A stretch of DNA of 64,000 nt from Leifsonia shinshuensis (GTDB lineage Bacteria; Actinomycetota; Actinomycetes; Actinomycetales; Microbacteriaceae). The stretch's first letter is position 1. Each line of letters begins with the position of its first letter. Position numbers and translations under genes: made by a program. Below, piece by piece: positions 1 through 64,000 of this stretch. The stretch is from NCBI RefSeq assembly GCF_014217625.1, contig NZ_CP043641.1, positions 62,001 to 126,000 of the forward strand, written 5' to 3'. A model generated the notes under the pieces. It had not been told where the DNA came from and searched no databases. It was given only the letters and a program-made list of their open reading frames with translations.

Positions 1-5
1 GCCGC

Positions 6-1244
6 TTATTCGTCTCGCTGGGCGGCCGGCGAGGGGACCGGGTCGCCCGCGGTCGCGGCGAACGCCCCTCCCGCCACCGTCACGCGCAGCGCGGCGCCCG
101 AGGGCGCCTCCGCCGGCGCGGTCACCACGTGCCCGGCGTCGTTCTGCACGATCGCGTAGCCGCGGTCGAGCGTCGCCTGCGGGGAGAGCGCGCGGAGCTG
201 ACCGCGCAGCTCGGCGATGCGGGTGCCCTCGCGCTCCGTCCGGCGCTCCACCAGCTCCACGCCGCGGGCGACGTAGCGGGTGAGCTCCTGCGAGCGGGAG
301 TCCACGATCCAGGTCGAGGAGGCCAGCACCGGCCGGGTGCGGAGGTGCCCGATCCGGTCGATCTCGTGCGTGATCATGTGCGTGAGGCGTGTGCCGATGC
401 GCGTGCGGGCCTGCTGCACGCGCGCCAGCTCCTCCGCGACGTCCGGTACGACCCGCTTGGCCGCGTCGGTCGGCGTCGACGCGCGCAGGTCGGCGACGTC
501 GTCCAGCAGCGGCCGGTCGGCCTCGTGGCCGATGGCGCTCACGATCGGGGTCGCGGCCTCCGCGGCGGCGCGCACCACGCGCTCGTCGCTGAAACCCAGC
601 AGGTTCTGGAAGTCGCCGCCGCCGCGGGCCACGATGATGACCTCCACCTCGGGATCGGCGTCGAGGGTGCGGATGGCGGACACGACCTCCGGGACGGTCC
701 GGTCGCCCTGCACGGCCGCGTGCACGACGCGGAACCGCACCGCCGGCCAGCGCAGCTGCGCGTTGCGCAGCACATCCTTCTCGGCATCGGAGTCCTTGCC
801 GGTCACCAGCCCGATCGTGTGGGGGAGGAACGGCAGCCGCTTCTTGCGCTCGGCCGCGAACAGCCCCTCCGCCGTCAGCTGGGCGCGCAGCCGTTCCAGC
901 CGCTCCAGGAGGTCGCCGAGACCCACGTGCCGCATGTCGCTCACCTGCATGGTGAGGCTGCCGCCCTTGACCCAGTAGTTGGGCTTCACCGCGGCGATCA
1001 CCCGGTCGCCCTGCTTGAGGTCGGCGGGGATGCGCGCCTTGACCGAGGACCAGATGCTGAAGCTGATCGTCGCGTCCTCGCGGAGGTCCTTCAGCTTGCC
1101 GTAGACGTTGCCGCCGGAGACGCCCCACTGCGTGATCTCGCCCTCGACCCACGCGGTGCCGAGCCGGTCGATCCAGCCCCGGATGCGGTCGGCGAGCAGC
1201 GCGACCGGCCACGGGGCGTCGAGGGTCGGCGGTCCTGGATTCAT
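6..1244 (-). CDS. xseA: Exodeoxyribonuclease VII large subunit
   Basis: XseA is the catalytic large subunit of exonuclease VII, which degrades single-stranded DNA from both ends together with XseB. The 412-residue product has an N-terminal OB-fold (about 10-105), then the catalytic region. It carries the family signature with ARGGGD, a GFSDE stretch, the SAIGHEAD segment and the RASTPTDAA segment, followed by a helical, coiled-coil-rich C-terminus. I start it at ATG 1244 (MNPGPP) because the upstream in-frame extension is low-complexity and runs into the divergent ispH promoter. xseB would normally follow, but it lies outside the window. Confidence 0.95.
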   Translation of the reverse strand: MNPGPPTLDAPWPVALLADRIRGWIDRLGTAWVEGEITQWGVSGGNVYGKLKDLREDATISFSIWSSVKARIPADLKQGDRVIAAVKPNYWVKGGSLTMQVSDMRHVGLGDLLERLERLRAQLTAEGLFAAERKKRLPFLPHTIGLVTGKDSDAEKDVLRNAQLRWPAVRFRVVHAAVQGDRTVPEVVSAIRTLDADPEVEVIIVARGGGDFQNLLGFSDERVVRAAAEAATPIVSAIGHEADRPLLDDVADLRASTPTDAAKRVVPDVAEELARVQQARTRIGTRLTHMITHEIDRIGHLRTRPVLASSTWIVDSRSQELTRYVARGVELVERRTEREGTRIAELRGQLRALSPQATLDRGYAIVQNDAGHVVTAPAEAPSGAALRVTVAGGAFAATAGDPVPSPAAQRDE

Positions 1245-1329
1245 CGTCGGCGTGCCCGATGTCCCTTGTGCGACCTGTGCCACCCGGCCTCCCATCCGTT
1301 GATCAGCGCCCACCGCGTACGATCGAGGG

Positions 1330-2406
1330 GTGAGCGATGCGACCATCAGCCTCCCCATGCCCCGGATCCCCGTCAAGCGGGAGGCCGGCGAGCGTGGGCG
1401 GCTTCAGGATATCCCGGTCCAGGGACACAAGCGCGTGCTGCTGGCGGCCCCGCGCGGCTACTGCGCAGGCGTCGACCGCGCCGTCGTGGCGGTCGAGAAG
1501 GCGCTCGAGCACTACGGCGCGCCGGTCTACGTGCGCAAGCAGATCGTCCACAACGTGCACGTGGTGTCCGAGCTGGAGCAGCAGGGCGCGATCTTCGTCG
1601 ACGAGGTGGACGAGGTCCCCACGGGCGCGCACGTCGTCTTCTCGGCGCACGGCGTCTCGCCGGCGGTCGTGAACGCCGCGGCCGACCGCGGACTCCTCGC
1701 CATCGACGCCACCTGCCCGCTGGTCACCAAGGTGCACCGCGAGGCCGTCCGGTTCGCCCGCGACGACTTCGAGATCCTGCTGATCGGCCACGAAGGCCAC
1801 GAGGAGGTCGAGGGCACCGCGGGCGAGGCTCCCGAGCACGTGACGCTCGTGAACGGTCCGGAGGATGTCGACCGCATCGAGGTGAAGGACCCGGACAAGG
1901 TGGTGTGGCTGTCGCAGACCACACTGTCGGTGGACGAGACGATGGAGACGGTCCGCCGGCTCCGCGAGCGCTTCCCGAACCTCCAGGACCCGCCGAGCGA
2001 CGACATCTGCTACGCGACGCAGAACCGCCAGGTCGCGATCAAGAAGGTCGCAGAGGATGCGGACCTGGTGATCGTGGTCGGCTCGGCCAACTCCTCCAAC
2101 TCGGTGCGCCTCGTGGAGGTCGCGCTCGAGTACGGCGCGAAGGCCGCCTACCGCGTCGACTACGCCAGCGAGATCCGCCAGGAGTGGCTGGAGGGCGTGG
2201 CGACGGTCGGTGTGACGAGCGGCGCCTCGGTGCCGGAGGTGCTGGTGCAGGAGGTGCTGGCCGACCTCTCCGGCGCGGGCTACGCGGAGGTGCAGGAGGT
2301 CAAGACGGCGGAGGAGGACCTGATGTTCTCGCTGCCGAAGGAGCTCCGCAAGGACATCAGCGGCAAGCAGGACGCGCGGGCGCTGGGCGGCCGGTCGGGG
2401 AGCTGA
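1330..2406 (+). CDS. ispH: 4-hydroxy-3-methylbut-2-enyl diphosphate reductase
   Basis: IspH (LytB) makes IPP and DMAPP in the last step of the MEP isoprenoid pathway, using a [4Fe-4S] cluster. The three conserved cluster cysteines are visible at residues 45 (GYCAGVDRA), 129 (DATCPLV) and 227 (ICYATQNR), and the length of 358 aa includes an N-terminal extension of about 30 residues. The GTG start at 1330 has no Shine-Dalgarno sequence, but a TACGAT box ends 6 nt upstream, so the mRNA is probably leaderless. A later ATG at 1357 is the alternative start. The gene is divergent from xseA. Confidence 0.96.
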
Positions 2407-2425
2407 CGCCCAGTCGGTCCGCGGG

Positions 2426-3613
2426 CTAGAACGTCCGCGCCGACGCCGGGTCCGCTGCGGCGGACCCGCCGAACGCCGGACGGTACTCGGGCGTCTCCGC
2501 CAGCTCCACCACGTCCGCCACGACCACCGAGACGTTGTCGCGCGCCTGGTGCAGGAGCGCCAGCGCGACCAGCGCGTCGGCGGCCTCCTGGGGCGTCTCC
2601 GCCGCCGCCAGCGTCTCGGCGACGTCGAGGATCGGCACGTAGTCGGTCAGCCCGTCGCTCGTCAGCAGCCAGCGGTCGCCGCGGCGCGCCGGTTCGGTGG
2701 CGACGTGCAGCGCGGCCGCGTCCTCCGGATCCCCGCCCAGCACGTGTGTGACCACCGAGCGCAGGGGATGCGAGGAGACGTCGCCCTCGCCGATCGCTCC
2801 CCGCGCGAGCAGCTCGCGCACGAGGGAGTCGTCCTCGGTGATCTGGGCGAGGCCGCCGTCGCGGAGACGGTAGGCGCGGGAGTCGCCGGTGTGCGCGACG
2901 GCGATGCGCTCGCCGTCGGAGAACAGCCCGACCAGCGTCGTCGCCATCCCGGACAGCGCCGGGTCCATGCGGACGCGCAGGGCGAGGTCGGAGTTCGCGA
3001 TCGCCACCAGCTCGCGCAGCCGCTCCTCGCCGGGGATGCGGCCCTCGGTCGCGTCCAGCATCGAGGCGAGCCGGATCGAGACCGTGGCCGACGCGATCTC
3101 GCCGGCCGCGTGCCCGCCGACGCCGTCCGCGACGAACGCCGACCAGGACGAGGCGTAGAGGGAGTCCTCGTTGCCCTCGCGGTAGTCGCCGCTGACCGAG
3201 CTCTGCCCGGTCTCGAAGCCGAGCGGAGCGGGAGGTGCGGGCGGCGCGCCGGAGAGGATGTCGTCGGCGTTGTCCGCGATCCAGCCCATCAGGGGGAGCA
3301 GGTGCTCCGTGACCTGGCGGCCGCGTGTGGTGAGGCTGTAGTCGACGCGCGGGGGCACGGTGGGCTGGGCGGTGCGGAGGACGAAGCCGTCCTTCTCCAG
3401 GGTGCGGAGGGTCTGGGCGAGCATCTTCTCGCTGATGCCCTGCACGGTGCGGCGCAGCTCGCCCCAGCGCAGGTCGCTGCGGGCGAGCGCGACCAGCACG
3501 AGCACGCCCCACGTGCTGGTGACGTGGTTGAGGACGATGCGCGAGGGGCACTCCGAGGGGAGCACGCCATCGGTGAAGCCGAGGGCTTCGAACGACTCGA
3601 ATCTGGTGTCCAC
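2426..3613 (-). CDS. HxlR-type HTH fused to PP2C-type Ser/Thr phosphatase
   Basis: This is one open frame of 395 aa with two domains that are normally separate proteins. Residues about 20-117 are an HxlR winged helix (WGELRRTVQGISEKMLAQ, LEKDGFVLRT, DYSLTTRG). A short Pro/Ala linker (about 118-134) follows. Residues 135-375 are a complete PP2C phosphatase with GNED (D150), ADGVGGH (D163), HTGDSRAY, TSDGLTDY and ARDNVSV, so the metal ligands are all present. It is divergent from an NmrA-like oxidoreductase, the usual partner of HxlR regulators. The C-terminal half would normally read a phospho-signal, so the protein may couple DNA binding to dephosphorylation. That role is inference; the fusion itself is seen. 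Confidence 0.88.
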   Translation of the reverse strand: MDTRFESFEALGFTDGVLPSECPSRIVLNHVTSTWGVLVLVALARSDLRWGELRRTVQGISEKMLAQTLRTLEKDGFVLRTAQPTVPPRVDYSLTTRGRQVTEHLLPLMGWIADNADDILSGAPPAPPAPLGFETGQSSVSGDYREGNEDSLYASSWSAFVADGVGGHAAGEIASATVSIRLASMLDATEGRIPGEERLRELVAIANSDLALRVRMDPALSGMATTLVGLFSDGERIAVAHTGDSRAYRLRDGGLAQITEDDSLVRELLARGAIGEGDVSSHPLRSVVTHVLGGDPEDAAALHVATEPARRGDRWLLTSDGLTDYVPILDVAETLAAAETPQEAADALVALALLHQARDNVSVVVADVVELAETPEYRPAFGGSAAADPASARTF

Positions 3614-3617
3614 GTCA

Positions 3618-3640
3618 GTAACTTACCGAAAAGTGGGTAC
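3618..3640. promoter_or_regulatory. Candidate HxlR operator in divergent promoter
   Basis: GTAACTTAC and AGTGGGTAC face each other across five bases just upstream of the HxlR-PP2C start. Imperfect GTA(N)C-type dyads are typical of HxlR-family sites between a regulator and a divergent oxidoreductase. The site could repress both genes. Confidence 0.5.
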
Positions 3641-3708
3641 CTCCGACAGGGAAGTTTTCGCGTGAGACGCCGGTTGCGAACCACGACCGACCGAAAGGAA
3701 ACACACCC

Positions 3709-4569
3709 ATGACCATCGTCGTCACCGGAGCCACCGGACACCTCGGACGCCTCACCGTGGACGCCCTCCTCGACCGTGGCGTCCCCGCCGCCGACATCCG
3801 TGCCCTCGGGCGCAGCGCCGAGCGCCTCGCCCCGCTCGCCGCGCGCGGCGTGCAGACCGCCGTGATCGACTTCGAGAAGCCGGAGACCCTGGACGCGGCG
3901 TTCGCCGGAGCCGACGCCCTCCTGCTCGTCTCCGGGTCGGAGGTCGGCCAGCGCATCCCGCAGCACCGCAACGCCATCGACGCCGCCGTGCGCGCGGGCG
4001 TCGGCCGCCTGGTCTACACGAGCGCCCCGCACGCCGACGACACCGACCTGGTGCTCGCGCCGGAGCACGCGGAGACCGAGCGGCTTCTGGCGGCCTCCGG
4101 CCTCCCGGTGACCGTGCTGCGCAACAACTGGTACACCGAGAACTACACCGGTCAGGTCGACATCGCGGCCGCGACCGGCGAGCTGGTCGGCAGCGCGGCG
4201 ACCGGACGGGTCGCCAGCGCCTCGCGCAAGGACTATGCGGAGGCCGCCGCCGTCGTGCTCACGACCGACGGCCACGACGGCGCGGTCTACGAGCTGGCGG
4301 GCGACGTCGCGTGGACGTTCGACGACCTGGCTGCGGCGATCGGCGAGCTGCTGGGCCGCCCGGTCGCCTACCGGTCGGTGACGCCGGACGAGCACGGGGC
4401 CGCGCTGCGCGAGGCCGGACTGGACGAGGGGACCGCGGGCTTCGTGGTCGCGCTCGACGGCAACATCCGCGACGGAGCGCTCGCGGACGCGACCGGGACG
4501 CTCAGCGAGCTGATCGGCCGGCCGACGACGCCGCTCGCCGCGGGGCTTGCGGAGTCGCGCGCGGCCTGA
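3709..4569 (+). CDS. NmrA-like NAD(P)H-binding oxidoreductase (QorB-like)
   Basis: A 286-aa atypical short-chain dehydrogenase of the NmrA/QorB (YtfG) group, whose members reduce quinones with NAD(P)H or sense the cofactor ratio. The N-terminal VTGATGHLG is the glycine-rich dinucleotide motif. The usual Tyr-x-x-x-Lys catalytic pair is not evident, as is common for this group, and NNWYTENY in the middle is a hallmark of QorB-like proteins. The ATG is preceded by AAAGGAAAC. The divergent HxlR-family gene is the probable regulator, which suggests induction by electrophiles or quinones. Confidence 0.85.
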   Translation: MTIVVTGATGHLGRLTVDALLDRGVPAADIRALGRSAERLAPLAARGVQTAVIDFEKPETLDAAFAGADALLLVSGSEVGQRIPQHRNAIDAAVRAGVGRLVYTSAPHADDTDLVLAPEHAETERLLAASGLPVTVLRNNWYTENYTGQVDIAAATGELVGSAATGRVASASRKDYAEAAAVVLTTDGHDGAVYELAGDVAWTFDDLAAAIGELLGRPVAYRSVTPDEHGAALREAGLDEGTAGFVVALDGNIRDGALADATGTLSELIGRPTTPLAAGLAESRAA

Positions 4570-4580
4570 GGCTCAGGCCG
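4562..4580. terminator. Stop-to-stop palindrome between convergent genes
   Basis: CGGCCTGAG and CTCAGGCCG are perfect 9-bp inverted arms around one base. They contain the TGA stops of both convergent genes, leaving no other intergenic space. There is no T-tract. The symmetry may act as a short bidirectional terminator, or may simply reflect Ala-stop at both ends. Confidence 0.4.
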
Positions 4581-5358
4581 AAGTCCCGGGCGTCGGCGCC
4601 GGGCTCGTCGGGGGCGGCGAGCTCGGCGCCGGCGTCGTCGGGCCCGGGGTCGCGGGGGCGATCCCGTTGTAGTAGTCGAGCAGCACCGGGTCCGTGGAGA
4701 AAATCAGGCCCAGGATAACGAAGAGCGTCACGAACGCCACGATCCCGGCGACGAGCGGGACGTAGAACGCCAGCCGCTTCTGCACGAGCAGCCAGATCGA
4801 GAGCCCGAGCGAGACCGCCCAGATGCCCGCCATGGCGATCGTCCCCACGGTGATCAGCGGGGCGACGGACGGGTCCTGGACGTACTTGCCGAGGTTCAGC
4901 GAGGTGTGCATGAGCTGCATCACCGAGGGGAGGCTCTGCAGGGTGCCGATCGTGTACGACATCCCGAAGAAGCCGACGACGAGCAGCACGATGGTCGTCG
5001 TGATGTTCCAGCGTGGAGCGTCGGCGCGCAGCTGGGGGCTCTGCGAGTACGGACGGCCATAGGCGTCGTGGCCCTGCGGGCCGCCGGGGCGGCCGAAACC
5101 GTGCTGGTCGCCGTTGTGCGGCCCGCCACCCTGCTGCCCGCCGCCCTGCTGCCCGCCGCCGTGCTGCCCGCCCCAGAGCCCGGGCTGCTGCGGCGGCGCG
5201 GGAGGCTGCTCGACCTCCGACGCTGCGGGGCTGTGGTGCGTGGTGTCCAGCCGGTCCGCGTCCTGCGGAGGCTTCCACACCCAGCCGGGAGGGGCGAGCT
5301 CGCCGTATTTCGGGCGCGGTCGTTCGTCCGGCGCCTTCTCCGGGTCGTGCTCGCTCAT
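4573..5358 (-). CDS. DUF6264-like membrane protein with disordered Gly/Gln-rich N-terminus
   Basis: A 261-aa protein of unknown function. Residues 1-115 are hydrophilic and rich in Pro, Gly and Gln, with a short tandem of the GGGQQ type. Three or four hydrophobic segments follow (about 119-140, 165-190 and 195-220), and the protein ends in a Pro/Thr/Ser-rich tail of about 30 residues. Proteins of this layout are common in Microbacteriaceae, and I assign DUF6264 from memory of the layout only. It is convergent with the NmrA-like gene. No catalytic residues can be named. Confidence 0.75.
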   Translation of the reverse strand: MSEHDPEKAPDERPRPKYGELAPPGWVWKPPQDADRLDTTHHSPAASEVEQPPAPPQQPGLWGGQHGGGQQGGGQQGGGPHNGDQHGFGRPGGPQGHDAYGRPYSQSPQLRADAPRWNITTTIVLLVVGFFGMSYTIGTLQSLPSVMQLMHTSLNLGKYVQDPSVAPLITVGTIAMAGIWAVSLGLSIWLLVQKRLAFYVPLVAGIVAFVTLFVILGLIFSTDPVLLDYYNGIAPATPGPTTPAPSSPPPTSPAPTPGTSA

Positions 5359-5380
5359 CCCCCCAGCCTACGTGCGCGGA

Positions 5381-6409
5381 CTACTTGCCGGAGTGACCGG
5401 CGCTGCCGAGCTGCTGCGTGGCCTCCACGACGCGGGCGGCCATCGCGGTCTCGGCGACCTTGCCCCAGGCGCGCGGGTCGTAGGCCTTCTTGTTGCCCAC
5501 CTCGCCGTCGACCTTGAGGACGCCGTCGTAGTTGTCGAACATGTAGCCCGCGATCGAGCGGGTGAACGCGTACTGGGTGTCCGTGTCGATGTTCATCTTC
5601 ACGACGCCGTTGCGGACCGCCTCGGCGATCTCGGCGTCGGTCGAGCCGGAGCCGCCGTGGAAGACGAGGTCGAGCGGCTTCGGGCCGGTGCCGTACTTCG
5701 CCGCGAGGCCGTCCTGGATCTCCTTGAGGAGCTCCGGGCGCAGCTTGACGTTGCCCGGCTTGTAGACGCCGTGCACGTTTCCGAAGGTGAGCGCGGCCAT
5801 GTAGCGGCCGTTCTCGCCGAGGCCCAGGGCCTCGACGGCCTTCTCGACGTCGGCAAGCGTCGTGTAGAGGGCGTCGTTGGAGCCCTCGTGACGCACGCCG
5901 TCCTCCTCGCCGCCGACGACGCCGATCTCGACTTCGAGGATGGCGTTGATGGCCTTCGTGCGCTTGATCATCTCCTGCGCGATCTCGAGGTTCTCGTCCA
6001 GCGGGACCGCCGAGCCGTCCCACATGTGCGACTGGAAGATCGGGTTGCGGCCGGCGCGGACCTCCTCCTCGGAGGCGGCGATGAGCGGCAGCACGAAGTC
6101 GTCGAGGGCGCCCTTCGGGCAGTGGTCCGTGTGCAGTGCGACCGTGATCGGGTAGTTCTTGGCGACCTCGGTCGCGAACTTGGCGAAGGCGAGCGCGCCG
6201 GTGGCGCGGGCCTTGACGGTCTGGCCGGCGAAGTAGTCGGCGCCGCCGGTGGTCACCTGGATGATGCCGTCGCTGCCCGCCTCGGTGAGGCCCTGGAGCA
6301 CGGAGTTGATCGTCTGCGACGACGAGACGTTGAACGCGGGATACGCGAACCCGCCTGCCTTCGCCTTGTCGAGCATCTCTGCGTACTGGTCCGGCGTGGC
6401 GATGGGCAT
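5381..6409 (-). CDS. fba: Class II fructose-bisphosphate aldolase
   Basis: The zinc-dependent aldolase interconverts fructose 1,6-bisphosphate with DHAP and glyceraldehyde 3-phosphate in glycolysis and gluconeogenesis. The 342-aa length is typical of class II. The metal-binding HTDHCPKG, a second metal-site region (GNVHGVYKPGN) and the phosphate-binding FHGGSGS loop are all visible. The start at 6409 (MPIATPDQY) follows AAGGAG at ideal spacing; a longer in-frame extension is unsupported. The gene is divergent from glpX, which encodes the enzyme acting on the same sugar phosphate. Confidence 0.96.
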   Translation of the reverse strand: MPIATPDQYAEMLDKAKAGGFAYPAFNVSSSQTINSVLQGLTEAGSDGIIQVTTGGADYFAGQTVKARATGALAFAKFATEVAKNYPITVALHTDHCPKGALDDFVLPLIAASEEEVRAGRNPIFQSHMWDGSAVPLDENLEIAQEMIKRTKAINAILEVEIGVVGGEEDGVRHEGSNDALYTTLADVEKAVEALGLGENGRYMAALTFGNVHGVYKPGNVKLRPELLKEIQDGLAAKYGTGPKPLDLVFHGGSGSTDAEIAEAVRNGVVKMNIDTDTQYAFTRSIAGYMFDNYDGVLKVDGEVGNKKAYDPRAWGKVAETAMAARVVEATQQLGSAGHSGK

Positions 6410-6473
6410 TGCGGCTCCTTGGGAATCGGGGTGTCGAACGGGACTCATCATACCGAGACGGCTGCCGTGCCCC

Positions 6474-6513
6474 CGGCGTCCTCCCCTCGATACCGGCGAC
6501 CTCCCCTCGATAC
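6474..6513. repeat. 20-bp tandem duplication in the fba-glpX promoter region
   Basis: Two adjacent 20-bp units (6474-6493 and 6494-6513) differ at one base and each ends in CCTCGATAC. The second unit runs into TACACT, a plausible -10 box for glpX. The duplication may double a promoter or a regulator site. Confidence 0.7.
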
Positions 6514-6566
6514 ACTGGCTTCGCCGTCGTCCGGCGGCTCGATCGATTCGTCCGGGAGGACCCATC

Positions 6567-7568
6567 ATGCCCAGCACCGACACCGCGTCACTCTTCCTTC
6601 ACCCCGACCGGAACCTGGCCATGGAGCTGGTGCGTGCGACCGAGGCGGCGGCGATCCGGGCCACCCCGTGGATCGGCCGCGGCGACAAGAACGCGGCGGA
6701 CGGCGCGGCCGTCGACGCGATGCGCAAGTTCCTCGGCACGGTGAACTTCGACGGTCTGATCGTGATCGGCGAGGGCGAGAAGGACAACGCCCCGATGCTG
6801 TTCAACGGCGAGCACGTCGGCAACGGCCGCGGACCGGCCTGCGACATCGCGGTCGACCCGATCGACGGCACCTCGCTGACCGCCGCCGGCCGCCAGAACG
6901 CGCTGTCGGTCATCGCGGTGTCCGACCGCGGAACGATGCTGGACGCCTCCAGCGTCTTCTACATGGACAAGATCGTCACCGGTCCGGAGGGCCGCGGGGT
7001 CGTCGACCTGTCGCAGCCCATCGGCGACAACATCCGCGAGCTGGCGAAGGCCAAGGGCAAGCCGGTGGGCGAGATCCGGGTGGCCGTGCTGGACCGGCCG
7101 CGTCACGAGGGCCTCATCGAGGAGATCCGCGCGGCGGGTGCCGGGACGCGCCTCATGCTCGACGGCGACGTGGCCGGCGGCATCAACGCGGCACGCTACG
7201 AGTCGCGCATCGACCTGTGCGTCGGCATCGGCGGCAGCCCGGAGGGCATCACGACCGCCTGCGCGATCAAGGCGATCGGCGGCTTCATGCAGGGCCGGCT
7301 GGCGCCGAAGGACGACGCGGAGCGCGCCCAGGGGATCGCGGCGGGCCTCGACATGGACAAGGTCTACGGCGCCGACGACCTGGTGAAGGGCGACAACACC
7401 TTCTTCGTCGCCACCGGTGTCACCGACGGCGGCCTCGTGGAGGGCGTGCGCCGCAAGGGCCCGATCATCCGCACCGAGTCGATCGTGCTGCGCTCGAAGT
7501 CGGGCACCATCCGCCGCGTGGTGGCAGACCACCTCGCGGAGAAGTGGCTGTCGGCCGACGAGCTGTAA
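6567..7568 (+). CDS. glpX: Class II fructose-1,6-bisphosphatase
   Basis: GlpX hydrolyses fructose 1,6-bisphosphate to fructose 6-phosphate and is the gluconeogenic FBPase of most actinobacteria. The 333-aa product carries the metal/phosphate motifs GEGEKDNAPM and DPIDGTSLT expected of the Li-sensitive phosphatase fold. ATG 6567 follows GGGAGGA, which decides the start against a longer in-frame reading from 6249. It faces rmuC across the palindrome array, which is the only candidate for its 3' end. Confidence 0.96.
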   Translation: MPSTDTASLFLHPDRNLAMELVRATEAAAIRATPWIGRGDKNAADGAAVDAMRKFLGTVNFDGLIVIGEGEKDNAPMLFNGEHVGNGRGPACDIAVDPIDGTSLTAAGRQNALSVIAVSDRGTMLDASSVFYMDKIVTGPEGRGVVDLSQPIGDNIRELAKAKGKPVGEIRVAVLDRPRHEGLIEEIRAAGAGTRLMLDGDVAGGINAARYESRIDLCVGIGGSPEGITTACAIKAIGGFMQGRLAPKDDAERAQGIAAGLDMDKVYGADDLVKGDNTFFVATGVTDGGLVEGVRRKGPIIRTESIVLRSKSGTIRRVVADHLAEKWLSADEL

Positions 7569-7574
7569 CGCGCA

Positions 7575-7851
7575 CGCGACATTCGTGCCGAATGTCGCGT
7601 TCGCGCGCTGCTTTCGCCACATTCGTGCCGAATGTCCGCTGCCGCTTCGCACATTCGTGCCGAATGTCCGCGCTGCCGCTTCGCACATTCGTGACGAATG
7701 TGGCGTTTGCGCGTTGCTATTGCGACATTCGTGCCGAATGTTGGCCTGGGGCCGTTGCGACTTTCGCGCCGAATGTCGGCGCGGGGCCGTTGCGACATTC
7801 GTGCCGAATGTCGTGATTGCGTCGCGTTATGGCGACATTCGTGACGAATGT
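7575..7851. repeat. Array of eight 17-bp palindromes (family A)
   Basis: ACATTCG-TGM-CGAATGT occurs eight times, with cores at 7579-7595, 7619-7635, 7651-7667, 7685-7701, 7725-7741, 7760-7776 (degenerate), 7795-7811 and 7835-7851. Start-to-start spacing is 32-40 bp. Copy 1 extends to 11-bp arms (7575-7585 and 7589-7599). The three-base loop is TGC in five copies, TGA in two and CGC in the degenerate one, so all copies point the same way. The array fills the gap between the convergent glpX and rmuC genes. Each unit could fold as an RNA hairpin, but none has a T-tract. Confidence 0.95.
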
Positions 7852-7867
7852 GGAGGTGGGCGGCGCG

Positions 7868-9304
7868 TCAGGCGGCGCCGGAGTCCTCGTCGCGGTCAGC
7901 GGCGCGGGCCCGCTCCTCGAGCGCCAGCTTGTCGATGCCGTGCATGTCGCGGGCGTGTTCGGCTGCGGGCGCTTCGACGCGGAGCCGCGCCTCGGCCTGC
8001 GCGTCCAGCTCCTCTACGAGCTCGAACGCCGTGAGTTCCCTCGGCGCCTCCTCGATGCCCTCCAGGACGCCGATCACCTTGGACTCGTCGAGCGCGCCGA
8101 GCTTGCGCGCAGCCGGGAAGACCTGACGCTCGAAGGAGCCGACGAAGCCGTTGTAGTCCTTCACCGTGCGCTCGATCGACCGACCGAGCTTCTCGATGTG
8201 GCCCGCGGTCGTGCCCAGCCGGCTGTAGAGGGTGCGGCTGAGGTCGAAGAGCTGCTTGGCCTCCTGGGTCAGGACGTCCTGCTGCCAGCTGAACGCGACG
8301 GTCTTCAGCACCGACCACAGGGTCACCGGGGAGGCCAGGGCCACCCGTTTGCCGAACGCGAACTCCATGATCGACGGGTCGGCCTCCATCGCGGACGACA
8401 CGAGCGACTCGCTCGGGATGAACGCGATGACCAGCTCGGGGGAGGACTCCAGCCCCGTCCAGTACGCCTTGCCGCCCAGCGTCGTGATGTGGTCGCGCAC
8501 GGCCTTCACGTGCTGCTTCAGCAGGGCCTCGCGCTGCGCGCCTTCGGTGCCGGTGGCGGTCGCGGGGATCTGGCTGGCCTCGAGGTAGGCGTTGAACGGC
8601 ACCTTGGCGTCGAGTGCGATGCTCTTGCCGCCGGGGAGCCGGATGATCATGTCGGGACGCCCGGCGCCGGACTCCGAGTGGATGCTGGACTGCACGTCGA
8701 AGTCCACCCGCTCGATCAGGCCGGCGGCCTCCACGACGCTGCGGAGCTGGGTCTCGCCCCAGACGCCGCGCGTGCTGTTGGAGCGCAGCGCCGACGCCAG
8801 CGACTCGGCGGTGCTGCGCAGCCGCTCTTCCGACTCGGCCGCCGACCGGAGCTGCTGCGCGAGCTGGCCGTGCTGCTGGTTGCGCTGGGTCTCGAGCTCG
8901 ATCACCTTGCGCTGCATGTCGCTCAGGCTCTCGCGCACGGGCGCCAGCGCCTGGAGCACCTTGCTCTCGGCACGTTCGCGCTCGGTCTGCGCGAGCGCCT
9001 CCGCGCGGTGCCGCTCCTCGACCCGCTGCAGCTGCTCGCGGGCCCCGAGCAGCTGCTCCTGCAGCGAGTCGACCCGGGTGTCGGCGGCGGCGAGCTCCGT
9101 ACGGAGCGCCGCCTGCGCGGCCGCCTCCTGCGCGCGCACCTCGAGCAGCTCCCGCTCGTGCCGGGCGGCGACGATCGCCGGGTCCTCCACCGCGGGGGCC
9201 GCGGCCTCGCGGCTCCGGAGCAGTCGCGCGACGGCGAATCCCGCGCCGGCCGCTCCGATGAGGAGACCGAGCAGGAGGCCGAGGAGGAGAGCGGGAGTGT
9301 CCAT
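7868..9304 (-). CDS. rmuC: RmuC-family DNA recombination protein
   Basis: RmuC proteins limit recombination at inverted repeats and have a nuclease-like core. The 478-aa product starts with a membrane anchor (about 5-27), then a long coiled coil (about 45-175). The RmuC domain spans about 180-440, with RGVWGETQLR, LDAKVPFNAY and GKAYWTGL segments. Its 3' end abuts the palindrome array, which is notable given that E. coli rmuC mutants show more inversion at inverted repeats. No link is shown by the sequence. Confidence 0.93.
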   Translation of the reverse strand: MDTPALLLGLLLGLLIGAAGAGFAVARLLRSREAAAPAVEDPAIVAARHERELLEVRAQEAAAQAALRTELAAADTRVDSLQEQLLGAREQLQRVEERHRAEALAQTERERAESKVLQALAPVRESLSDMQRKVIELETQRNQQHGQLAQQLRSAAESEERLRSTAESLASALRSNSTRGVWGETQLRSVVEAAGLIERVDFDVQSSIHSESGAGRPDMIIRLPGGKSIALDAKVPFNAYLEASQIPATATGTEGAQREALLKQHVKAVRDHITTLGGKAYWTGLESSPELVIAFIPSESLVSSAMEADPSIMEFAFGKRVALASPVTLWSVLKTVAFSWQQDVLTQEAKQLFDLSRTLYSRLGTTAGHIEKLGRSIERTVKDYNGFVGSFERQVFPAARKLGALDESKVIGVLEGIEEAPRELTAFELVEELDAQAEARLRVEAPAAEHARDMHGIDKLALEERARAADRDEDSGAA

Positions 9305-9401
9305 GGCCTCAGTGTCGCAGGGGCCGCCGACAACGGCCGCGAACGACGGAGGGCGGGGCGGGAAATCGTCCCCGCCCCGCCCCGGTGTGCCGCGTGGCGG
9401 A

Positions 9402-10838
9402 TCAGCGGGCGAACCGCTCCCGCAGCTCGGCCTCCAGCGTCTCCAGGCTGCGCCCGCGCGTCTCGGGCAGGCAGCGCTCGACGAACACGACCGCTCCGAC
9501 GCCCACGACGGCGAACAGGAAGAACGTCGGCGAGATTCCGATGCCGTCCACCAGCTGAGGGAACAGGAACCCGACCAGGACGTTCGTCAGCCACAGGATG
9601 AGCGCGGCGAGCCCGAACGCGGCGCCGCGGATGCGGGCGGGGAAGATCTCCGCGAGCATCAGCCAGGTCACCGGCGAGACCGCGCCCTGCTGGAACGCGA
9701 GGAACGTCACGGTCAGCGACAGCACCACGAACGGCAGGGCAGGTGTGCCGGCGAGCAGGGCGGACGCGCCGCCGACGAGCAGCAGCGAGGTCGTCGTCCC
9801 GATCAGGCCGGTGATCAGCAGCGGACGCCGGCCCATCCGGCCGAGCAGTGCGATGCCGACGAACGTGGCGAGCACCGAGATGACGCCGTTGGCGATCTGG
9901 CCGATGAGCGCGCCCTGCTGGTCGAAGCCGGACTTCTGCAGGATCTGGACGCCGTAGTACATGATCGAGTTCACGCCGGTGAGCTGCTGCACCATCGCGA
10001 TCCGGAGGCCGATGACGAACACGCGGCGGATCCACGGGACGGCCAGCTCCGTCAGGAGCGGCGTGCGCACGGCGCGCTCCTCGTGGCGGCGGATCTCCTC
10101 GGCCTCCCGCTCGGCATGGTGTTCGGTGCGGATGCGGCGGAGGACGGCGAGCCCCTCCGCGAACCGGCCGTGCAGGATGAGCCAGCGCGGGCTCTCCGGG
10201 ACGACGAGCATGCCGAAGAACAGCACGACGGCGGGCAGCGAGGCGACCACGAGCATCCAGCGCCAGACGGCAGCGTGCTCGGGGACGACGGCGGCGAGCA
10301 AGGCGTTCACGACGAACGCCGCGAGCTGGCCGGACACGATCATCAGCTCGTTCGTCGTGACGATGCGGCCGCGGCGGGCGGCGGGGGCGAGCTCCGCCAG
10401 GTACATCGGGACCACGACGGAGGCGCCGCCGACCGCGAGGCCGAGCGCGAAGCGCGCGGCGATCATCACGCCGATGGTCGGCGCGAAGGCGCACACGACC
10501 GCGGCGAGGAAGAACACGACGGCAAGGGCGCCGATGAGGCCCCGGCGCCCGCGGCGATCGGCGATCCGCCCGCAGAGGAAGGAGCCGAGTGCCGCGCCGA
10601 AGAGGAGCGACGACACCACAGTGCCCTCTTCGAGCGGGGTGAGCGGCCGGTCCTCGAACTGCATGAACGGCAGGGCGCCGCTGATGACGCCGGTGTCGTA
10701 GCCGAACAGGAGGCCGCCGAAGGTGGCGAGGATGGCGACCCGGCGGAGGAAGCGGCGGGCGCGTGGGTCGTCGGGGTGGGGTGAGGCCGTGCCGGCGATC
10801 GCCGTGGTGGCGGCCTCCGGGAGAGGGGATGCGGTCAT
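9402..10838 (-). CDS. Sugar porter-family MFS transporter
   Basis: A 478-aa, 12-helix major facilitator of the XylE/AraE/GalP sugar/H+ symporter group. The sugar-porter signatures are present: FGYDTGVISGAL in helix 1, RIADRRGRR after helix 2, PESPRWL before the central loop, QQLTGVNSIMYYG in helix 7 and PETRGRSLE at the C-terminus. It is monocistronic with its own promoter. Substrate could be a pentose, hexose or myo-inositol and cannot be chosen from sequence alone. Confidence 0.92.
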   Translation of the reverse strand: MTASPLPEAATTAIAGTASPHPDDPRARRFLRRVAILATFGGLLFGYDTGVISGALPFMQFEDRPLTPLEEGTVVSSLLFGAALGSFLCGRIADRRGRRGLIGALAVVFFLAAVVCAFAPTIGVMIAARFALGLAVGGASVVVPMYLAELAPAARRGRIVTTNELMIVSGQLAAFVVNALLAAVVPEHAAVWRWMLVVASLPAVVLFFGMLVVPESPRWLILHGRFAEGLAVLRRIRTEHHAEREAEEIRRHEERAVRTPLLTELAVPWIRRVFVIGLRIAMVQQLTGVNSIMYYGVQILQKSGFDQQGALIGQIANGVISVLATFVGIALLGRMGRRPLLITGLIGTTTSLLLVGGASALLAGTPALPFVVLSLTVTFLAFQQGAVSPVTWLMLAEIFPARIRGAAFGLAALILWLTNVLVGFLFPQLVDGIGISPTFFLFAVVGVGAVVFVERCLPETRGRSLETLEAELRERFAR

Positions 10839-10863
10839 GGTCGCTCCTTCGCGTCTTGTTGCT

Positions 10864-10900
10864 ATGTCTGGACATTAGAACGTGACGCGAGAAGTTGCAA
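10864..10900 (-). promoter_or_regulatory. Sugar porter promoter with palindromic operator
   Basis: On the minus strand, a TTGCAA -35 box (10895-10900) is separated by 17 bp from a TAATGT -10 box (10872-10877). A perfect palindrome, ATGTC-TG-GACAT (10864-10875), overlaps the -10, as a repressor site would. The cognate regulator is not recognisable nearby. Confidence 0.55.
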
Positions 10901-10991
10901 TGCTTTCATTCTTGGTGCTTTTATGCCGGATCGCTGGGCGCTCCGAAAAACCGCGCCACCGGGATGGCGGCGAGGTGCGCTTCGGAGCGGG

Positions 10992-11573
10992 CTACGCCGC
11001 GGCCGGGATCCCGATCCGCCCGATGCGCGCGCCGGTCAGCGCGGACAGGTCGTCGATCGTCGCCGCGTCGTGGCGGCGCGCGGCGTGCACGACGATGGCC
11101 GCGCAGGCCTCCGCGTCGGCGAGGGCGTCGTGGTGGTGGAAGTCCTCGAAGCCGGCCGCCATCGCCGCGACCGGGAGGCGGTACGACTCCAGGTGGTAGG
11201 TGCGGCGGGCGACCTGGAGGCTGCACAGGTAGCGGTACTCCGGGCAGGAGACGAACGTGGCGGCGCACGCGGCGCGGATGACGCCCATGTCGAAGCCGGC
11301 GTTGTGGGCGACCAGGTGGTCGTCCTCCGCGAACTCCACCAGGTCGGCGAGCTGGTCGACCCAGCCCGCGGCGCCGGCGACGTCCTCCGGCTGGATGCCG
11401 TGGATGCGGACGTTCCACTCCTGGAACAGGTCGTGCCCGAGCGGGGGCCGGATGAACCAGCTCGCCCGGTCGACCACGCGACCGTCGCGCACCTTCACCA
11501 GCCCGACCGAACAGGCGGACGCCGCCGAGGAGTTCGCGGTCTCGAAGTCGATGGCGGTGAAGTCCAGTGGCAC
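10992..11573 (-). CDS. DnaQ-like DEDDh 3'-5' exonuclease
   Basis: A 193-aa stand-alone exonuclease domain of the DNA polymerase III epsilon/RNase T superfamily. The DEDDh residues are visible: D9 and E11 in AIDFETA, the Asp in HNAGFDMG, and the final HDALADA motif with His and Asp. It is shorter than proofreading subunits and has no C-terminal polymerase-binding tail, so a repair or RNA/DNA end-trimming role is more likely. It starts at GTG 11573 with no clear Shine-Dalgarno sequence. Confidence 0.88.
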   Translation of the reverse strand: MPLDFTAIDFETANSSAASACSVGLVKVRDGRVVDRASWFIRPPLGHDLFQEWNVRIHGIQPEDVAGAAGWVDQLADLVEFAEDDHLVAHNAGFDMGVIRAACAATFVSCPEYRYLCSLQVARRTYHLESYRLPVAAMAAGFEDFHHHDALADAEACAAIVVHAARRHDAATIDDLSALTGARIGRIGIPAAA

Positions 11574-11667
11574 GCCCGAATGCTCGCACGGCCCACCGAC
11601 CTCGCCCGGTCGCCCACGCCGCCGAGGGCTGAAAATACCCCGGACGGCCCGGAGTAGGGTCGCAGGT

Positions 11668-12411
11668 ATGCGGGAGCGACGGGAGCGGGAGGCGCACGCG
11701 CGGGCGTTCGACCGGGCGGCGGAAGTGTACGACGCGGCGCGGCCGGACTATCCGGCGGACGCGGTCGCCTGGCTCACGGAGGGCGTGACCGGCCCGGTCA
11801 TCGACCTCGGTGCAGGCACCGGAAAGCTGACGCAGGCCCTGGTCGGGAGCGGTTTCGACGTGATCGCCGTCGACCCGTCGCCGCAGATGCTCGGTGTGCT
11901 GGCCTCCCGCGTCCCGGAGGCGGACGCCCGCAGCGGGGCGGGCGAGAGCATCCCGGTCCCCGACTCCAGCGCCGGACTCGTCGTCGCCGCGCAGGCCTGG
12001 CACTGGGTGGACCGGGAGCGCGCCGTCCCGGAGGTCGCGCGCGTGCTCCGGCCGGGCGGCAGGATCGGGCTGGTCTGGAACGACCGCGACGAGAGCGTGG
12101 ACTGGGTGCGCGAGCTCGGCGAGCTGATGGGCGCGGGGGAGGCGCACTTCGGCGAGGAGGGGGAGCCGGCGGTGGGCGCGCCGTTCGGCGAGCTGGAGCG
12201 TCACGACGTGCACTGGGTTCAGGCGCTCACGCTGGACGGCCTCCTGGACCTGGCGCGCTCGCGCAGCTACTTCATCACCAAGGACCCGGACGCCCAGGCG
12301 GCGGTGATCGCGTCGCTGCGCCGGCTCCACGCCGAGCATCCGGAGCTGGCAGGGACGGAGCGGATCGAGCTGCCGTACGTCACACGGTGCTACCGGGCGA
12401 CGCTGGGGTGA
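11668..12411 (+). CDS. Class I SAM-dependent methyltransferase
   Basis: A 247-aa methyltransferase with the Rossmann motif I VIDLGAGTGKLT, followed by the acidic VDPSPQML and the LRPGGRIGLVWNDRDE segment. This is the pattern of small-molecule methyltransferases of the UbiE/Met11 group; the substrate cannot be assigned. A TAGGGT box ends 7 nt before ATG 11668 and no ribosome-binding site is seen, so the transcript is probably leaderless. Upstream in-frame codons belong to the opposite strand of the exonuclease gene. Confidence 0.88.
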   Translation: MRERREREAHARAFDRAAEVYDAARPDYPADAVAWLTEGVTGPVIDLGAGTGKLTQALVGSGFDVIAVDPSPQMLGVLASRVPEADARSGAGESIPVPDSSAGLVVAAQAWHWVDRERAVPEVARVLRPGGRIGLVWNDRDESVDWVRELGELMGAGEAHFGEEGEPAVGAPFGELERHDVHWVQALTLDGLLDLARSRSYFITKDPDAQAAVIASLRRLHAEHPELAGTERIELPYVTRCYRATLG

Positions 12412-12454
12412 GGTCGGCGGCCGGTCGCCGCTCCCGCCCGTAGAATGGACGACC

Positions 12455-13528
12455 GTGGCTCTCACTATCGGTATCGTCGGACTCCCCAACGTCGGCAAGT
12501 CGACCCTTTTCAACGCGCTGACCAAGAACGACGCCCTCGCGGCGAACTACCCGTTCGCGACCATCGAGCCGAACGTCGGCGTCGTCAACCTCCCCGACCC
12601 GCGGCTGGAGAAGCTGGCCGAGCTGTTCAGCAGCGAGCGCATCCTCCCGGCGCCGGTGTCGTTCCTCGACATCGCCGGCATCGTGAAGGGCGCGAGCGAG
12701 GGCGAGGGCCTGGGCAACAAGTTCCTCGCGAACATCCGCGAGGCCGACGCGATCGCGCAGGTCGTCCGCGGCTTCTCGGACCCGGACGTGGTGCACGTGG
12801 CCGGCAAGGTGGACGCCGCAGGCGACATGGAGACCATCAACACCGAGCTCATCCTCGCGGACCTGCAGACCCTGGAGAAGGCGGAGCAGCGCTACGAGAA
12901 GGAGGTCAAGGGCCGCAAGCTGGAGCCGGTGGTGCTGGAGACGGCCCGCGAGGCGATCGCGTTCCTGAACGACGGCAAGCCGCTGTCGGCGTCGACGATC
13001 GACCTGGAGCCGATCCGCGAGCTAGGGCTCCTGACCGCGAAACCGTTCATCTACGTGTTCAACGTGGACGAGGACGTGCTGACCAACGAGTCGCGCCGAG
13101 CCGAGCTGGCCGCGCTGGTCGCCCCCGCGCAGGCGGTCTTCCTGGACGCCAAGCTGGAGTCCGAGCTGATCGACCTCGACGCCGCCGACGCCGCGGAACT
13201 CCTGGCCTCCACCGGCCAGACGGAGAGCGGCCTCGACCAGCTCGCCCGCATCGGCTTCGACACCCTGGGCCTGCAGACCTACCTGACGGCGGGCCCGAAG
13301 GAGTCCCGCGCCTGGACGATCCACAAGGGCTGGAAGGCCCCCCAGGCGGCCGGCGTCATCCACACCGACTTCGAGAAGGGCTTCATCAAGGCCGAAGTCA
13401 TCTCCTTCGACGACCTCGTCGACGCCGGCAGCGTCGCGGAGGCGCGTGCGCGCGGGAAGGCGCGCATGGAGGGGAAGGAGTATGTGATGCAGGATGGGGA
13501 TGTTGTGGAGTTCCGCTTCAACGTCTAG
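12455..13528 (+). CDS. ychF: YchF/OLA1-family redox-regulated ATPase
   Basis: A 357-aa TRAFAC P-loop protein of the Obg-related YchF family, which prefers ATP over GTP and binds ribosomes. It shows the P-loop GLPNVGKST, switch-region NYPFATIEPN, FLDIAGIVKGASEGEGLGN and a C-terminal TGS-like domain (about 275-357). It starts at GTG 12455. A TAGAAT box lies 8 nt upstream without a Shine-Dalgarno sequence, arguing for leaderless expression. Confidence 0.96.
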   Translation: MALTIGIVGLPNVGKSTLFNALTKNDALAANYPFATIEPNVGVVNLPDPRLEKLAELFSSERILPAPVSFLDIAGIVKGASEGEGLGNKFLANIREADAIAQVVRGFSDPDVVHVAGKVDAAGDMETINTELILADLQTLEKAEQRYEKEVKGRKLEPVVLETAREAIAFLNDGKPLSASTIDLEPIRELGLLTAKPFIYVFNVDEDVLTNESRRAELAALVAPAQAVFLDAKLESELIDLDAADAAELLASTGQTESGLDQLARIGFDTLGLQTYLTAGPKESRAWTIHKGWKAPQAAGVIHTDFEKGFIKAEVISFDDLVDAGSVAEARARGKARMEGKEYVMQDGDVVEFRFNV

Positions 13529-13541
13529 CCCTCCCCGCCGT

Positions 13542-14039
13542 TCACCACCCCAGTGACCCCGGCACCCCCTTGAACGGCCCCACCACGCCGCTCGTGATCC
13601 ACCCGCCGTAGAACCCTCCGGGCTGCGGCGTCACGACCTCCCCGTCGACCGTGCACTCGTCCATCTGCTGCGCGTAGACGGCGACGCGGTCTCGGAGCGG
13701 CTCGAACCCGGGTGACGGCTGCGGGTAGTTCCACGCGGATGCGGACCGCACCTCGCCTCCGCCGCGCACGTCGAGGTATCGCGCAGTGCCCTTGAACTCG
13801 CAGAACGACGAACCGTCCGCGTCGACCAGCGCGCCGGGTGCGAAGTCCGCTATCGGGATGTAGTAGACCGGCGGGTGGCTGGTCTCGAGCACCCGGACGA
13901 CGTCTCGGGTCTCCACGATGAGCTGCCCGCCCAGACGGATCGTGACAGGCGCGGTGACGCGCTCGATGCGTGGCGGCCTCGGGTAGTCCCACACGGACTC
14001 CTGTCCCGGTCCTGGGATCTCGGGGCGCGGTCGGGGCAC
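13542..14039 (-). CDS. DUF427 domain protein
   Basis: A 165-aa protein with the DUF427 fold. Recognisable features are the W-x-Y-P-x-P segments (VWDYPRPPRIE, SAWNYPQP), VVRVLETSHPPVYYIP and FCEFKGTARYLDV. The family is widespread in actinobacteria and has no established enzymatic role. It is convergent with ychF and divergent from the LON-domain gene, with a 35-bp gap to the latter. Confidence 0.88.
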   Translation of the reverse strand: MPRPRPEIPGPGQESVWDYPRPPRIERVTAPVTIRLGGQLIVETRDVVRVLETSHPPVYYIPIADFAPGALVDADGSSFCEFKGTARYLDVRGGGEVRSASAWNYPQPSPGFEPLRDRVAVYAQQMDECTVDGEVVTPQPGGFYGGWITSGVVGPFKGVPGSLGW

Positions 14040-14074
14040 CTGTTCACTCTACGTCCGCGGTGCTTCACTGGAGT

Positions 14075-14677
14075 ATGGCCGCCTCGCCGATGTTCCCGCT
14101 CGGATCGGTGCTGTTCCCGTGCGTGGCCGTCCCGCTGCGGGTGTTCGAGTCGCGGTATCTCACGATGGTCGGACGACTGCTCGACGAGGACGAACCGGGC
14201 TTCGAGTTCGGTGTCGTCCTCATCGAGCGCGGATCCGAAGCCGGGGGTGGCGACCAGCGCGCCTCGGTCGGGACGATGGCGCGTCTCGTGAGCGCTTCCG
14301 CGGGCGCCGAGGACCTGCTCATCGTCGGCGTCGGCACCCGTCGGTTCACGGTCGAGCAGTGGCTTGACGAGGACCCGTATCCCCGGGCCGAGCTCTCGAT
14401 GCTGCCGGAGCTGGAGTGGTCCGAGGCGCTGATACCCCTGCGGGCCGAGGCCGAAACGGTCGTCCGCCGCGTGATCGCGCGCGTCGCGGAGCCGGAGTCC
14501 GACGCCGGTGTCGAGCTGTCGGAGGATCCCGTCGCAGCCGCGTGGCAGCTGGCGGCGATCGCCCCGCTGGGCGAGTACGACCGGTACACCCTGCTGAGGT
14601 CGACATCGATGGGAGGTCTCCTGCGTCAGACGATCGATCTGACCCTCGAGGCGGAGGAGCTCTGGGCCGCCGAGTGA
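14075..14677 (+). CDS. LON peptidase substrate-binding domain protein
   Basis: A 200-aa stand-alone N-terminal LON (LAN) domain without ATPase or protease parts. The opening MFPLGSVLFPCVAVPLRVFE matches the characteristic PL-x-x-VLFP-x-x-x-x-PL-x-I/V-FE pattern, and the central VGTRRF also fits. Such proteins are thought to bind protein substrates or partners, and no enzymatic activity is expected. I start it at ATG 14075; upstream in-frame sequence overlaps the divergent DUF427 gene. Confidence 0.88.
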   Translation: MAASPMFPLGSVLFPCVAVPLRVFESRYLTMVGRLLDEDEPGFEFGVVLIERGSEAGGGDQRASVGTMARLVSASAGAEDLLIVGVGTRRFTVEQWLDEDPYPRAELSMLPELEWSEALIPLRAEAETVVRRVIARVAEPESDAGVELSEDPVAAAWQLAAIAPLGEYDRYTLLRSTSMGGLLRQTIDLTLEAEELWAAE

Positions 14678-14728
14678 GGCATCCGACCGCCGTTCGGCTG
14701 CCGGCGCCACACGCCGGAATCGCCGGGT

Positions 14729-15532
14729 TCAGGCCGCGTCGGGCATCCCTTCGCGGACGGGCTCGGGCCACGCGGCCCCACCCAGCTCCACGGCTTCATC
14801 CAGTGCCGCGGTCGCCACTCGGCGCCCCTCGGCGATGAGGCGCGGCACGTCCGACATCCCCCACTGCGCCATCCCGCCCATCTCGGGCTGGATGAGCACG
14901 ACGGAGGGGTCCCGCTTGAGGTCGGCGGTGCGCGTGACCATCCGCATCATCCGAACGTTCTCCCACTTCGCGTGCAAGCGCACCACGATGACGCGGGTCG
15001 CGCCGAGAGCGAGAGCGGCCTGGACCGGGACGTTGTCGACGATGCCGCCGTCGGCCAGCAGCTTCCCGTCGCGGCGGACCGGAGGGAGGAGTCCCGGCAC
15101 GGCGATCGTCGAGCGCAGGGCGACGCTCAGCGGTCCTTCGTCGATCGTCACGGCCTGGCGGGTTCGCAGGTCGGTGGCGACGGCGCCGAACCGGCGCGGG
15201 AGGTGCTCGATGAGCGGATCGGAGCCCAGGTGGCGGTGGAGGGAATGCCGGACCGCATGCGTGTCGAGCAGTCCCCAGCGCGGGGTGAGCGACCACCGGG
15301 CGATCGCGCTCCAGCGGAACCGATGCGCGGCGCGCTCGATCTCCGGCGACTCGAAGCCCGCGGCATATGCTGCGCCGACCAGGGCGCCGGAACTCGTGCC
15401 GGTGATGATTCCCGGCCGGATGCCGCGCTCCGCGAGCACCTGCAGAACGCCCACGTGGGCAGCGCCGAACGCGCCGCCGCCGCCCAGGACGAGGCCCAGG
15501 GTGCGGTCATCGCTCACGTCGTTCTCGGTCAT
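14729..15532 (-). CDS. Patatin-like phospholipase
   Basis: A 267-aa patatin/RssA-type lipid acyl hydrolase. The oxyanion-hole loop GGGGAFGAAHVGVL (about 17-30), the nucleophile elbow GTSSG with Ser47, and the catalytic Asp in LLADGGIVDN are all present, so the Ser-Asp dyad looks intact. There is no signal peptide, so it probably acts on membrane lipids from the cytosol. Its flanks are unrelated, and it looks monocistronic. Confidence 0.92.
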   Translation of the reverse strand: MTENDVSDDRTLGLVLGGGGAFGAAHVGVLQVLAERGIRPGIITGTSSGALVGAAYAAGFESPEIERAAHRFRWSAIARWSLTPRWGLLDTHAVRHSLHRHLGSDPLIEHLPRRFGAVATDLRTRQAVTIDEGPLSVALRSTIAVPGLLPPVRRDGKLLADGGIVDNVPVQAALALGATRVIVVRLHAKWENVRMMRMVTRTADLKRDPSVVLIQPEMGGMAQWGMSDVPRLIAEGRRVATAALDEAVELGGAAWPEPVREGMPDAA

Positions 15533-15585
15533 ATCGATGTGCGACCGTATCAGTCGTCAGGTGAAAGCCCTCTGTGGGTGCGCCC

Positions 15586-15664
15586 GAAGGAGATCCGGGC
15601 ACGACACGGCGCGCCCGTCCTTCCGAAGGCCGTTGGGAAGGAGATCCGGGCCGTGTGTCCTTCC
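15586..15664. repeat. Two GAAGGAGATCCGGGC repeats with inverted partners
   Basis: The 15-mer GAAGGAGATCCGGGC occurs at 15586-15600 and 15637-15651. Each is followed by an inverted partner: GAAGGA pairs with TCCTTC at 15618-15623, and GGAAGGA (15636-15642) pairs with TCCTTCC (15658-15664). This makes two successive hairpins just downstream of the hypothetical gene that ends at 15673. The motif resembles the GGAGGAGATCGGGG repeats near 36.9 kb. Confidence 0.75.
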
Positions 15665-15672
15665 AGCCGTGC

Positions 15673-16278
15673 CTACGGTTCCGTGGTCAGCGGCGGATCC
15701 CCGATCACCGTGTGCAACCAGATCCAGCTCCCGTTCGCGCTGCCGCGCACCAGATCCACATGCACCGTCTCCTCCGCCGCCACCGGCCCCACGCCCACAT
15801 GCAGCGTCCGCGCCTGCGGCGCATCCAGCGTCCAGCTCTGCGCCGCGACTCCCGCGTTCGCGGACGCCTCCACGGTCAGCACCGCTCCGAGGTCGAGGAA
15901 GAACGGCGCCACCGCCCAGGCGAAGTCGTACGAGCGCGTCTCGGTGATGCCGAAGTCGGCCGGCGTGAAACGCACCGAGATCCGGAACCAGTCCGGACGC
16001 TGGGTCGGGTGCACGTCCCACGAGTAGTAGAACGCCGGGTTCAGGTCGGGGGCGAAGAGGACGTCGCCGGTCGCGACGGCCGACGGCAGGGTGAGGTCGA
16101 CGCCCGTGCCCAGGGTGCGTGCGGCGTGGCCGGCGTCGAGGGCGGCGATCGTGCCGGGGTACCGGCCGAAGCCGGGGAGGCCGCCGAGCTGGCCGCGGAG
16201 GCGGTCGGCGAAGTCGGCCAGTTCCGCGCGGTGCGGGCGCCGGGTCGCGCCGCCCGGCGAAGAAGGGATGCTGTCCAT
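15673..16278 (-). CDS. Hypothetical protein
   Basis: A 201-aa soluble protein I do not recognise. It contains a probable beta-rich core with conserved-looking aromatic stretches (NPAFYYSWDVHPTQRPDWFRI, split here by position as residues about 80-100, and NGSWIWLHTVIGD near the end). No signal peptide, membrane segment or catalytic motif is evident. ATG 16278 has no Shine-Dalgarno sequence, but a TATGGT box lies 8 nt upstream, consistent with a nearly leaderless mRNA. The gene is downstream of and on the same strand as a sugar acetyltransferase gene but separated from it by 44 bp. Confidence 0.7.
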   Translation of the reverse strand: MDSIPSSPGGATRRPHRAELADFADRLRGQLGGLPGFGRYPGTIAALDAGHAARTLGTGVDLTLPSAVATGDVLFAPDLNPAFYYSWDVHPTQRPDWFRISVRFTPADFGITETRSYDFAWAVAPFFLDLGAVLTVEASANAGVAAQSWTLDAPQARTLHVGVGPVAAEETVHVDLVRGSANGSWIWLHTVIGDPPLTTEP

Positions 16279-16322
16279 GGTGCCGCACCATACGCCGACG
16301 CGGCGGCCGCGGGGAGGCGAGA

Positions 16323-16865
16323 TCAGAACTCCCGGACCACCGTCCCTTTCGGCCCCGCCACCAGCGTACCCGCCGGGACGTCATCCGCGACGATCGCGCC
16401 CGCGGCGATGACCGCGTCCCGCCCGATGCTGACGCCGGGGAGGATCGTCGCCCCCGCCCCGATCCACACGTTCTCGGCGACGTCGATCGGGCCGCCCGTC
16501 AGCCAGACGCGGCGCTCCTCGACGTCGACGGGATGGCCGACCGTGATGAAGGTGACCCGCGGCGCGACCATCACGCGCGGAGCGAGGCGGATGCCGGCGT
16601 AGTCGAGGAACGTGCAGTTCTGGTTGATGAAGACGCGCTCCGACAGCTCCAGGTTGAGGCCGTGGTCGGTGAAGAACGGCGGGTAGATCGTCGTGCGCTC
16701 CGGCAGCGGCCGGCCCATGATCTCCGAGAACAGCGCAGCCTTGCCCGCCTCGTCGTCGAACGGCAGCACGTTGAGCCGGGAGGTCAGCTCGGTCGCCCGC
16801 AGGACGCGCTCCGACATGGCCTGGAATTCGGGGGAGTGGATGCGCATCAGGAGGTCGCTCGGCAT
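16323..16865 (-). CDS. Sugar O-acetyltransferase (Maa/LacA/NodL group)
   Basis: A 180-aa left-handed beta-helix acetyltransferase that would use acetyl-CoA to acetylate a sugar hydroxyl. The N-terminal helical Mac domain (about 1-60) is followed by hexapeptide repeats. The catalytic His lies in TVGHPVD and the CoA-site segment WIGAGATILPGVSIG is present. Start ATG 16865 follows GGAGGGAGGAT. Substrate specificity (maltose, galactoside or other) cannot be read. It is divergent from the GNAT gene at 16947. Confidence 0.9.
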   Translation of the reverse strand: MPSDLLMRIHSPEFQAMSERVLRATELTSRLNVLPFDDEAGKAALFSEIMGRPLPERTTIYPPFFTDHGLNLELSERVFINQNCTFLDYAGIRLAPRVMVAPRVTFITVGHPVDVEERRVWLTGGPIDVAENVWIGAGATILPGVSIGRDAVIAAGAIVADDVPAGTLVAGPKGTVVREF

Positions 16866-16946
16866 CCCACGATCCTCCCTCCGCTCGAGGTGCCGGGGCA
16901 CCGGGACACGCCAGGGATGTCGGACCCCTCGGGTAGCATCCCGGGC

Positions 16947-17510
16947 ATGGCCATCGAGGTGCTGCCGGCCACCGGCCGCTGGGACGATTTCGCCACGTTC
17001 ATGGTGCCGCGGAAGGCCGGCGCCGGCGGCTGCGTGTGCATGTCGTACCGGGACGCCCGCCTGCCGATGTCCGAGCGCATCGACTACATGCACCACGAGT
17101 GCTCCACCGAGCCGGGTCCCGGCGTGCTGGTCTACGCAGACGGGGAGGTCGCCGGCTGGTGCTCGGTCGCGCCCAAGTCCACGTACCGGCGGCTGATGAA
17201 CTCCCGCACCATCCCGCACCTGGACGAGGAGCTCGACCCGTGGTCGATCGTCTGCTTCGTGGTGCGCGGCGGCTACCGCAAGCGCGGGCTGATGCACGAC
17301 CTCCTCGACGGGGCGGTGGAGCACGCGCGGGCTTCAGGCGCGGGGCTCGTTGAGGGCTACCCGGTCGAGACGCGCGGCGAGCGGGTGGACGTGATCAGCG
17401 GCTACGTCGGCACGGTCGAGCTGTTCGAGAAGCACGGGTTCGCGCGGCTGCGCGAGACGGACGCGCACTCGGGCGGGTCTGTGCGGTGGGTGATGCGGCG
17501 GGAGGTCTGA
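16947..17510 (+). CDS. GNAT-family N-acetyltransferase
   Basis: A 187-aa acetyltransferase with the GNAT core: a cofactor-loop segment RGGYRKRGLMHDLLDGAV in place of the usual Q/R-x-x-G-x-G/A, and a later YVGTVELFEKHGF. The N-terminal GGCVCMSYRDAR with two cysteines is characteristic of a subgroup of uncharacterised actinobacterial GNATs. A TAGCAT box ends 7 nt upstream of ATG 16947, so the message is probably leaderless. The acetyl acceptor is unknown. Confidence 0.85.
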   Translation: MAIEVLPATGRWDDFATFMVPRKAGAGGCVCMSYRDARLPMSERIDYMHHECSTEPGPGVLVYADGEVAGWCSVAPKSTYRRLMNSRTIPHLDEELDPWSIVCFVVRGGYRKRGLMHDLLDGAVEHARASGAGLVEGYPVETRGERVDVISGYVGTVELFEKHGFARLRETDAHSGGSVRWVMRREV

Positions 17511-17528
17511 GCGGCGCTGCGGTGCTCG

Positions 17529-17993
17529 TCAGCGCGAGATGACCGCGTGGAGCAGCCGGTCGTCGTCCGCGGTGAACCCGTGACGCCGGTAGAACGGGAT
17601 CGCGCGCGGGCTGGAGTGGACGGTCACCCGTTCCAGCTCGAGCGTCGCCGCCCGCGCGAGGATCGCGTCGAGGAGTCTCCCGCCGACGCCGCCGTCACGG
17701 TCGCCGGGGACGACGTAGGCGCACTGCACGTCCCCGGAGGCGCGCTCGAACCGGCGGGCGCTCGGCACCCGGGGGATCACGGCGAGCCAGGTCATGCCGA
17801 TGACCTCCGCGCCGCGCACCGCCACGAAGCACTCGTGGTCGCCGTGCGCCGCCGCCCACGACGCGAAACGCGCCGCGAACTCCTCGCGGGGATCGTCGGG
17901 CTCGCCGGCGAACTCCACGAGCGAGTCCCAGCGGAGTCCGCCGACCTGCCCCCATTCGTCCGGATGCGCGGGCCGGACCTCGATGTGCTCCAT
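17529..17993 (-). CDS. GNAT-family N-acetyltransferase
   Basis: A 154-aa GNAT protein. The acetyl-CoA pyrophosphate loop is DRDGGVGGRLLDAI, and the C-terminal SSPRAIPFYRRHGF completes the fold. The family is broad, and substrate could be a small amine, an antibiotic or a protein N-terminus. ATG 17993 has no Shine-Dalgarno sequence; a TAGGGT box lies 6 nt upstream, so leaderless initiation is likely. It converges on the preceding GNAT gene with an 18-bp gap. Confidence 0.87.
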   Translation of the reverse strand: MEHIEVRPAHPDEWGQVGGLRWDSLVEFAGEPDDPREEFAARFASWAAAHGDHECFVAVRGAEVIGMTWLAVIPRVPSARRFERASGDVQCAYVVPGDRDGGVGGRLLDAILARAATLELERVTVHSSPRAIPFYRRHGFTADDDRLLHAVISR

Positions 17994-18035
17994 CCCGCCA
18001 CCCTAGTGAGCGCGGGACAGATCAGCCTGGCTCGA

Positions 18036-18407
18036 TCACTCCCGCGGCGTCGCGAGCACCTGGTCCGGGTCGGAGTACACCACAACGCCCGGGTCGCGGG
18101 TGACCCGTCGCTCCCACCCGATCCCGTGCCGGTCGAGGATCCGCAGGTAGCCCGGGATGCGGTCGAGCAGGTCCTCCGCGCCGGCGTCGAACCAGCTCAC
18201 AGAGAGCGGGTGCGCGATGAAGATGCCCGGATCCACGGAGGCGGGATCGATCACGCGCGCGGCGAACCAGTCGTTCGCCGACCGCCAGAACCGCCGGTCG
18301 ACGGGGGAGAGCCGGCCGTCGCGCGCGAGACCGTTCACGAGAGCGAACACGCCGGGCCGGATGCCGCGGCGGTTGACGGTCGTCGCGCGGAAGCGCACGT
18401 ACTGCAT
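18036..18407 (-). CDS. Conserved hypothetical protein
   Basis: A small protein of about 123 aa with no recognised domain. It contains VNRRGIRPGVFALVNGLARDG and a tryptophan-rich RRFWRSANDWFAARV stretch. I chose ATG 18407 (MQYVRFRA) because the family-like sequence begins there. A GTG at 18437 would add ten residues, but that codon lies inside a perfect 9-bp hairpin. It is not obviously linked to either neighbour. Confidence 0.65.
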   Translation of the reverse strand: MQYVRFRATTVNRRGIRPGVFALVNGLARDGRLSPVDRRFWRSANDWFAARVIDPASVDPGIFIAHPLSVSWFDAGAEDLLDRIPGYLRILDRHGIGWERRVTRDPGVVVYSDPDQVLATPRE

Positions 18408-18424
18408 CGGCGGCTCGCAATCGT

Positions 18425-18446
18425 CGCGGGAGGACACCCTCCCGCG
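18425..18446. repeat. Perfect hairpin in the leader of the hypothetical gene
   Basis: CGCGGGAGG (18425-18433) and CCTCCCGCG (18438-18446) are perfect inverted arms with a four-base loop. The stem contains the only Shine-Dalgarno-like GGGAGG, so it could mask translation or be an operator. Confidence 0.6.
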
Positions 18447-18483
18447 GAGCCTACCGGCCGGGCTGAGGCCCCGCCACGCACAC

Positions 18484-18518
18484 CACGGCCGCCGACCCGA
18501 ATCGGGCCGGCGGCCGTG
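18484..18518 (-). terminator. Terminator of the padR-ABC operon
   Basis: CACGGCCGCCG (18484-18494) pairs perfectly with CGGCGGCCGTG (18508-18518), with an inner CCC/GGG extension. It lies 28 bp past the permease stop. The strong stem without a T-tract is typical of high-GC actinobacteria. Confidence 0.75.
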
Positions 18519-18546
18519 TGCGCCGCCGAGGGCGAGGGCGGAGGAC

Positions 18547-19323
18547 TCACCCCCGGCTGATCCGCCGCCGGTAGATCGCGGTGGCGAAACCGTAGGCGAC
18601 CACCAGGATGCCGACGCACCAGGCGAGGGCGATCCAGATGTCCCCGGTGACCGGCTGCTCGGCGAACAGTGCCCGGATGGTGTCCACGATCGGAGTCACC
18701 GGCTGGTGCTCGGCGAACCAGGCGACCGGGGCCGGCATCGTGTTCGTGGGGACGAACGCCGAGCTGATGAACGGGAGGAAGATCAGCGGGTAGGCGAAGG
18801 CTCCCGCGCCGTCCACGCTCTTCGCCGAGAGCCCGGCGATGACGGCCACCCAGGTCAGCGCCAGCGTGAACAGCACCAGGATGCCAGCGACCCCCAGCCA
18901 GGCGAGCACGCTCGCTCCGGTGCGGAAGCCGATCAGCAGCGCCACCAGCACCACCAGCACGACCGAGATCATGTTGGCGACCAGCGAGGTGAGCACGTGC
19001 GCCCAGAGCACGCTCGACCGGGCGATCGGCATGGACTGGAAGCGCTCGAAGATGCCGCCCTGGAGGTCCATGAAGAGCCGGTACGAGGTGTACGAGATGC
19101 CCGACGCGATCGTGATCAGCATGATCCCGGGGAGCAGGTAGTTCACGTACGAACCCGAGTCGGGGCCGGTGTTGATGGCCCCGCCGAGGACGAACACGAA
19201 CAGCAGCATGAGGGCGATCGGCACGATGGTGACCGTGATGATCGTGTCCAGGCTGCGCGTGATGTGCTTCATGGACCGCCCGGTGAGGACGGTGGTGTCT
19301 GCGACGAAGTTCGCGGTGGACAT
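18547..19323 (-). CDS. ABC-2 type transporter permease (DrrB-like)
   Basis: A 258-aa integral membrane protein with about six hydrophobic segments and the ABC-2/DrrB signature: PGIMLITIASGISYTSYRLFMDL, FERFQSMPIARSSVL and LIFLPFISSAFVPTNTMP. It forms an exporter with the ATPase encoded immediately upstream (1-bp overlap of stop and start). Homologues export daunorubicin-like drugs or cell-surface lipids. The PadR gene heading the operon suggests inducible efflux. Confidence 0.9.
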   Translation of the reverse strand: MSTANFVADTTVLTGRSMKHITRSLDTIITVTIVPIALMLLFVFVLGGAINTGPDSGSYVNYLLPGIMLITIASGISYTSYRLFMDLQGGIFERFQSMPIARSSVLWAHVLTSLVANMISVVLVVLVALLIGFRTGASVLAWLGVAGILVLFTLALTWVAVIAGLSAKSVDGAGAFAYPLIFLPFISSAFVPTNTMPAPVAWFAEHQPVTPIVDTIRALFAEQPVTGDIWIALAWCVGILVVAYGFATAIYRRRISRG

Positions 19324-20156
19324 CAGGACTCCTTCGACGGCTGCGCTTCGGCGGCCGCGGACTCAGGCGAAGCGGAGGCGCCGGCGGAGGCCGACGGTCC
19401 GACGATGGCGAGGAACACGTCCTCCAGGCTGGGCTGCTTCTCCACGTACTCGACCTGCGCCGGCGGGAGGAGCTGCTTGAGTTCGGCGAGCGTGCCGTTG
19501 GCGATGATGCGGCCCTCGTGGAGTATCGCGATGCGGTCGGCCAGCTGCTCGGCCTCGTCCAGGTACTGCGTGGTGAGCAGCACGGTCGTGCCGCGCCCGG
19601 CGAGGCGCTTGACGGTCTCCCACACCTCGATGCGGGCCTGCGGGTCGAGGCCCGTGGTCGGCTCGTCGAGGAACACCACCGGCGGCTCGCCGATCAGGCT
19701 CATCGCGATGTCGAGCCGGCGGCGCATGCCGCCCGAGTACGTGCCGACCTTGCGGCCTCCCGCCTCGGTGAGGGCGAAGCGCGCCAGGAGCTCGTCCGCG
19801 ATCCCGGCCGGGTTCTTCAGGTGGCGGAGCCGGGCGACCAGGATGAGGTTCTCCCGGCCGCTCAGGACCTCGTCCACCGCGGCGAACTGGCCGGTCAGGC
19901 TGATCGAGTCGCGCACATCGTCCGGGTTGCGGGCGACATCGAAACCGTTGACGCTGGCGGTGCCGTCGTCGGCCTTCAGCAGGGTGGAGAGGATCTTCAC
20001 CGCCGTGGTCTTGCCGGCGCCGTTGGAGCCGAGGAGGGCGAAGATGCTGCCGGGCTGGACGTCGAAGTCGACGCCGCGCAGCACGTGCAGGTCCTTGTAG
20101 GACTTCTGGAGGCCGCGCACATGGATGGCGGGGCCGGCTGTGGTGGTGGGGCTCAT
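19323..20156 (-). CDS. ABC transporter ATP-binding protein (DrrA-like)
   Basis: A 277-aa ATPase of the daunorubicin-resistance DrrA group. Walker A is GSNGAGKTT (43-51), the signature is YSGGMRRRLDIA, Walker B is VVFLDEPTTGLD, and the extra C-terminal region (about 220-277) has the LEDVFLAI element of DrrA proteins. It overlaps the upstream DUF1048 gene by ATGA and the downstream permease by one base, so all are translationally coupled. It powers export through the DrrB-like permease. Confidence 0.93.
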   Translation of the reverse strand: MSPTTTAGPAIHVRGLQKSYKDLHVLRGVDFDVQPGSIFALLGSNGAGKTTAVKILSTLLKADDGTASVNGFDVARNPDDVRDSISLTGQFAAVDEVLSGRENLILVARLRHLKNPAGIADELLARFALTEAGGRKVGTYSGGMRRRLDIAMSLIGEPPVVFLDEPTTGLDPQARIEVWETVKRLAGRGTTVLLTTQYLDEAEQLADRIAILHEGRIIANGTLAELKQLLPPAQVEYVEKQPSLEDVFLAIVGPSASAGASASPESAAAEAQPSKES

Positions 20157-20527
20157 GACTTCTTCTCCTGCTCGCGTTCGGCCGCGTCGACCGCCTCGGT
20201 GAGGCGGGCGCGCTCCTTGTCGATCCAGCGGGTGCCGACGTAGGCCGCGGCGAAGGCCTCGGCGAACTCGACCGGGTCGTCCCCGACGATCTCGCGGACC
20301 GGCGTGCCGTCGGCCGCCGCGCGCTCCCAGAGCTCGACGAAGTCGGTCATCATCGTGAGGATGGTGTCGCCGTCGACGATCCCGCCGTTGTACATGAGGT
20401 AGCGGTTGAGCGCCTTCGCGACGCCGTTGTACGGCTCGGGGAGGGCGTCCAGCCGGCCCTTGATCTGCCGGTACTGCTTCTTCTGCTCGAGCGATCCGGT
20501 GACCAGCTCGATCCACTTGGCTGCCAT
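20153..20527 (-). CDS. DUF1048 family protein
   Basis: A 124-aa mostly helical protein (KWIELVTGSLEQKKQYRQIK and RWIDKERARLTEAV segments) of the DUF1048 family. Such proteins are often found between a PadR regulator and a DrrAB-type exporter, exactly as here. Its role is unknown. It begins one base after the padR stop and overlaps the ATPase start by four bases. Confidence 0.85.
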   Translation of the reverse strand: MAAKWIELVTGSLEQKKQYRQIKGRLDALPEPYNGVAKALNRYLMYNGGIVDGDTILTMMTDFVELWERAAADGTPVREIVGDDPVEFAEAFAAAYVGTRWIDKERARLTEAVDAAEREQEKKS

Positions 20528-20528
20528 T

Positions 20529-20858
20529 TCAGTTTCCTCCGTCTCGGAGCTGTTCCAGTCGCTCTGCGAGGAAGCTCCACGTCCTCCAGAACTCGTCCAG
20601 GTATTCGCGTCCCGCTGCGTTGAGCGAGTACACCTTGCGGGGCGGCCCCTTCTCCGACGGGACCTTCTCGACATCCACGAGGCCCCGCTGCTCCACCCGG
20701 ACGAGCAGGGCGTAGACGGTGCCCTCGGCGATGTCTTCGAAGCCCTGGTCGCGCAACCACGAGGTGATCTCGTAGCCGTACGCGGCCCGGCCCGACAGGA
20801 TGGCGAGGACGATGCCCTCGAGCGTGCCCTTGAGCATCTCGGTCGTCTGCTTGCCCAT
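20529..20858 (-). CDS. PadR-family transcriptional regulator
   Basis: A 109-aa PadR winged-helix repressor with an N-terminal GTLEGIVLAILSGRAAYGYEI, DIAEGTVYALLVRVEQRGLVDV as the recognition region and GPPRKVYSLNAAGREYL as the wing. The short C-terminal dimerisation helix fits the PadR-s1 subgroup. It heads the operon and has a good Shine-Dalgarno sequence (GGAAGGGG). It probably represses its own operon at the direct repeats just upstream and is released by the exported compound. Confidence 0.92.
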   Translation of the reverse strand: MGKQTTEMLKGTLEGIVLAILSGRAAYGYEITSWLRDQGFEDIAEGTVYALLVRVEQRGLVDVEKVPSEKGPPRKVYSLNAAGREYLDEFWRTWSFLAERLEQLRDGGN

Positions 20859-20895
20859 GACACCCCTTCCAACTACTCAGTGCTGTTGACTACCA

Positions 20896-20930
20896 CTAGA
20901 TAGTAACGCCGAGTACCGGTAGATAGCAAC
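20896..20930 (-). promoter_or_regulatory. padR operon promoter with direct-repeat operator
   Basis: On the minus strand a TTGCTA -35 (20924-20929) and TACTAT -10 (20900-20905) are 18 bp apart. Each box lies inside one copy of a near-identical 12-mer on the plus strand: CTAGATAGTAAC (20896-20907) and GTAGATAGCAAC (20919-20930). A repressor bound to both would cover the whole promoter. Confidence 0.65.
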
Positions 20931-20998
20931 ACTGAATACCGACTTTTTTCGGGGTGTTCTTCGGGGCCGACGATGGTGCGGCGGGCTAGCATCTCAGC

Positions 20999-21382
20999 AT
21001 GCTCGGGAGCCTCTTCGCGGACACCATCGGCTGGTTCGGCGGCGCGGCCCTGGCGAACCGGCTGACCGCTCGCGGACACGATCGGCGCGCGGCCGAAGGG
21101 ACCTTCCTCGCCGGGCTCCGTGTCCTCTCGGGGCGGCATCAGGGGTTGTCGTCGGACTGGCGGATCGCCGACTGCACCGTGGCCGAGGGGCGGGTGCGGA
21201 TGGAGAACCTCACCGTCCGAGTGCTCGGCGTCGCCGCCGACGAGCCGCGGCAGGCCACGCTGCGCGAGGTGCTCGCGGCCTCGCCGACCACGATCTACCG
21301 GCTGGAGACGGCATCGGCGGTCGTGGAGTGGTCGCTGCTGAGCCGTCACGCTTCGCGCGCACGCTCCTTGCTCGGCGAGTGA
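20999..21382 (+). CDS. Hypothetical protein
   Basis: A 127-aa protein with a weakly hydrophobic N-terminus (MLGSLFADTIGWFGGAALA) that could be a short anchor rather than a signal peptide. The rest is a soluble domain with several short beta-type stretches (TVAEGRVRMENLTVRVLGV, TIYRLETASAVVEWSLL). I do not recognise a family. A TAGCAT box ends 6 nt before the ATG and no Shine-Dalgarno sequence is present, so leaderless expression is likely. Confidence 0.65.
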   Translation: MLGSLFADTIGWFGGAALANRLTARGHDRRAAEGTFLAGLRVLSGRHQGLSSDWRIADCTVAEGRVRMENLTVRVLGVAADEPRQATLREVLAASPTTIYRLETASAVVEWSLLSRHASRARSLLGE

Positions 21383-21391
21383 CGGGGGAGG

Positions 21392-22066
21392 CTAGCGCGC
21401 ACTGGGGCTGAGCACGTCGTCCACGAACGCGCTCGTCGTGGCCACCACCAGCTCGCGCACGTCGCGCGCCGTGAGCGCCGACACCTTCAGCGTCTTCATC
21501 CCGTGGTCGGCGCCCGCGACGGGCACGATCCGCACATTCGCGTGGTCGCCCGGCGCGGCCGCCACCTCGGTGCGCAACAGCTCGGCGCCGCCGAACGTGT
21601 CGCGGTCGCCCTGGAGCACGAGCACGGGGACGGTCGGAGTCAGCAACTCGTCGAGACGGGTGACCGCGGGCCGTCCCGGCGGATGGAGCGGGAACGCCAG
21701 GCACACGACCGCAGCGGCTCCCGTCGCTCCCGCCGTGCGGCATGCGACCCGCGCCCCCGCGCTGCGGCCACCGACGATGACGGGGAGGCCGCCCGCCAGC
21801 TCCGCGACGACCGGCGCGGCCTCCAGCCATGCGGCGTCGAGCGCCGGCGGCCGGGAGGCGACCTTCTTCCCGGCGACCCGCCACGGCTGCTCGAACAGCG
21901 CGACGGTCACCCCGAGCGCGGGCAGCGCGGACGCCAGCGGGCTCAGGTCGGCGGCGCCGATGCCCCCGCCCGCGCCGTGGCCGAGCCAGAGGAGGGCGCG
22001 CGGGCGCTCCGCGGGCGCGACCACCAGCCGGCCGGGCCCGGCGGCGGTCGGAACGTCTACATCCAC
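21392..22066 (-). CDS. Alpha/beta hydrolase of the KANL3/Tex30 type
   Basis: A 224-aa alpha/beta hydrolase. The nucleophile elbow is GGRSAGARVA, the acid is in VLQGDRDTFGG and the His in GADHGMKTL, so the triad appears complete. The early GHGAGGGI oxyanion segment matches the Tex30/KANL3 hydrolase subgroup (COG3571). The substrate is unknown. It is convergent with the hypothetical gene at 20999 and 11 bp downstream of the aquaporin stop on the same strand, so it may be cotranscribed with it. Confidence 0.85.
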   Translation of the reverse strand: MDVDVPTAAGPGRLVVAPAERPRALLWLGHGAGGGIGAADLSPLASALPALGVTVALFEQPWRVAGKKVASRPPALDAAWLEAAPVVAELAGGLPVIVGGRSAGARVACRTAGATGAAAVVCLAFPLHPPGRPAVTRLDELLTPTVPVLVLQGDRDTFGGAELLRTEVAAAPGDHANVRIVPVAGADHGMKTLKVSALTARDVRELVVATTSAFVDDVLSPSAR

Positions 22067-22076
22067 GCCTCGAACG

Positions 22077-23120
22077 CTAGCGGGTGTCGCGCTCCCGGCG
22101 CATCCCCGCGTCGCGGGCGCCGTCCACTTCCGGGGTGTCGGGCCCCGGCGGGCGCACGGCTGCCGCCTCCGCGGCCTCCGCGGCGGCCTCCGCGACGGCG
22201 GCGTCGGGCACGCGACCCGGGCCGCCGCCCTTTAGCAACCGTGCGTGCAGCACGTCCCCGACGAACAGGTCGTAGACGAGCACGCCGATCACACCGCCGA
22301 TCAGCGGACCGAGGATCGGCACCCACATGTACCCGCTGAACCAGGCGCCGTTGCCCGGCACAGCGAGGTCCCCCCACCCGGCGATCCAGGCGAGGAGGCG
22401 CGGCCCGAGGTCACGGGCCGGGTTGATGGCGTAGCCCGCGTTCGCGCCGTAGGACATGCCGATCGCCGCGACCGCGAAGCCGACGATCAGCGGGCCGAGA
22501 TTCGATTGGACCGCGGTGTTGCGGAGGTCGATCACGGCGACGATGAGCAGCACCAGGAACATCGTCCCGACCACCTGGTCGAACAGCGGGCCCCACATGT
22601 TGCCGTTGTAGTACGGGGCGGGGAAGGTCGCGAAGATCGAGAAGGACGCCAGCGTGTGGCCGTTCGTCTTCGGTCCCTTGCTCGCCGCGTCGAACGCGCC
22701 GATCGCCGCCGCGTAGACCCCGAGCACGAGCGCCGCGCCGACGAACGCGCCGAGCAGCTGCGACAGCATGTACGGGAGCACCTTCACCCAGGCGAAGCCG
22801 CGACGCACCGCGAAGGCCAGCGTCACCGCCGGGTTCAGGTGCGCGCCGCTCACGCCGCCCGCGACGTAGACGCCGAACACGACGGCCATCGCCCAGCCCC
22901 AGGTGATGAGCAGCCAGTCGCCGGTGCCGAGGAAGAAGGTCGTCGGGCCCTCGGTGCGCCCCGACCCGGGGAGGGCGGCGACCGCCATGGCCACCACTCC
23001 GTCGCCGAACGCGATCAGGACGAACGTCCCGAGGAACTCGGCGAGGCATTCGCCCCACAGTCCTCCGCGTCGTTTGAGGCCCCATCCGCGTACCAGGACG
23101 GGGATCGTGTCATCGCTCAT
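22077..23120 (-). CDS. MIP-family aquaglyceroporin
   Basis: A 347-aa channel of the major intrinsic protein family. Both half-helix motifs are present, SGAHLNPAVTLA and YAINPARDLGPR. The Asp after the second NPAR favours the glycerol-facilitator branch over water-only aquaporins. Six hydrophobic helices are followed by an Ala/Glu-rich C-terminal tail of about 60 residues, longer than usual. ATG 23120 follows GGAGGTG. No glycerol kinase gene is in the window. Confidence 0.9.
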   Translation of the reverse strand: MSDDTIPVLVRGWGLKRRGGLWGECLAEFLGTFVLIAFGDGVVAMAVAALPGSGRTEGPTTFFLGTGDWLLITWGWAMAVVFGVYVAGGVSGAHLNPAVTLAFAVRRGFAWVKVLPYMLSQLLGAFVGAALVLGVYAAAIGAFDAASKGPKTNGHTLASFSIFATFPAPYYNGNMWGPLFDQVVGTMFLVLLIVAVIDLRNTAVQSNLGPLIVGFAVAAIGMSYGANAGYAINPARDLGPRLLAWIAGWGDLAVPGNGAWFSGYMWVPILGPLIGGVIGVLVYDLFVGDVLHARLLKGGGPGRVPDAAVAEAAAEAAEAAAVRPPGPDTPEVDGARDAGMRRERDTR

Positions 23121-23235
23121 TTCCGCACCTCCGCACGGGAAATCGGTACGGGCGCGCGCTCGCGCGTCCCGGCGCGTCGCTGTCTCACGGAGCGGGATCG
23201 TGCGCCGATATAATCAGTGTTACGCCAGTGATTGC

Positions 23236-23247
23236 GATTGCGCAATC
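23236..23247. promoter_or_regulatory. Perfect GATTGCGCAATC palindrome in divergent promoter
   Basis: GATTGC-GCAATC is preceded by another GATTGC half-site at 23230-23235. It lies between the divergent aquaglyceroporin and flavin oxidoreductase genes, upstream of an ATATAA (minus-strand TTATAT) box at 23208-23213. A regulator site is plausible; its owner is unknown. Confidence 0.5.
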
Positions 23248-23292
23248 ATATTCTGTGCGGCGTCGCAAATTTCGTGAGGGGGAGTCCTGCGG

Positions 23293-24357
23293 ATGAGTCT
23301 GAGGAGCATGCTGGGCGTCGACGTGCCCGTCGTCCTCGGCCCGTTCGGCGGGCTGTCGTCGGTCGCGCTGACCGCGGCGGTGAGCGAGGCGGGAGGCCTC
23401 GGCTCGTACGGCCTGTACGGCTACGACGGCGCGCGCATCCGCTCGGTCGCCGCCGAGCTGCGGGAGGCCACGGCCCGTCCCATCGCCCTGAACCTGTGGC
23501 TGCCGCACCGGGAGGCGGGCGAGCGCGACGCGGCGGACTTCGACCGCGCCGAGTTCGACCGCGCCGTCGCCGGGATGGCCGAGCTGTTCGCGCAGGCCGG
23601 CGTGCGGCCTCCGGAGTGGCCGGTCGCGCCTCTCCCCGACTTCGAGGAGCAGCTGGAGGCCGCGCTCGACGCGCGCCCCGCCGCCCTGAGCTTCGTGTTC
23701 GGCGTGCCGGCGCCCGACGTGGTCGAGGAGGCGCACGCGCGCGGCATCCGCGTGATCGGCGCGGCGACCACCGGTGCGGAGGCCCGCGCGCTGGAGGCCG
23801 GCGGCGTCGACGCCATCGTCGCGTCCGGCGCGGAGGCGGCCGGGCACCGGCCGTCCTTCCTGCTGGAGCCCGAGCGGAGCCTCGTCGGCGGGATCTCGCT
23901 GATCCCGCAGGTGGCCGACGCGGTGAGCGTGCCGGTCATCGCGGCCGGCGGCATCGCCGACCGACGCGGGGTCGCCGCGGCGTTCGCACTGGGCGCGTCG
24001 GGTGTGCAGGTCGGCACGGCCTTCCTCGCCACGGCGCAGTCCGCGGCCCCCGCGGTCCACCGGCAGCGGATCCGTGCAGCGCTCGCCGCCGACACCGTAC
24101 TCACCCGGGCGATGAGCGGACGGGTCGCGCGCGGCCTCCCGAACCACGCCGTCCGGGCGATCGAGCGCAGCGGGGCTGCGGCGGGCTTCCCGCTGCAGAA
24201 CATCCTCACCGGCGTGTTCCGGCGCGCCGCGTCGGCCGCCGAGCAGCCCGAGCTGCTGTCGCTGTGGATGGGGCAGAGCGCCGGGCTCTCCCGGTTCGAG
24301 GACGCCGCCGACGTGTTCGCCGAGCTCGCCGCGGGGGTGGCGGATGGCGCCCGCTGA
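23293..24357 (+). CDS. NAD(P)H-dependent flavin oxidoreductase / nitronate monooxygenase-like
   Basis: A 354-aa FMN-binding TIM-barrel protein of the nitronate monooxygenase/2-nitropropane dioxygenase superfamily. Typical segments are VVLGPFGGLSSVALTAAVSEAGGLG at the N-terminus (given by position 11-36), the phosphate-binding VPVIAAGGIADRRGVAAAFALGA, and VQVGTAFL. A catalytic-region EAAGHRPSF (usual E-x-G-G/A-H) is present. It overlaps the next flavin-binding gene by 14 bp, so the two are probably one functional unit. True substrate may be a nitronate or a quinone. Confidence 0.85.
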   Translation: MSLRSMLGVDVPVVLGPFGGLSSVALTAAVSEAGGLGSYGLYGYDGARIRSVAAELREATARPIALNLWLPHREAGERDAADFDRAEFDRAVAGMAELFAQAGVRPPEWPVAPLPDFEEQLEAALDARPAALSFVFGVPAPDVVEEAHARGIRVIGAATTGAEARALEAGGVDAIVASGAEAAGHRPSFLLEPERSLVGGISLIPQVADAVSVPVIAAGGIADRRGVAAAFALGASGVQVGTAFLATAQSAAPAVHRQRIRAALAADTVLTRAMSGRVARGLPNHAVRAIERSGAAAGFPLQNILTGVFRRAASAAEQPELLSLWMGQSAGLSRFEDAADVFAELAAGVADGAR

Positions 24358-25144
24358 GCCCGCCCGCACGCACCGCGTCGTGCGCCCACCCATCCTCTAT
24401 GCCGGCACTCCGGTCATCCTGCTCTCCTCGCTGAACGGGGACGGCACGCCGAACCTGGCGCCGGCGTCGTCGTACTGGGCGCTCGGGCAGATGCTCGCGC
24501 TCGGGCTGGAGAGCGACGGGCAGACCCTCGCGAACCTCCAGGAGCGTCCGCAGCTGACCGTCAGCTTCCCGTCGCCGCCGCTCTGGCCCGCGGTGGAGCG
24601 CATCGCCGACCTCACCGGCCGCGCGGACATCCCTGCCGCGAAGGCCGGGCGGTACACGCACCACGCCGACAAGTTCGCCGCCGCCGGGCTCACGCCGCAG
24701 GCCTCCGACCTGGTCGCGCCGCCGCGCGTGGCGGAGTGCCTGCTGCAGCTGGAGGCGGAGGTGCGCCGCATCACGCCCGGCGTCACCGGGGAGTACGCGA
24801 TCGCCGAGGCGGAGGTCGTGCGCGTGCACGCCGACCGCCGGATCGTCGCGGACGGCGACCACATCGACCCGCTGGCGTGGCAGCCGATCGTCTACAGCTT
24901 CCGGCACTACTTCGGGATCGGGGAGCCGCTGGGAGCGCGCGGGGGAGCGGTGCCGGAGAGGGTGGACGCGACCCGGGTGGACGCGGACCGCGAACCCGCC
25001 TCCACCTTCGACCTGGTGGCCTGGGAGCTGGAGGAGGCCGGCGGCGACTCCGCCTGCTGGCTCGCCTCCGTCTGCCCCGAGTGCGGGGCGATGCGGGAGG
25101 GCGACGGGCCGTGTCAGCGCTGCCAGGCGGACCCGCCCGCCTGA
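24344..25144 (+). CDS. Flavin reductase-like FMN-binding protein with C-terminal zinc ribbon
   Basis: A 266-aa protein whose residues about 10-200 resemble the split-barrel flavin reductase/flavoredoxin fold (TPVILLSSLNGDGTPNLAP, SSYWALGQ, LQLEAEVRRI). Residues 244-260 carry CPECG and CQRC, that is, CxxC-N9-CxxC, a zinc ribbon or rubredoxin-like site at the extreme C-terminus. It is translationally overlapped with the flavin oxidoreductase gene. A two-component pair, one protein supplying reduced flavin or electrons to the other, is an inference from this arrangement. Confidence 0.8.
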   Translation: MAPAEPARTHRVVRPPILYAGTPVILLSSLNGDGTPNLAPASSYWALGQMLALGLESDGQTLANLQERPQLTVSFPSPPLWPAVERIADLTGRADIPAAKAGRYTHHADKFAAAGLTPQASDLVAPPRVAECLLQLEAEVRRITPGVTGEYAIAEAEVVRVHADRRIVADGDHIDPLAWQPIVYSFRHYFGIGEPLGARGGAVPERVDATRVDADREPASTFDLVAWELEEAGGDSACWLASVCPECGAMREGDGPCQRCQADPPA

Positions 25145-25172
25145 GCTGAAGCCTCTGCGGGCTCCCCGCGCG

Positions 25173-25664
25173 TCACATCCCCGCAGCAGCCCCCGGCAGC
25201 AGCAGGGTGAACCGGCCGTCGGCGCTCGGGAGGTCGCCCGCCGCGGTCGCGAACGCCCGGAACGACGCCACAGCCGTGTTCCGCTCGCCGGGCTCCATCT
25301 CGGCGAGCACCTCGGCGAGGGCCGCCCGGCGGTGGCCGATGACGCGCTGGACGAGCGCCGACCCCTCCGGCGTGAGGGTCACGCGGACGAAGCGGCGGTC
25401 GTCGGGGTCCTCCGTGCGCGCGACCAGCCCCAGCCGCACGAGCTTCTCGCAGGTGCGGGTGGCGTTGGACGCGTGCACGCCGAGTTCGGCGGCCACGCCT
25501 CCGAGGGTCTGGGGGCCGCGGGTGGCGACCATCACGAGCACCCGGAGCTGCGGTGACGTGACGATGTCCTCCACTTCGGACACCGAACGGGCGGCGACCC
25601 GCATCATCACGTCGGCCGCCTCGAGGGCTGCGTCGACCTCGTCGGCGATTTTTTCCTGGTCCAC
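25173..25664 (-). CDS. MarR-family transcriptional regulator
   Basis: A 163-aa MarR winged helix: SPQLRVLVMVATRGPQTLGGVAAELG, then recognition helix HASNATRTCEKLV and the wing RTEDPDDRRFVRVTLTPEG. It starts at GTG 25664, with a TAAAAC box 6 nt upstream and no Shine-Dalgarno sequence, so the message is probably leaderless. A palindrome immediately upstream suggests autoregulation. Its target may include the convergent flavin-protein pair, but nothing proves this. Confidence 0.9.
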   Translation of the reverse strand: MDQEKIADEVDAALEAADVMMRVAARSVSEVEDIVTSPQLRVLVMVATRGPQTLGGVAAELGVHASNATRTCEKLVRLGLVARTEDPDDRRFVRVTLTPEGSALVQRVIGHRRAALAEVLAEMEPGERNTAVASFRAFATAAGDLPSADGRFTLLLPGAAAGM

Positions 25665-25684
25665 CCCTCAGTTTTACCGTGTGC

Positions 25685-25702
25685 GGATACATTCGTGCAT
25701 CC
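25685..25702. promoter_or_regulatory. Candidate MarR operator
   Basis: GGATACA-TTCG-TGCATCC is an 18-bp inverted repeat with one arm mismatch. It lies 21 bp upstream of the marR start and just upstream of its -10 box, the usual place for MarR autorepression. Confidence 0.55.
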
Positions 25703-25815
25703 ATCTCGTGCTCGTGGCGTCACGCGGCGTGTTCCGCCGGGTGTCCTGAGTGCTACGTGCGAGCACGCTTCGAGTGCTGTCGGCCCCCTTCCGCACGGGC
25801 CGGGAACGCGGGACA

Positions 25816-25831
25816 ATTGCGCTGTCGCAAT
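25816..25831. promoter_or_regulatory. Inverted repeat before the 88-aa gene
   Basis: ATTGCG-CTGT-CGCAAT lies directly in front of the AAGGAGG of the small gene. It shares the ATTGCG/CGCAAT half-site with the palindrome at 23236-23247, so one regulator could read both. Confidence 0.45.
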
Positions 25832-25847
25832 CAAGGAGGCGATCGTC

Positions 25848-26114
25848 ATGGTCGAAGCACGGGAGCGCGACGTGGTCGAGGGCCGGTACACGCAGGCCGA
25901 GCCCGAGACGGCCGAAGAGCGCGTCGTCCACGGTCAGTACACCGAAGGTGAGGGGCACCTCGGCCCCGACACCGAGGTCGTCGGAGCCTACGTGGGCTCC
26001 GAGCGCGAGGGCAGGCCGCCCCTCGTGCGCAGCACCCACCAGCGGAGTGGGAACTACCCGAAGGCGCAGCACGAGGAGGCCGAGCAGGCCGCTGCACCCG
26101 ACGAGGAGGGCTAG
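25848..26114 (+). CDS. Small hydrophilic protein with G-x-Y repeats
   Basis: An 88-aa, very acidic, probably disordered protein of unknown function. Three spaced degenerate units, EGRYTQAEPE, HGQYTEGEGH and VGAYVGSERE, share a Gly-x-Tyr-Thr/Val core. There are no cysteines, membrane segments or known domain. ATG 25848 follows AAGGAGGCG. Such small charged proteins are often stress-induced in actinobacteria, but nothing here proves it. Confidence 0.7.
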   Translation: MVEARERDVVEGRYTQAEPETAEERVVHGQYTEGEGHLGPDTEVVGAYVGSEREGRPPLVRSTHQRSGNYPKAQHEEAEQAAAPDEEG

Positions 26115-26180
26115 CCCTCCCGACGGGGCGCCCTGCCACCTTCCACAGGGCGCTCCGTCACTCTTACGCGCGCGCCGGGC

Positions 26181-27269
26181 TCAGCCCACGACCGCCGCGA
26201 CGAGCCGCGCCCAGGACGCGCCGAAGGCGTCGATCCCCGCCCGTTCGAGCTCGGCGGTGACGTCCGCGAGCCGCACGCCGGCGCGCTCGAGGTCGTCCAG
26301 CACCGCCCGCGACTCCGCGTAGGCGCCGCGGACCGTGTCCGGACGCACCGCCCCGTGGTCGTACAGCGCCTCCAAGGTCTTCGCCGGGATGGTGTCGACG
26401 ACCTCCGGGGCCACCAGTTCCTCGAGGTAGCGGGTGTCCCGCATCGCCGGGTCCTTCACGCCGGTGGAGGCCCAGAGCGGGCGCTGCGGGTGGGCGCCCG
26501 CGGCCGCGAGCGCCTGCCACTCGGGCAGCATCAGCGACTCCTCGAACGCGGCGTAGGCCAGGCGCGCGTTGGCGACGGCGGCGAGGCCGCGGAGCCCGTC
26601 CGCGACGGGGCCGCCGATCGCGGCCAGCCGTTCGTCGACCGCTACGTCCACCCGCGAGACGAAGAACGACGCGACCGAGTGGATGCCGTCCAGGGGGATC
26701 CCGCCCGCGGCGGCCCTCGCGAGCCCGGCGCGGTAGGCGGCCATCACCTGGCCGTAGCGCTCGAGCCCGAACAGCAGCGTCATGTTGATGGACGCGCCCT
26801 CGGCCGTCGCCTCCTCCAGCGCGCGCACGCCCGCGTCGGTGGAGGGGATCTTGACCAGAACGTTCGGCCGGTCCACGAGCCCGCGCAGCTCCCGGACCTC
26901 GGCGAGCGTCGCCGCCGTGTCGTGCGCAGCGTCGGGCGTCACCTCGATCGACACGAACCCGTCCGCGCCGCCGGCGGCGTCGAACACCGGGCGGAGGACG
27001 TCGCAGGCCTCGCGCACGTCCGCCGCGACCAGCGCGAGCGCGGCCTCCCGCGGCGCGGCGCCGGACGCCCGCAGCTCGGCGAGCCGGCTCGCGTACGCGT
27101 CCGGGTCGTCCTCGACCGCCTTCGCGAAGATGGTCGGGTTGGTCGTGACCCCGGTCACGTCGCGGTCGCGGATCAGCTCCGCGAGCCTTCCGGAGACGAG
27201 GTCGCCGCGCGACAGGTCGTCCAGCCAGATGCTCACCCCTGCCCGGCGGAGGTCGCCGGTCGCGGTCAT
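26181..27269 (-). CDS. tal: Transaldolase
   Basis: A 362-aa actinobacterial-type transaldolase, which transfers a dihydroxyacetone unit between sedoheptulose 7-phosphate and glyceraldehyde 3-phosphate. The Schiff-base lysine is K140 in NVLVKIPSTDAG. The acidic WLDDLSR (about residues 15-21) and GVTTNPTIFAKAV are also diagnostic. It overlaps folE by ATGA and so is translationally coupled to it. Pentose-phosphate genes (tkt, zwf) that usually flank tal are absent, so this may be a second copy. Confidence 0.92.
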   Translation of the reverse strand: MTATGDLRRAGVSIWLDDLSRGDLVSGRLAELIRDRDVTGVTTNPTIFAKAVEDDPDAYASRLAELRASGAAPREAALALVAADVREACDVLRPVFDAAGGADGFVSIEVTPDAAHDTAATLAEVRELRGLVDRPNVLVKIPSTDAGVRALEEATAEGASINMTLLFGLERYGQVMAAYRAGLARAAAGGIPLDGIHSVASFFVSRVDVAVDERLAAIGGPVADGLRGLAAVANARLAYAAFEESLMLPEWQALAAAGAHPQRPLWASTGVKDPAMRDTRYLEELVAPEVVDTIPAKTLEALYDHGAVRPDTVRGAYAESRAVLDDLERAGVRLADVTAELERAGIDAFGASWARLVAAVVG

Positions 27270-27931
27270 CCGTCGGCCCTCCGGGCGCTCCAGCCCTGGC
27301 CGCTCCAGCCGTCCGCGCTTCCTTCCAGGAATCGCCGCTGCGCGATCCCGGCGAGCTCGCCGGTGAAGCGGGAGGTGCGGGTCGTCGCCCCCGGCGCGCG
27401 GACGCCGCGGACCGCCATGCACAGGTGCTCGGCCTCCAGGACGACGCCGACGCCGCGCGGCTCCAGCTCGTCGTCCAGGTAGTCGGCGATCTGCGCGGTC
27501 AGCCGCTCCTGCAGTTGGAGGTCGCGGGAGAAGTGCTCGACGGCGCGCGCCAGCTTGGAGAGTCCCAGCAGCCGGCCGCCCGGCAGGTAGCCGACATGTG
27601 CGACGCCGCGGAACGGTAGCAGGTGGTGCGCGCAGAGCGAGGTGAACGGGATGTCGCGCACCAGCACGAGGTCGTCGTAGCCCTCGTCGTTGGGGAACGT
27701 GGTCGGCCGCAGCGCGGGGGAGTCCAGCAGCTCAGCGAAGGCCGCGGCGACGCGGCGGGGGGTGTCGGCCAGCTGCGGGTCGGCGGTGTCGCGACCGAGG
27801 GCGTGCAGGAGCTCGGCGACCGCGGCCTCCGCTCGCGGCCGGTCGACGGTGGCGGGCCACGGGCCCGGGAGGGGTTCGGCGACCGGGTGGAGCACTGCCT
27901 CGTCGTCGTGGGATTCTGTGGTCAGCGTCAT
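27266..27931 (-). CDS. folE: GTP cyclohydrolase I
   Basis: FolE converts GTP to 7,8-dihydroneopterin triphosphate, the first step to folate, biopterin or 7-deazapurines. The zinc ligands of a type IA enzyme are visible: C100 and H103 in SLCAHHLLPF, and C171 in AEHLCMAVRG. Residues 1-30 are a poorly conserved extension. The usual partners (ftsH, folP, folB, folK) are missing, and the gene instead overlaps tal and faces a Cys-rich regulator. It could be an alternative, regulated folE copy; that is inference. Confidence 0.92.
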   Translation of the reverse strand: MTLTTESHDDEAVLHPVAEPLPGPWPATVDRPRAEAAVAELLHALGRDTADPQLADTPRRVAAAFAELLDSPALRPTTFPNDEGYDDLVLVRDIPFTSLCAHHLLPFRGVAHVGYLPGGRLLGLSKLARAVEHFSRDLQLQERLTAQIADYLDDELEPRGVGVVLEAEHLCMAVRGVRAPGATTRTSRFTGELAGIAQRRFLEGSADGWSGQGWSARRADG

Positions 27932-27968
27932 CGTGCCTCCCGGGTCTGCGGGCGTTCGTCCTGCGCCG

Positions 27969-28022
27969 AGACTACGTCCGCGGGATTTCTTTTGTCAAGA
28001 ATCGCATTTTTAGAGTTAGGAT
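27969..28022. promoter_or_regulatory. Divergent, overlapping folE and regulator promoters
   Basis: Minus strand: consensus TTGACA (27993-27998), 18-bp spacer, TAGTCT (27969-27974) for folE. Plus strand: TTGTCA (27992-27997), 19-bp spacer, TAGGAT (28017-28022) for the regulator. The two -35 boxes occupy the same six bases, so the promoters must compete. Confidence 0.6.
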
Positions 28023-28028
28023 GACCGC

Positions 28029-28697
28029 ATGACCGACGACGACGTGGCGGCGGTGGCGGCGCTCGCCGAACCCGCGCGCCGCGAACTGGTCCGCATCCTG
28101 ACCGCGGAGGGAGGCCCGCTCGGCCGCGACGAGCTGGCCGAGCGCGCCGGGCTGACGCGCGCGACGGCCGCGTTCCAGCTGGAGAAGCTCGTGGATGCCG
28201 GCGTGCTCGTCACCGAGTTCCGGCACCGCGGCGAGAAGCGCGGACCCGGCTCCGGCCGCCCCGCGAAGTTCTACTCGCTCGCCCACGACGAGCTGGTCGC
28301 CGCCGTCCCGCCGCGGCGCTACGACCTCGCCGGCGAGTTGCTCGCCGGTGCGGTGGAGCGTTCGGACAGCACCGGCCTCCCCGTCCGGGAGTGCCTGCTG
28401 GCCGTCGCCGCCGAGCAGGGCGCCGCGCGCAGCGATCCGTCCCGTCCGGTGGCCGAGACGCTCGACGGGCTCGGCTACGACCCCGTGGACGACGACGCGG
28501 GCGGCTACGTGCTCGCCAATTGCCCGTTCCACCGGCTGTCGAGCCGCCACACCGACGTGATCTGCTCCGCGAACACCGTCTTCGTTTCCGCGCTGAGCGC
28601 CGGGGCGAGCGACGGACGCGAGGCGTGGCTGGAGCCGCTGGCAGGAGGCTGCTGCGTGCGGGTGGGGGCGGCGGCGGGCGAGCAGGCGGCAGGCTAA
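28029..28697 (+). CDS. Cys-rich winged-helix regulator (COG2345, SufR-like)
   Basis: A 222-aa ArsR/MarR-like winged helix (about 8-85: LAEPARRELVRILTAEGG, LTRATAAFQLEKLV, GRPAKFYSL), then a sensor domain. The sensor has C165 (NCPFHRL), C179 (DVICSANTV) and C208-C209, the arrangement in COG2345 proteins, some of which (SufR) bind an Fe-S cluster. A TAGGAT box ends 6 nt before the ATG, implying a leaderless mRNA. It probably controls the divergent folE-tal pair through the shared promoter. Confidence 0.85.
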   Translation: MTDDDVAAVAALAEPARRELVRILTAEGGPLGRDELAERAGLTRATAAFQLEKLVDAGVLVTEFRHRGEKRGPGSGRPAKFYSLAHDELVAAVPPRRYDLAGELLAGAVERSDSTGLPVRECLLAVAAEQGAARSDPSRPVAETLDGLGYDPVDDDAGGYVLANCPFHRLSSRHTDVICSANTVFVSALSAGASDGREAWLEPLAGGCCVRVGAAAGEQAAG

Positions 28698-29377
28698 CCC
28701 TTCATCGGCCCGGCCTTCACGCTCACGACCCCGTCGATCCGGCCGAGCTCGGTGAGCAGGCGGTCGGCCTCCTTCTGCGACCCCCGGATGTGGACCGCGA
28801 GCTCGAGGTCCTGGTCCGGGAGACGGCGGAGGTCGTCCACGCGCGTGCGCAGCCCGTCCCCGGTCAGCCGGTCGAGCACGACCCCGAGCGATGCGCCGGA
28901 GGGGTCGACGCGCACGACGAGCCGGCTCTCCCCGCGCTGCCGGATCATTCGCTCGGCGGTCGGCAGCGAGCCGAGCGCGAGGAGGTGGAGGGCCGTCCCG
29001 GCGATCGCGAGCAGCGGGAGCCCGGCGCCGCACGCCATGCCGACGGCGGCGGTCATCCAGATCGAGGCCGCGGTGGTGAGCCCGACCACGTTGCCGCGGT
29101 TCACGAAGATCACCCCGGCGCCGACGAAGCCGATGCCGGTCACGACCTGCGCCGCGATCCGTCCCGGGTCGGTCGCGGGGAGGCCGAACGCGGTGAAGCC
29201 GAAGGCCGACACCAGCGTGAACAGCGCCGACCCGAGCCCGACGAGGATGTGCGTCCGCAGTCCGGCGCTCTTGAACTGCCGCTCCCGCTCGACGCCGATG
29301 ACGGCCGACAGCACGAACGCGAGCAGCAGCAGGAGCAGCTGTGGCAGGAGCTCGCCGGACGGCACCCAGCCGCTCAT
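28694..29377 (-). CDS. MgtC/SapB-family membrane protein
   Basis: A 227-aa protein with four or five hydrophobic helices and the MgtC signature: GVERERQFKSAGLRTHILVGLGSALF, TGIGFVGAGVIF and GLTTAASIWMTAAVGMACG. The C-terminal about 80 residues form an ACT-like cytoplasmic domain (SRLVVRVDPSG to VVSVKAG). MgtC proteins modulate magnesium homeostasis or ATP synthase in pathogens; in soil actinobacteria the role is unclear. ATG 29377 follows AGGAG, and the stop overlaps the convergent regulator stop by 4 bp. Confidence 0.9.
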   Translation of the reverse strand: MSGWVPSGELLPQLLLLLLAFVLSAVIGVERERQFKSAGLRTHILVGLGSALFTLVSAFGFTAFGLPATDPGRIAAQVVTGIGFVGAGVIFVNRGNVVGLTTAASIWMTAAVGMACGAGLPLLAIAGTALHLLALGSLPTAERMIRQRGESRLVVRVDPSGASLGVVLDRLTGDGLRTRVDDLRRLPDQDLELAVHIRGSQKEADRLLTELGRIDGVVSVKAGPMKG

Positions 29378-29419
29378 GCCGTGCTCCTGTTCAGAACCCG
29401 CCCGCTCATGCGCCGGAGT

Positions 29420-30835
29420 CTAGGAGGGCGCGGCCTCCGTGGCACCCCCTGGCGCCCCTCCCGGCTGCGACCTCCGCCGCACGAACACCAGCAGGCACAG
29501 GTGTACCACGGCCAGCGCACTCGCCACCGCGACCGCCGCCAGCCAGCTCGCCGGCGTCGTCCCCGCGCTGAACAGCAGCCCGAGCACTGTCGTCGCCACG
29601 ATCGCGCCCACGTAGCGGGAGGTCTGGAAGATGCCCGCCGCGACGCCCGCGTCCTGGGGGCGGGCGGCGGCGTAGAGGGCCTGGTTCATCCCGATGCTCA
29701 CCACGCAGTACGGGATGCCGAGCGCCGCCGTGATCAGCAGCACCACCCACGGCGCCGTCGTCGCCGCGGCGAAGCCGAGCAGCACCGCCCCGACGATCAG
29801 CGCCGCCGCTCCCGTGAGCAGCGTCGGCCGCAGTCCGACGCCCTCGATCGCGCGTGCGGCCAGCGGCGTGATCGCGATCGTCACCGCCGCGAGCGGGAAC
29901 ATCAGCAGCCCGGTCACGCCCGCCGAGTAGCCGCCGTGCTCCTGGAGGTACTGCGGGAGGCCGAAGAACGCCGAGTAGTACACCGTGTTGAACACCGCGA
30001 AGCACAGGTAGACCATCAGAAGCCGGTGGTTCGCGCCCAGCAGCCGGAGGTCGAGGAACGGGTGCGCCGTGCGCAGCTCCCGCCAGACGAACAGCGCACC
30101 GGCGATCGGGACCAGCGGCAGCAGCCACCACAGCGGCGCAGGGCGCAGGTCCAGCAGGAACACCAGGAGCGCGGTCAGCGTCGCGATGAAGAGGAGGATG
30201 CCGGGCACGTCCGACTCGGCGACCACCCGGCGCAGCGGCACGCGCTCGCGTGGCGCATCCCGCGGCGCGAAGAACCGGACGCCCAGGAAGGCGAGCACGG
30301 CGAGCGGCACGTTGATCCAGAAGATCGACTGCCAGCCGAGGAACGTCACCAGCGCGCCGCCCAGCACCGGGCCGACCGCCGCGCCCGACGTGTTCGCGAT
30401 CTGGATGCGGCCGAGCAGCCGGGGCGTGCCGACGCGCGTGTGCGCCGAGACGGTCCGCAGCATCGCGATCGCGGACGGGAAAGCCGTCGCTGTCCCGACC
30501 GCGAGCGCGACGCGTCCGGCGCAGACGGCGGCGAACGAGCCGGAGAAGGGGGTGGCGGCGCAGGCCAGCACGACCACGAGCATCCCGAACAGGAACAGCC
30601 GCCGCGGGCCGAACCGGTCGGCGAACCTCCCCATCAGCGGCTGGCCGGCGGCCGAGGCCAGGTAGAAGGACGTGATCACCCAGGTGACCGTCGTCACGCT
30701 CACCTGGAAGTCGCGCTGCAGCGGCACCAGCGCCACGGCGATCATCGAGGAGTTCAGCGGGTTGAGCAGCGTGCCGAGGCTGAGGGAGGCCACCGCCCAG
30801 CCCGTGCGGGCGTTGTCGGGCGGAGCGTCGGTCAC
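29420..30835 (-). CDS. MFS transporter (DHA2-like multidrug exporter)
   Basis: A 471-aa major facilitator with about 14 hydrophobic segments. It shows LNPLNSSMIAVAL in helix 1, GRFADRFGPRRLF after helix 2, and the antiporter motif region AVGPVLGGALVTFLGWQSIFWINVP, all typical of EmrB/QacA-type drug:H+ antiporters. It starts at GTG 30835 with a TAGTGT box 6 nt upstream, so the mRNA is probably leaderless. No regulator gene is adjacent. Confidence 0.9.
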   Translation of the reverse strand: MTDAPPDNARTGWAVASLSLGTLLNPLNSSMIAVALVPLQRDFQVSVTTVTWVITSFYLASAAGQPLMGRFADRFGPRRLFLFGMLVVVLACAATPFSGSFAAVCAGRVALAVGTATAFPSAIAMLRTVSAHTRVGTPRLLGRIQIANTSGAAVGPVLGGALVTFLGWQSIFWINVPLAVLAFLGVRFFAPRDAPRERVPLRRVVAESDVPGILLFIATLTALLVFLLDLRPAPLWWLLPLVPIAGALFVWRELRTAHPFLDLRLLGANHRLLMVYLCFAVFNTVYYSAFFGLPQYLQEHGGYSAGVTGLLMFPLAAVTIAITPLAARAIEGVGLRPTLLTGAAALIVGAVLLGFAAATTAPWVVLLITAALGIPYCVVSIGMNQALYAAARPQDAGVAAGIFQTSRYVGAIVATTVLGLLFSAGTTPASWLAAVAVASALAVVHLCLLVFVRRRSQPGGAPGGATEAAPS

Positions 30836-30925
30836 CCGTCCACACTACGCGGGGCGCGGAAGGTGTCCGGTTCGCGGACCGCGGGGCGCCCCCGCCGCCG
30901 CACCGTTGTCGCGACGCCCGTGCCG

Positions 30926-31171
30926 TCAGGCGTCGAGGTCGGCCGTCGTGAGCGGGATGGTCGAGCGGTACGGGTACGCCGGCATCGACGAGAACTCCTC
31001 GTCGTCGTCCAGCTCGTAGACGTCGTAGGCGAGCGCGCCGGCGAAGAGGGTGGCGACCCGGATCTCGCCCGGTGGACAGCCTCCGATCAGGGGCACGACC
31101 ACGACACTGTCCAGGGTGCGGCCGTCCTCGTACAGAAGTGCCGCTTTGATGGTTCGCGTGAGAGCGTCCAT
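30926..31171 (-). CDS. Hypothetical small protein
   Basis: An 81-aa protein (KAALLYEDGRTLDSVVVVPLIGGCPPGEI, positions 9-37) with no recognised family, and one Cys in a GGCPPGE turn. ATG 31171 has no Shine-Dalgarno sequence but a TACCGT box 6 nt upstream. A longer in-frame start at 31267 would overlap the divergent gene's promoter and is less likely. It is divergent from the two DUF7882-like genes. Confidence 0.65.
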   Translation of the reverse strand: MDALTRTIKAALLYEDGRTLDSVVVVPLIGGCPPGEIRVATLFAGALAYDVYELDDDEEFSSMPAYPYRSTIPLTTADLDA

Positions 31172-31265
31172 GACCAGACGGTACGCCGCGCCGGGCGGAC
31201 ATCTTGACGGCGCGCGGGCGGACGGCGAAAGTGAGAACCGGAGGGACACGCCGGGAAGGACATCC

Positions 31266-31631
31266 ATGGGAACCCTGATCTACGACGGAGCCGACGGCTT
31301 CACCTTCGACGACCGTGTGCTCGCCCACCTTCAGGCGGTGATCGCCTCGAAGCTGCGCCGGCGCGAGGGCTTCCTGCTCATCTGGGCGGACCGCACCGGC
31401 GGCACCGAGCCGACCCTCCGCTCGATCTGGCTCGACCCGTCGATCAGCCTCCAGTTCGCCTTCACCCACCCGACGTTCCCCGAGCTCAACCGGGAGTGGC
31501 TGGCCATCCTCACCGAGAAGGCCAACGGCAACACCGGTCTGATGCTGGAGGACGCTCTGCGCGCCGAGATCCGGCAGGAAGTCCCCGAGGGGAGCTACCG
31601 CGAGTCGCGCGGCAAGAAGCAGGCCGGCTGA
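31266..31631 (+). CDS. DUF7882-like small protein, copy 1
   Basis: A 121-aa protein (MGTLIYDG, FTFDDRVLAHLQAVIASKLRR, SIWLDPSISLQFAF, LNREWLAIL). Such proteins of 100-120 aa are common in Microbacteriaceae and are sometimes mislabelled as ATP-dependent DNA ligase because of a short similarity; no ligase motif exists here. The 3' neighbour is a paralogue. Compared with copy 2 it has an extra C-terminal Arg/Lys-rich tail of about 20 residues. Function unknown. Confidence 0.8.
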   Translation: MGTLIYDGADGFTFDDRVLAHLQAVIASKLRRREGFLLIWADRTGGTEPTLRSIWLDPSISLQFAFTHPTFPELNREWLAILTEKANGNTGLMLEDALRAEIRQEVPEGSYRESRGKKQAG

Positions 31632-31632
31632 G

Positions 31633-31950
31633 ATGGGCAAACTGATCTACGGCGTCGGCCGCGAGTACGAGTTCGACGACAGGACCCTCTCGCACGTCAA
31701 GATCGCGCTCGTCACCAAGCTGCGCCGCCACGAGAGCTTCCTGCTGAACTGGGAGGTCCCGGTCGAGCAGGGCGGCGGCCGGATGAGTCTCTGGATCAGC
31801 CGCGAGATCCCGCTGGCGTTCGTCTTCAACGGCTCCCGGCCTCCCGCGCTCAACGAACGCTGGATGGAGGCGCTGCTGCAGACCAGCCAGCGCACTGGCG
31901 GCATGGTGATCATGCCGGAGGATTCGGTGGAGGGCGGAGGCCCGGTCTAG
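31633..31950 (+). CDS. DUF7882-like small protein, copy 2
   Basis: A 105-aa paralogue of the preceding gene, starting one base after its stop (TGA-G-ATG). Shared elements are the N-terminal MG-x-LIYG/D, FDDR-x-L-x-H, KLRR-x-E-x-FLL, S-x-WI/L-S/D and LNE/R-x-W-x-x-x-L. The tandem arrangement indicates local duplication, and the pair may form a heteromer. Function unknown. Confidence 0.82.
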   Translation: MGKLIYGVGREYEFDDRTLSHVKIALVTKLRRHESFLLNWEVPVEQGGGRMSLWISREIPLAFVFNGSRPPALNERWMEALLQTSQRTGGMVIMPEDSVEGGGPV

Positions 31951-32032
31951 GGTGGCGCGGGAGCGCTGAGAGGCGGCTCGGCGTCCGCTGCGAAGCACTC
32001 TCGCGCGCCCTGAACCGGCCTACCATCGAAGC

Positions 32033-32278
32033 ATGGACAAGGTGGAGGGCCGGCTCGGCACTCGCGCCGAGCGAGCGGCTGAATGGCTGGACGCCAAGCT
32101 GCTCCCGGTCCTCGGTCCGCCTCCGCTGGGCCCCTACGGCCAGGAGGCGCCGAGGACGGAAGCCGCGACGTGCCCGCTGTGCGGCCGCCGGATCGACGAG
32201 CACGGGACGGAACGCGACCACGGTCATGCGTTCCTGATCTGCCCGTCGCCCGCGCGGACGCAGTTGCAGGTCGAATGA
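32033..32278 (+). CDS. Small zinc-ribbon-like protein
   Basis: An 81-aa protein with a C-terminal CPLCGRRIDEH followed by HGHAFLICP, which supplies Cys and His residues suitable for one zinc site. The N-terminal half is a charged helix (KVEGRLGTRAERAAEWLDAK). A TACCAT box ends 6 nt before ATG 32033 with no Shine-Dalgarno sequence, so translation is probably leaderless. Function unknown; it is convergent with the membrane protein gene downstream. Confidence 0.75.
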   Translation: MDKVEGRLGTRAERAAEWLDAKLLPVLGPPPLGPYGQEAPRTEAATCPLCGRRIDEHGTERDHGHAFLICPSPARTQLQVE

Positions 32279-32292
32279 GCGACCGGTATGGA

Positions 32293-32317
32293 ACGCTCGC
32301 GGCCCGGCCGTGAGCGT
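32293..32317. terminator. Bidirectional terminator hairpin
   Basis: ACGCTCGCGG and CCGTGAGCGT pair over ten positions with one G-T wobble around a five-base loop. It lies between two convergent genes and ends at the first base of the stop codon on the minus strand. Confidence 0.65.
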
Positions 32318-32781
32318 CAGGGGGAGATGCGCGCCGGGCGGGGCGGCGGGGCCAGCAGCAGGGGGATGACGCCGTAGGCGAAGGCGGCGAACGGGACGAG
32401 GATCCACGCGCCGAGGACGGCTTGCGTGGGGTCGCCGGCGCGGATCGTCAGCCACGTCGACACCAGCCACTGGGCTGCGGCGATGGCGGAGACGCTCCCG
32501 GTCGCGAGCAGGATGAGGCGGCGGGCGAGCGGGTGCGCCTGGGGGAGGAGCGCGGCGGTCGCGCCGATGACGGCGGCGATCGCGGCGACGGCGAACGTCC
32601 CGGCGAAGAACTCGTCCGTCGGGGTCGTGCGGTCGGCGGGGCCGGGGGAGGACCAGTGCGTGCCGATCGCGGGCGGGAGGCCGGGGCCCCAGGCAGCGAG
32701 GGAGGCGAGCGCGAGGGCGGCGGGGAGGAGCACCGCAGCGGCGGCCGCGAGGCGCCTCGCGTGAGCGGTCGGACGAGACAC
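32317..32781 (-). CDS. DUF1648-like membrane protein
   Basis: A 154-aa protein with four hydrophobic helices. The loop after helix 1 reads AIGTHWSSPGPAD, resembling the P-x-HW-x-x-x-G-x-x-D motif of DUF1648/SdpI-type membrane proteins. The GTG start at 32781 follows GGGAGGGG; the longer in-frame extension to 32862 would cover the gadB promoter and is unlikely. No function can be given. Confidence 0.72.
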   Translation of the reverse strand: MSRPTAHARRLAAAAAVLLPAALALASLAAWGPGLPPAIGTHWSSPGPADRTTPTDEFFAGTFAVAAIAAVIGATAALLPQAHPLARRLILLATGSVSAIAAAQWLVSTWLTIRAGDPTQAVLGAWILVPFAAFAYGVIPLLLAPPPRPARISP

Positions 32782-32873
32782 GGCGTCGGCCCCTCCCTGC
32801 CTGAAATATCCCTCAGGAAAACTATCAGCCGCCGCCCCTACGCCGCTCCCGCCCCCGGGCATAGGCTCCCCAC

Positions 32874-34259
32874 ATGAGGCACGGTTACGAGTCCCCCGAG
32901 GAGCCCGTCGGTCTGAATCCCGTGTTCTCGCGGGCCGGGGAGGCGACCGAGTTCGCGCGCTTCACACTGCCGGAGGGAGAGTCGCTGCCGGACACCGCGT
33001 TCCAGGTGGTGCACGACGAGGCGATGCTCGACGGGAACGCGCGGTTGAACCTCGCCACCTTCGTCGGCACCTGGATGGAGGATCAGGCCGGGCGGCTGTA
33101 CTCCGAGGCGGTGGACAAGAACATCGTCGACAAGGACGAGTACCCGCAGACCGCGGCTATCGAGACGCGGTGCTGGCGGATGCTGGCCGGGCTGTGGAAC
33201 GCGCCGGCGCCCGAGCAGTCGATCGGCACCTCCACCATCGGGTCTTCTGAGGCCTGCATGCTGGGCGGGCTCGCGCTCAAGCGGCGCTGGCAGCAGCGCA
33301 GGCGGGCGGCCGGGCTGTCCACCGAGAAGCCGAACCTCGTGATGAGCGCCGCGGTGCAGGTGTGCTGGGAGAAGTTCTGCAACTACTTCGAGGTCGAGCC
33401 GCGGTTCGTGCCGATCTCGCTCGACCACAAGACGCTCGACGGCGTCGGGCTCGACGCGTTCGTGGACGAGAACACGATCGGTGTCGTCGCGATCATGGGC
33501 GTCACATACACCGGGATGTACGAGCCGGTGAAGGCGATCAGCGACGCGCTCGACGCGATCCAGGCGAGGACCGGGCTGGACATCCCGATCCACGTCGACG
33601 GAGCCTCCGGGGCGATGGTCGCGCCGTTCATCCAACCCGATATCGTCTGGGACTTCCGGCTGGAGCGGGTGGCCTCCATCAACACCTCCGGGCACAAGTA
33701 CGGGCTCGTCTATCCCGGCATCGGCTGGGTGGTCTGGCGTGACGCCGGCCTGCTGCCGGAGGAGCTGATCTTCAAGGTCAGCTACCTCGGCGGCGAGATG
33801 CCGACGTTCGGGATCAACTTCTCCCGGCCGGGCGCGCAGGTGCTGCTGCAGTACTACCAGTTCCTGCGCCTCGGGTTCGACGGCTACACGCGCGTGCAGG
33901 CGGCCTCCCGGGACGTCGCCCGCTACCTGGCGGACGAGGTGCGGGCGCTCGACCGCTTCGACATCTGGACGGACGGCAGCGACATCCCGGTCGCGGCGTG
34001 GCAGCTGCGGGCCGACCACGACGCGCCGTGGACGCTCTACGACCTGTCGATGCGGCTGCGGACGCGCGGCTGGCTCGTACCCGCCTACCCGATGCCGGAG
34101 GCGCTCACCGATGTGACGGTGCAGCGCGCCGTGGTGCGCAATGGGCTCAGCCGCGACCTCGCGGGCGGGCTGGTCGACGCGATCCGGACCAGCGTGCAGG
34201 AGCTCGACCAGCTGAAGGCGCCGATGCCGGGGCCGGATCGGGTGGCGTTCCACCACTAA
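32874..34259 (+). CDS. gadB: Glutamate decarboxylase
   Basis: A 461-aa PLP-dependent group II decarboxylase matching the Gad family in length and order of motifs. IGTSTIGSSEACMLGGLA binds the cofactor phosphate, IHVDGASG contains the PLP-contacting Asp, and INTSGHKYG contains the Schiff-base K275. It converts glutamate to GABA with proton consumption and usually serves acid resistance. The C-terminus ends in FHH, as in bacterial GadB. A TAGGCT box ends 6 nt before ATG 32874, suggesting leaderless expression. No glutamate/GABA antiporter is adjacent. Confidence 0.94.
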   Translation: MRHGYESPEEPVGLNPVFSRAGEATEFARFTLPEGESLPDTAFQVVHDEAMLDGNARLNLATFVGTWMEDQAGRLYSEAVDKNIVDKDEYPQTAAIETRCWRMLAGLWNAPAPEQSIGTSTIGSSEACMLGGLALKRRWQQRRRAAGLSTEKPNLVMSAAVQVCWEKFCNYFEVEPRFVPISLDHKTLDGVGLDAFVDENTIGVVAIMGVTYTGMYEPVKAISDALDAIQARTGLDIPIHVDGASGAMVAPFIQPDIVWDFRLERVASINTSGHKYGLVYPGIGWVVWRDAGLLPEELIFKVSYLGGEMPTFGINFSRPGAQVLLQYYQFLRLGFDGYTRVQAASRDVARYLADEVRALDRFDIWTDGSDIPVAAWQLRADHDAPWTLYDLSMRLRTRGWLVPAYPMPEALTDVTVQRAVVRNGLSRDLAGGLVDAIRTSVQELDQLKAPMPGPDRVAFHH

Positions 34260-34272
34260 CGCCCGCTGTGTG

Positions 34273-35208
34273 TCACGGCAGCAGCGCGATCTTCCCTCCG
34301 GGGTGCCCCTCGGCCAGGAAGCGTAGCGCCTCCGGAGCCTCGGCGAGCGGATACGTGCGTGCGATCGGGACCTGCAGCCGCCCCTCCGCCGCGAGCGCGA
34401 GCAGCCGCGGCCGCACCGCGTCGCGGAAGGCGGCGCTCTCCGGCTGTGCGCCGAAAATAGAGTGGAAGCCGTCCTTCCCGGCACGGCCGGAGGCGACGAT
34501 CGTCACGATCCGGTCGCGGTCCTCCACCAGTTCGAGGGAGACGTCGACCGCCTCGTCCGTGCCGACGGTGTCGAGGGCGGCGGCGATCGGGCCCTGCGCG
34601 GCCTCCCGCACCCGGTCGGCGAGGCCGGGGCCGTAGGCGACGGGATGGCCGCCGAAGCGCCGCACGCGGGCGAAGCTGCCCTCGCTCGCGGTGCCGATGA
34701 CGTGCGCGCCCAGCTCCGCGGCCTGCTGCAGCACGCTCACCCCGACGGCGCCGGACGCGCCGTGGACGAGGATGGTGTCCCCGGCGCCGACGTGCGTCAC
34801 GTCGAGCATCTGCGCGGCCGTCGCCCCGGCCAGCATCAGGTTGGCCGCCTCCTCGTCCGAGAGCGCGGCCGGCTTGGCGAACACGTCGGACGCCGGGACG
34901 GTGACCTCGGTCGCATAGCCGCCCTGGATCCGGAACGCGACCACCGCGTCGCCGGGCTCGCCGCCTCCGGAGGCCAGCTCGGTGTCCGGCCCGAGCTCCA
35001 CCAGCTCGCCGGCCACCTCGTAGCCGATCGGCACCGGCAGTTCGAGGCCGGGACGCGGGCCGGCGACATGCTTGTAGTCGGCCGGGTTGACGCCCGCGGC
35101 GCGCACCCGGATCGTCGCCTCGCCCGGTCCCGGACGCGGGACCTCCCGCTCGGCGAACGTCCACGTGTCGGGGGAACCCCACTGCTCTGCCAACCACACT
35201 CGTGCCAT
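34273..35208 (-). CDS. NADP-dependent quinone oxidoreductase (zeta-crystallin type MDR)
   Basis: A 311-aa medium-chain dehydrogenase/reductase of the QOR type. It has a GroES-like N-terminal half (about 1-120), then a Rossmann half with ILVHGASGAVGVSVLQQA binding NADPH. The zinc-coordinating cysteines of alcohol dehydrogenases are missing, which is normal for quinone oxidoreductases. I start at ATG 35208 (MARVWLA); a TTG four codons upstream is the alternative. It is convergent with gadB. Confidence 0.88.
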   Translation of the reverse strand: MARVWLAEQWGSPDTWTFAEREVPRPGPGEATIRVRAAGVNPADYKHVAGPRPGLELPVPIGYEVAGELVELGPDTELASGGGEPGDAVVAFRIQGGYATEVTVPASDVFAKPAALSDEEAANLMLAGATAAQMLDVTHVGAGDTILVHGASGAVGVSVLQQAAELGAHVIGTASEGSFARVRRFGGHPVAYGPGLADRVREAAQGPIAAALDTVGTDEAVDVSLELVEDRDRIVTIVASGRAGKDGFHSIFGAQPESAAFRDAVRPRLLALAAEGRLQVPIARTYPLAEAPEALRFLAEGHPGGKIALLP

Positions 35209-35242
35209 GGCGACAGTCAACGCGCGGAGGCTGGGTGCGGGC

Positions 35243-35686
35243 TCAGACTGTCGCGTCCGTCTTGCCGCGGCCGAACCACGTCGCGCCGCGCCCGACCCAC
35301 AGCGGCAGGGCGATCGCGACCGCGAGTCCCATCGAGAGGATGCCGGCGACCGGTTGCGTCGTGAGCGCCGTGTAGAGCCCGACGCCGAGGTGGATGACGC
35401 TCGCGAGCAGCACGATCACGCGCGCGAGATCCACGCCGCGGAACACGCCGAACCCGACCGCGAGGTACGCGATCGCGACGATCAGGTAGCCGATCGTGGA
35501 CACCAGGATGTTCCCGGTCTCGCCGGCGGGGAGGACTCCGCGGATCGCCGCGAGGACGATCAGCAGGACACTGAGGATCAGCTCGATCGTGCCGACCAGC
35601 CAGCAGAGGACGGCGACCGCCGTGACGACGCCGGGGCGGTCGGCGTTGCGGTCGCGGGCCGCACCGGCGGGGTCCCCGGTGCTCAT
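35243..35686 (-). CDS. Four-helix membrane protein coupled to NYN gene
   Basis: A 147-aa protein with four predicted transmembrane helices (about 20-50, 59-80, 88-106 and 113-132) and short charged ends. I do not recognise a named family. Its ATG overlaps the stop of the upstream NYN/OST-HTH gene by ATGA, so the two are translationally coupled and probably work together, perhaps as a membrane anchor for the RNA-binding protein. That role is inference. Confidence 0.75.
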   Translation of the reverse strand: MSTGDPAGAARDRNADRPGVVTAVAVLCWLVGTIELILSVLLIVLAAIRGVLPAGETGNILVSTIGYLIVAIAYLAVGFGVFRGVDLARVIVLLASVIHLGVGLYTALTTQPVAGILSMGLAVAIALPLWVGRGATWFGRGKTDATV

Positions 35687-36801
35687 GACGCCGACACCGA
35701 GTCCGACGCCCTGCCGCTGTGCCGGGCGCGGCGCGACCGGGCGGGGGCGAGGCGGAGCACCTGGGCGGTGGAGCTGTCGTCGAGCTCGACCAGGTTGTTG
35801 CGCGACTTGATGAAGTCGCTGAACGACCGGTAGCCGAGCGCCTTCTCGCTGAACGACGGGTCCATGCGTTTCATCTGGCTCTTCACCGAGGAGGAGTGCA
35901 GCCACTCGGTGTCGTCCTTCTCGTGGCCGAGCTGCATCGCCCGGGCGAGGAGGCGCGTGGCGACGACCTGCGGGTCCTCGGCAGCCTCCTCCTCGTCGGC
36001 CTCCGGCTCGGGGGCGGCGGCCTTCCGCTTGCGGGTGGGGCGCTTCGCGGGCTCGGCCGGCTGCTCGGCGACGGCGTCCTCGGCGGAGGTCGCGGCCGAG
36101 CGGGCCGCCCGCCCGCGGGACGCGCGTGCTGGGTCGGCTCCGGTCTCCTCGCCGGTCGTCTCCGCGGCGGCGTCGGTCTCGGCGGCCTCGGTCTCGACGG
36201 CCTCCGTCTCGGCGGCTTCCGTCTCTGCGGCCTCGTCGCGGGCGATGCCCGGGAGGTCGTCGTAGCTGACGAACTCGTCGCACGCGGCCGCGAGCGAACG
36301 GGCCGTCGAGCCCGCGACGCCGATGCCGATCACATAGCGGCCGAGGCGCTTGATCCGCTGGGCCAGCGGGATGTAGTCGGAGTCGCCGGCCACGATGACG
36401 ACGTGCGTGAGCTCGGGGAGCCGGAACAGGTCCTCCACCGCGTCGACGGCGAGGCGGATGTCGGCGCCGTTCTTCGCGTAGGCCGCGGCGGGGAAGAGCT
36501 GCACCAGGTCGACGGCGCGCCCGACGAGCTGGCCGCGGTACTCGGCGTTCACGGCGGCGGACCAGTCGGCGTACGCGCGGGTGAGCACGAGGGTGCCGAA
36601 GGAGGACGCGAAGTCGATGACCGCGCCCAGGTCGACGCGGGCCTCCGCGAGCTTCGCGACGAAGGCGGGCTTCGGCTGCGTGCCCGACTTCTGCCGGTCG
36701 CGCATGAACGACCCGCGGCCGTGGACCTGGTCGTAACGCGAGATGACGATGTTGTCGAAGTCGATATAGACCGCGACGCGGCCGTCCCCGGGTTCGCTCA
36801 T
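35683..36801 (-). CDS. NYN-domain ribonuclease with OST-HTH/LOTUS domain
   Basis: A 372-aa protein of the LabA/DUF88 type. Residues about 8-180 are a NYN (PIN-like) domain with acidic residues D14 and D16 (YIDFDN), D114/D120 and D140/D142 (AGDSDY), consistent with a metal-dependent RNase. A disordered Glu/Ala-rich linker (189-275) includes tandem AAETE-type units. Residues 277-353 match an OST-HTH/LOTUS RNA-binding domain. ATG 36801 (MSEPGDGR) is chosen; the longer frame runs through the upstream palindromes. Role in RNA turnover is known for relatives; the targets are not. Confidence 0.9.
   Translation of the reverse strand: MSEPGDGRVAVYIDFDNIVISRYDQVHGRGSFMRDRQKSGTQPKPAFVAKLAEARVDLGAVIDFASSFGTLVLTRAYADWSAAVNAEYRGQLVGRAVDLVQLFPAAAYAKNGADIRLAVDAVEDLFRLPELTHVVIVAGDSDYIPLAQRIKRLGRYVIGIGVAGSTARSLAAACDEFVSYDDLPGIARDEAAETEAAETEAVETEAAETDAAAETTGEETGADPARASRGRAARSAATSAEDAVAEQPAEPAKRPTRKRKAAAPEPEADEEEAAEDPQVVATRLLARAMQLGHEKDDTEWLHSSSVKSQMKRMDPSFSEKALGYRSFSDFIKSRNNLVELDDSSTAQVLRLAPARSRRARHSGRASDSVSAS
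36148..36237. repeat. 15-bp coding tandem repeat in the NYN linker
   Basis: About five degenerate 15-bp units encode repeated AAETE/AVETE residues in the acidic linker. Repeat number could vary between strains. Confidence 0.7.
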
Positions 36802-36849
36802 GCTGTCACGATATCCCGCGGGCTGGCCCCGCCCCAGACGCCATGTCGA

Positions 36850-37064
36850 CAACGGAGGACTTCGGCCGCGACACGCCGCCCGCCCGCAGCCAACGGAGGA
36901 GATCGGGGCTTGCGGAGGGGGGAAGTCCTCCGTTGGCTGCGGGCTGGGGGATGTGGTGGTGGTGGGGAGTGCGCTGCTAACGGAGGAGATCGGGGTGTGG
37001 GGTGGGCCGATCTCCTCCGCTGGCTGCTGGTGGGTGGGGTGGTGAGGTGGGTGTCCTCCGTTAA
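36850..37064. repeat. Six AACGGAGGA repeats forming two long hairpins (family B)
   Basis: Forward copies of (C/T)AACGGAGGA lie at 36850-36859, 36891-36900 and 36978-36987; reverse copies at 36926-36935, 37013-37022 (one mismatch) and 37054-37063. Copies 2 and 3 form perfect 19-bp arms (36882-36900 with 36926-36944). Copies 4 and 5 form perfect 13-bp arms (36981-36993 with 37007-37019). The last copy contains the TAA stop of the aminotransferase. The gap lies between that gene and the NYN gene. Confidence 0.92.
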
Positions 37065-38479
37065 CCGCGGTCCGCGTAGCGGTCGGCGACGGTGAGGGCG
37101 GCGTCGATCGCGGCGAGGCCGCGGCGGAGGTCATCCTCTTCGATCACCAGGGGCGGGGCGATGTGGACGCGGTTGAAGTGGGTGAACGGCCAGACACCCG
37201 CGGCCTTGCACGCGGCGGCGACCTCGCCCATCGGGGCCGCGTCCGCGCCGGCGGCGTTGAACGGGACCAGCGGTTCGCGCGTCTCGCGGTCGCGCACCAG
37301 CTCCAGCGCCCAGAACAGGCCGCGGCCGCGGACCTCGCCGAGCGAGGGGTGACGGTCGAGCCAGGCGGTGATCTCCGGCTCCACGACGCGCTCGCCGAGG
37401 TCGCGCACCCGCTCCAGGATGCCGTCGCGCTCGAACACGTCGAACGTCGCGACGCCTGCCGCGCACGCCAGCGGGTGGCCCGAGTAGGTCAGGCCGCCCT
37501 GGAAGGAGACCTCGTCGAAGAAGGAGGCGATCGCGTCCGAGATGACCACGCCGCCGAGCGGGACGTAGCCGGAGTTGACGCCCTTCGCGAAGGTGATCAG
37601 GTCGGGGACGACATCGAACGCGTCGACCGCGAACCACTCGCCGACGCGGCCGAAGCCGACCATCACCTCGTCGGCGATGTAGACGATCCCGTACTTGTCG
37701 CAGAGCGCGCGCACGCCGGCGAGGTAGCCGGGCGGCGGCATGAGCACGCCGTTGGTCCCGACGATCGTCTCCAGGATGATCGCTGCGACTGTCGCGGCGC
37801 CCTCCAGCACGATCACGCTCTCGAGGTGCTCGAGCGCGCGCTGCGTCTCCTCTTCCGGGGTGGTGGAGTGGAAGGCCGACCGATACAGGTACGGGCCGAA
37901 GAAGTGCGCGACGGACGGGTCGCTCGGCTCGTTCGCCCAGCGCCGGGGGTCGCCGGTCAGCGAGATCGCCGTCGCCGTACCGCCGTGGTACGAGCGGTAC
38001 ATCGACAGGACCTTGCGGCGGCCGGTCACCCGGCGGGCCATGCGCACGGCATATTCGTTGGCGTCGGCGCCGCCGTTGGTGAAGAACACCCGGTTCAGCG
38101 TGCCGGGCGCGACGCGGGCGATCCGGCGGGCCAACTCGCCGCGGACGTCGTTCGCCATCGAGGGCTGGACGGTCGCGAGCCGGCCGGCCTGCTGCTGGAT
38201 GGCGGCGACGAGGTCGGGATGCTGGTGGCCGAGGTTGAGGTTGACCAGCTGCGAGCTGAAGTCCAGGTACGCGTTGCCCTGGTAGTCCCAGAACGTCGAG
38301 CCCTCGCCCGCGGCGATGGGCAGCGGATCGATCTTCGCCTGCGCGCTCCAGGAGTGGAAGACGTGGCTGCGGTCGTCGCTGCGCACCTGGGTCTCGGCGT
38401 CGGCGTCACCGAACGTGTGCGAGATCCCGTGTCGGTCGGTGAAGCCGGTACGGACAGTGCTGTCGATGGTGTCGGTCAT
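37061..38479 (-). CDS. Class III aminotransferase (beta-alanine/taurine:pyruvate type)
   Basis: A 472-aa PLP-dependent omega-aminotransferase. It shows FTNGGADANEYAVRMAR (cofactor phosphate), YRSYHGGT, DEVMVGFGRVGEWFA, and the catalytic lysine in LITFAKGVNSGYVPLGG. The downstream position relative to mmsA (22-bp gap) suggests it makes malonate semialdehyde from beta-alanine, which MmsA then oxidises; taurine or GABA is the alternative substrate. It is probably controlled by the PucR-type regulator divergent from mmsA. Confidence 0.9.
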   Translation of the reverse strand: MTDTIDSTVRTGFTDRHGISHTFGDADAETQVRSDDRSHVFHSWSAQAKIDPLPIAAGEGSTFWDYQGNAYLDFSSQLVNLNLGHQHPDLVAAIQQQAGRLATVQPSMANDVRGELARRIARVAPGTLNRVFFTNGGADANEYAVRMARRVTGRRKVLSMYRSYHGGTATAISLTGDPRRWANEPSDPSVAHFFGPYLYRSAFHSTTPEEETQRALEHLESVIVLEGAATVAAIILETIVGTNGVLMPPPGYLAGVRALCDKYGIVYIADEVMVGFGRVGEWFAVDAFDVVPDLITFAKGVNSGYVPLGGVVISDAIASFFDEVSFQGGLTYSGHPLACAAGVATFDVFERDGILERVRDLGERVVEPEITAWLDRHPSLGEVRGRGLFWALELVRDRETREPLVPFNAAGADAAPMGEVAAACKAAGVWPFTHFNRVHIAPPLVIEEDDLRRGLAAIDAALTVADRYADRG

Positions 38480-38500
38480 GGCGGTGACTTCTTTCAGGCT

Positions 38501-39985
<1,485 letters not shown>

Positions 39986-40050
39986 GGGATCCTCCTGAAG
40001 TCGCTGCGCCGGACGGAATGCCCGGCGGGGGAAGTAGGCTTGCAATCCCC

Positions 40051-40080
40051 ATGATCACAGAGCAGAGGAGCGATCGATGA
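40051..40080 (+). CDS. Nine-codon upstream ORF overlapping the pucR start
   Basis: ATG 40051 opens a nine-codon frame ending at TGA 40078-40080, which overlaps the pucR ATG as ATGA. A TAGGCT box (40035-40040) lies 10 nt upstream, so the mRNA would have only a few leader bases. It may couple translation to PucR, which also has its own GAGGAG. Whether it is translated is unknown. Confidence 0.4.
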   Translation: MITEQRSDR

Positions 40081-41687
40081 GGCCAGATCGTCGGGCGTTC
40101 GGGCAAGACGAGACAGTTCGTCCGGCACCAGAGCGGATGATCCTGCCGACCGTGCGCGAGGTGCTGCGGATGGACCCGGTGGCCGACGCGCTTCCGGAGG
40201 TCCTGGCCGGCGAGGCCGGCCTCGACATCCTGGTGCGCTGGGTGCACGTCGCCGAGACGGCGGAGGTGGCGCGGCTGGTCTCCGGCGGCGAGCTGCTGCT
40301 GGCGACGGGCCTCGGCTGGCCGCGCGACGCCCGCGCATTGCGGGCGCTCGGCCGCGACCTGGCGGAGGCCGAGATCGCCGGCCTCGTGCTCGAACTGGGC
40401 GACCGCACGCCGCAGGCGCCGGAGCCGCTGGTGGCGGAGTTCCGGGCGGCGGGGCTGCCGTTCGTGGTCCTGCACCGCGAGGCGCGCTTCGTCGCGATCA
40501 CCGAGGCGGTGCACGCCAGGATCATCGACGACCAGTCCGTCGCGCTACGGGCCAGGGACGAGATCCGCGAACTGTTCACCGGGCTCAGCCTCCGCGGCAG
40601 CCCGGCCGACTTCATCGTGGCGCAGGCGGCGCGCGTGCTCGGCTGCCCTGTGGTGCTGGAGGACACCGGCCACCAGGTGCTCGTCGCCGAGAACGTGGGC
40701 GACGGCGAGGCGGAGCTGGAGCGCTGGGAGCAGCGCTCGCGGGCCGCACACCGGGGAGCGGGAGAGCCGGGCTGGACGCTGACGCCGGTGGAGGCGCGCG
40801 GGATGCGCTGGGGCCACCTGGTCGCGCTGCCGGGCGAACCGCATCCCGCCGGCCGGTCGAGCGTCCTGGAGCAGGCCGCGGTCGCGCTCGCGCTCAGCCG
40901 GCTGGCCGACCGCGACGAGGAGGAGTGGACCCGCCGCAGCCACGACGCGCTGCTGACGGCGCTGCTGGGGCGGCGGTTCGCGGGCGACGGCGGGATGGCC
41001 GCGCGGTTCGAGGCGTCCGGGTTCCCGATCGCCGGGCGCGCGCTCGCCGGTGTCGCGGTGCGCACCCGGTCGGGGCGGGTGGAGGCCGGGGTGGAGGCCA
41101 CGGCGCTGGAGGCCGCGAAGGCGGCCGGGTCGGAGGCCATCGCCGCGCGGCATCCCGGAGCCCCCGGGCTGCTCGTGGTCGCGGTGTCGTCGCGGACCGG
41201 CCGCCCCGGCGCGGACGCGGTGGCCGACGCGCTCGCCGGCGGGGACGCCGCGGTGGTCGGGGTGGGCTCGGACGCGCACGGCATCCCCGGCCTGCTGTCG
41301 TCGGTCGAGGAGGCTGTCGAGCTGACCGGCCGCGGGGGCGGCGGCCGCGGACGGCACGCCGTCGTTCAGCGCGCCGAGAGCCGCCCGCTGCTGCGCCTGG
41401 TCACGGCGTTCGGCGACGATCCGCGGCTGCAGGAGTACGCCGAGCGGATGCTGCGGCCGCTGATCGAGCACGACCTCGCCAACGACGGCGACCTGATCGA
41501 GGTGCTGCGGGCGTACCTCAGCCACCCCGGCAACCGGACGCGAGCGGCCGCGGCCAGCCACCTCTCCCGGTCGGTGTTCTACCAGCGGATCGCCCTCATC
41601 GAGGACCTGCTCGGCCTCGACCTGGACGACGGGGAGACCATCGGGGCGCTGCACGCCGCGGTGCTGGCGCGTCGCGTGCGGGGCTGA
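40077..41687 (+). CDS. PucR-family transcriptional regulator
   Basis: A 536-aa regulator with an N-terminal PucR (ligand-binding) domain (about 25-140: LPTVREVLRMDPV, SGGELLLATGLGW), a central CdaR GGDEF-like region, and a C-terminal PucR-type HTH (about 455-525: LIEVLRAYLSHPGNRTRAAAASHLSRSVFYQRI, given by position). Relatives activate purine, proline, GABA or beta-alanine catabolism. Its place opposite mmsA and the aminotransferase makes those genes the likely targets. ATG 40077 follows GAGGAG. Confidence 0.9.
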   Translation: MRPDRRAFGQDETVRPAPERMILPTVREVLRMDPVADALPEVLAGEAGLDILVRWVHVAETAEVARLVSGGELLLATGLGWPRDARALRALGRDLAEAEIAGLVLELGDRTPQAPEPLVAEFRAAGLPFVVLHREARFVAITEAVHARIIDDQSVALRARDEIRELFTGLSLRGSPADFIVAQAARVLGCPVVLEDTGHQVLVAENVGDGEAELERWEQRSRAAHRGAGEPGWTLTPVEARGMRWGHLVALPGEPHPAGRSSVLEQAAVALALSRLADRDEEEWTRRSHDALLTALLGRRFAGDGGMAARFEASGFPIAGRALAGVAVRTRSGRVEAGVEATALEAAKAAGSEAIAARHPGAPGLLVVAVSSRTGRPGADAVADALAGGDAAVVGVGSDAHGIPGLLSSVEEAVELTGRGGGGRGRHAVVQRAESRPLLRLVTAFGDDPRLQEYAERMLRPLIEHDLANDGDLIEVLRAYLSHPGNRTRAAAASHLSRSVFYQRIALIEDLLGLDLDDGETIGALHAAVLARRVRG

Positions 41688-41706
41688 CGCCGTGCACCCC
41701 CGGCAC

Positions 41707-41849
41707 GCGATTCCGCACGAATGTCGCGAAACGGCGCGCCATTCGCCACATTCGACACGAATGCGGGCTCGGGATGCGCCGCCGCATGGCCGCGATTCGT
41801 CACGAATGTCGCGAAACCGAGCGGCGTTCGCTACATTCGGCACGAATGT
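41707..41849. repeat. Four family-A palindromes between pucR and the cupin gene
   Basis: Copies lie at about 41707-41727 (shortened left arm), 41748-41764 (loop ACA), 41792-41812 (loop TCA) and 41833-41849 (loop GCA). The loops are KCA-like, so these copies run opposite to the array at 7.6 kb. They fill the gap between two convergent genes and end 10 bp before the cupin stop. Confidence 0.9.
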
Positions 41850-41859
41850 CGCTTGCGCG

Positions 41860-42192
41860 TCAGCCGGCCGGGGTCAGGTACACCTTGCGCAGCGTATCGG
41901 TCACCGTCCACACGGTGCGGTCGCCGGCCGTCAGCCGCACCACGTCGCCGACGCCCAGCTCCAGGCGGCGGCCGGTGTCGGGGAAGTCGACGCGCGCCCG
42001 GCCGGCGATGACGACGAACACCTCGTCGGCCTCCACGTCGGTCGCGGCGCCCGGCGCCATCTCCCAGACGCCGATCTCCAGCCCGGCGAACGTGCCGAGC
42101 TCGGCGAGGGCCGTCAGCGGATCGTCCGGCGACGGCTCCAGGGGCAGCCCGCGAGCGGGGACGGCGCCCGTCGCGCCCAGCATCCCGCTCAC
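41860..42192 (-). CDS. Small cupin-domain protein
   Basis: A 110-aa single cupin barrel (EIGVWEMAPGAATDVEADEVFVVIAGRARVDF, positions about 39-70; LGVGDVVRLTAGDRTVWTVTD). The metal-binding histidines of the first cupin motif are replaced (no H-x-H), so it may not be an enzyme. The GTG start overlaps the oxidoreductase TGA as GTGA, so the two are coupled. An (S)-ureidoglycine or polyamine-linked binding role would suit the context but is not proven. Confidence 0.8.
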   Translation of the reverse strand: MSGMLGATGAVPARGLPLEPSPDDPLTALAELGTFAGLEIGVWEMAPGAATDVEADEVFVVIAGRARVDFPDTGRRLELGVGDVVRLTAGDRTVWTVTDTLRKVYLTPAG

Positions 42193-43592
42193 GAGTCGAA
42201 CCCCAGTCCGACGGCGTCGAGCGTTCGGAGGAACAGGTTGCGCCGGCCCTCGCGGTGGTCGGCGCGGTCGAGCGACCACCGGGTCAGGTTGATGCCGACG
42301 GAGGCCGCAGGCTCGGGCGGGAACGGCAGCGGCCGGCTGCGGACCATCTCCAGGCTCGTCCGCTCGGTCTCCCGCCCGGCCAGCAGGTCGAGCATCACCT
42401 GGGCGCCGAAGTGGGTCGCGGCGACGCCGAGGCCCGTGTAGCCGGTGGCGTAGGCGACGGTGCCGCCCCGCGCCGTGCCGAAGAACGCGCAGAACCGGCT
42501 GCAGGTGTCGATCGCGCCGGCCCAGCGGTTCGTGAAGGTGAGCCCTTCGAGCTGCGGGAAGGTCGTGAAGAAGTGCGCGGCCAGCGTGCGGAAGGTCGCC
42601 GGCCGGTCCTCGTACCGCTCGCGCACCCGGCCGCCGTAGTGGTACACCGCGTCGTAGCCGCCGAACAGGATCCGGTTGTCGCGGGTGAGCCGGTAGTAGT
42701 GGAACTGGTTGGCCGAGTCGCCGAGGCCCTGCCTGCCGGACCAGCCGATCGCGGCGAGCTGCGCCGGGCTCAGCGGCTCGGTCATCAGCACGTAGTCGTA
42801 GACCGGCACGGTCGCGAGGCGGTTGCGCTTGAGCAGGCTCGGGAAGACGTTGGTGGCGAGGGCGGTGCGCTTCGAGCGGACCACCCCCTCCGGCGTGTAG
42901 AGCGTCGTGCCCTCGCCGATTCCCTCCACCGGGGAGTGCTCGAACAGCTCGACGCCGGCCGCCTCGCAGGCGCGGGCCAGCGCACGGGCCAGCTTGGCGG
43001 GGTGGACGAGCGCCGAGTCGCGGGTGCGCAGCAGGCCGCCGAGGTAGGTGGGGGAGTGCACCTCGGCCTGCACGGCCTCCCGGTCGAGGAACCTCGCGTC
43101 CTCGCCGTCGGCCTCCCGCAGCCACTCGACCTGGTGCGGCTCGGTCGCGAGGTCGATCGCGCCGTTCCGCTCGAACTCGGCGTCCAGGCCGAGCTCCGCG
43201 ATCGTCGCCTCGATCTCGTCCAGGTTCGCCATCCCGAGCCGCTGCAGCTCGTCGAACTCGTGACCGAAGCGCGTGCGGCCGTTCTCGTCGCCGTGTGTGA
43301 GGCTCGCCTCGCAGAAACCGCCGTTGCGCCCGGAGGCCGCCCAGCCGATCCGGCGGCCCTCCAGCAGCACCACGCGCGCCGCGGGGTTCTCGCGCTTGGC
43401 GAGCAGCGCGGTCCAGAGCCCGGTGTAGCCGCCGCCGACGACGGCGAGGTCGCACTGGATGTCGCCGCGGAACCGCGGGTAGGCGTCGCCGGGGGCGTCC
43501 TCGATCCAGAACACGGCCTGCCGGGCCGGGGCGAGCGCGTGGCTCACCACGGCCGCCTGCGGTGCCTGTCGTTCGAACACGGTCGTCGTCAC
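42189..43592 (-). CDS. FAD-dependent amine oxidoreductase (PuuB/DadA-like)
   Basis: A 467-aa D-amino-acid-oxidase-fold enzyme. The FAD motif is CDLAVVGGGYTGLWTALLAK with the acidic LLE end, and RIGWAASGRNGGFCEAS and YATGYTGLGVAATHFG complete the cofactor site. It is closest in style to gamma-glutamylputrescine oxidases. The GTG start at 43592 follows AGGAAGG. With the neighbouring aminotransferase and MmsA it suggests polyamine or omega-amino-acid breakdown; the real amine is unknown. Confidence 0.88.
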   Translation of the reverse strand: MTTTVFERQAPQAAVVSHALAPARQAVFWIEDAPGDAYPRFRGDIQCDLAVVGGGYTGLWTALLAKRENPAARVVLLEGRRIGWAASGRNGGFCEASLTHGDENGRTRFGHEFDELQRLGMANLDEIEATIAELGLDAEFERNGAIDLATEPHQVEWLREADGEDARFLDREAVQAEVHSPTYLGGLLRTRDSALVHPAKLARALARACEAAGVELFEHSPVEGIGEGTTLYTPEGVVRSKRTALATNVFPSLLKRNRLATVPVYDYVLMTEPLSPAQLAAIGWSGRQGLGDSANQFHYYRLTRDNRILFGGYDAVYHYGGRVRERYEDRPATFRTLAAHFFTTFPQLEGLTFTNRWAGAIDTCSRFCAFFGTARGGTVAYATGYTGLGVAATHFGAQVMLDLLAGRETERTSLEMVRSRPLPFPPEPAASVGINLTRWSLDRADHREGRRNLFLRTLDAVGLGFDS

Positions 43593-43735
43593 GCGGATGC
43601 CCTTCCTGGTGCGGTGGTCGGTTCCTGGTGCCGCCCATTCTGCCGGGGACCGCTCCGGATGTCCGTCGCGAATCCGCCGCGACTCCGGGCAGACCGTCCG
43701 GCGCGCGCCTGGAACGATCGCAGACGACACGCGGG

Positions 43736-43749
43736 CTGAACCGCTTCAG
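43736..43749. promoter_or_regulatory. LacI-family operator upstream of its own gene
   Basis: CTGAACCGCTTCAG is the same motif as the perfect operator at 44961-44976 with one base changed. It lies about 60 bp before the LacI-family gene, pointing to autoregulation. Confidence 0.75.
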
Positions 43750-43808
43750 TTCGGGGTACTCTTGGCCCGATCGGCAGCGCGGAGCGGCCGGCGCGAGAGG
43801 AGCACGAC

Positions 43809-44822
43809 GTGGTGTCAGCGACCCGGGTGACGATCGGCGGCCTCGCCGACCGGCTGGGCCTGTCCAAGGCGTCGGTGTCGTATGCGCTGAACGGCCAGCC
43901 CGGGGTGAGCGACGAGACGCGGCGCCGCGTGCTCGACCTCGCCGACGAGCTCGGCTGGCATCCCTCCTCCAGCGCCCGCGCGCTCTCCCGGGCGCGGTCC
44001 GACGCGATCGGCATCGTGCTGCGCCGCGACCCCGGGCTGCTCGGCACCGAGCCGTACTACATGAGCCTGCTGGCCGGCGTGGAGGCCGAGCTGGCCGAGA
44101 GCGGCCAGTCGCTGCTGCTGCGGATGGTCGGCGCCTCCGGCGGCCAGGACCTCGCCGCCTACCGCCGCTGGAGCGCCGAGCAGCGCGTCGACGGCGTCAT
44201 GCTCTTCGACATCACCGTCGGCGACCCGCGGCCTGCCCTCCTCGACCAGCTCGGGCTGGCGTTCGTGCTGCACGGCAACGACGAGAGCGTCGCGCCCGGC
44301 CGCGTGCTGGTCTACGACGCGTGGGGAGACGCGCACATCCTGGTCGAGCACCTGCACGCGCTCGGGCACCGCCGCATCCTGCACCTCCAGGGGCCGGCGG
44401 AGTTCGAGCACGAGCGCGAGCGCGCCGACGCGATCGCGCGGTTCGCCGCCGAGAACGGGATGCAGGCGTCGTCCGAACCGTCCGACTACTCGATGGAGGC
44501 CGGCGAGCGAATCGCGGCCGCGCACGCGGCCGACCCGTCGCTGTCCGCGCTGGTCACCTCCAACGACCTCCTCGCGCTCGGGGCGCAGGCCGCCCTCAGC
44601 CGTGCCGGACGCGACGACGTGGCCCTGGTCAGCTGGGACGACTCGCTGATCTGCCGGCTCGGCTCGCGCCCGCTGACCGCGCTGGCGCGGTTCCCGGAGG
44701 AGCAGGGCAGGCGCGCCACCCGGATGCTGCTGGACGAGCTCGCGGACGTGCAGACGCGGACGCACACGGCGCGCGCATCGGAGCTGGTGGTGCGCTCGAC
44801 CAGCGTGCGCGCCGGCGTCTGA
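43809..44822 (+). CDS. LacI-family transcriptional regulator
   Basis: A 337-aa LacI/GalR repressor. The N-terminal HTH is VTIGGLADRLGLSKASVSYALNG and the hinge helix SSSARALSRARSD. A periplasmic-binding-like sensor domain (about 65-335) has VDGVMLFDI, LHALGHRRILHLQGP and ALVTSNDLLALGAQAAL. CTGAACC-type operators lie in front of this gene and of the adjacent sugar ABC operon, so it represses both and is released by the imported sugar or a product of the hydrolase. Confidence 0.93.
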   Translation: MVSATRVTIGGLADRLGLSKASVSYALNGQPGVSDETRRRVLDLADELGWHPSSSARALSRARSDAIGIVLRRDPGLLGTEPYYMSLLAGVEAELAESGQSLLLRMVGASGGQDLAAYRRWSAEQRVDGVMLFDITVGDPRPALLDQLGLAFVLHGNDESVAPGRVLVYDAWGDAHILVEHLHALGHRRILHLQGPAEFEHERERADAIARFAAENGMQASSEPSDYSMEAGERIAAAHAADPSLSALVTSNDLLALGAQAALSRAGRDDVALVSWDDSLICRLGSRPLTALARFPEEQGRRATRMLLDELADVQTRTHTARASELVVRSTSVRAGV

Positions 44823-44928
44823 GCGCCGGTCTCACCCGCGTCCGCGCCGCGACGAGCGCCGACCTCACCCAGCGTCCCCGCCCGGTTTCACACCCTGACC
44901 AGGGCTGGCGGAAACGTATCCGATATAC

Positions 44929-44943
44929 CCCCAAAACTTGGGG
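44929..44943. promoter_or_regulatory. CCCCAA/TTGGGG inverted repeat upstream of the ABC operon
   Basis: CCCCAA-AAC-TTGGGG lies just upstream of the -35 box of the ABC operon and after the lacI stop. It may be a second regulator site, or a weak terminator for lacI. Confidence 0.45.
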
Positions 44944-44952
44944 TGTCAACGC

Positions 44953-44982
44953 TTGAGGTTACTGAACCGGTTCAGTTAGTAT
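44953..44982 (+). promoter_or_regulatory. Sugar ABC operon promoter with LacI operator in the spacer
   Basis: TTGAGG (44953-44958) and TAGTAT (44977-44982) are 18 bp apart. The spacer is almost wholly occupied by the perfect 16-bp palindrome ACTGAACC-GGTTCAGT (44961-44976) with the central CG typical of LacI sites. Binding would block RNA polymerase directly. Confidence 0.85.
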
Positions 44983-45053
44983 CGCCGTGGCGTCAGGTGC
45001 GCTCCCCGGGGACGGGAGCGGCGAAACGCCCATCAAGAGACGAAGGAGTCACA

Positions 45054-46358
45054 ATGAGGAAACGCGTCATCGCCGCGGCAGCGCTGGCGGCCACGATCTC
45101 GCTCGTGGCGGCAGGATGCAGCAGCAGCGGCTCGACATCGTCGGCCAGCGGGTCGACCATCACGTACTGGGCGAGCAACCAGGGGACCAGCCTCGACAAC
45201 GACAAGCAAGTCCTGACACCGGTGCTCGACGACTTCACCAAGAAGACCGGGGTGAAGGTCAAGCTCGAGGTGATCGGCTGGAACGACCTGCAGACGCGCA
45301 TCCAGACCGCCGTCACCTCCGGGCAGGGGCCCGACGTGCTGAACATCGGCAACACGTGGGCCGCCTCCCTGCAGGCGACCGGCGCGTTCCTGCCGTTCGG
45401 CGACAGCGAGATGAAGGCGATCGGAGGCAGCGACAAGTTCGTGAAGACCGCCCTGGAGACCGGAGGCGCCCCGGGCAAGACGGTCACGAGCGTCCCGCTC
45501 TACGGCCTCGCCTACGGCCTGTACTACAACAAGAAGATGTTCTCCGACGCCGGAGTGCAGCCGCCCACCAACTGGGAGGAGCTGGTCACCGACGCCAAGA
45601 AGCTGACCAACGGCACCCAGTACGGCTTCTCGCTCGCGGCCGGCAGCTACACCGAGAACGCCCACTTCGCGTTCATCAACTCGGCGCAGAACGGCGGCTC
45701 CTGGTTCGACAGCAAGGGCAACCCGACGTTCACCAGCCAGGCGAACATCGACGGCGTCAAGCGTTACCTCGACCTGATGCAGACCGACAAGGTCGTCAAC
45801 ACCTCCAACGCCCAGTACGACAACGGCGTCCAGGCGGTGAACGACTTCGCCACCGGCAAGGTCGCGATGATCCTCAGCCAGAACAACGCGGACTCGTCGA
45901 TCAACGCCAACGGCATGAAGGCCGACCAGTACGGCGTCGTGCCGTTCCCGGCCCCGGACGGCGGCAAGCAGATCGCCAGCCACGTCGCCGGCATCAACCT
46001 GTCGATCTTCAAGAACACCAAGAACAAGGACGCGGCCCTCGAGTTCGTCAAGTACATGACGAGCGAGTCGACCCAGACCACGCTCGGCAAGCCGTACTCC
46101 ACGCTGCCGGTGCTGAACGGCGCCAAGCCGAACTTCACCGACAACGCGGACGAGGCCGCCACGTTCTCGAAGATCTACAACACGATGTCCAAGCCGCTGC
46201 CGCTGGTGCCGGCCGAGGACCAGTTCGAGAACACCGTCGGCAAGGCCATGAACGACATGTTCGCCAAGATCGCCACCGGAGGCACCGTCTCCGACTCCGA
46301 CATCAAGTCGGCGCTGAGCACCGCTCAGGACCAGGTGAAGCAGTCGATCGGCGGCTAG
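45054..46358 (+). CDS. Sugar ABC transporter substrate-binding lipoprotein
   Basis: A 434-aa family 1 extracellular solute-binding protein. A signal peptide ends in the lipobox LVAAGC, so C22 is lipidated and the protein is anchored outside the membrane. The mature part shows the binding-protein fold: ITYWASNQG, TAVTSGQGPDVLNIGNTWAA, LYYNKKMFSDAGVQPPTNWEELV. ATG 45054 follows GAAGGAGTC. It feeds the two permeases downstream. The ATPase is not in the operon, so a shared MsiK-type ATPase encoded elsewhere is probable. Confidence 0.93.
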   Translation: MRKRVIAAAALAATISLVAAGCSSSGSTSSASGSTITYWASNQGTSLDNDKQVLTPVLDDFTKKTGVKVKLEVIGWNDLQTRIQTAVTSGQGPDVLNIGNTWAASLQATGAFLPFGDSEMKAIGGSDKFVKTALETGGAPGKTVTSVPLYGLAYGLYYNKKMFSDAGVQPPTNWEELVTDAKKLTNGTQYGFSLAAGSYTENAHFAFINSAQNGGSWFDSKGNPTFTSQANIDGVKRYLDLMQTDKVVNTSNAQYDNGVQAVNDFATGKVAMILSQNNADSSINANGMKADQYGVVPFPAPDGGKQIASHVAGINLSIFKNTKNKDAALEFVKYMTSESTQTTLGKPYSTLPVLNGAKPNFTDNADEAATFSKIYNTMSKPLPLVPAEDQFENTVGKAMNDMFAKIATGGTVSDSDIKSALSTAQDQVKQSIGG

Positions 46359-46373
46359 GTCTCTAGCCCCACC

Positions 46374-46412
46374 GCGCCGGCCGGACGGGATTCGCCCCCG
46401 CCCGGCCGGCGC
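46374..46412 (+). terminator. Intercistronic hairpin after the binding-protein gene
   Basis: GCGCCGGCCGG (46374-46384) and CCGGCCGGCGC (46402-46412) form a perfect 11-bp stem 16 bp after the stop. Such stems between malE- and malF-like genes stabilise the upstream mRNA or partly terminate transcription, giving excess binding protein. Confidence 0.75.
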
Positions 46413-46431
46413 ACCCCACCGAAGGAGTTCC

Positions 46432-47403
46432 ATGTCGACGACGACATCCGTCCGGACCAGCCCCGCCGAGGCGCCGGCCCCGGCCAAGACCCGCCGCAAG
46501 CGCCCCAAAGGCTGGTGGCTTCCGCTGGTGCTGCTGGCGCCGGCCATCATCTTCGAGCTGCTCATCCACGTCATCCCGATGCTCACGGGCATCTGGATCA
46601 GCTTCCTGCAGCTCACCAAGTTCTTCATCGCCAACTGGAGCGAGGCGCCGTTCGTCGGCCTCAAGAACTACCAGGTCGCGCTGGACTTCAACACGTCCAT
46701 CGGCGCCGGCCTGCTGACCTCGTTCCTCATCACCTGCGGCTTCACGATCCTCGTGGTCGGGCTGTCCTGGGCGCTCGGGATGGCCGCGGCCGTCGCACTG
46801 CAGGGCCGGTTCCGCGGGCGCGGGTTCTTCCGCACCCTCTTCCTCGTGCCCTACGCGCTGCCGCTCTACGCCGGCATCATCACGTGGAAGTTCATGCTCC
46901 AGAAGGACACCGGAGCGGTCAACCACTTCCTGTTCGACAACCTCGGCCTGCCCGGCCAGAAGCCGTTCTGGCTGATCGGGGACAACGCTTTCTGGTCGAT
47001 CGTGATCGTCGCGATCTGGCGGCTCTGGCCGTTCGCCTTCCTGATGCTGATGGCGGGCCTCCAGTCGATCCCGGACGAGGTCTACGAGGCGTCGGCCGTG
47101 GACGGCGCGAAGCCGTTCCGGCAGTGGAGGTCGATCACCCTGCCGATGCTGCGGCCGGTCAACGCCGTGCTGCTGCTGGTGATGTTCCTGTGGACGTTCA
47201 ACGACTTCAACACGCCCTACGTCTTGTTCGGCAACGCGCAACCCGCGGCGGGCGACCTGATCTCGTTCCACATCTACAACGCGTCGTTCCTGACCTGGAA
47301 CTTCGGCTCGGGAGCCGCGATGAGCGTGCTGCTGCTGATCTTCCTGCTCATCGTGTCCGGCATCTACCTGATCGTGCTCAACCGGAGGAACCGCAATGCG
47401 TGA
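46432..47403 (+). CDS. Sugar ABC transporter permease, MalF-like
   Basis: A 323-aa permease with six to seven hydrophobic helices and a hydrophilic N-terminus (about 1-27). The cytoplasmic EAA loop EASAVDGAKPFRQWRSITLPMLRP, which contacts the ATPase, is intact. ATG 46432 follows GAAGGAG. It overlaps the next permease gene by 8 bp and forms the channel with it. Confidence 0.93.
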   Translation: MSTTTSVRTSPAEAPAPAKTRRKRPKGWWLPLVLLAPAIIFELLIHVIPMLTGIWISFLQLTKFFIANWSEAPFVGLKNYQVALDFNTSIGAGLLTSFLITCGFTILVVGLSWALGMAAAVALQGRFRGRGFFRTLFLVPYALPLYAGIITWKFMLQKDTGAVNHFLFDNLGLPGQKPFWLIGDNAFWSIVIVAIWRLWPFAFLMLMAGLQSIPDEVYEASAVDGAKPFRQWRSITLPMLRPVNAVLLLVMFLWTFNDFNTPYVLFGNAQPAAGDLISFHIYNASFLTWNFGSGAAMSVLLLIFLLIVSGIYLIVLNRRNRNA

Positions 47404-48235
47404 GACCGTCTCGTCCAAAGTCTTCCGCTGGGTCGTCGTCGTCTTCCTGACGCTGTTCACGGCGGTGCCGCTCTATGTGATGATCACCTCGTCGGTGAAG
47501 CCGCTGTCGGATGTGCAGGGCGCATTCACCTGGTGGCCGACGAACATCACGTTCCAGCCGTTCATCGACATGTGGACGACCGTGCCGCTGGCGTCGTACT
47601 TCATCAACAGCGTCATCGTGGCCAGCGCGGCGACCATCCTGAGCCTGATCATCGCCGTGTTCGCCGCCTACGCGGTGTCGCGGTACCGGTTCAAGGGCCG
47701 CAGCATCTTCACCACGACGGTGCTGTCCACGCAGATGTTCCCCGGCGTGCTGTTCCTGCTGCCGCTGTTCCTCATCTTCGTGAACATCAACCAGGCCGTC
47801 GGCATCCAGCTCGTCGGCACGCGCTGGGGGCTGGTGATCACCTACCTGACGTTCGCGCTGCCGTTCGCCATCTGGATGCTCGCCGGCTACTTCGACGGCA
47901 TCCCGCGCGACCTGGACGAGGCCGCGATGGTCGACGGCTCCGGCCCGATGGGCGCGCTCTGGCACGTCGTGCTGCCCGCGGCCAAGCCCGGCCTGATCGC
48001 CGTCGCGATCTACTCGTTCATGACGAGCTGGGGCGAGGTGCTGTTCGCCTCGGTGATGACGACGGACGAGAACCGGACGCTCGCGGTCGGCCTCCAGCTG
48101 TACTCGACGCAGACGAACGTCTACTGGAACCAGATCATGGCGGCCTCGCTCGTCGTGTCGATCCCGATCGTGGTCGCGTTCCTCATCCTGCAGCGGAGCT
48201 TCGTCGCCGGTCTGACCGCCGGCGCCGTCAAGTGA
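47396..48235 (+). CDS. Sugar ABC transporter permease, MalG-like
   Basis: A 279-aa second permease with six hydrophobic helices. The EAA loop reads EAAMVDGSGPMGALWHVVLPAAKPG, and the C-terminal residues are typical of the MalG/CUT1 group, so the substrate is probably an oligosaccharide. It is followed 41 bp later by the glycoside hydrolase gene in the same operon. Confidence 0.93.
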   Translation: MRETVSSKVFRWVVVVFLTLFTAVPLYVMITSSVKPLSDVQGAFTWWPTNITFQPFIDMWTTVPLASYFINSVIVASAATILSLIIAVFAAYAVSRYRFKGRSIFTTTVLSTQMFPGVLFLLPLFLIFVNINQAVGIQLVGTRWGLVITYLTFALPFAIWMLAGYFDGIPRDLDEAAMVDGSGPMGALWHVVLPAAKPGLIAVAIYSFMTSWGEVLFASVMTTDENRTLAVGLQLYSTQTNVYWNQIMAASLVVSIPIVVAFLILQRSFVAGLTAGAVK

Positions 48236-48276
48236 CCCGCAACAGCACCGGAAACACCCTGCCCTCGAAAGGAATC

Positions 48277-50202
48277 ATGGACCGCCCGTCTCCCCTCCTC
48301 GCCGTCGACGGAACGCCTGTGGTCTGGCTCGGAGCGAACTTCTGGTCGCGCACCGGCGGCCCGCTCATGTGGAAGCGCTACGACCCGGCGGTCATCCGCC
48401 AGGAGCTGCGCGTGCTGGCCGACCACGGCCTCAACATGACGCGGTCGTTCTTCTACTGGCCCGACTTCCACCCGACCCCGGACACGCTGGACGAGCAGTG
48501 CCTGGCGAACTTCGCCGACTTCCTGGACGCGCACACCGAGACCGGGATGACGACCGTGCCGACCTTCCTGGTCGGGCACATGTCGGGCGAGAACTGGGAT
48601 CCGGCGTGGCGGGAGGGGCGCGACCTCTACAGCGACGTCTGGTTCGTCGGCCGGCAGGCCTGGTACGTGCGCGAGCTCACCGCCCGGTTCGCCGCGCATC
48701 CCGCGGTGGCCGGCTGGCTCTTGACCAACGAGATGCCGATCTACGGCGGGGAGGCGCCGCGGCCCATCGTGGACGCGTGGGCCTCCCTGCTGGTGGACGC
48801 GGTCCGCGCGGGCGGTGGCACGCAGCCGGTGGCGGTCGGCGACGGGGCGTGGGGCATCGAGACGACCGGCCACGACAACGGGTTCTCGGTGCGGGACCTC
48901 GCGACGTTCACCGACTTCGTCGGCCCGCACGTCTACCGGATGGAGACCGACCAGACCCGCCAGCACCTGAAGGCGGCGTACATCGCGGAGCTCGCCGGCG
49001 TCGGCCTCCCGGTGATCATGGAGGAGTTCGGGCTCACCAGCGACTTCGTCTCCGACGAGGGCGCGGCCTCCTACTACCGGCAGCTGCTCTACACGACGCT
49101 GCTCGCCGGGGCGACCGGCTGGATCGCCTGGAACAACACCGACTACGACGACCTCGCCGACCAGCGGCCCTACTCGCACCACCCGTTCGAGATGCACTTC
49201 GGCATCACCGACCGGCACGGCGCGCCCAAGCCGCCGCTGCGCGAGCTCGCCCGGTTCGCCGCCGACCTCGCGGCCATCGACCTCCCGAACGTGAACCGCA
49301 CGCCGGTGGACGCCGCGATCGTCGTGCCGTCGCACCTGGAGGCGGACTACCCGTTCACCCAGGAGCCCGAGCGCGCCCACATCGTCGCGACTGGCGAGCA
49401 GGCGTACCTGGCGGCGCACGAGGCGCATATCCCGGTCGCCGTGGTGCGCGAGCGCGAGGACGGCGGCCTCCCGGTCGGCTACGGCCTGTACCTGATGCCG
49501 TCCGTCAAGCAGCTCTGCGCGACCTCGTGGCTGCAGCTGGAGGAGCTGGCGCAGGACGGCGCGACCGTCTACGCCTCGTACGCGCACGGCGACAGCGGAG
49601 TGCAGCGCGGGCCGTGGTGGACGAACACGGAGGCGCTGTTCGGGGTCCGTCCGGCGAGCTCGTACGGGCTCGCCGAGCAGGTGACCGACGAGGAGGCGAC
49701 GATCCGGTTCGTCGCGGACTTCGGGTCGCTGCCGGCCGGGACGGTGCTGACCTTCCCCGCGGCGGGCAATGAGAACGGGCGCACGTACCTGCCGGTGCGG
49801 GCCACCTCCGGCTCTGTCGTCGCGGTGGACGCGCACGGCCGCCCGGCGATCGTGGTGAAGGAGCACGGCGCGGGCCGCGCGGTGCTGTCGACCTATCCGC
49901 TGGAGTTCTTCGCGTCCGCACGGGCGCACAGCAACCCGGAGGAGACCTGGCGGCTGTACGAGGCGCTCGCCACGGTGGCGGATGTGGAGCGCGACGTGCG
50001 GCTGGACGACCCGAGGGTGTTCGTGGACACGCTGGTGCACGACGACGGGCGGCGCTTCGCGGTGTTCGTGTCGCAGCACGCGACCCCGGTCACGGTGCGG
50101 CCGGAGGTCGCGGGGGAGTTGCGGACGCTCGCCGGGGACGCCGGCGCCGAGCTGACGCTCGCCCCGTACGGCGTCGCCGTCCGAGAACTCGTCCTCGACT
50201 GA
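48277..50202 (+). CDS. Cytoplasmic clan GH-A glycoside hydrolase (GH42/GH5-like)
   Basis: A 641-aa glycosidase without a signal peptide, so it acts on imported oligosaccharides. Residues about 10-330 are a TIM barrel with the acid/base E152 in LLTNEMP and the nucleophile, probably E250, in VIMEEFG. Residues about 345-545 resemble the GATase-like trimerisation domain of GH42 enzymes, and the end (about 560-641) is a small beta domain. ATG 48277 follows AAAGGAATC; a longer in-frame reading overlaps the permease gene. Beta-galactosidase, beta-mannosidase or another retaining activity are all possible. Confidence 0.85.
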   Translation: MDRPSPLLAVDGTPVVWLGANFWSRTGGPLMWKRYDPAVIRQELRVLADHGLNMTRSFFYWPDFHPTPDTLDEQCLANFADFLDAHTETGMTTVPTFLVGHMSGENWDPAWREGRDLYSDVWFVGRQAWYVRELTARFAAHPAVAGWLLTNEMPIYGGEAPRPIVDAWASLLVDAVRAGGGTQPVAVGDGAWGIETTGHDNGFSVRDLATFTDFVGPHVYRMETDQTRQHLKAAYIAELAGVGLPVIMEEFGLTSDFVSDEGAASYYRQLLYTTLLAGATGWIAWNNTDYDDLADQRPYSHHPFEMHFGITDRHGAPKPPLRELARFAADLAAIDLPNVNRTPVDAAIVVPSHLEADYPFTQEPERAHIVATGEQAYLAAHEAHIPVAVVREREDGGLPVGYGLYLMPSVKQLCATSWLQLEELAQDGATVYASYAHGDSGVQRGPWWTNTEALFGVRPASSYGLAEQVTDEEATIRFVADFGSLPAGTVLTFPAAGNENGRTYLPVRATSGSVVAVDAHGRPAIVVKEHGAGRAVLSTYPLEFFASARAHSNPEETWRLYEALATVADVERDVRLDDPRVFVDTLVHDDGRRFAVFVSQHATPVTVRPEVAGELRTLAGDAGAELTLAPYGVAVRELVLD

Positions 50203-50204
50203 GG

Positions 50205-50235
50205 CCCCGCCTCCGCCGAAGGCGGTCAGGCGGGG
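50205..50235. terminator. Bidirectional terminator between hydrolase and ramB
   Basis: CCCCGCCT-CCGCC pairs with GGCGG-AGGCGGGG around a GAA loop, with a two-base bulge. It ends the sugar operon and overlaps the ramB stop codon, so it can serve both convergent genes. Confidence 0.8.
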
Positions 50236-51701
50236 GCGTGGCGCTCGAGGAAGTCGTAGACCTCCGTGGAGTCGACGCCGGGGAAGGTGCCGGTGGGGAG
50301 CGCGGCCAGCAGGGAGGTCGGCGTGCGGGCCGCCGGCCACGCCATCCCCTCCCAGCGGTCGGCCAGCGCGCCCGACGGGCGGCGGCAGCACGACTCGTCC
50401 GGGCAGCGCGACACCGCGCGGTGCGTGGTCTCGCGGCCGCGGAACCACTTCACGTGCGCGAACGGGACGCCCACACTCACCGAGTAGTCGCCCTCCTTCG
50501 CCTTCTCGATGCGGGAGGTGCACCAGAACGTCCCGCGCGGGGTGTCCGTGTACTGGTAGTAGGGGCTGAACCGGTCCGCGACGTCGAACACCGTCCGCGC
50601 CGTCCAGCTCCGGCAGACCGGGGTACCCTCGATCGCGCCCAGCGCGTCGGACGGGAACGACACCGAGTCGTTCTCGTAGGCCTTGATGATGGTGCCCGAC
50701 TCGTGCACCTTCATGAAGTGCACCGGGATGCCGAGCCGCGCGGTCGCCAGGTTGGTGAACCGGTGGCACGCGGTCTCGTACGACACGGCGAACGCGTCGC
50801 GGAGGTCCTCCATCGAGATGCGGCGGAAGTTCTTGGCCTCCGTCAGGAATGCCACCGCGTCCTTCTCCGGCAGCAGCAGCGCCGCGGTCAGGTAGTTGGT
50901 CTCCACCCGCTGCCGCAGAAAGTCCGCGTAATTTCCCGGCTCGTCGTGGCCGAGGAGCTGGGAGGCGAACGCCTGCAGGATGGGGGAGCGGGAGTCGCGG
51001 GAGGCCGACTGCTCCGTCGGCAGGTAGATGCGGCCGTTGCGCTTGTCGGTCACCGACCGGGTCGAGTGCGGGAGGTCGCCGACGTAGTGCAGCGAGAAGC
51101 CGAGGCGGTCGGCCATGTCCGCCACGGTCTGGTGCGAGACCGGGCCGCCGGTGTGCCCGACGGCGCCCAGCAGGTCGGCGGCGATGGCCTCCAGGTCGGC
51201 GAAGTAGTTGTCGCGGGCGCGCATCGTCGCGCGCAGCTCGGCGTTGGCCCGGCGGGCCTCCTCGGGGGTCGCTGCCCGCTCCTTGTGCAGGCGGGCGACC
51301 TCCTGGTGCAGCGCCAGGATCGCCCGCAGCGTCGCGTCGGGGACCGATTTGGAGACGCGCACGGGATCGATCCCGAGCGCGCCGAACACCGGGCCGCGCT
51401 GCGCCCGCTCGACCGCGATCTCCAGGGCCGCGCGCTCGTCCGGGGCGTCGGGGGCGAGGAGGTCGTCGACCGTCACGCCGAGCGCCGCGGCGATCGCGCG
51501 GAGCTGGGCGAGCCGCGGCTCGCGGTTGCCGTTCTCGATCGCGGACACCTGCGACGGCGCCCGGTCGATCGCGGCGGCCAGAGCCTCCAGGGTCATGGCC
51601 CGCTCCACGCGGAAGGCGCGCACGCGCCGGCCGAGGGTGAGCGCGTCGGCGCCCGTCGGCTCGTCGTCGATCCGGACAGCGGTGTCGGTCATGCAGGCCA
51701 T
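50226..51701 (-). CDS. ramB: RamB-type glyoxylate-bypass regulator
   Basis: A 491-aa regulator. An XRE-type HTH (about 22-80: LGRRVRAFRVERAMTLEALAAAIDRAPSQVSAIENGNREP, by position) is followed by an ImmA/IrrE (M78-like) region and a DUF2083-type C-terminus with CPDESCC. RamB proteins repress or tune acetate and glyoxylate-shunt genes, and this gene faces aceA directly. ATG 51701 has GGAG seven bases upstream; ATG 51692 is the alternative. The HExxH zinc site of IrrE peptidases is not evident, so it is probably a sensor rather than a protease. Confidence 0.88.
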   Translation of the reverse strand: MACMTDTAVRIDDEPTGADALTLGRRVRAFRVERAMTLEALAAAIDRAPSQVSAIENGNREPRLAQLRAIAAALGVTVDDLLAPDAPDERAALEIAVERAQRGPVFGALGIDPVRVSKSVPDATLRAILALHQEVARLHKERAATPEEARRANAELRATMRARDNYFADLEAIAADLLGAVGHTGGPVSHQTVADMADRLGFSLHYVGDLPHSTRSVTDKRNGRIYLPTEQSASRDSRSPILQAFASQLLGHDEPGNYADFLRQRVETNYLTAALLLPEKDAVAFLTEAKNFRRISMEDLRDAFAVSYETACHRFTNLATARLGIPVHFMKVHESGTIIKAYENDSVSFPSDALGAIEGTPVCRSWTARTVFDVADRFSPYYQYTDTPRGTFWCTSRIEKAKEGDYSVSVGVPFAHVKWFRGRETTHRAVSRCPDESCCRRPSGALADRWEGMAWPAARTPTSLLAALPTGTFPGVDSTEVYDFLERHAPA

Positions 51702-51710
51702 GGTGACACT

Positions 51711-51750
51711 CCGGCGAAGTTCTAGCAAACAGAAGAACCGGCGAATTTCT
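51711..51750. promoter_or_regulatory. Paired 13-bp repeats in the ramB-aceA intergenic region
   Basis: CCGGCGAAGTTCT (51711-51723) and CCGGCGAATTTCT (51738-51750) differ at one base and are 27 bp apart. Between them AAGTTCTAGCAAA resembles a known RamB site (AA-GTTT-GCAAA). Autoregulation and aceA control are plausible. Confidence 0.6.
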
Positions 51751-51824
51751 GTCGGCCGATCTTCTCCAGACCTGTTGCGGACGGGTCACGATCGTGTCAT
51801 CCGATCCGACCGATGGAGGTCACG

Positions 51825-53132
51825 ATGAACACCGCAGCCCGCCCCGGCGACACCGCCCAGACCGCCGCCGAGCTCCGCCTCGAGTGGGACGCCGACCCGC
51901 GCTGGTCCGGCATCCGCCGCGACTACACGGCCGAGGATGTCGTGGCGCTCCGCGGCCCGGTGCGCGAGGAGCAGACGCTCGCCCGCCGCGGCGCCGAGAA
52001 GCTCTGGCAGCTCATCCAGCGCGAGGGCTCGGGACCGGACGCGCAGTGGGTCGCAGCGCTCGGCGCGCTCACCGGCAACCAGGCCGTCCAGCAGGTCCGC
52101 GCGGGCCTGGAGGCCATCTACCTCTCCGGCTGGCAGGTCGCGGCCGACGCCAACCTGTCCGGCCAGACCTACCCCGACCAGAGCCTGTATCCGGCGAACT
52201 CGGTCCCCGCGGTCGTCCGCCGGATCAACAACGCGCTGCTGCGCGCCGGCCAGGTCGAGGGCACCGACGGCCCGGTGTCCGACTGGATGGCGCCGATCGT
52301 CGCCGACGCGGAAGCCGGCTTCGGCGGCCCGCTCAACGCCTACGAGCTCATGCACGGCATGATCCAGGCCGGCGCCGCCGGCGTGCACTGGGAGGACCAG
52401 CTGGCCAGCGAGAAGAAGTGCGGCCACATGGGCGGCAAGGTGCTCGTCCCGACCGGGCAGCACATCCGTACGCTCAACGCCGCGCGCCTCGCGGCCGATG
52501 TGGCGGGCGTCCCGACCATCGTGATCGCCCGCACCGACTCGCTCGCCGCCACCCTGCTGACCAGCGACCACGACGAGCGCGACCGTGCGTTCCTGACCGG
52601 CACCCGCACCGCGGAAGGCTTCTACGAGGTGACGGGCGGCATCGAGCCGGTCATCGCCCGCGGCCTCGCCTACGCGCCGTACGCCGACCTGCTCTGGGTG
52701 GAGTCGGCCGAGCCCGACCTGGAGCTCGCGCGCCGGTTCGCCGAGGCCGTGCACGCGCAGTTCCCCGGCAAGAAGCTGGCGTACAACTGCTCGCCGTCGT
52801 TCAACTGGCGCAAGCACCTGGACGACGAGACGATCGCCCGGTTCCAGCGCGAGCTGGCGGCGATGGGCTACGCGTTCCAGTTCATCACCCTCGCGGGCTT
52901 CCACGCCCTCAACTACTCCATGTTCACGCTCGCCAAGGACTACGCCGACCGGCAGATGAGCGCCTACGTGGACCTCCAGGAGGCCGAATTCGCCTCCGAG
53001 AGCTCCGGCTACACCGCCACCCGTCACCAGCGGGAGGTCGGCACCGGCTACTTCGACCGCATCGCGACCGCGCTCAACCCCGACAGCGCCACGCTCGCCC
53101 TCGTCGGCTCCACCGAACAGCACCAGTTCTGA
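51825..53132 (+). CDS. aceA: Isocitrate lyase
   Basis: AceA splits isocitrate into glyoxylate and succinate, the first step of the glyoxylate shunt. The 435-aa length fits the bacterial class I enzyme, and the catalytic signature [14 protein letters not shown] is present. ATG 51825 follows GGAGGTCACG; an ATG four codons upstream overlaps that site and is unlikely. It is followed 48 bp later by aceB, probably in one operon. Confidence 0.97.
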
Positions 53133-53180
53133 TCCGCCGCGCGGACAGGACACGCCACACGCCACGAAAGGACTACGACC

Positions 53181-54824
53181 ATGATCGAGATCACCGGTCC
53201 CCGCGTCGACGGGACCGACGACATCCTGACCCCGGAGGCGCTCGCCTTCGTCGACCACCTGCACCAGGCCTTCGCCGCGCGCCGCCAGGAGCTCCTGCTG
53301 GAGCGCCAGCTCCGCCGGGAGGAGGCCGGCAACGGCCGCGACCCGCGCTTCCTCTCCACCACCGAGGCGGTCCGGGCGGACCCGCACTGGCGCGTCGCCG
53401 GCGCCGGACCGGGCCTCGAGGACCGCCGGGTGGAGATCACCGGCCCGACCGACCCGAAGATGGCGATCAACGCCCTCAACTCGGGCGCCCGGGTCTGGCT
53501 GGCCGACCAGGAGGACGCCACCAGCCCCACCTGGGCGAACGTCGTCGGCGGCCAGCGCACCCTGCACGACGCCGTCCGCGGACAGCTCGCCTTCACGAGC
53601 CCCGAGGGCAAGGACTACCGGGTCACCACCCCGCACGAGCACACGCCCACGATCGTGATGCGCCCGCGTGGCTGGCACCTGGTGGAGAAGCACCTCGCGT
53701 TCGCCGACCGGGCCGGGCGCACCTCCCCGGCCAGCGCCTCCCTGACCGACTTCGGGCTGTACTTCTGGCACAACGCCGAGGAGCTGGTGGCGTCCGGCCG
53801 CGGGCCGTACTTCTACCTGCCCAAGCTGGAGTCGCACCTGGAGGCGCGGCTCTGGAACGACATCTTCGTCTTCGCCCAGCAGCGGATCGGGATGCCGGTC
53901 GGCACCGTGCGCGCCACCGTCCTCATCGAGACCATCCCGGCCGCGTTCGAGATGGAGGAGATCCTCTACGAGCTGCGCGACCACTGCGCCGGCCTCAACG
54001 CCGGCCGCTGGGACTACATCTTCTCGATCATCAAGACGTTCCTCGGCCGCGGCAAGCGGTTCGCGTTCGGCGACCGCAGCGGCATCACGATGACCGTCCC
54101 GTTCATGCGGGCCTACACGGAGCTGCTGGTCGCGACGTGCCACAAGCGCGGCGCCCACGCGATCGGCGGGATGAGCGCCTTCATCCCGAACCGCCGCGAC
54201 GCCGAGGCGACGGAGCGGGCGCTCGCGCAGGTCGCGGACGACAAGCGCCGGGAGGCCGGCGACGGCTTCGACGGGACCTGGGTCGCCCATCCCGACCTCA
54301 TCCCGACGGCGCTCGCCGAGTTCGACGCGGTGCTGGGCGACCGGCCGAACCAGGTCGGACGGCTGCGCGAGGACGTGCACGTGACGGCCGCTGACCTGCT
54401 GGATGTCACGTCGGCGGGCGGCACCGTCACCGACGCGGGCGTGCGCTCGAACGTCTCGGTCGCCCTGCGCTACATCGAGGCCTGGCTGCGCGGCACCGGC
54501 GCCGTCGCGATCGACGGGCTGATGGAGGACGCCGCGACCGCGGAGATCTCCCGCTCGCTGCTGCGGCAGTGGATCGAGAACCGCGTCGTCACCGCCGAGG
54601 GGACGCCGGTCGACCGGTCGCTCGTGGCCGGGATCCTGGCCGAGGAGTGCATCCGGCTCAGCGCCGACGCGCGCAGCGCGGGCGTCGACGACCGCTTCGA
54701 CGACGCGGCCGAGCTGCTGGCCGAGGTGTCGCTCGCGGAGGAGTTCCCGACCTTCCTGACCATCCCGGCCTACACCTGGTTCCTGGTGGACGAGGTGGAG
54801 CGGGAGCTGGCGCCGGCCGTCTGA
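53181..54824 (+). CDS. aceB: Malate synthase A
   Basis: AceB condenses glyoxylate with acetyl-CoA to malate, the second step of the shunt. The 547-aa length marks the A isoform rather than the 720-aa G isoform usual in actinobacteria. Recognisable segments are GPTDPKMAINALNSGARVWLADQEDA (positions about 90-115), ATVLIETIPAAFEMEEILYE and ATCHKRGAHAIGGMSAFIP. The ATG follows GAAAGGAC. The shunt regulator RamB is encoded on the far side of aceA. Confidence 0.97.
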   Translation: MIEITGPRVDGTDDILTPEALAFVDHLHQAFAARRQELLLERQLRREEAGNGRDPRFLSTTEAVRADPHWRVAGAGPGLEDRRVEITGPTDPKMAINALNSGARVWLADQEDATSPTWANVVGGQRTLHDAVRGQLAFTSPEGKDYRVTTPHEHTPTIVMRPRGWHLVEKHLAFADRAGRTSPASASLTDFGLYFWHNAEELVASGRGPYFYLPKLESHLEARLWNDIFVFAQQRIGMPVGTVRATVLIETIPAAFEMEEILYELRDHCAGLNAGRWDYIFSIIKTFLGRGKRFAFGDRSGITMTVPFMRAYTELLVATCHKRGAHAIGGMSAFIPNRRDAEATERALAQVADDKRREAGDGFDGTWVAHPDLIPTALAEFDAVLGDRPNQVGRLREDVHVTAADLLDVTSAGGTVTDAGVRSNVSVALRYIEAWLRGTGAVAIDGLMEDAATAEISRSLLRQWIENRVVTAEGTPVDRSLVAGILAEECIRLSADARSAGVDDRFDDAAELLAEVSLAEEFPTFLTIPAYTWFLVDEVERELAPAV

Positions 54825-54860
54825 ACCGGGCGTGGCCGGCGTCGACGGCTGTGGTTGCCG

Positions 54861-55214
54861 TCACCGGGGGTGGTGCTCGAGGTACTTCTCGAGCACCACC
54901 CCTTGATTCAGTTCCGGGTCGCGCGCGCCGACCAGCAGCGTGACGACGGGATGCGTGTCGCCCAGCTCGCGCAGCTGGGCCACGGCCGGGTTGGCGTCGA
55001 GCTCGGCGTCGTAGCGCGCCGTGAACTCGTCGAAGAGGGGCGCCTCGTGGTGGAACCAGCGGCGCAGTTCGGTGGACGGCGCCACGTCCTTGAGCCAGAG
55101 GTCCACCTTCGCCTTCTCCTTCGTGAGGCCGCGCGGCCAGAGCCGGTCGACCAGCACGCGGAGGCCGTCCTCCACGGCGGGCGGGTCGTAGACGCGCTTG
55201 ACGCGGTACACCAT
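54861..55214 (-). CDS. DUF488 family protein
   Basis: A 117-aa member of DUF488: VKRVYDPPAVEDGLRVLVDRLWPRGLTKEKA (positions 5-35), DVAPSTELRRWF and LLVGARDPELNQ. The family resembles MarR-like or uncharacterised small enzymes, and its function is unknown. Its last 13 codons form a perfect hairpin that can serve as a terminator. It lies downstream of a cupin gene on the same strand with a 9-bp gap, so the two are probably cotranscribed. Confidence 0.9.
   Translation of the reverse strand: MVYRVKRVYDPPAVEDGLRVLVDRLWPRGLTKEKAKVDLWLKDVAPSTELRRWFHHEAPLFDEFTARYDAELDANPAVAQLRELGDTHPVVTLLVGARDPELNQGVVLEKYLEHHPR
54867..54902. terminator. Terminator hairpin embedded in the DUF488 coding end
   Basis: GGGGTGGTGCTCGAG (54867-54881) and CTCGAGCACCACCCC (54888-54902) are perfect 15-bp arms around a six-base loop, all inside codons of the DUF488 gene. 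They are placed to terminate aceB from the other strand. Confidence 0.8.
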
Positions 55215-55223
55215 GGGAGCCTC

Positions 55224-55568
55224 CTAGAGCATCGTGAGGGTCGGCTCCTCGTGGGTGCCGACCGGGAAGTGGGCGAGGAAGACGACCCCCTCCGGGCCGG
55301 CGTCGAACCGGGCGATCCGGGCGCCCTCCTCCTCGTAGAAGGTGTCGCCGGTCTCCAGGGTGACCGGCGTGCCGCCCTCGACCTGGTAGATCGCGGAGCC
55401 GCGCTCGATCGAGCCCACCACCGGGCCGTTGTGGAGGTGGAGGCCGCCCTCCACATCCGGCTGCATGGTGATGCGGCGGGTCTGGATGCGGCCGACCGGA
55501 CGCGGGTTGGCGAGCGTGACGTCCTGCACGATCTCCCTCGCGACGGGCGGGACCTCTTCGGCGCTCAC
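55224..55568 (-). CDS. Cupin-domain protein
   Basis: A 114-aa single cupin (TMQPDVEGGLHLHNGPVVGSIERGSAIYQVEGG, positions about 34-66, and LETGDTFYEEEGARIARF). The H-L-H-N pair in the first motif can hold a metal, unlike the cupin at 41860. Its ATG overlaps the AhpD-like gene's stop by ATGA, so the two are coupled. It may be a small oxidoreductase or binding protein, and the substrate is unknown. Confidence 0.85.
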   Translation of the reverse strand: MSAEEVPPVAREIVQDVTLANPRPVGRIQTRRITMQPDVEGGLHLHNGPVVGSIERGSAIYQVEGGTPVTLETGDTFYEEEGARIARFDAGPEGVVFLAHFPVGTHEEPTLTML

Positions 55569-56134
55569 AGCGGCGCCAGCAGCGCGTCGCGAAGGCCGTC
55601 GTCGATCCCCGGCGGGACCTGCACCGAGACGGCCAGGGCCTGGATGGCGCGGCTGAAGTAGTTGCGTGCCGCGGCGGCCAGCGTGATGTCGACGATCTCG
55701 CGGTCGGTGAAGCCGAGCTCGCGCAGCCGCAGCGAGTCGGCCTCGGTCATGGACGATGAGTCCTCGCTGACCCGCTTCGCGTACTCCATCATCGCGACCT
55801 CGGCCTCGCTCAGGCCCGCGTCGTGGAAGTCGCGGGCGACGGCCTCCACGTCGGCGGCGTCCATGACCGCGAGGGTCTTGCGGCCGTGCGCGAGCCGGCA
55901 GTGCTGGGAGTGCGTGCCCTCGGCGGCCGCGAGGGTGACGAGTTCGAACCGGCGCACGCCGAGCTGCGCGATGATCGCGCGCATGAGCTGCTCCCAGGCC
56001 TGGTACGCCTCCGGATTGGACGCCATCACGCGCGTGTACTCGGCCACGTAGCCGAGGTCGCGCTCGTCTTTCGCGTAGATCTCCGCAACGGCCCCGGTCG
56101 CCTCACCGGGGTCGACGGTCTCGATGATGGCCAT
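55565..56134 (-). CDS. AhpD-like peroxidase-related (carboxymuconolactone decarboxylase-fold) protein
   Basis: A 189-aa helical protein of the AhpD/CMD superfamily. Classical AhpD has a CxxC-x-x-x-H centre; here it reads S76-x-x-C79-x-x-x-H83 (SQHCRLAH), so the first Cys is a Ser. This variant is known in peroxidase-related enzymes and would need another thiol partner for peroxide reduction. It is coupled to a cupin gene and DUF488 in one operon, pointing to an oxidative or detoxifying function. Confidence 0.87.
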   Translation of the reverse strand: MAIIETVDPGEATGAVAEIYAKDERDLGYVAEYTRVMASNPEAYQAWEQLMRAIIAQLGVRRFELVTLAAAEGTHSQHCRLAHGRKTLAVMDAADVEAVARDFHDAGLSEAEVAMMEYAKRVSEDSSSMTEADSLRLRELGFTDREIVDITLAAAARNYFSRAIQALAVSVQVPPGIDDGLRDALLAPL

Positions 56135-56230
56135 GACTCCTCCTCGAATGTCGCGGGACTCATCGTGCCACCGCGCGGGCGGGGGTGCCAGTGGAAGCGA
56201 GGGTGCCAGCGTACGGAGGTGGCGCGGCGA

Positions 56231-56596
56231 TCAGCTCACGCCGAGTTCCCGCAGCCGCACCGCGAGCACCGCGCGCAGCGTCTCCTCGCCGAGCGGCGCC
56301 GACGGCGGGAAGTGCAGCGTCGCGCCCGTGATCGACCCTTCGGAGAGCGTTCCGGCCAACTCCGCCGCGGCGGGAGGGGACATCAGCAGGAGGCTGCAGT
56401 CCTTCGCGGTCGCCGAGAGGCCGACCACGCTCTGTCCGCCGACCTTGAAGGTCGGCACGCGGTAGCTGATCACCTGCTCGGCATCGGGGATGATCACCAT
56501 GATCCGGTCGCGCACCGTCGTGAGCGCCGGCCCGAACGGCTCCCCGATCCGGTCCAGGTACTCCTCGACGGTGTCCGCGTCGACTCCGCGCGCCAT
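56231..56596 (-). CDS. DUF1801 family protein
   Basis: A 121-aa DUF1801 protein, relatives of which act as frataxin-like iron chaperones (YdhG). It shows the expected VEEYLDRIGEPFGPALTTVRDRI (positions 9-31), ISYRVPTFKVGGQSVVG and the GATLHFPPSAPL segment. ATG 56596 follows GGGGG; a longer in-frame extension overlaps the MFS gene. No role is proven. Confidence 0.87.
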   Translation of the reverse strand: MARGVDADTVEEYLDRIGEPFGPALTTVRDRIMVIIPDAEQVISYRVPTFKVGGQSVVGLSATAKDCSLLLMSPPAAAELAGTLSEGSITGATLHFPPSAPLGEETLRAVLAVRLRELGVS

Positions 56597-56615
56597 GCGA
56601 TCCCCCTTGTTTGCG

Positions 56616-58169
56616 TCAGTGCGCGAAGGCCGCCTCCGACGGCGCGTCCGCCGGCTTGCTGACGAAGAACGAGCCGACGACCCCGAAGACCGAGATGATC
56701 GCCGCCGCGAAGAACGCTGCACGGATGCCGCCCGCGGTGGCCGCGTCCAGGGACGCTCCGCCCGCCGCGAGGGCCGCGGTCTGCGCCGACAGCACCGCGA
56801 CCAGGAGCGCGGTGCCCGCGGCGCCGCCGACCTGCTGGATGGTGCCGAGGATGGCGCTGCCGTGCGAGTACAAGTGCGGCGGGACCGCGCCGAGGCCGGC
56901 CGTGAAGAGCGGCGTGAACATCAGCGCGAGGCCGAGGCTCATCGTGATGTGAGCGATCAGCACCAGGTACACCGGCGTGGTCTCGGTCACCATCGTCAGC
57001 CCCCACATCACTAGGCTCACCAGGATGGCGCCCGGGATGACCAGCGGGCGCGGGCCGATCCGGTCGTAGAGCCGGCCGACGAACGGCGCGGCGAGGCCCA
57101 TGACCAGGCCGCCCGGCAACAGCAGGAGGCCGGTGCCCAGCACGTCGAGGTGCAGCACGTGCTGCAAGTAGAGCGGCAGGACGATGATCACGCCGAACAG
57201 CGACGCCGTCGTGATCGCCATCAGCACGATCGCGGCCGTGAAGATCGGGCTGCGGAACGTGCGGAGGTCGAGCAGCGCCCGATCCCTGCGCTGCAGGAGC
57301 AGCTGCCGCGTGATGAACGCCGCCAGCGTGACGACGCCGACCGCGAGAGAGCCCCACAGCATCGGCCCGTTGGAGGCCGCGGCCGGGCCGGACTCGCCGC
57401 TCAGCGTCAGCCCGTAGACCAGTCCGCCGAAGCCGAACGCCGACAGGATGACCGACAGCACATCCACCCGGCTCTTGCGCGTCTCGGTGACGTTCTCGAC
57501 GAACTTGATCCCGATCAGCAGCATCACGAGCGCGATCGGCAGCACGATGAGGAAGATCCAGCGCCACGCGAGGAAGTTCAGGATGACGCCCGAGATGGTC
57601 GGGCCGATCGCGGGAGCGACCGAGATGACGATGGAGACGTTGCCCATCGTGCGGCCGCGCAGCGCCGGCGGCACCAGCGTCATCAGCGTGGTCATCAGCA
57701 GCGGCAGCATGATCGCGGTGCCGCACGCCTGGATCACCCGGGCGACGACGAGGACGCTGAAGCCCGGCGCCACGGCGGCGACGAGTGTGCCGAGCGAGAA
57801 CAGCGACATCGCGGCGATGAAGACCTGCCGGGTGGTGAACCGCTGCAGCAGGAAGCCGGTGATCGGGATGACGACCGCCATCGTCAGCATGAACGCGGTC
57901 GAGAGCCACTGCGCCGCGAGCGCGTCGATGTGGAGGTCGTCCATCAGCTTCGGGATGGCGACGCTCATGATCGTCTCGTTGAGGATCACGACGAAAGTGG
58001 CCGCCAGCAGCAGCCAGATGACGCGCTGATCGCGCGGCGCGATGCGGGGCTGGGCGGCGCGCGCGTCCGCGCCGGACCCCGTGGTCTCTCCGGTGGCCTG
58101 CCCGGCGAGATCGGGCGCTTCGGTGTCGATGGAGTCGGCGCGAGGCGCAGGTGAGGTCTTCTCAGTCAC
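56616..58169 (-). CDS. MFS multidrug exporter (DHA2, EmrB/QacA type)
   Basis: A 517-aa, 14-helix major facilitator with a hydrophilic N-terminus of about 45 residues. Helix 1 carries LNETIMSVAIPKLM, helix 2-3 GFLLQRFTTRQVF and motif C APAIGPTISGVILNFLAWRWIF, as in DHA2 drug:H+ antiporters. It starts at GTG 58169 with a TAGTGT box 6 nt upstream and no Shine-Dalgarno sequence, so the mRNA is probably leaderless. No cognate TetR gene is in the window, though an inverted repeat lies upstream. Confidence 0.92.
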   Translation of the reverse strand: MTEKTSPAPRADSIDTEAPDLAGQATGETTGSGADARAAQPRIAPRDQRVIWLLLAATFVVILNETIMSVAIPKLMDDLHIDALAAQWLSTAFMLTMAVVIPITGFLLQRFTTRQVFIAAMSLFSLGTLVAAVAPGFSVLVVARVIQACGTAIMLPLLMTTLMTLVPPALRGRTMGNVSIVISVAPAIGPTISGVILNFLAWRWIFLIVLPIALVMLLIGIKFVENVTETRKSRVDVLSVILSAFGFGGLVYGLTLSGESGPAAASNGPMLWGSLAVGVVTLAAFITRQLLLQRRDRALLDLRTFRSPIFTAAIVLMAITTASLFGVIIVLPLYLQHVLHLDVLGTGLLLLPGGLVMGLAAPFVGRLYDRIGPRPLVIPGAILVSLVMWGLTMVTETTPVYLVLIAHITMSLGLALMFTPLFTAGLGAVPPHLYSHGSAILGTIQQVGGAAGTALLVAVLSAQTAALAAGGASLDAATAGGIRAAFFAAAIISVFGVVGSFFVSKPADAPSEAAFAH

Positions 58170-58215
58170 CGGTCCACACTATCCACGACCCCCGACATCG
58201 TGGGTTTCGAACAGA

Positions 58216-58235
58216 TGAACTCACCTGAGCGTTCA
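58216..58235. promoter_or_regulatory. TGAAC/GTTCA inverted repeat upstream of the MFS gene
   Basis: TGAAC (58216-58220) and GTTCA (58231-58235) are inverted 5-mers ten bases apart, resembling a TetR-type operator, about 47 bp upstream of the MFS start. The arms are short, so chance is possible. Confidence 0.35.
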
Positions 58236-58266
58236 CTCTCCGCGTAACGCGGAATAAACGGTCAGC

Positions 58267-58323
58267 GCATTCGTGACGAATCTCGCGTTTCGCCGAGCCA
58301 AACGAGACATTCGGCACGAATGT
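58267..58323. repeat. Two family-A palindromes at the nifS 3' end
   Basis: A degenerate copy (58267-58283, loop TGA) and a perfect ACATTCG-GCA-CGAATGT (58307-58323, loop GCA) have opposite loop orientation. The second ends on the last base of the nifS stop codon (minus strand TGA at 58323-58325). They sit in a gap between two minus-strand genes, downstream of nifS. Confidence 0.85.
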
Positions 58324-59471
58324 CAGGAGGCGAGGCCACGCACCTCGCGGACGGCGTCCGCGACGGCGGGCGCTACGGCGGCGAGGGCGGCCTCCGTGAC
58401 GTCCGGTCCCCAGGAGAACCGCACCGCCGTGCGGGCCACGTCCTCGTCGTAGCCGAGCGCGAGCAGCACGTGCGAGGCGTCCTCGTTGCCCGCCGCGCAC
58501 GCCGACCCGCTGGAGGACACGATCCCGCGCCGCTCCAGCTCCAGCAGAACCGTCTCGCCGTTGGTGCCGGGGAAGACGAAGGAGGCCGTACCCGGCAGCC
58601 GCGACGACGCGTGCCCGGTCAGCTCCGCCCCGGGCGTCTGCGCCAGCACCGCGGCCGTGAAGGCGTCGCGCGCGGCCGTCGCGCGGGCGGAGTTGGCCTC
58701 CCGGTCGCGCATCGCCAGGCGCGCCGCCGTCGCCAGGGCGACCGCGCCCGCGACGTTCTCGGTCCCCGAACGGCGTCCGCGCTCCTGGCCGCCGCCGTGC
58801 AGCACCGGCTCCAAGGGAAGCCGGCCGCGCACGTATAGCGCCCCGATCCCCTTGGGGGCGCCGATCTTGTGCCCGGAGACGCTGAGCGCGTCGACGCCGA
58901 GCGCGCGGACGTCGAGCGGGAGCCAGCCCGCGGCCTGCACCGCATCGGTATGGAAGGGCACACCTCGATCGTGCGCCAGCGCCGCGAGCTCCGCGACCGG
59001 CTGGATGGTGCCCACCTCGTTGTTGGCGAGCATCACGCTCGCGAGCGTCGTGTCCGGCCGCAGCGCCGCCGCGAAGTCGTCGGGGGAGACCAGGCCGTCG
59101 CGCCCGACCGGGACGTACGTCGCCTCGAAGCCGTGCACGCGCACCAGGTAGTCGACGGAGGCCAGCACCGCCTCGTGCTCGATCGGCGTCGTCACGAGGT
59201 GCCGGCCCCGGGGCGCGCCCAGCGCGATCCCCTTCACGGCGAGGTTGTCGGCCTCCGTGCCTCCCGAGGTGAAGACGACCTCCGACGCCCGGCAGCCGAG
59301 CCACTCCGCGACCGTCGCCCGTGCCGCGGCCAGGGCGCGCGCCGCCGACTCGCCGACCGCGTGGTGGCTGGACGGGTTGCCGAAGTCGCCCGTGAGGTAC
59401 GGCCACATGGCCTCCAGCACCTCGCGGCGCACCGCGGAGGTCGCGGCGGCGTCGAGGTAGAGGGAGGTCAT
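58323..59471 (-). CDS. nifS: Cysteine desulfurase (NifS/IscS family)
   Basis: A 382-aa PLP enzyme that takes sulfur from cysteine. The Schiff-base lysine is K202 (SVSGHKIGAPKG) and the persulfide cysteine C325 (SSSGSACAAG). TSGGTEADN and the N-terminal YLDAAAT complete the site. ATG 59471 follows GGAG. As the last gene of the nadABC operon it most likely loads the [4Fe-4S] cluster of NadA. The closing palindrome overlaps its stop. Confidence 0.93.
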   Translation of the reverse strand: MTSLYLDAAATSAVRREVLEAMWPYLTGDFGNPSSHHAVGESAARALAAARATVAEWLGCRASEVVFTSGGTEADNLAVKGIALGAPRGRHLVTTPIEHEAVLASVDYLVRVHGFEATYVPVGRDGLVSPDDFAAALRPDTTLASVMLANNEVGTIQPVAELAALAHDRGVPFHTDAVQAAGWLPLDVRALGVDALSVSGHKIGAPKGIGALYVRGRLPLEPVLHGGGQERGRRSGTENVAGAVALATAARLAMRDREANSARATAARDAFTAAVLAQTPGAELTGHASSRLPGTASFVFPGTNGETVLLELERRGIVSSSGSACAAGNEDASHVLLALGYDEDVARTAVRFSWGPDVTEAALAAVAPAVADAVREVRGLAS

Positions 59472-59484
59472 GCCTTCGCTCCGG

Positions 59485-60345
59485 TCATGCGTTCTCCAGC
59501 ACCACGTCCAGGCCGAGGTCGAGCGAGCGGACGCTGTGCGTGAGCGCGCCCGACGAGATGACGTCCACTCCGGTCTCCGCGATGTCGCGGACCGTGGCGA
59601 GGCTGACGTTGCCGCTGGCCTCCACGATCGCGCGGCCGCCGACGATGGCCACGCCCTCGCGCAGCTGGTCGAGCGTGAAATTGTCGAGCATGATCGTGTC
59701 CACCCCGGCGGCGAGCACCGGCTCGATCTGGTCGATGCGGTCGACCTCGACCTCCAGGTGCGTGGTGTGCGAGAGCTCGGAGCGCACCCGGCGGAGGGCG
59801 TCGGTGACCGACAGCCCGGACTGCGCCGTGAGGATCGCGAGGTGGTTGTCCTTGGCCATGACGGCGTCCGACAGCGAGTAGCGGTGGTTGTGGCCGCCGC
59901 CGCTGCGGACGGCGTGACGTTCGAACGCGCGCAGGCCCGGCGTGGTCTTGCGGGTGTCCACGATCCGCGCCGAGGTGTGCGCCACCTCCGCGACGAAGGA
60001 CGCGGTGAGGGTCGCGATGCCGGACATCCGCTGCACGAAGTTCAGCGCCACGCGCTCGCCCTGCAGCACGGAGCGGGCCGGGCCGCTCACGGTCGCGAGC
60101 GTGTCGCCCGCGCCGAACGCGTCGCCGTCCGCCACGGCGAGGGTCACCTCGATGGCGGGGTCGGTGAGCGTCATCGCGGCGGTGAAGACGGCCCCTCCGG
60201 AGAAGGTCCCCGGCTCGCGCGCGGACAGCCGCGCTGCGGCATATGCCGTTTCGGGAATGAGCAGCTCGCTGGTCAGGTCTCCCCACGGAGCGTCCTCGAC
60301 GAGAGCGGCTCGGACGACGTCGTGGATGGTCTGGCGGGTCAGCAT
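59485..60345 (-). CDS. nadC: Nicotinate-nucleotide diphosphorylase (carboxylating)
   Basis: NadC makes nicotinate mononucleotide from quinolinate and PRPP. The 286-aa product shows TRKTTPGLRAFERHAVRSGGGHNHRYSLSD (positions about 130-160, with the quinolinate-binding Arg/Lys residues), MLDNF and the SGNVSLATV end of the barrel. It overlaps nadB by 7 bp and is 13 bp from nifS. Confidence 0.95.
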   Translation of the reverse strand: MLTRQTIHDVVRAALVEDAPWGDLTSELLIPETAYAAARLSAREPGTFSGGAVFTAAMTLTDPAIEVTLAVADGDAFGAGDTLATVSGPARSVLQGERVALNFVQRMSGIATLTASFVAEVAHTSARIVDTRKTTPGLRAFERHAVRSGGGHNHRYSLSDAVMAKDNHLAILTAQSGLSVTDALRRVRSELSHTTHLEVEVDRIDQIEPVLAAGVDTIMLDNFTLDQLREGVAIVGGRAIVEASGNVSLATVRDIAETGVDVISSGALTHSVRSLDLGLDVVLENA

Positions 60346-61892
60346 GGAACGGTCACCTCGGTAGGAACGGTCAGGGGTGCGGGCACCGTGTGGCGGGGCG
60401 TGCCCGGCGCGGGAAGCGGGAAGTCGGAACGGAAGTGGGCGCCGCGCGACTCCTCGCGCGACAGGGCGGAGGCGACGACCAGGCGGCCGAGCTGGAGCAG
60501 GTTCGCATCCTCGCCGGGCTCCGGGGTCCGGAAGGCGGCGAGCTCGCGCGCGGCGCGTTCGAGGCCGGCGCGGTCGCGGTGCAGGCCGGCGCCGGTCCAG
60601 AGGATCGACTGGAGGCGAGCGCGGTCGAACGGCCGGTCGCCCTCACCGGCGTCGGCGGTCGCAGCGCTCGCGCTCAGCCCCGGCCCCGCGACCCATGCGG
60701 GCACGTCCGCCCACGGCTCGCCGATCGCCTCGGCGGCGCGGTGCGCGAACACCAGCCCCTCCAGCAGCGAGTTGGAGGCCAGCCGGTTCGCGCCGTGCGC
60801 GCCGGTGCAGGCGACCTCGCCGACGGCGAACAGTCCGGGGACGCTGGTGCGGCCGAGGACGTCGGTCGCGACCCCGCCCATCGCGTAGTGCGCGGCGGGC
60901 GTCACCGGCACCGGCTCGCGGGACCAGTCGATCCCCGCGGCGCGGCAGGCGGCGTCGATGGTGGGGAAGCGGCGGGTGAGGAAGTCCGCGCCGAGCGCCG
61001 TGGCGTCGAGCACGACCGGGAGGCGGTCCTGCGCGGCCATCTCGACCGCGATCCCACGGGCGACGACGTCGCGCGGAGCGAGCTCCGCGTCCGGGTGGAC
61101 GTCGAGCATGAACCGCTCGCCGCGCGCGTTGCGGAGCACCGCGCCCTCGCCGCGCACGGCCTCCGACACGAGGAAGGTGCGGGTGCCGCCGTCCGCGGCG
61201 GGCAGCCGCAGCGCGGTCGGGTGGAACTGCGTGAACTCCAGGTCGGCGAGCAGCGCGCCCGCGCGGTACGCCGCCGCGACGCCGTCGCCCGTCGCGATCT
61301 CGGGGTTGGTCGTGTGCGCGTAGAGCTGACCCCAGCCGCCGGTCGCGAGCACGACGGCGTCGGCGTCGAGCTCCACGTCCGTCCCGTCGGCCAGCCGCAG
61401 CGCGACCCCGGAGGCCGTGCCGTCCGTCACGAGCACGTCGCGGAGGAACGCCCCGGTGATGACGCGGATGCCCGCTGCGCGCACGGCGGCGTCCAGCGCC
61501 CGCTCGATCTCGGCGCCCGTCGCGTCGCCGCCCGCGTGCAGCACGCGGGCGCTGGAGTGCGCGGCCTCGAGTCCGCGCGCCAGTCCGCGACCGTCGCGGT
61601 CGAAGGCGACGCCGAGCGCGATCAGCTCGCGCACCCGTGCCGGACCGTCGCCGCAGAGCGCCTCCACGGCCTCCCGCACGTTCAGCCCGGCGCCGGCGCG
61701 CAGCGTGTCGGCGACGTGGTCGGCGACGCTGTCGTCGGAGAACACCGCCGCGGCGATCCCGCCCTGGGCGTACCGGGTACTGCCGTCGGCGATGCCGCCC
61801 TTGGTCACGATCGTGACGTCGTGGCGCTCGGCCGCCCGCAGTGCGGCGACGAGCCCGGCGATCCCGCTCCCGACGACGACGACGCGGGCCAT
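60339..61892 (-). CDS. nadB: L-aspartate oxidase
   Basis: NadB oxidises L-aspartate to iminoaspartate, which NadA turns into quinolinate. The 517-aa flavoprotein has the FAD motif VVVGSGIAGLVAALRA, a TRYAQGGIAA segment, and EFTQFHPTAL with the succinate-dehydrogenase-like catalytic residues. Ser/Thr-rich GAHGANRLASNSLLEGLVF is diagnostic. It starts one base after the nadA stop and overlaps nadC by 7 bp. Confidence 0.95.
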   Translation of the reverse strand: MARVVVVGSGIAGLVAALRAAERHDVTIVTKGGIADGSTRYAQGGIAAAVFSDDSVADHVADTLRAGAGLNVREAVEALCGDGPARVRELIALGVAFDRDGRGLARGLEAAHSSARVLHAGGDATGAEIERALDAAVRAAGIRVITGAFLRDVLVTDGTASGVALRLADGTDVELDADAVVLATGGWGQLYAHTTNPEIATGDGVAAAYRAGALLADLEFTQFHPTALRLPAADGGTRTFLVSEAVRGEGAVLRNARGERFMLDVHPDAELAPRDVVARGIAVEMAAQDRLPVVLDATALGADFLTRRFPTIDAACRAAGIDWSREPVPVTPAAHYAMGGVATDVLGRTSVPGLFAVGEVACTGAHGANRLASNSLLEGLVFAHRAAEAIGEPWADVPAWVAGPGLSASAATADAGEGDRPFDRARLQSILWTGAGLHRDRAGLERAARELAAFRTPEPGEDANLLQLGRLVVASALSREESRGAHFRSDFPLPAPGTPRHTVPAPLTVPTEVTVPC

Positions 61893-61893
61893 G

Positions 61894-63189
61894 TCAGGCC
61901 GCCATCGTCGTGTCCGGCCGGGCGGCGAGCATGCGCTCCAGCGCCACCCGGGCGGGCGCGGCGACCTCGTCGGCCACGCGCACCTGGTTCACGACCTCGC
62001 CGCGCACCAGGCCCTCGAGCACCCAGGCGAGGTAGCCGGGGTGGATGCGGTACATGGTCGAGCACGGGCAGACGACCGAGTCGAGGCAGAAGATCGTGTG
62101 CTGCGGGTACTCCGCAGCGAGCCTCTGCACCAGGTTGATCTCGGTGCCGATGGCGAAGGTGGAGCCGGCCGGCGCCGCCTGGATCGCCTTGACGATGTAG
62201 TCGGTCGAGCCGTACTCGTCGGCGGCGTCCACGACCTCCATCGGGCACTCGGGGTGCACGATCACGCGCACGCCGGGGAACTCGGCGCGGGCGTGCTCGA
62301 TCTGGCCGACGGTGAAGCGCTTGTGCACCGAGCAGAAGCCGTGCCACAGGATGACCTGCGCCTCGCCCAGCGAGGTCTCGTCGTTGCCGCCGAGCGGCTT
62401 GCGCGGGTTCCAGAGCGGCATGCGCTCGACCGAGACGCCCATCGCCTTCGCGGTGTTGCGGCCGAGGTGCTGGTCCGGGAAGAACAGCACGCGCTGCCCG
62501 CGCTCGAACGCCCACTGGAGGACGGTCGCCGCGTTGGACGAGGTGCACACGATGCCGCCGTGCTCGCCGCAGAACGCCTTGAGCGCCGCCGACGAGTTCA
62601 TGTAGGTGACCGGGATGACCGGCACGCGGCCGTCGGCGTCCGGCTCGGTGCCGTACAGCTCCTCCAGCGCCTCCCAGCACTCCTGCACGGAGTCGAGGTC
62701 CGCCATGTCGGCCATCGAGCAGCCGGCGGCGAGGTTGGGGAGGATGACGTTCTGCTCGGGCCGCGACACGATGTCCGCGGTCTCCGCCATGAAGTGCACG
62801 CCGCAGAACACGATCGTCTCGGCCTCCGGGCGCGCCTTGGCGAAGTTGGCGAGCTGGAACGAGTCGCCCACGAAGTCCGCGAACTGCACGACCTCGTCGC
62901 GCTGGTAGAAGTGGCCCATCACCGCGACCCGGTCGCCGAGGGTCGCCTTGGCGGCACGGATGCGCTCCGCGAGCTCGTCCTTGGACGCGGTGCGGTACTC
63001 CTCCGGCAGCTCGCCCTGCTTCGGCGCGAACGCGGGGATCGGGTCGTCCTGCGAGGCGCCGGGACCGTACGAAGGGGGAGCGGAGTCGAACAGCCAGGGC
63101 CCGTCGGCGAGCTCGGGGGCGCAGGTGGCGCCGTCGATGCTGCCGCTCGAGATGAGCTGGATGGTGGTGTCGACCGATGCGATGGTCAT
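61894..63189 (-). CDS. nadA: Quinolinate synthase
   Basis: NadA condenses iminoaspartate with DHAP to quinolinate using a [4Fe-4S] cluster. The 431-aa product is long, as in actinobacteria. The cluster cysteines are in VFCGVHFMAETA, HPECPMEVVD and VVCPCSTMYRIHP. ATG 63189 overlaps the nrtR stop by ATGA. It needs cysteine desulfurase activity, supplied by nifS at the operon's end. Confidence 0.96.
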   Translation of the reverse strand: MTIASVDTTIQLISSGSIDGATCAPELADGPWLFDSAPPSYGPGASQDDPIPAFAPKQGELPEEYRTASKDELAERIRAAKATLGDRVAVMGHFYQRDEVVQFADFVGDSFQLANFAKARPEAETIVFCGVHFMAETADIVSRPEQNVILPNLAAGCSMADMADLDSVQECWEALEELYGTEPDADGRVPVIPVTYMNSSAALKAFCGEHGGIVCTSSNAATVLQWAFERGQRVLFFPDQHLGRNTAKAMGVSVERMPLWNPRKPLGGNDETSLGEAQVILWHGFCSVHKRFTVGQIEHARAEFPGVRVIVHPECPMEVVDAADEYGSTDYIVKAIQAAPAGSTFAIGTEINLVQRLAAEYPQHTIFCLDSVVCPCSTMYRIHPGYLAWVLEGLVRGEVVNQVRVADEVAAPARVALERMLAARPDTTMAA

Positions 63190-63938
63190 GACTGCTCGCT
63201 TTCCGGGGTGGGACGGTGCTGGCGCAGGCCGACGGGCGGCTGCTGCCGGGGGAGCGGCCCCGCGTCGGCGAGGTCGATCGAGTCGTTGTAGCGGTAGAGC
63301 CGGGGCGGCCGGTGCCGCGTGCCGGTCAGGTAGTCGCCGGTGGCGACGACGGCGCCGGAGGACTCGATGGTCCGCCGGAAGTTGGCCGGGTCGAGGGGGC
63401 GGCCGAGGACCGCCTCGTGCACCTCGCGCAGCTGGGCGAGGGTGAAGCGCTCGCCGAGGAAGGCGTGCGCGATCCGGGAGTACTCCATCTTCGTGCGCAG
63501 CCGCCAGAGGGCGTATTCGACGATCAGCGTGTGGTCGAACGCCAGTTCCGGGAGGTCGTCGGCCGAGAACCAGCCGACGTTCTCGCCGGAGGTCGCCGCC
63601 TCCGCCTCCGCACTGCCGACCAGCGCCCAGTAGACGATGGAGACCACACGCTCGTCGCCGGGGGAGCGCACGGCGTCGCCGAACGTGTAGAGCTGCTCCA
63701 GGTAGCGCGGGGCGAGGCCGGTGGTGTCACCGAGGGTGCGGGCGGCCGCGTAGGCCAGGTCCTCGCCGACGCGCAGGGGACCGCCGGGGAGCGCCCAGCG
63801 CCCTTCGAACGGGGCGCGGATGCGGCGGACCAGCGGCAGCCAGACCTGGGCCCGGCCTCCGGTCAGCTCGTCGGAGCGCAGCGCGAAGATGACCGTCGAG
63901 ACGGCGAGCATCGCACTCGCGCGTTCGTGCTCGGCCAT
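63186..63938 (-). CDS. nrtR: NrtR-type NAD-biosynthesis regulator (degenerate Nudix + wHTH)
   Basis: A 250-aa protein with an N-terminal Nudix fold (about 10-150) and a C-terminal winged helix (about 155-225: TLAQLREVHEAVLGRPLDPANFRR, by position). The Nudix box (53-75) has G-G and E59 but R67-T-L-G-D-T replaces REUxEE, so hydrolase activity is probably lost. NrtR proteins sense ADP-ribose and repress NAD genes; this one heads nadA-nadB-nadC-nifS. ATG 63938 follows GGGAGG. Confidence 0.88.
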   Translation of the reverse strand: MAEHERASAMLAVSTVIFALRSDELTGGRAQVWLPLVRRIRAPFEGRWALPGGPLRVGEDLAYAAARTLGDTTGLAPRYLEQLYTFGDAVRSPGDERVVSIVYWALVGSAEAEAATSGENVGWFSADDLPELAFDHTLIVEYALWRLRTKMEYSRIAHAFLGERFTLAQLREVHEAVLGRPLDPANFRRTIESSGAVVATGDYLTGTRHRPPRLYRYNDSIDLADAGPLPRQQPPVGLRQHRPTPESEQS

Positions 63939-63956
63939 CGCGGCCTCCCGTCCGAC

Positions 63957-64000
63957 TAAAGGTCACCGTGACCCTAAGTTGGAGATCATCTTAGTGTCAT
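63957..64000 (-). promoter_or_regulatory. Candidate NrtR operator of the NAD operon
   Basis: GGTCAC-C-GTGACC (63961-63973) is a perfect palindrome. Its arms extend to TAAAGGTCAC (plus, 63957-63966) and TTAGGGTCAC (minus, 63977-63968), and TTAGTGTCAT (plus, 63991-64000) at the window edge is a third half-site of the same kind. Only a putative link to NrtR. Confidence 0.6.

What the first reader, a model, noticed from the sequence alone, without database searches (positions are those of the whole stretch)
7575..7851. Array of eight oriented 17-bp palindromes between glpX and rmuC
ACATTCG-TGM-CGAATGT is repeated eight times at 32-40 bp spacing. The arms stay the same while the bases between units vary, apart from one degenerate unit (7760-7776). 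The loop triplet is asymmetric, and all eight copies have the same orientation. Together with four copies at 41.7 kb and two at 58.3 kb, this is a dispersed extragenic palindrome family in one 64-kb window. Established precedents are REP/BIME elements and their RAYT transposases; no such transposase is in the window. Possible roles are transcript-end hairpins, protein-binding clusters (about 3-4 helical turns per unit) or a mobile non-autonomous element.
Basis: seen in the sequence. Interest (0 to 1): 0.75.

Follow-up and report, generated by a model that had tools for sequence, protein, structure and literature searches.

The report
Paired palindrome element behind Leifsonia genes
Behind the stop codons of many genes in Leifsonia bacteria sits a 57-base paired-palindrome DNA element whose recognition bases hardly change between related species while the bases around them drift, which suggests that something reads them, although the enzyme known to spread similar elements elsewhere was not found in the genomes searched.

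Summary
In detail: eight copies (seven exact) lie at 7579-7851 between convergent glpX and rmuC. They belong to a family found across Leifsonia: 75 exact copies in this genome, 1-271 in 22 of 28 Leifsonia genomes, one in the other-genus genomes of a 299-genome family sample. The real unit is a 57-bp dyad: two ATTCG-N3-CGAAT palindromes 40 bp apart around a patterned 23-bp centre. The array is three such units plus two singles. Of 39 clusters examined in this genome, 38 have an edge within 20 nt of a stop codon; 25 are convergent, none divergent. At matched sites in a relative the half-sites are 96% identical, against 78% for the centre and 66% for spacers, so selection holds the arms in place. 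The centre keeps its A/T-G/C pattern with little matched change across the dyad, and distances between elements repeat every ~10 bp. Both favour a protein on double-stranded DNA over a hairpin, though the hairpin is not excluded. No RAYT/Y1 transposase was found in 28 genomes and no GTAG/CGTC tag. Verdict: a REP/BIME-like variant, not found in the papers searched; most likely a protein-bound barrier or topological site at gene 3' ends. Protein and mechanism are unidentified.

The parts
7579..7635 (.). 57-bp element 1 (palindromes 7579-7595 and 7619-7635, 23-bp linker)
7651..7667 (.). single palindrome, exact
7685..7741 (.). 57-bp element 2 (palindromes 7685-7701 and 7725-7741)
7760..7776 (.). 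single palindrome, one mismatch (ACTTTCG...)
7795..7851 (.). 57-bp element 3 (palindromes 7795-7811 and 7835-7851)
41708..41764 (.). 57-bp element with degenerate arms, between convergent genes (PucR family, Cupin_3)
41793..41849 (.). 57-bp element, second of the pair at 41.7 kb
58267..58323 (.). 57-bp element abutting the stop codon of the minus-strand gene 58323-59471; the orthologous gap in genome G020 is exactly 57 bp shorter
6567..7568 (+). glpX (FBPase_glpX), ends 10 nt before the array
7868..9304 (-). rmuC, stop codon 16 nt after the array

Best explanation
The array is made of a Leifsonia REP/BIME-like element. The unit is a 57-bp dyad: ATTCG-N3-CGAATGTCG, three A/T bases, about nine G/C bases, three A/T bases, CGACATTCG-N3-CGAAT. 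Shown: it is dispersed at gene 3' ends, stands in tandem arrays (75-bp steps), is present at some sites and absent at the same sites of close relatives, and its half-sites are kept by purifying selection while linkers and spacers drift. Inferred: an unidentified protein binds the double-stranded element as phased dimers (six A/T patches about 10 bp apart inside the unit, helically phased distances between units) and makes a bidirectional barrier behind stop codons. That barrier would block read-through and antisense transcription between convergent genes, or deal with the positive supercoils that collect there, as gyrase is reported to do at E. coli BIMEs.
For: Genome-wide and genus-wide copy number with a clean control. 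Placement: of 39 clusters in this genome 25 convergent, 13 tandem, 0 divergent, 1 called intragenic but 8 nt from the next gene's stop; 38 have an edge within 20 nt of a stop. Convergent 25/38 against 15/66 window gaps, p=2e-5; divergent 0/38 against 15/66, p=8e-4 (the window gaps include three of the clusters). Selection in place: in 12 of 24 G000-G006 sites comparable in length, core 443 of 460 identical, linker 414 of 529, spacer 66%, codon positions of the upstream genes 96.7/97.7/77.0%. A second set of 13 pairs in other Leifsonia: core 260 of 260, linker 79.6% (pairs chosen by core match, some sharing a locus). dsDNA rather than hairpin: linker columns 22-24 and 34-36 are A/T in 86-100% of 66 doublets (background 32%), with the A-or-T choice complementary in 105 of 175 cases; 16 of 27 substitutions in those columns are A<->T; double changes are not enriched (8 seen, 9.1 expected, 3 keep pairing); chimeric halves fold as well as natural ones (mean -34.1 against -33.0 kcal/mol, 33 elements). 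Phasing: 71 inter-element spacings, period 10.1 bp, R=0.56, p<=0.0005; without this genome 38 spacings, 9.75 bp, R=0.44, p 0.003-0.004.
Against: No binding protein was found, and 6 of 28 Leifsonia genomes have only 0-4 cores, so the function is dispensable. Pairing is not absent: complementary linker pairs exceed one half (154 of 240 G/C pairs, p=1e-5; 105 of 175 A/T pairs, p=0.01), two column pairs exceed nearly all shuffles in mutual information, and one-sided changes that break a pair number 44 against 58 expected. RNA of the elements folds well (mean z -4.1). Of 11 G020 gaps without the element put to folding, 7 hold another hairpin (z -2.1 to -12.0), 2 none and 2 were too short, which fits a hairpin terminator role. 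The hugging of stop codons is looser in other species: edge within 20 nt in 8 of 18 hand-picked clusters and 5 of 7 in syntenic regions, with one divergent call in each set. The phasing test was devised after seeing the spacings, arrays share ancestry, the locus sets overlap in part, and it is marginal when each distinct spacing counts once (29 values, p=0.05). The A/T rule is relaxed in L. sp. CL147.
Confidence: 0.45

Rival explanations
1. RNA hairpin at transcript 3' ends: the transcribed element folds into a long hairpin that ends or protects the mRNA (or stalls ribosomes, as REPs within 15 nt of a stop codon are reported to do in E. coli).
For: Placement right behind stop codons; strong folding (mean z -4.1) and other hairpins at 7 of 11 element-less gaps of G020; excess of complementary linker pairs and fewer pair-breaking single changes than expected, 44 against 58; REPs within 15 nt of a stop are reported to act on translation (PMC12306157, passages read).
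Against: No U-tract terminator in 7400-8000; no enrichment of double compensatory changes; chimeric halves fold as well; invariant letters in the arms where pairing alone would allow change.
Confidence: 0.28
2. Selfish REPIN-like miniature mobile element, moved in trans by an unknown transposase and tolerated at gene ends.
For: Doublet organisation like REPINs (PMC3116915, abstract and section 10 part 1 of 2); patchy core number 0-459; one clean 57-bp difference without target duplication at 58.3 kb; 12 of 24 sites lack it in G020 and 4 of 24 in G006.
Against: Y1/RAYT matches in 0 of 28 genomes; IS110 transposases do not track copy number (14 of 28 genomes, none in the 271-copy genome); arms conserved at orthologous sites, which mobility alone does not explain. 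Other transposase families were not tested.
Confidence: 0.15
3. Gyrase (BIME-2-like) sites relieving positive supercoils between convergent genes: a special case of the best explanation, with a known protein.
For: Convergent placement, ~10-bp phased A/T patches, helical phasing between units; E. coli BIME-2 is reported to bind gyrase (PMC2817692 and PMC1525189, passages read).
Against: Gyrase is universal (recalled) but 6 of 28 Leifsonia genomes have only 0-4 cores; 13 of 39 clusters are tandem; no cleavage data.
Confidence: 0.1

Closest known systems
REP/BIME of enterobacteria (GTAG REPs)
   Same: Short extragenic palindromes in pairs and clusters, mostly downstream of genes and frequently between convergent genes (PMC3733652, PMC1525189, passages read).
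   Different: No GTAG tag, no RAYT, a phylum not among those named for GTAG REPs in the passages of PMC3733652, and a linker that keeps composition more than pairing.
REPINs of Pseudomonas
   Same: The doublet is the unit; arms conserved, linker variable but fixed in length (PMC3116915, section 10 part 1 of 2).
   Different: REPIN spacers are said to show common compensatory changes; here double changes are not enriched. No RAYT. Unit 57 bp.
CGTC REPs
   Same: No dedicated transposase reported (PMC3733652, passages).
   Different: No CGTC tag in the flank profile; stems 8-9 bp with 4-5 nt loops there, 7-8 bp with 1-3 nt here.
REPs listed by RepRanger
   Same: PMC12306157 (passages) lists three Actinomycetota species with predicted palindromes, so such repeats in this phylum are not new as such.
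   Different: Leifsonia is not named there (0 occurrences); a 57-bp dyad of this kind was not seen in the passages read.
Dispersed palindromic protein sites such as matS or Noc sites (recalled, no call)
   Same: Many short conserved palindromes bound in place.
   Different: As recalled, those are not tied to stop codons and do not form 57-bp dyads; no protein is known here.

Membership tests
GTAG REP / REPIN-RAYT | Terminal GTAG (or degenerate) tag | tested here: not met
   Flank base frequencies of 66 G000, 20 L. aquatica and 102 CL147 doublets show no fixed tetranucleotide
GTAG REP / REPIN-RAYT | RAYT (Y1 transposase, PF01797) in the genome | tested here: not met
   0 of 28 genus genomes; control rings in 5 of 14
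REP/BIME-like (broad sense) | Many extragenic palindromes, paired and clustered, at 3' ends | tested here: met
REPIN | Doublet forms a hairpin with compensatory changes in the spacer | tested here: inconclusive
   Folds as a long hairpin in 57 of 66 and complementary pairs are in excess, but double changes are not enriched and halves are interchangeable in folding
CGTC REP | CGTC tag at one end | tested here: not met
   definition from PMC3733652 (passages)
Intrinsic terminator | GC-rich hairpin followed by a U-run | tested here: not met
   0 found in 7400-8000; tested at this array only
MITE of a DDE transposase | Terminal inverted repeats with target-site duplication | tested here: inconclusive
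   One clean occupied/empty pair differs by exactly 57 bp with no duplication; one pair only
BIME-2 gyrase site | Bound and cleaved by gyrase | not testable with these tools
   no binding data
Rfam RNA family | Match at gathering score | tested here: not met
   Three matches in 6500-9000, at 34.1 of 200, 22.2 of 60 and 21.2 of 60 bits

The most novel reading that the evidence does not exclude
Leifsonia has a dedicated nucleoprotein system for gene 3' ends: an unknown protein recognises ATTCG-N3-CGAAT half-sites, wraps the 57-bp dyad along one face of the helix, and builds phased bidirectional transcription barriers between convergent genes. These barriers would stand in for U-tract terminators, and array length would set their strength.
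Probability: 0.3. Interest if true: 0.8.

Novelty: new variant of a known kind. Interest (0 to 1): 0.55.

Why it matters
REP-like families are usually explained by RAYT transposases and by hairpins. Here is a REP-like family without a RAYT in any of the 28 Leifsonia genomes searched. Its selection can be measured site by site between species, and it falls on the half-site letters more than on hairpin pairing. That makes the old question of whether REP-like repeats are host function or genomic parasites directly testable, and gives a natural series (0 to 459 core copies in related species; clusters of 1 to 13 cores in this genome) for it.

Tried and rejected
RAYT/Y1 link: rejected, 0 of 28 genomes. 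IS110 as mobiliser: 14 of 28 genomes, none in the genome with 271 copies, and 3 and 5 matches in two genomes (G013, G027) without cores. Plasmid or phage origin: no match of 7560-7870 in either collection. Rfam: nothing near gathering score; the MIR839 match (34.1 of 200 bits, E 0.0002) is taken as a repeat artefact. Canonical terminators: none at the array. Linker covariation over the whole linker: z 2.2 in G000, 1.3 in L. aquatica, 0.5 in H1aii, 2.9 in L. shinshuensis, -1.5 in TF02-11, 1.1 in 71-9, -4.4 in CL147 and 1.1 in the unlisted loci; not consistent, so not used as proof of a hairpin. Elements in other genera: the doublet pattern with 2 mismatches hits 7 genomes of 7 other genera among 179 genomes, 1-3 matches each, 10 places in all; nine of the ten were fetched and look like unrelated long hairpins, some at gene ends. 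G000-G020 conservation: only 3 comparable loci, one of which holds no element in G020, so it was not used. Target-site duplication: none seen by eye at single doublets. The order of G000, G020 and G006 in the tree rests on two genes and sits badly with third-position identity (0.770 to G006, 0.749 to G020), so gains and losses were not polarised, except at 58.3 kb, where the gaps shown for G020, G001, G017, G013 and G025 have no core (in 6 of 14 relatives no synteny was found there). Literature: the searches list no report of this family; only listings were seen except for the papers named here. Papers seen in part: PMC3733652, PMC12306157, PMC2817692, PMC1525189, PMC8049555 (passages), PMC3116915 (abstract and section 10 part 1 of 2). 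The statement that REPs within 15 nt of a stop stall ribosomes is taken from PMC12306157, not from the original paper.

Full report
Observation. Seven are exact and one has a mismatch; shuffled sequence gives about one match at three mismatches, the window gives 15. The array fills the 299-bp gap between the stop codons of glpX and rmuC.

Scale. In the window's genome (4.61 Mb) there are 75 exact sites and 115 within one mismatch; the reversed control pattern gives none. Among 28 genomes of the genus 22 have exact sites, from 1 to 271. The shorter core ATTCGNNNCGAAT is in 26 of 28, with only 0-4 copies in six of the 28. In a 299-genome sample of the family 7 genomes matched: six of this genus, and one of another genus with a single site. 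Contig lengths identify G001 as L. aquatica DSM 20146, G007 as L. shinshuensis DP-L11 and G022 as Leifsonia sp. CL147.

Anatomy. The unit is a doublet: two 17-bp palindromes 40 bp apart, 57 bp in all. In 66 doublets of this genome (picked by cores within one mismatch, so the cores are conserved by choice) the two bases next to the linker are GT and AC in 58 and 55 of 66, and the outer two are looser. The 23-bp linker keeps A/T at columns 22-24 and 34-36 (86-100%, background 32%) and mostly G/C between. Which of A or T stands there is complementary across the dyad in 105 of 175 cases, and G/C pairs in 154 of 240: an excess over one half, but a modest one. In G009 the central piece is itself a full palindrome, giving three palindromes at 20-bp pitch in the same 57 bp; L317 of G018 shows the same. 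In both forms six A/T patches lie about 10 bp apart. CL147 has 40-bp tandem arrays and a looser linker.

Context. I examined 39 clusters in the window and 35 fetched stretches, which hold 69 of the 75 exact sites; the listing was cut before the rest, and clusters without an exact 17-mer, such as the array in L319, were not sampled. 25 clusters are between convergent genes, 13 between tandem genes, 0 divergent, and 1 was called intragenic but lies 8 nt from the next gene's stop. 38 of 39 have an edge within 20 nt of a stop codon; the exception (L025) has, by eye, a terminator-like hairpin between. Genes were called with a home-made codon-usage method, so single distances may be off. Other species are looser: of 7 clusters in syntenic regions 6 are convergent and 1 divergent, 5 within 20 nt of a stop; of 18 hand-picked clusters 12 are convergent, 4 tandem, 1 divergent and 1 at the edge of its stretch, 8 within 20 nt.

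Turnover. At glpX-rmuC the gap holds one doublet in G006, G012, G001, G002, G016 and G007 (some degenerate), 20-bp-pitch variants in G015 and G024, an unrelated hairpin in G020 (z -12.0) and, by eye, in G011, and short or plain gaps elsewhere. At 24 sites of this genome G006 has the element at 20 and G020 at 12. At 58.3 kb the occupied gap here and the empty one in G020 differ by exactly 57 bp, without duplication. Arrays grow in tandem: 13 cores at alternating 40 and 35 bp between convergent genes at G000:C1:41.5-44 kb.

Selection. At 12 of the 24 sites the arrays are comparable in length between this genome and G006. There the core letters are identical at 443 of 460 positions (96.3%), linkers at 414 of 529 (78%), loops 70%, spacers 66%; codon positions in the upstream genes are 96.7, 97.7 and 77.0%. 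The linkers are closer to their own ortholog (75.6%) than to other loci (53.7%, 23 element pairs), so the sites are the same ones and not refreshed copies. A second set of 13 pairs gives core 260 of 260 and linker 79.6%, but those pairs were picked by core match and share some loci. The positions that matter are therefore the half-sites.

Protein or hairpin. Paired linker columns do not change together more than expected (8 double changes, 9.1 expected, 3 still paired), while one-sided changes that break a pair are fewer than expected (44 against 58), which leaves room for some pairing constraint. Left and right halves of different elements fold as well as natural ones (33 elements). Distances between neighbouring elements cluster near 25, 35, 46, 55 and 66 bp, a period of 10.1 bp (71 spacings, p<=0.0005; 0.003-0.004 without this genome; 0.05 when each distinct value counts once). 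On balance these point to double-stranded DNA read by a protein. Against this, the RNA does fold strongly, and 7 of 11 element-less gaps of G020 tested hold another hairpin.

Comparison. By what it looks like it belongs with REP/BIME elements; by the tests it is not a GTAG REP, not a RAYT-driven REPIN and not a CGTC REP. Predicted REPs have been listed for other Actinomycetota (PMC12306157, passages), but Leifsonia is not named there. I call it a new variant of a known kind.

Noticed in passing
L278 (G020 site of L021) and L205; variant in L264: G020 carries another long palindrome with GGGGACGC(A/G)ACACGCCG in more than one intergenic gap, possibly a second dispersed hairpin family; its other element-less gaps (L261, L267) hold hairpins of still other sequence.
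   Followed up: partly
L319 (G000:C1:41500-44000): A 13-core array of the element in near-identical 75-bp tandem steps between convergent genes, with no exact 17-mer in it.
   Followed up: partly
L019:3051-3107: A predicted gene (weak score) appears to read through an element in frame (57 bp = 19 codons) to a stop behind it.
   Followed up: no
L307-L315 (other Microbacteriaceae genera): Long hairpins with a similar CGAAT...ATTCG core, some near gene ends, in other genera.
   Followed up: partly
G000:C1:3750773 and 3759063; also G001:C6, G006, G013: Two IS110-type transposase genes about 8.29 kb apart recur in four Leifsonia genomes, like one shared mobile segment.
   Followed up: no
L025, L028, L040, L042: By eye, a terminator-like hairpin lies on one side of the element; in three of these four (L028, L040, L042) the element hugs the gene without it.
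   Followed up: no
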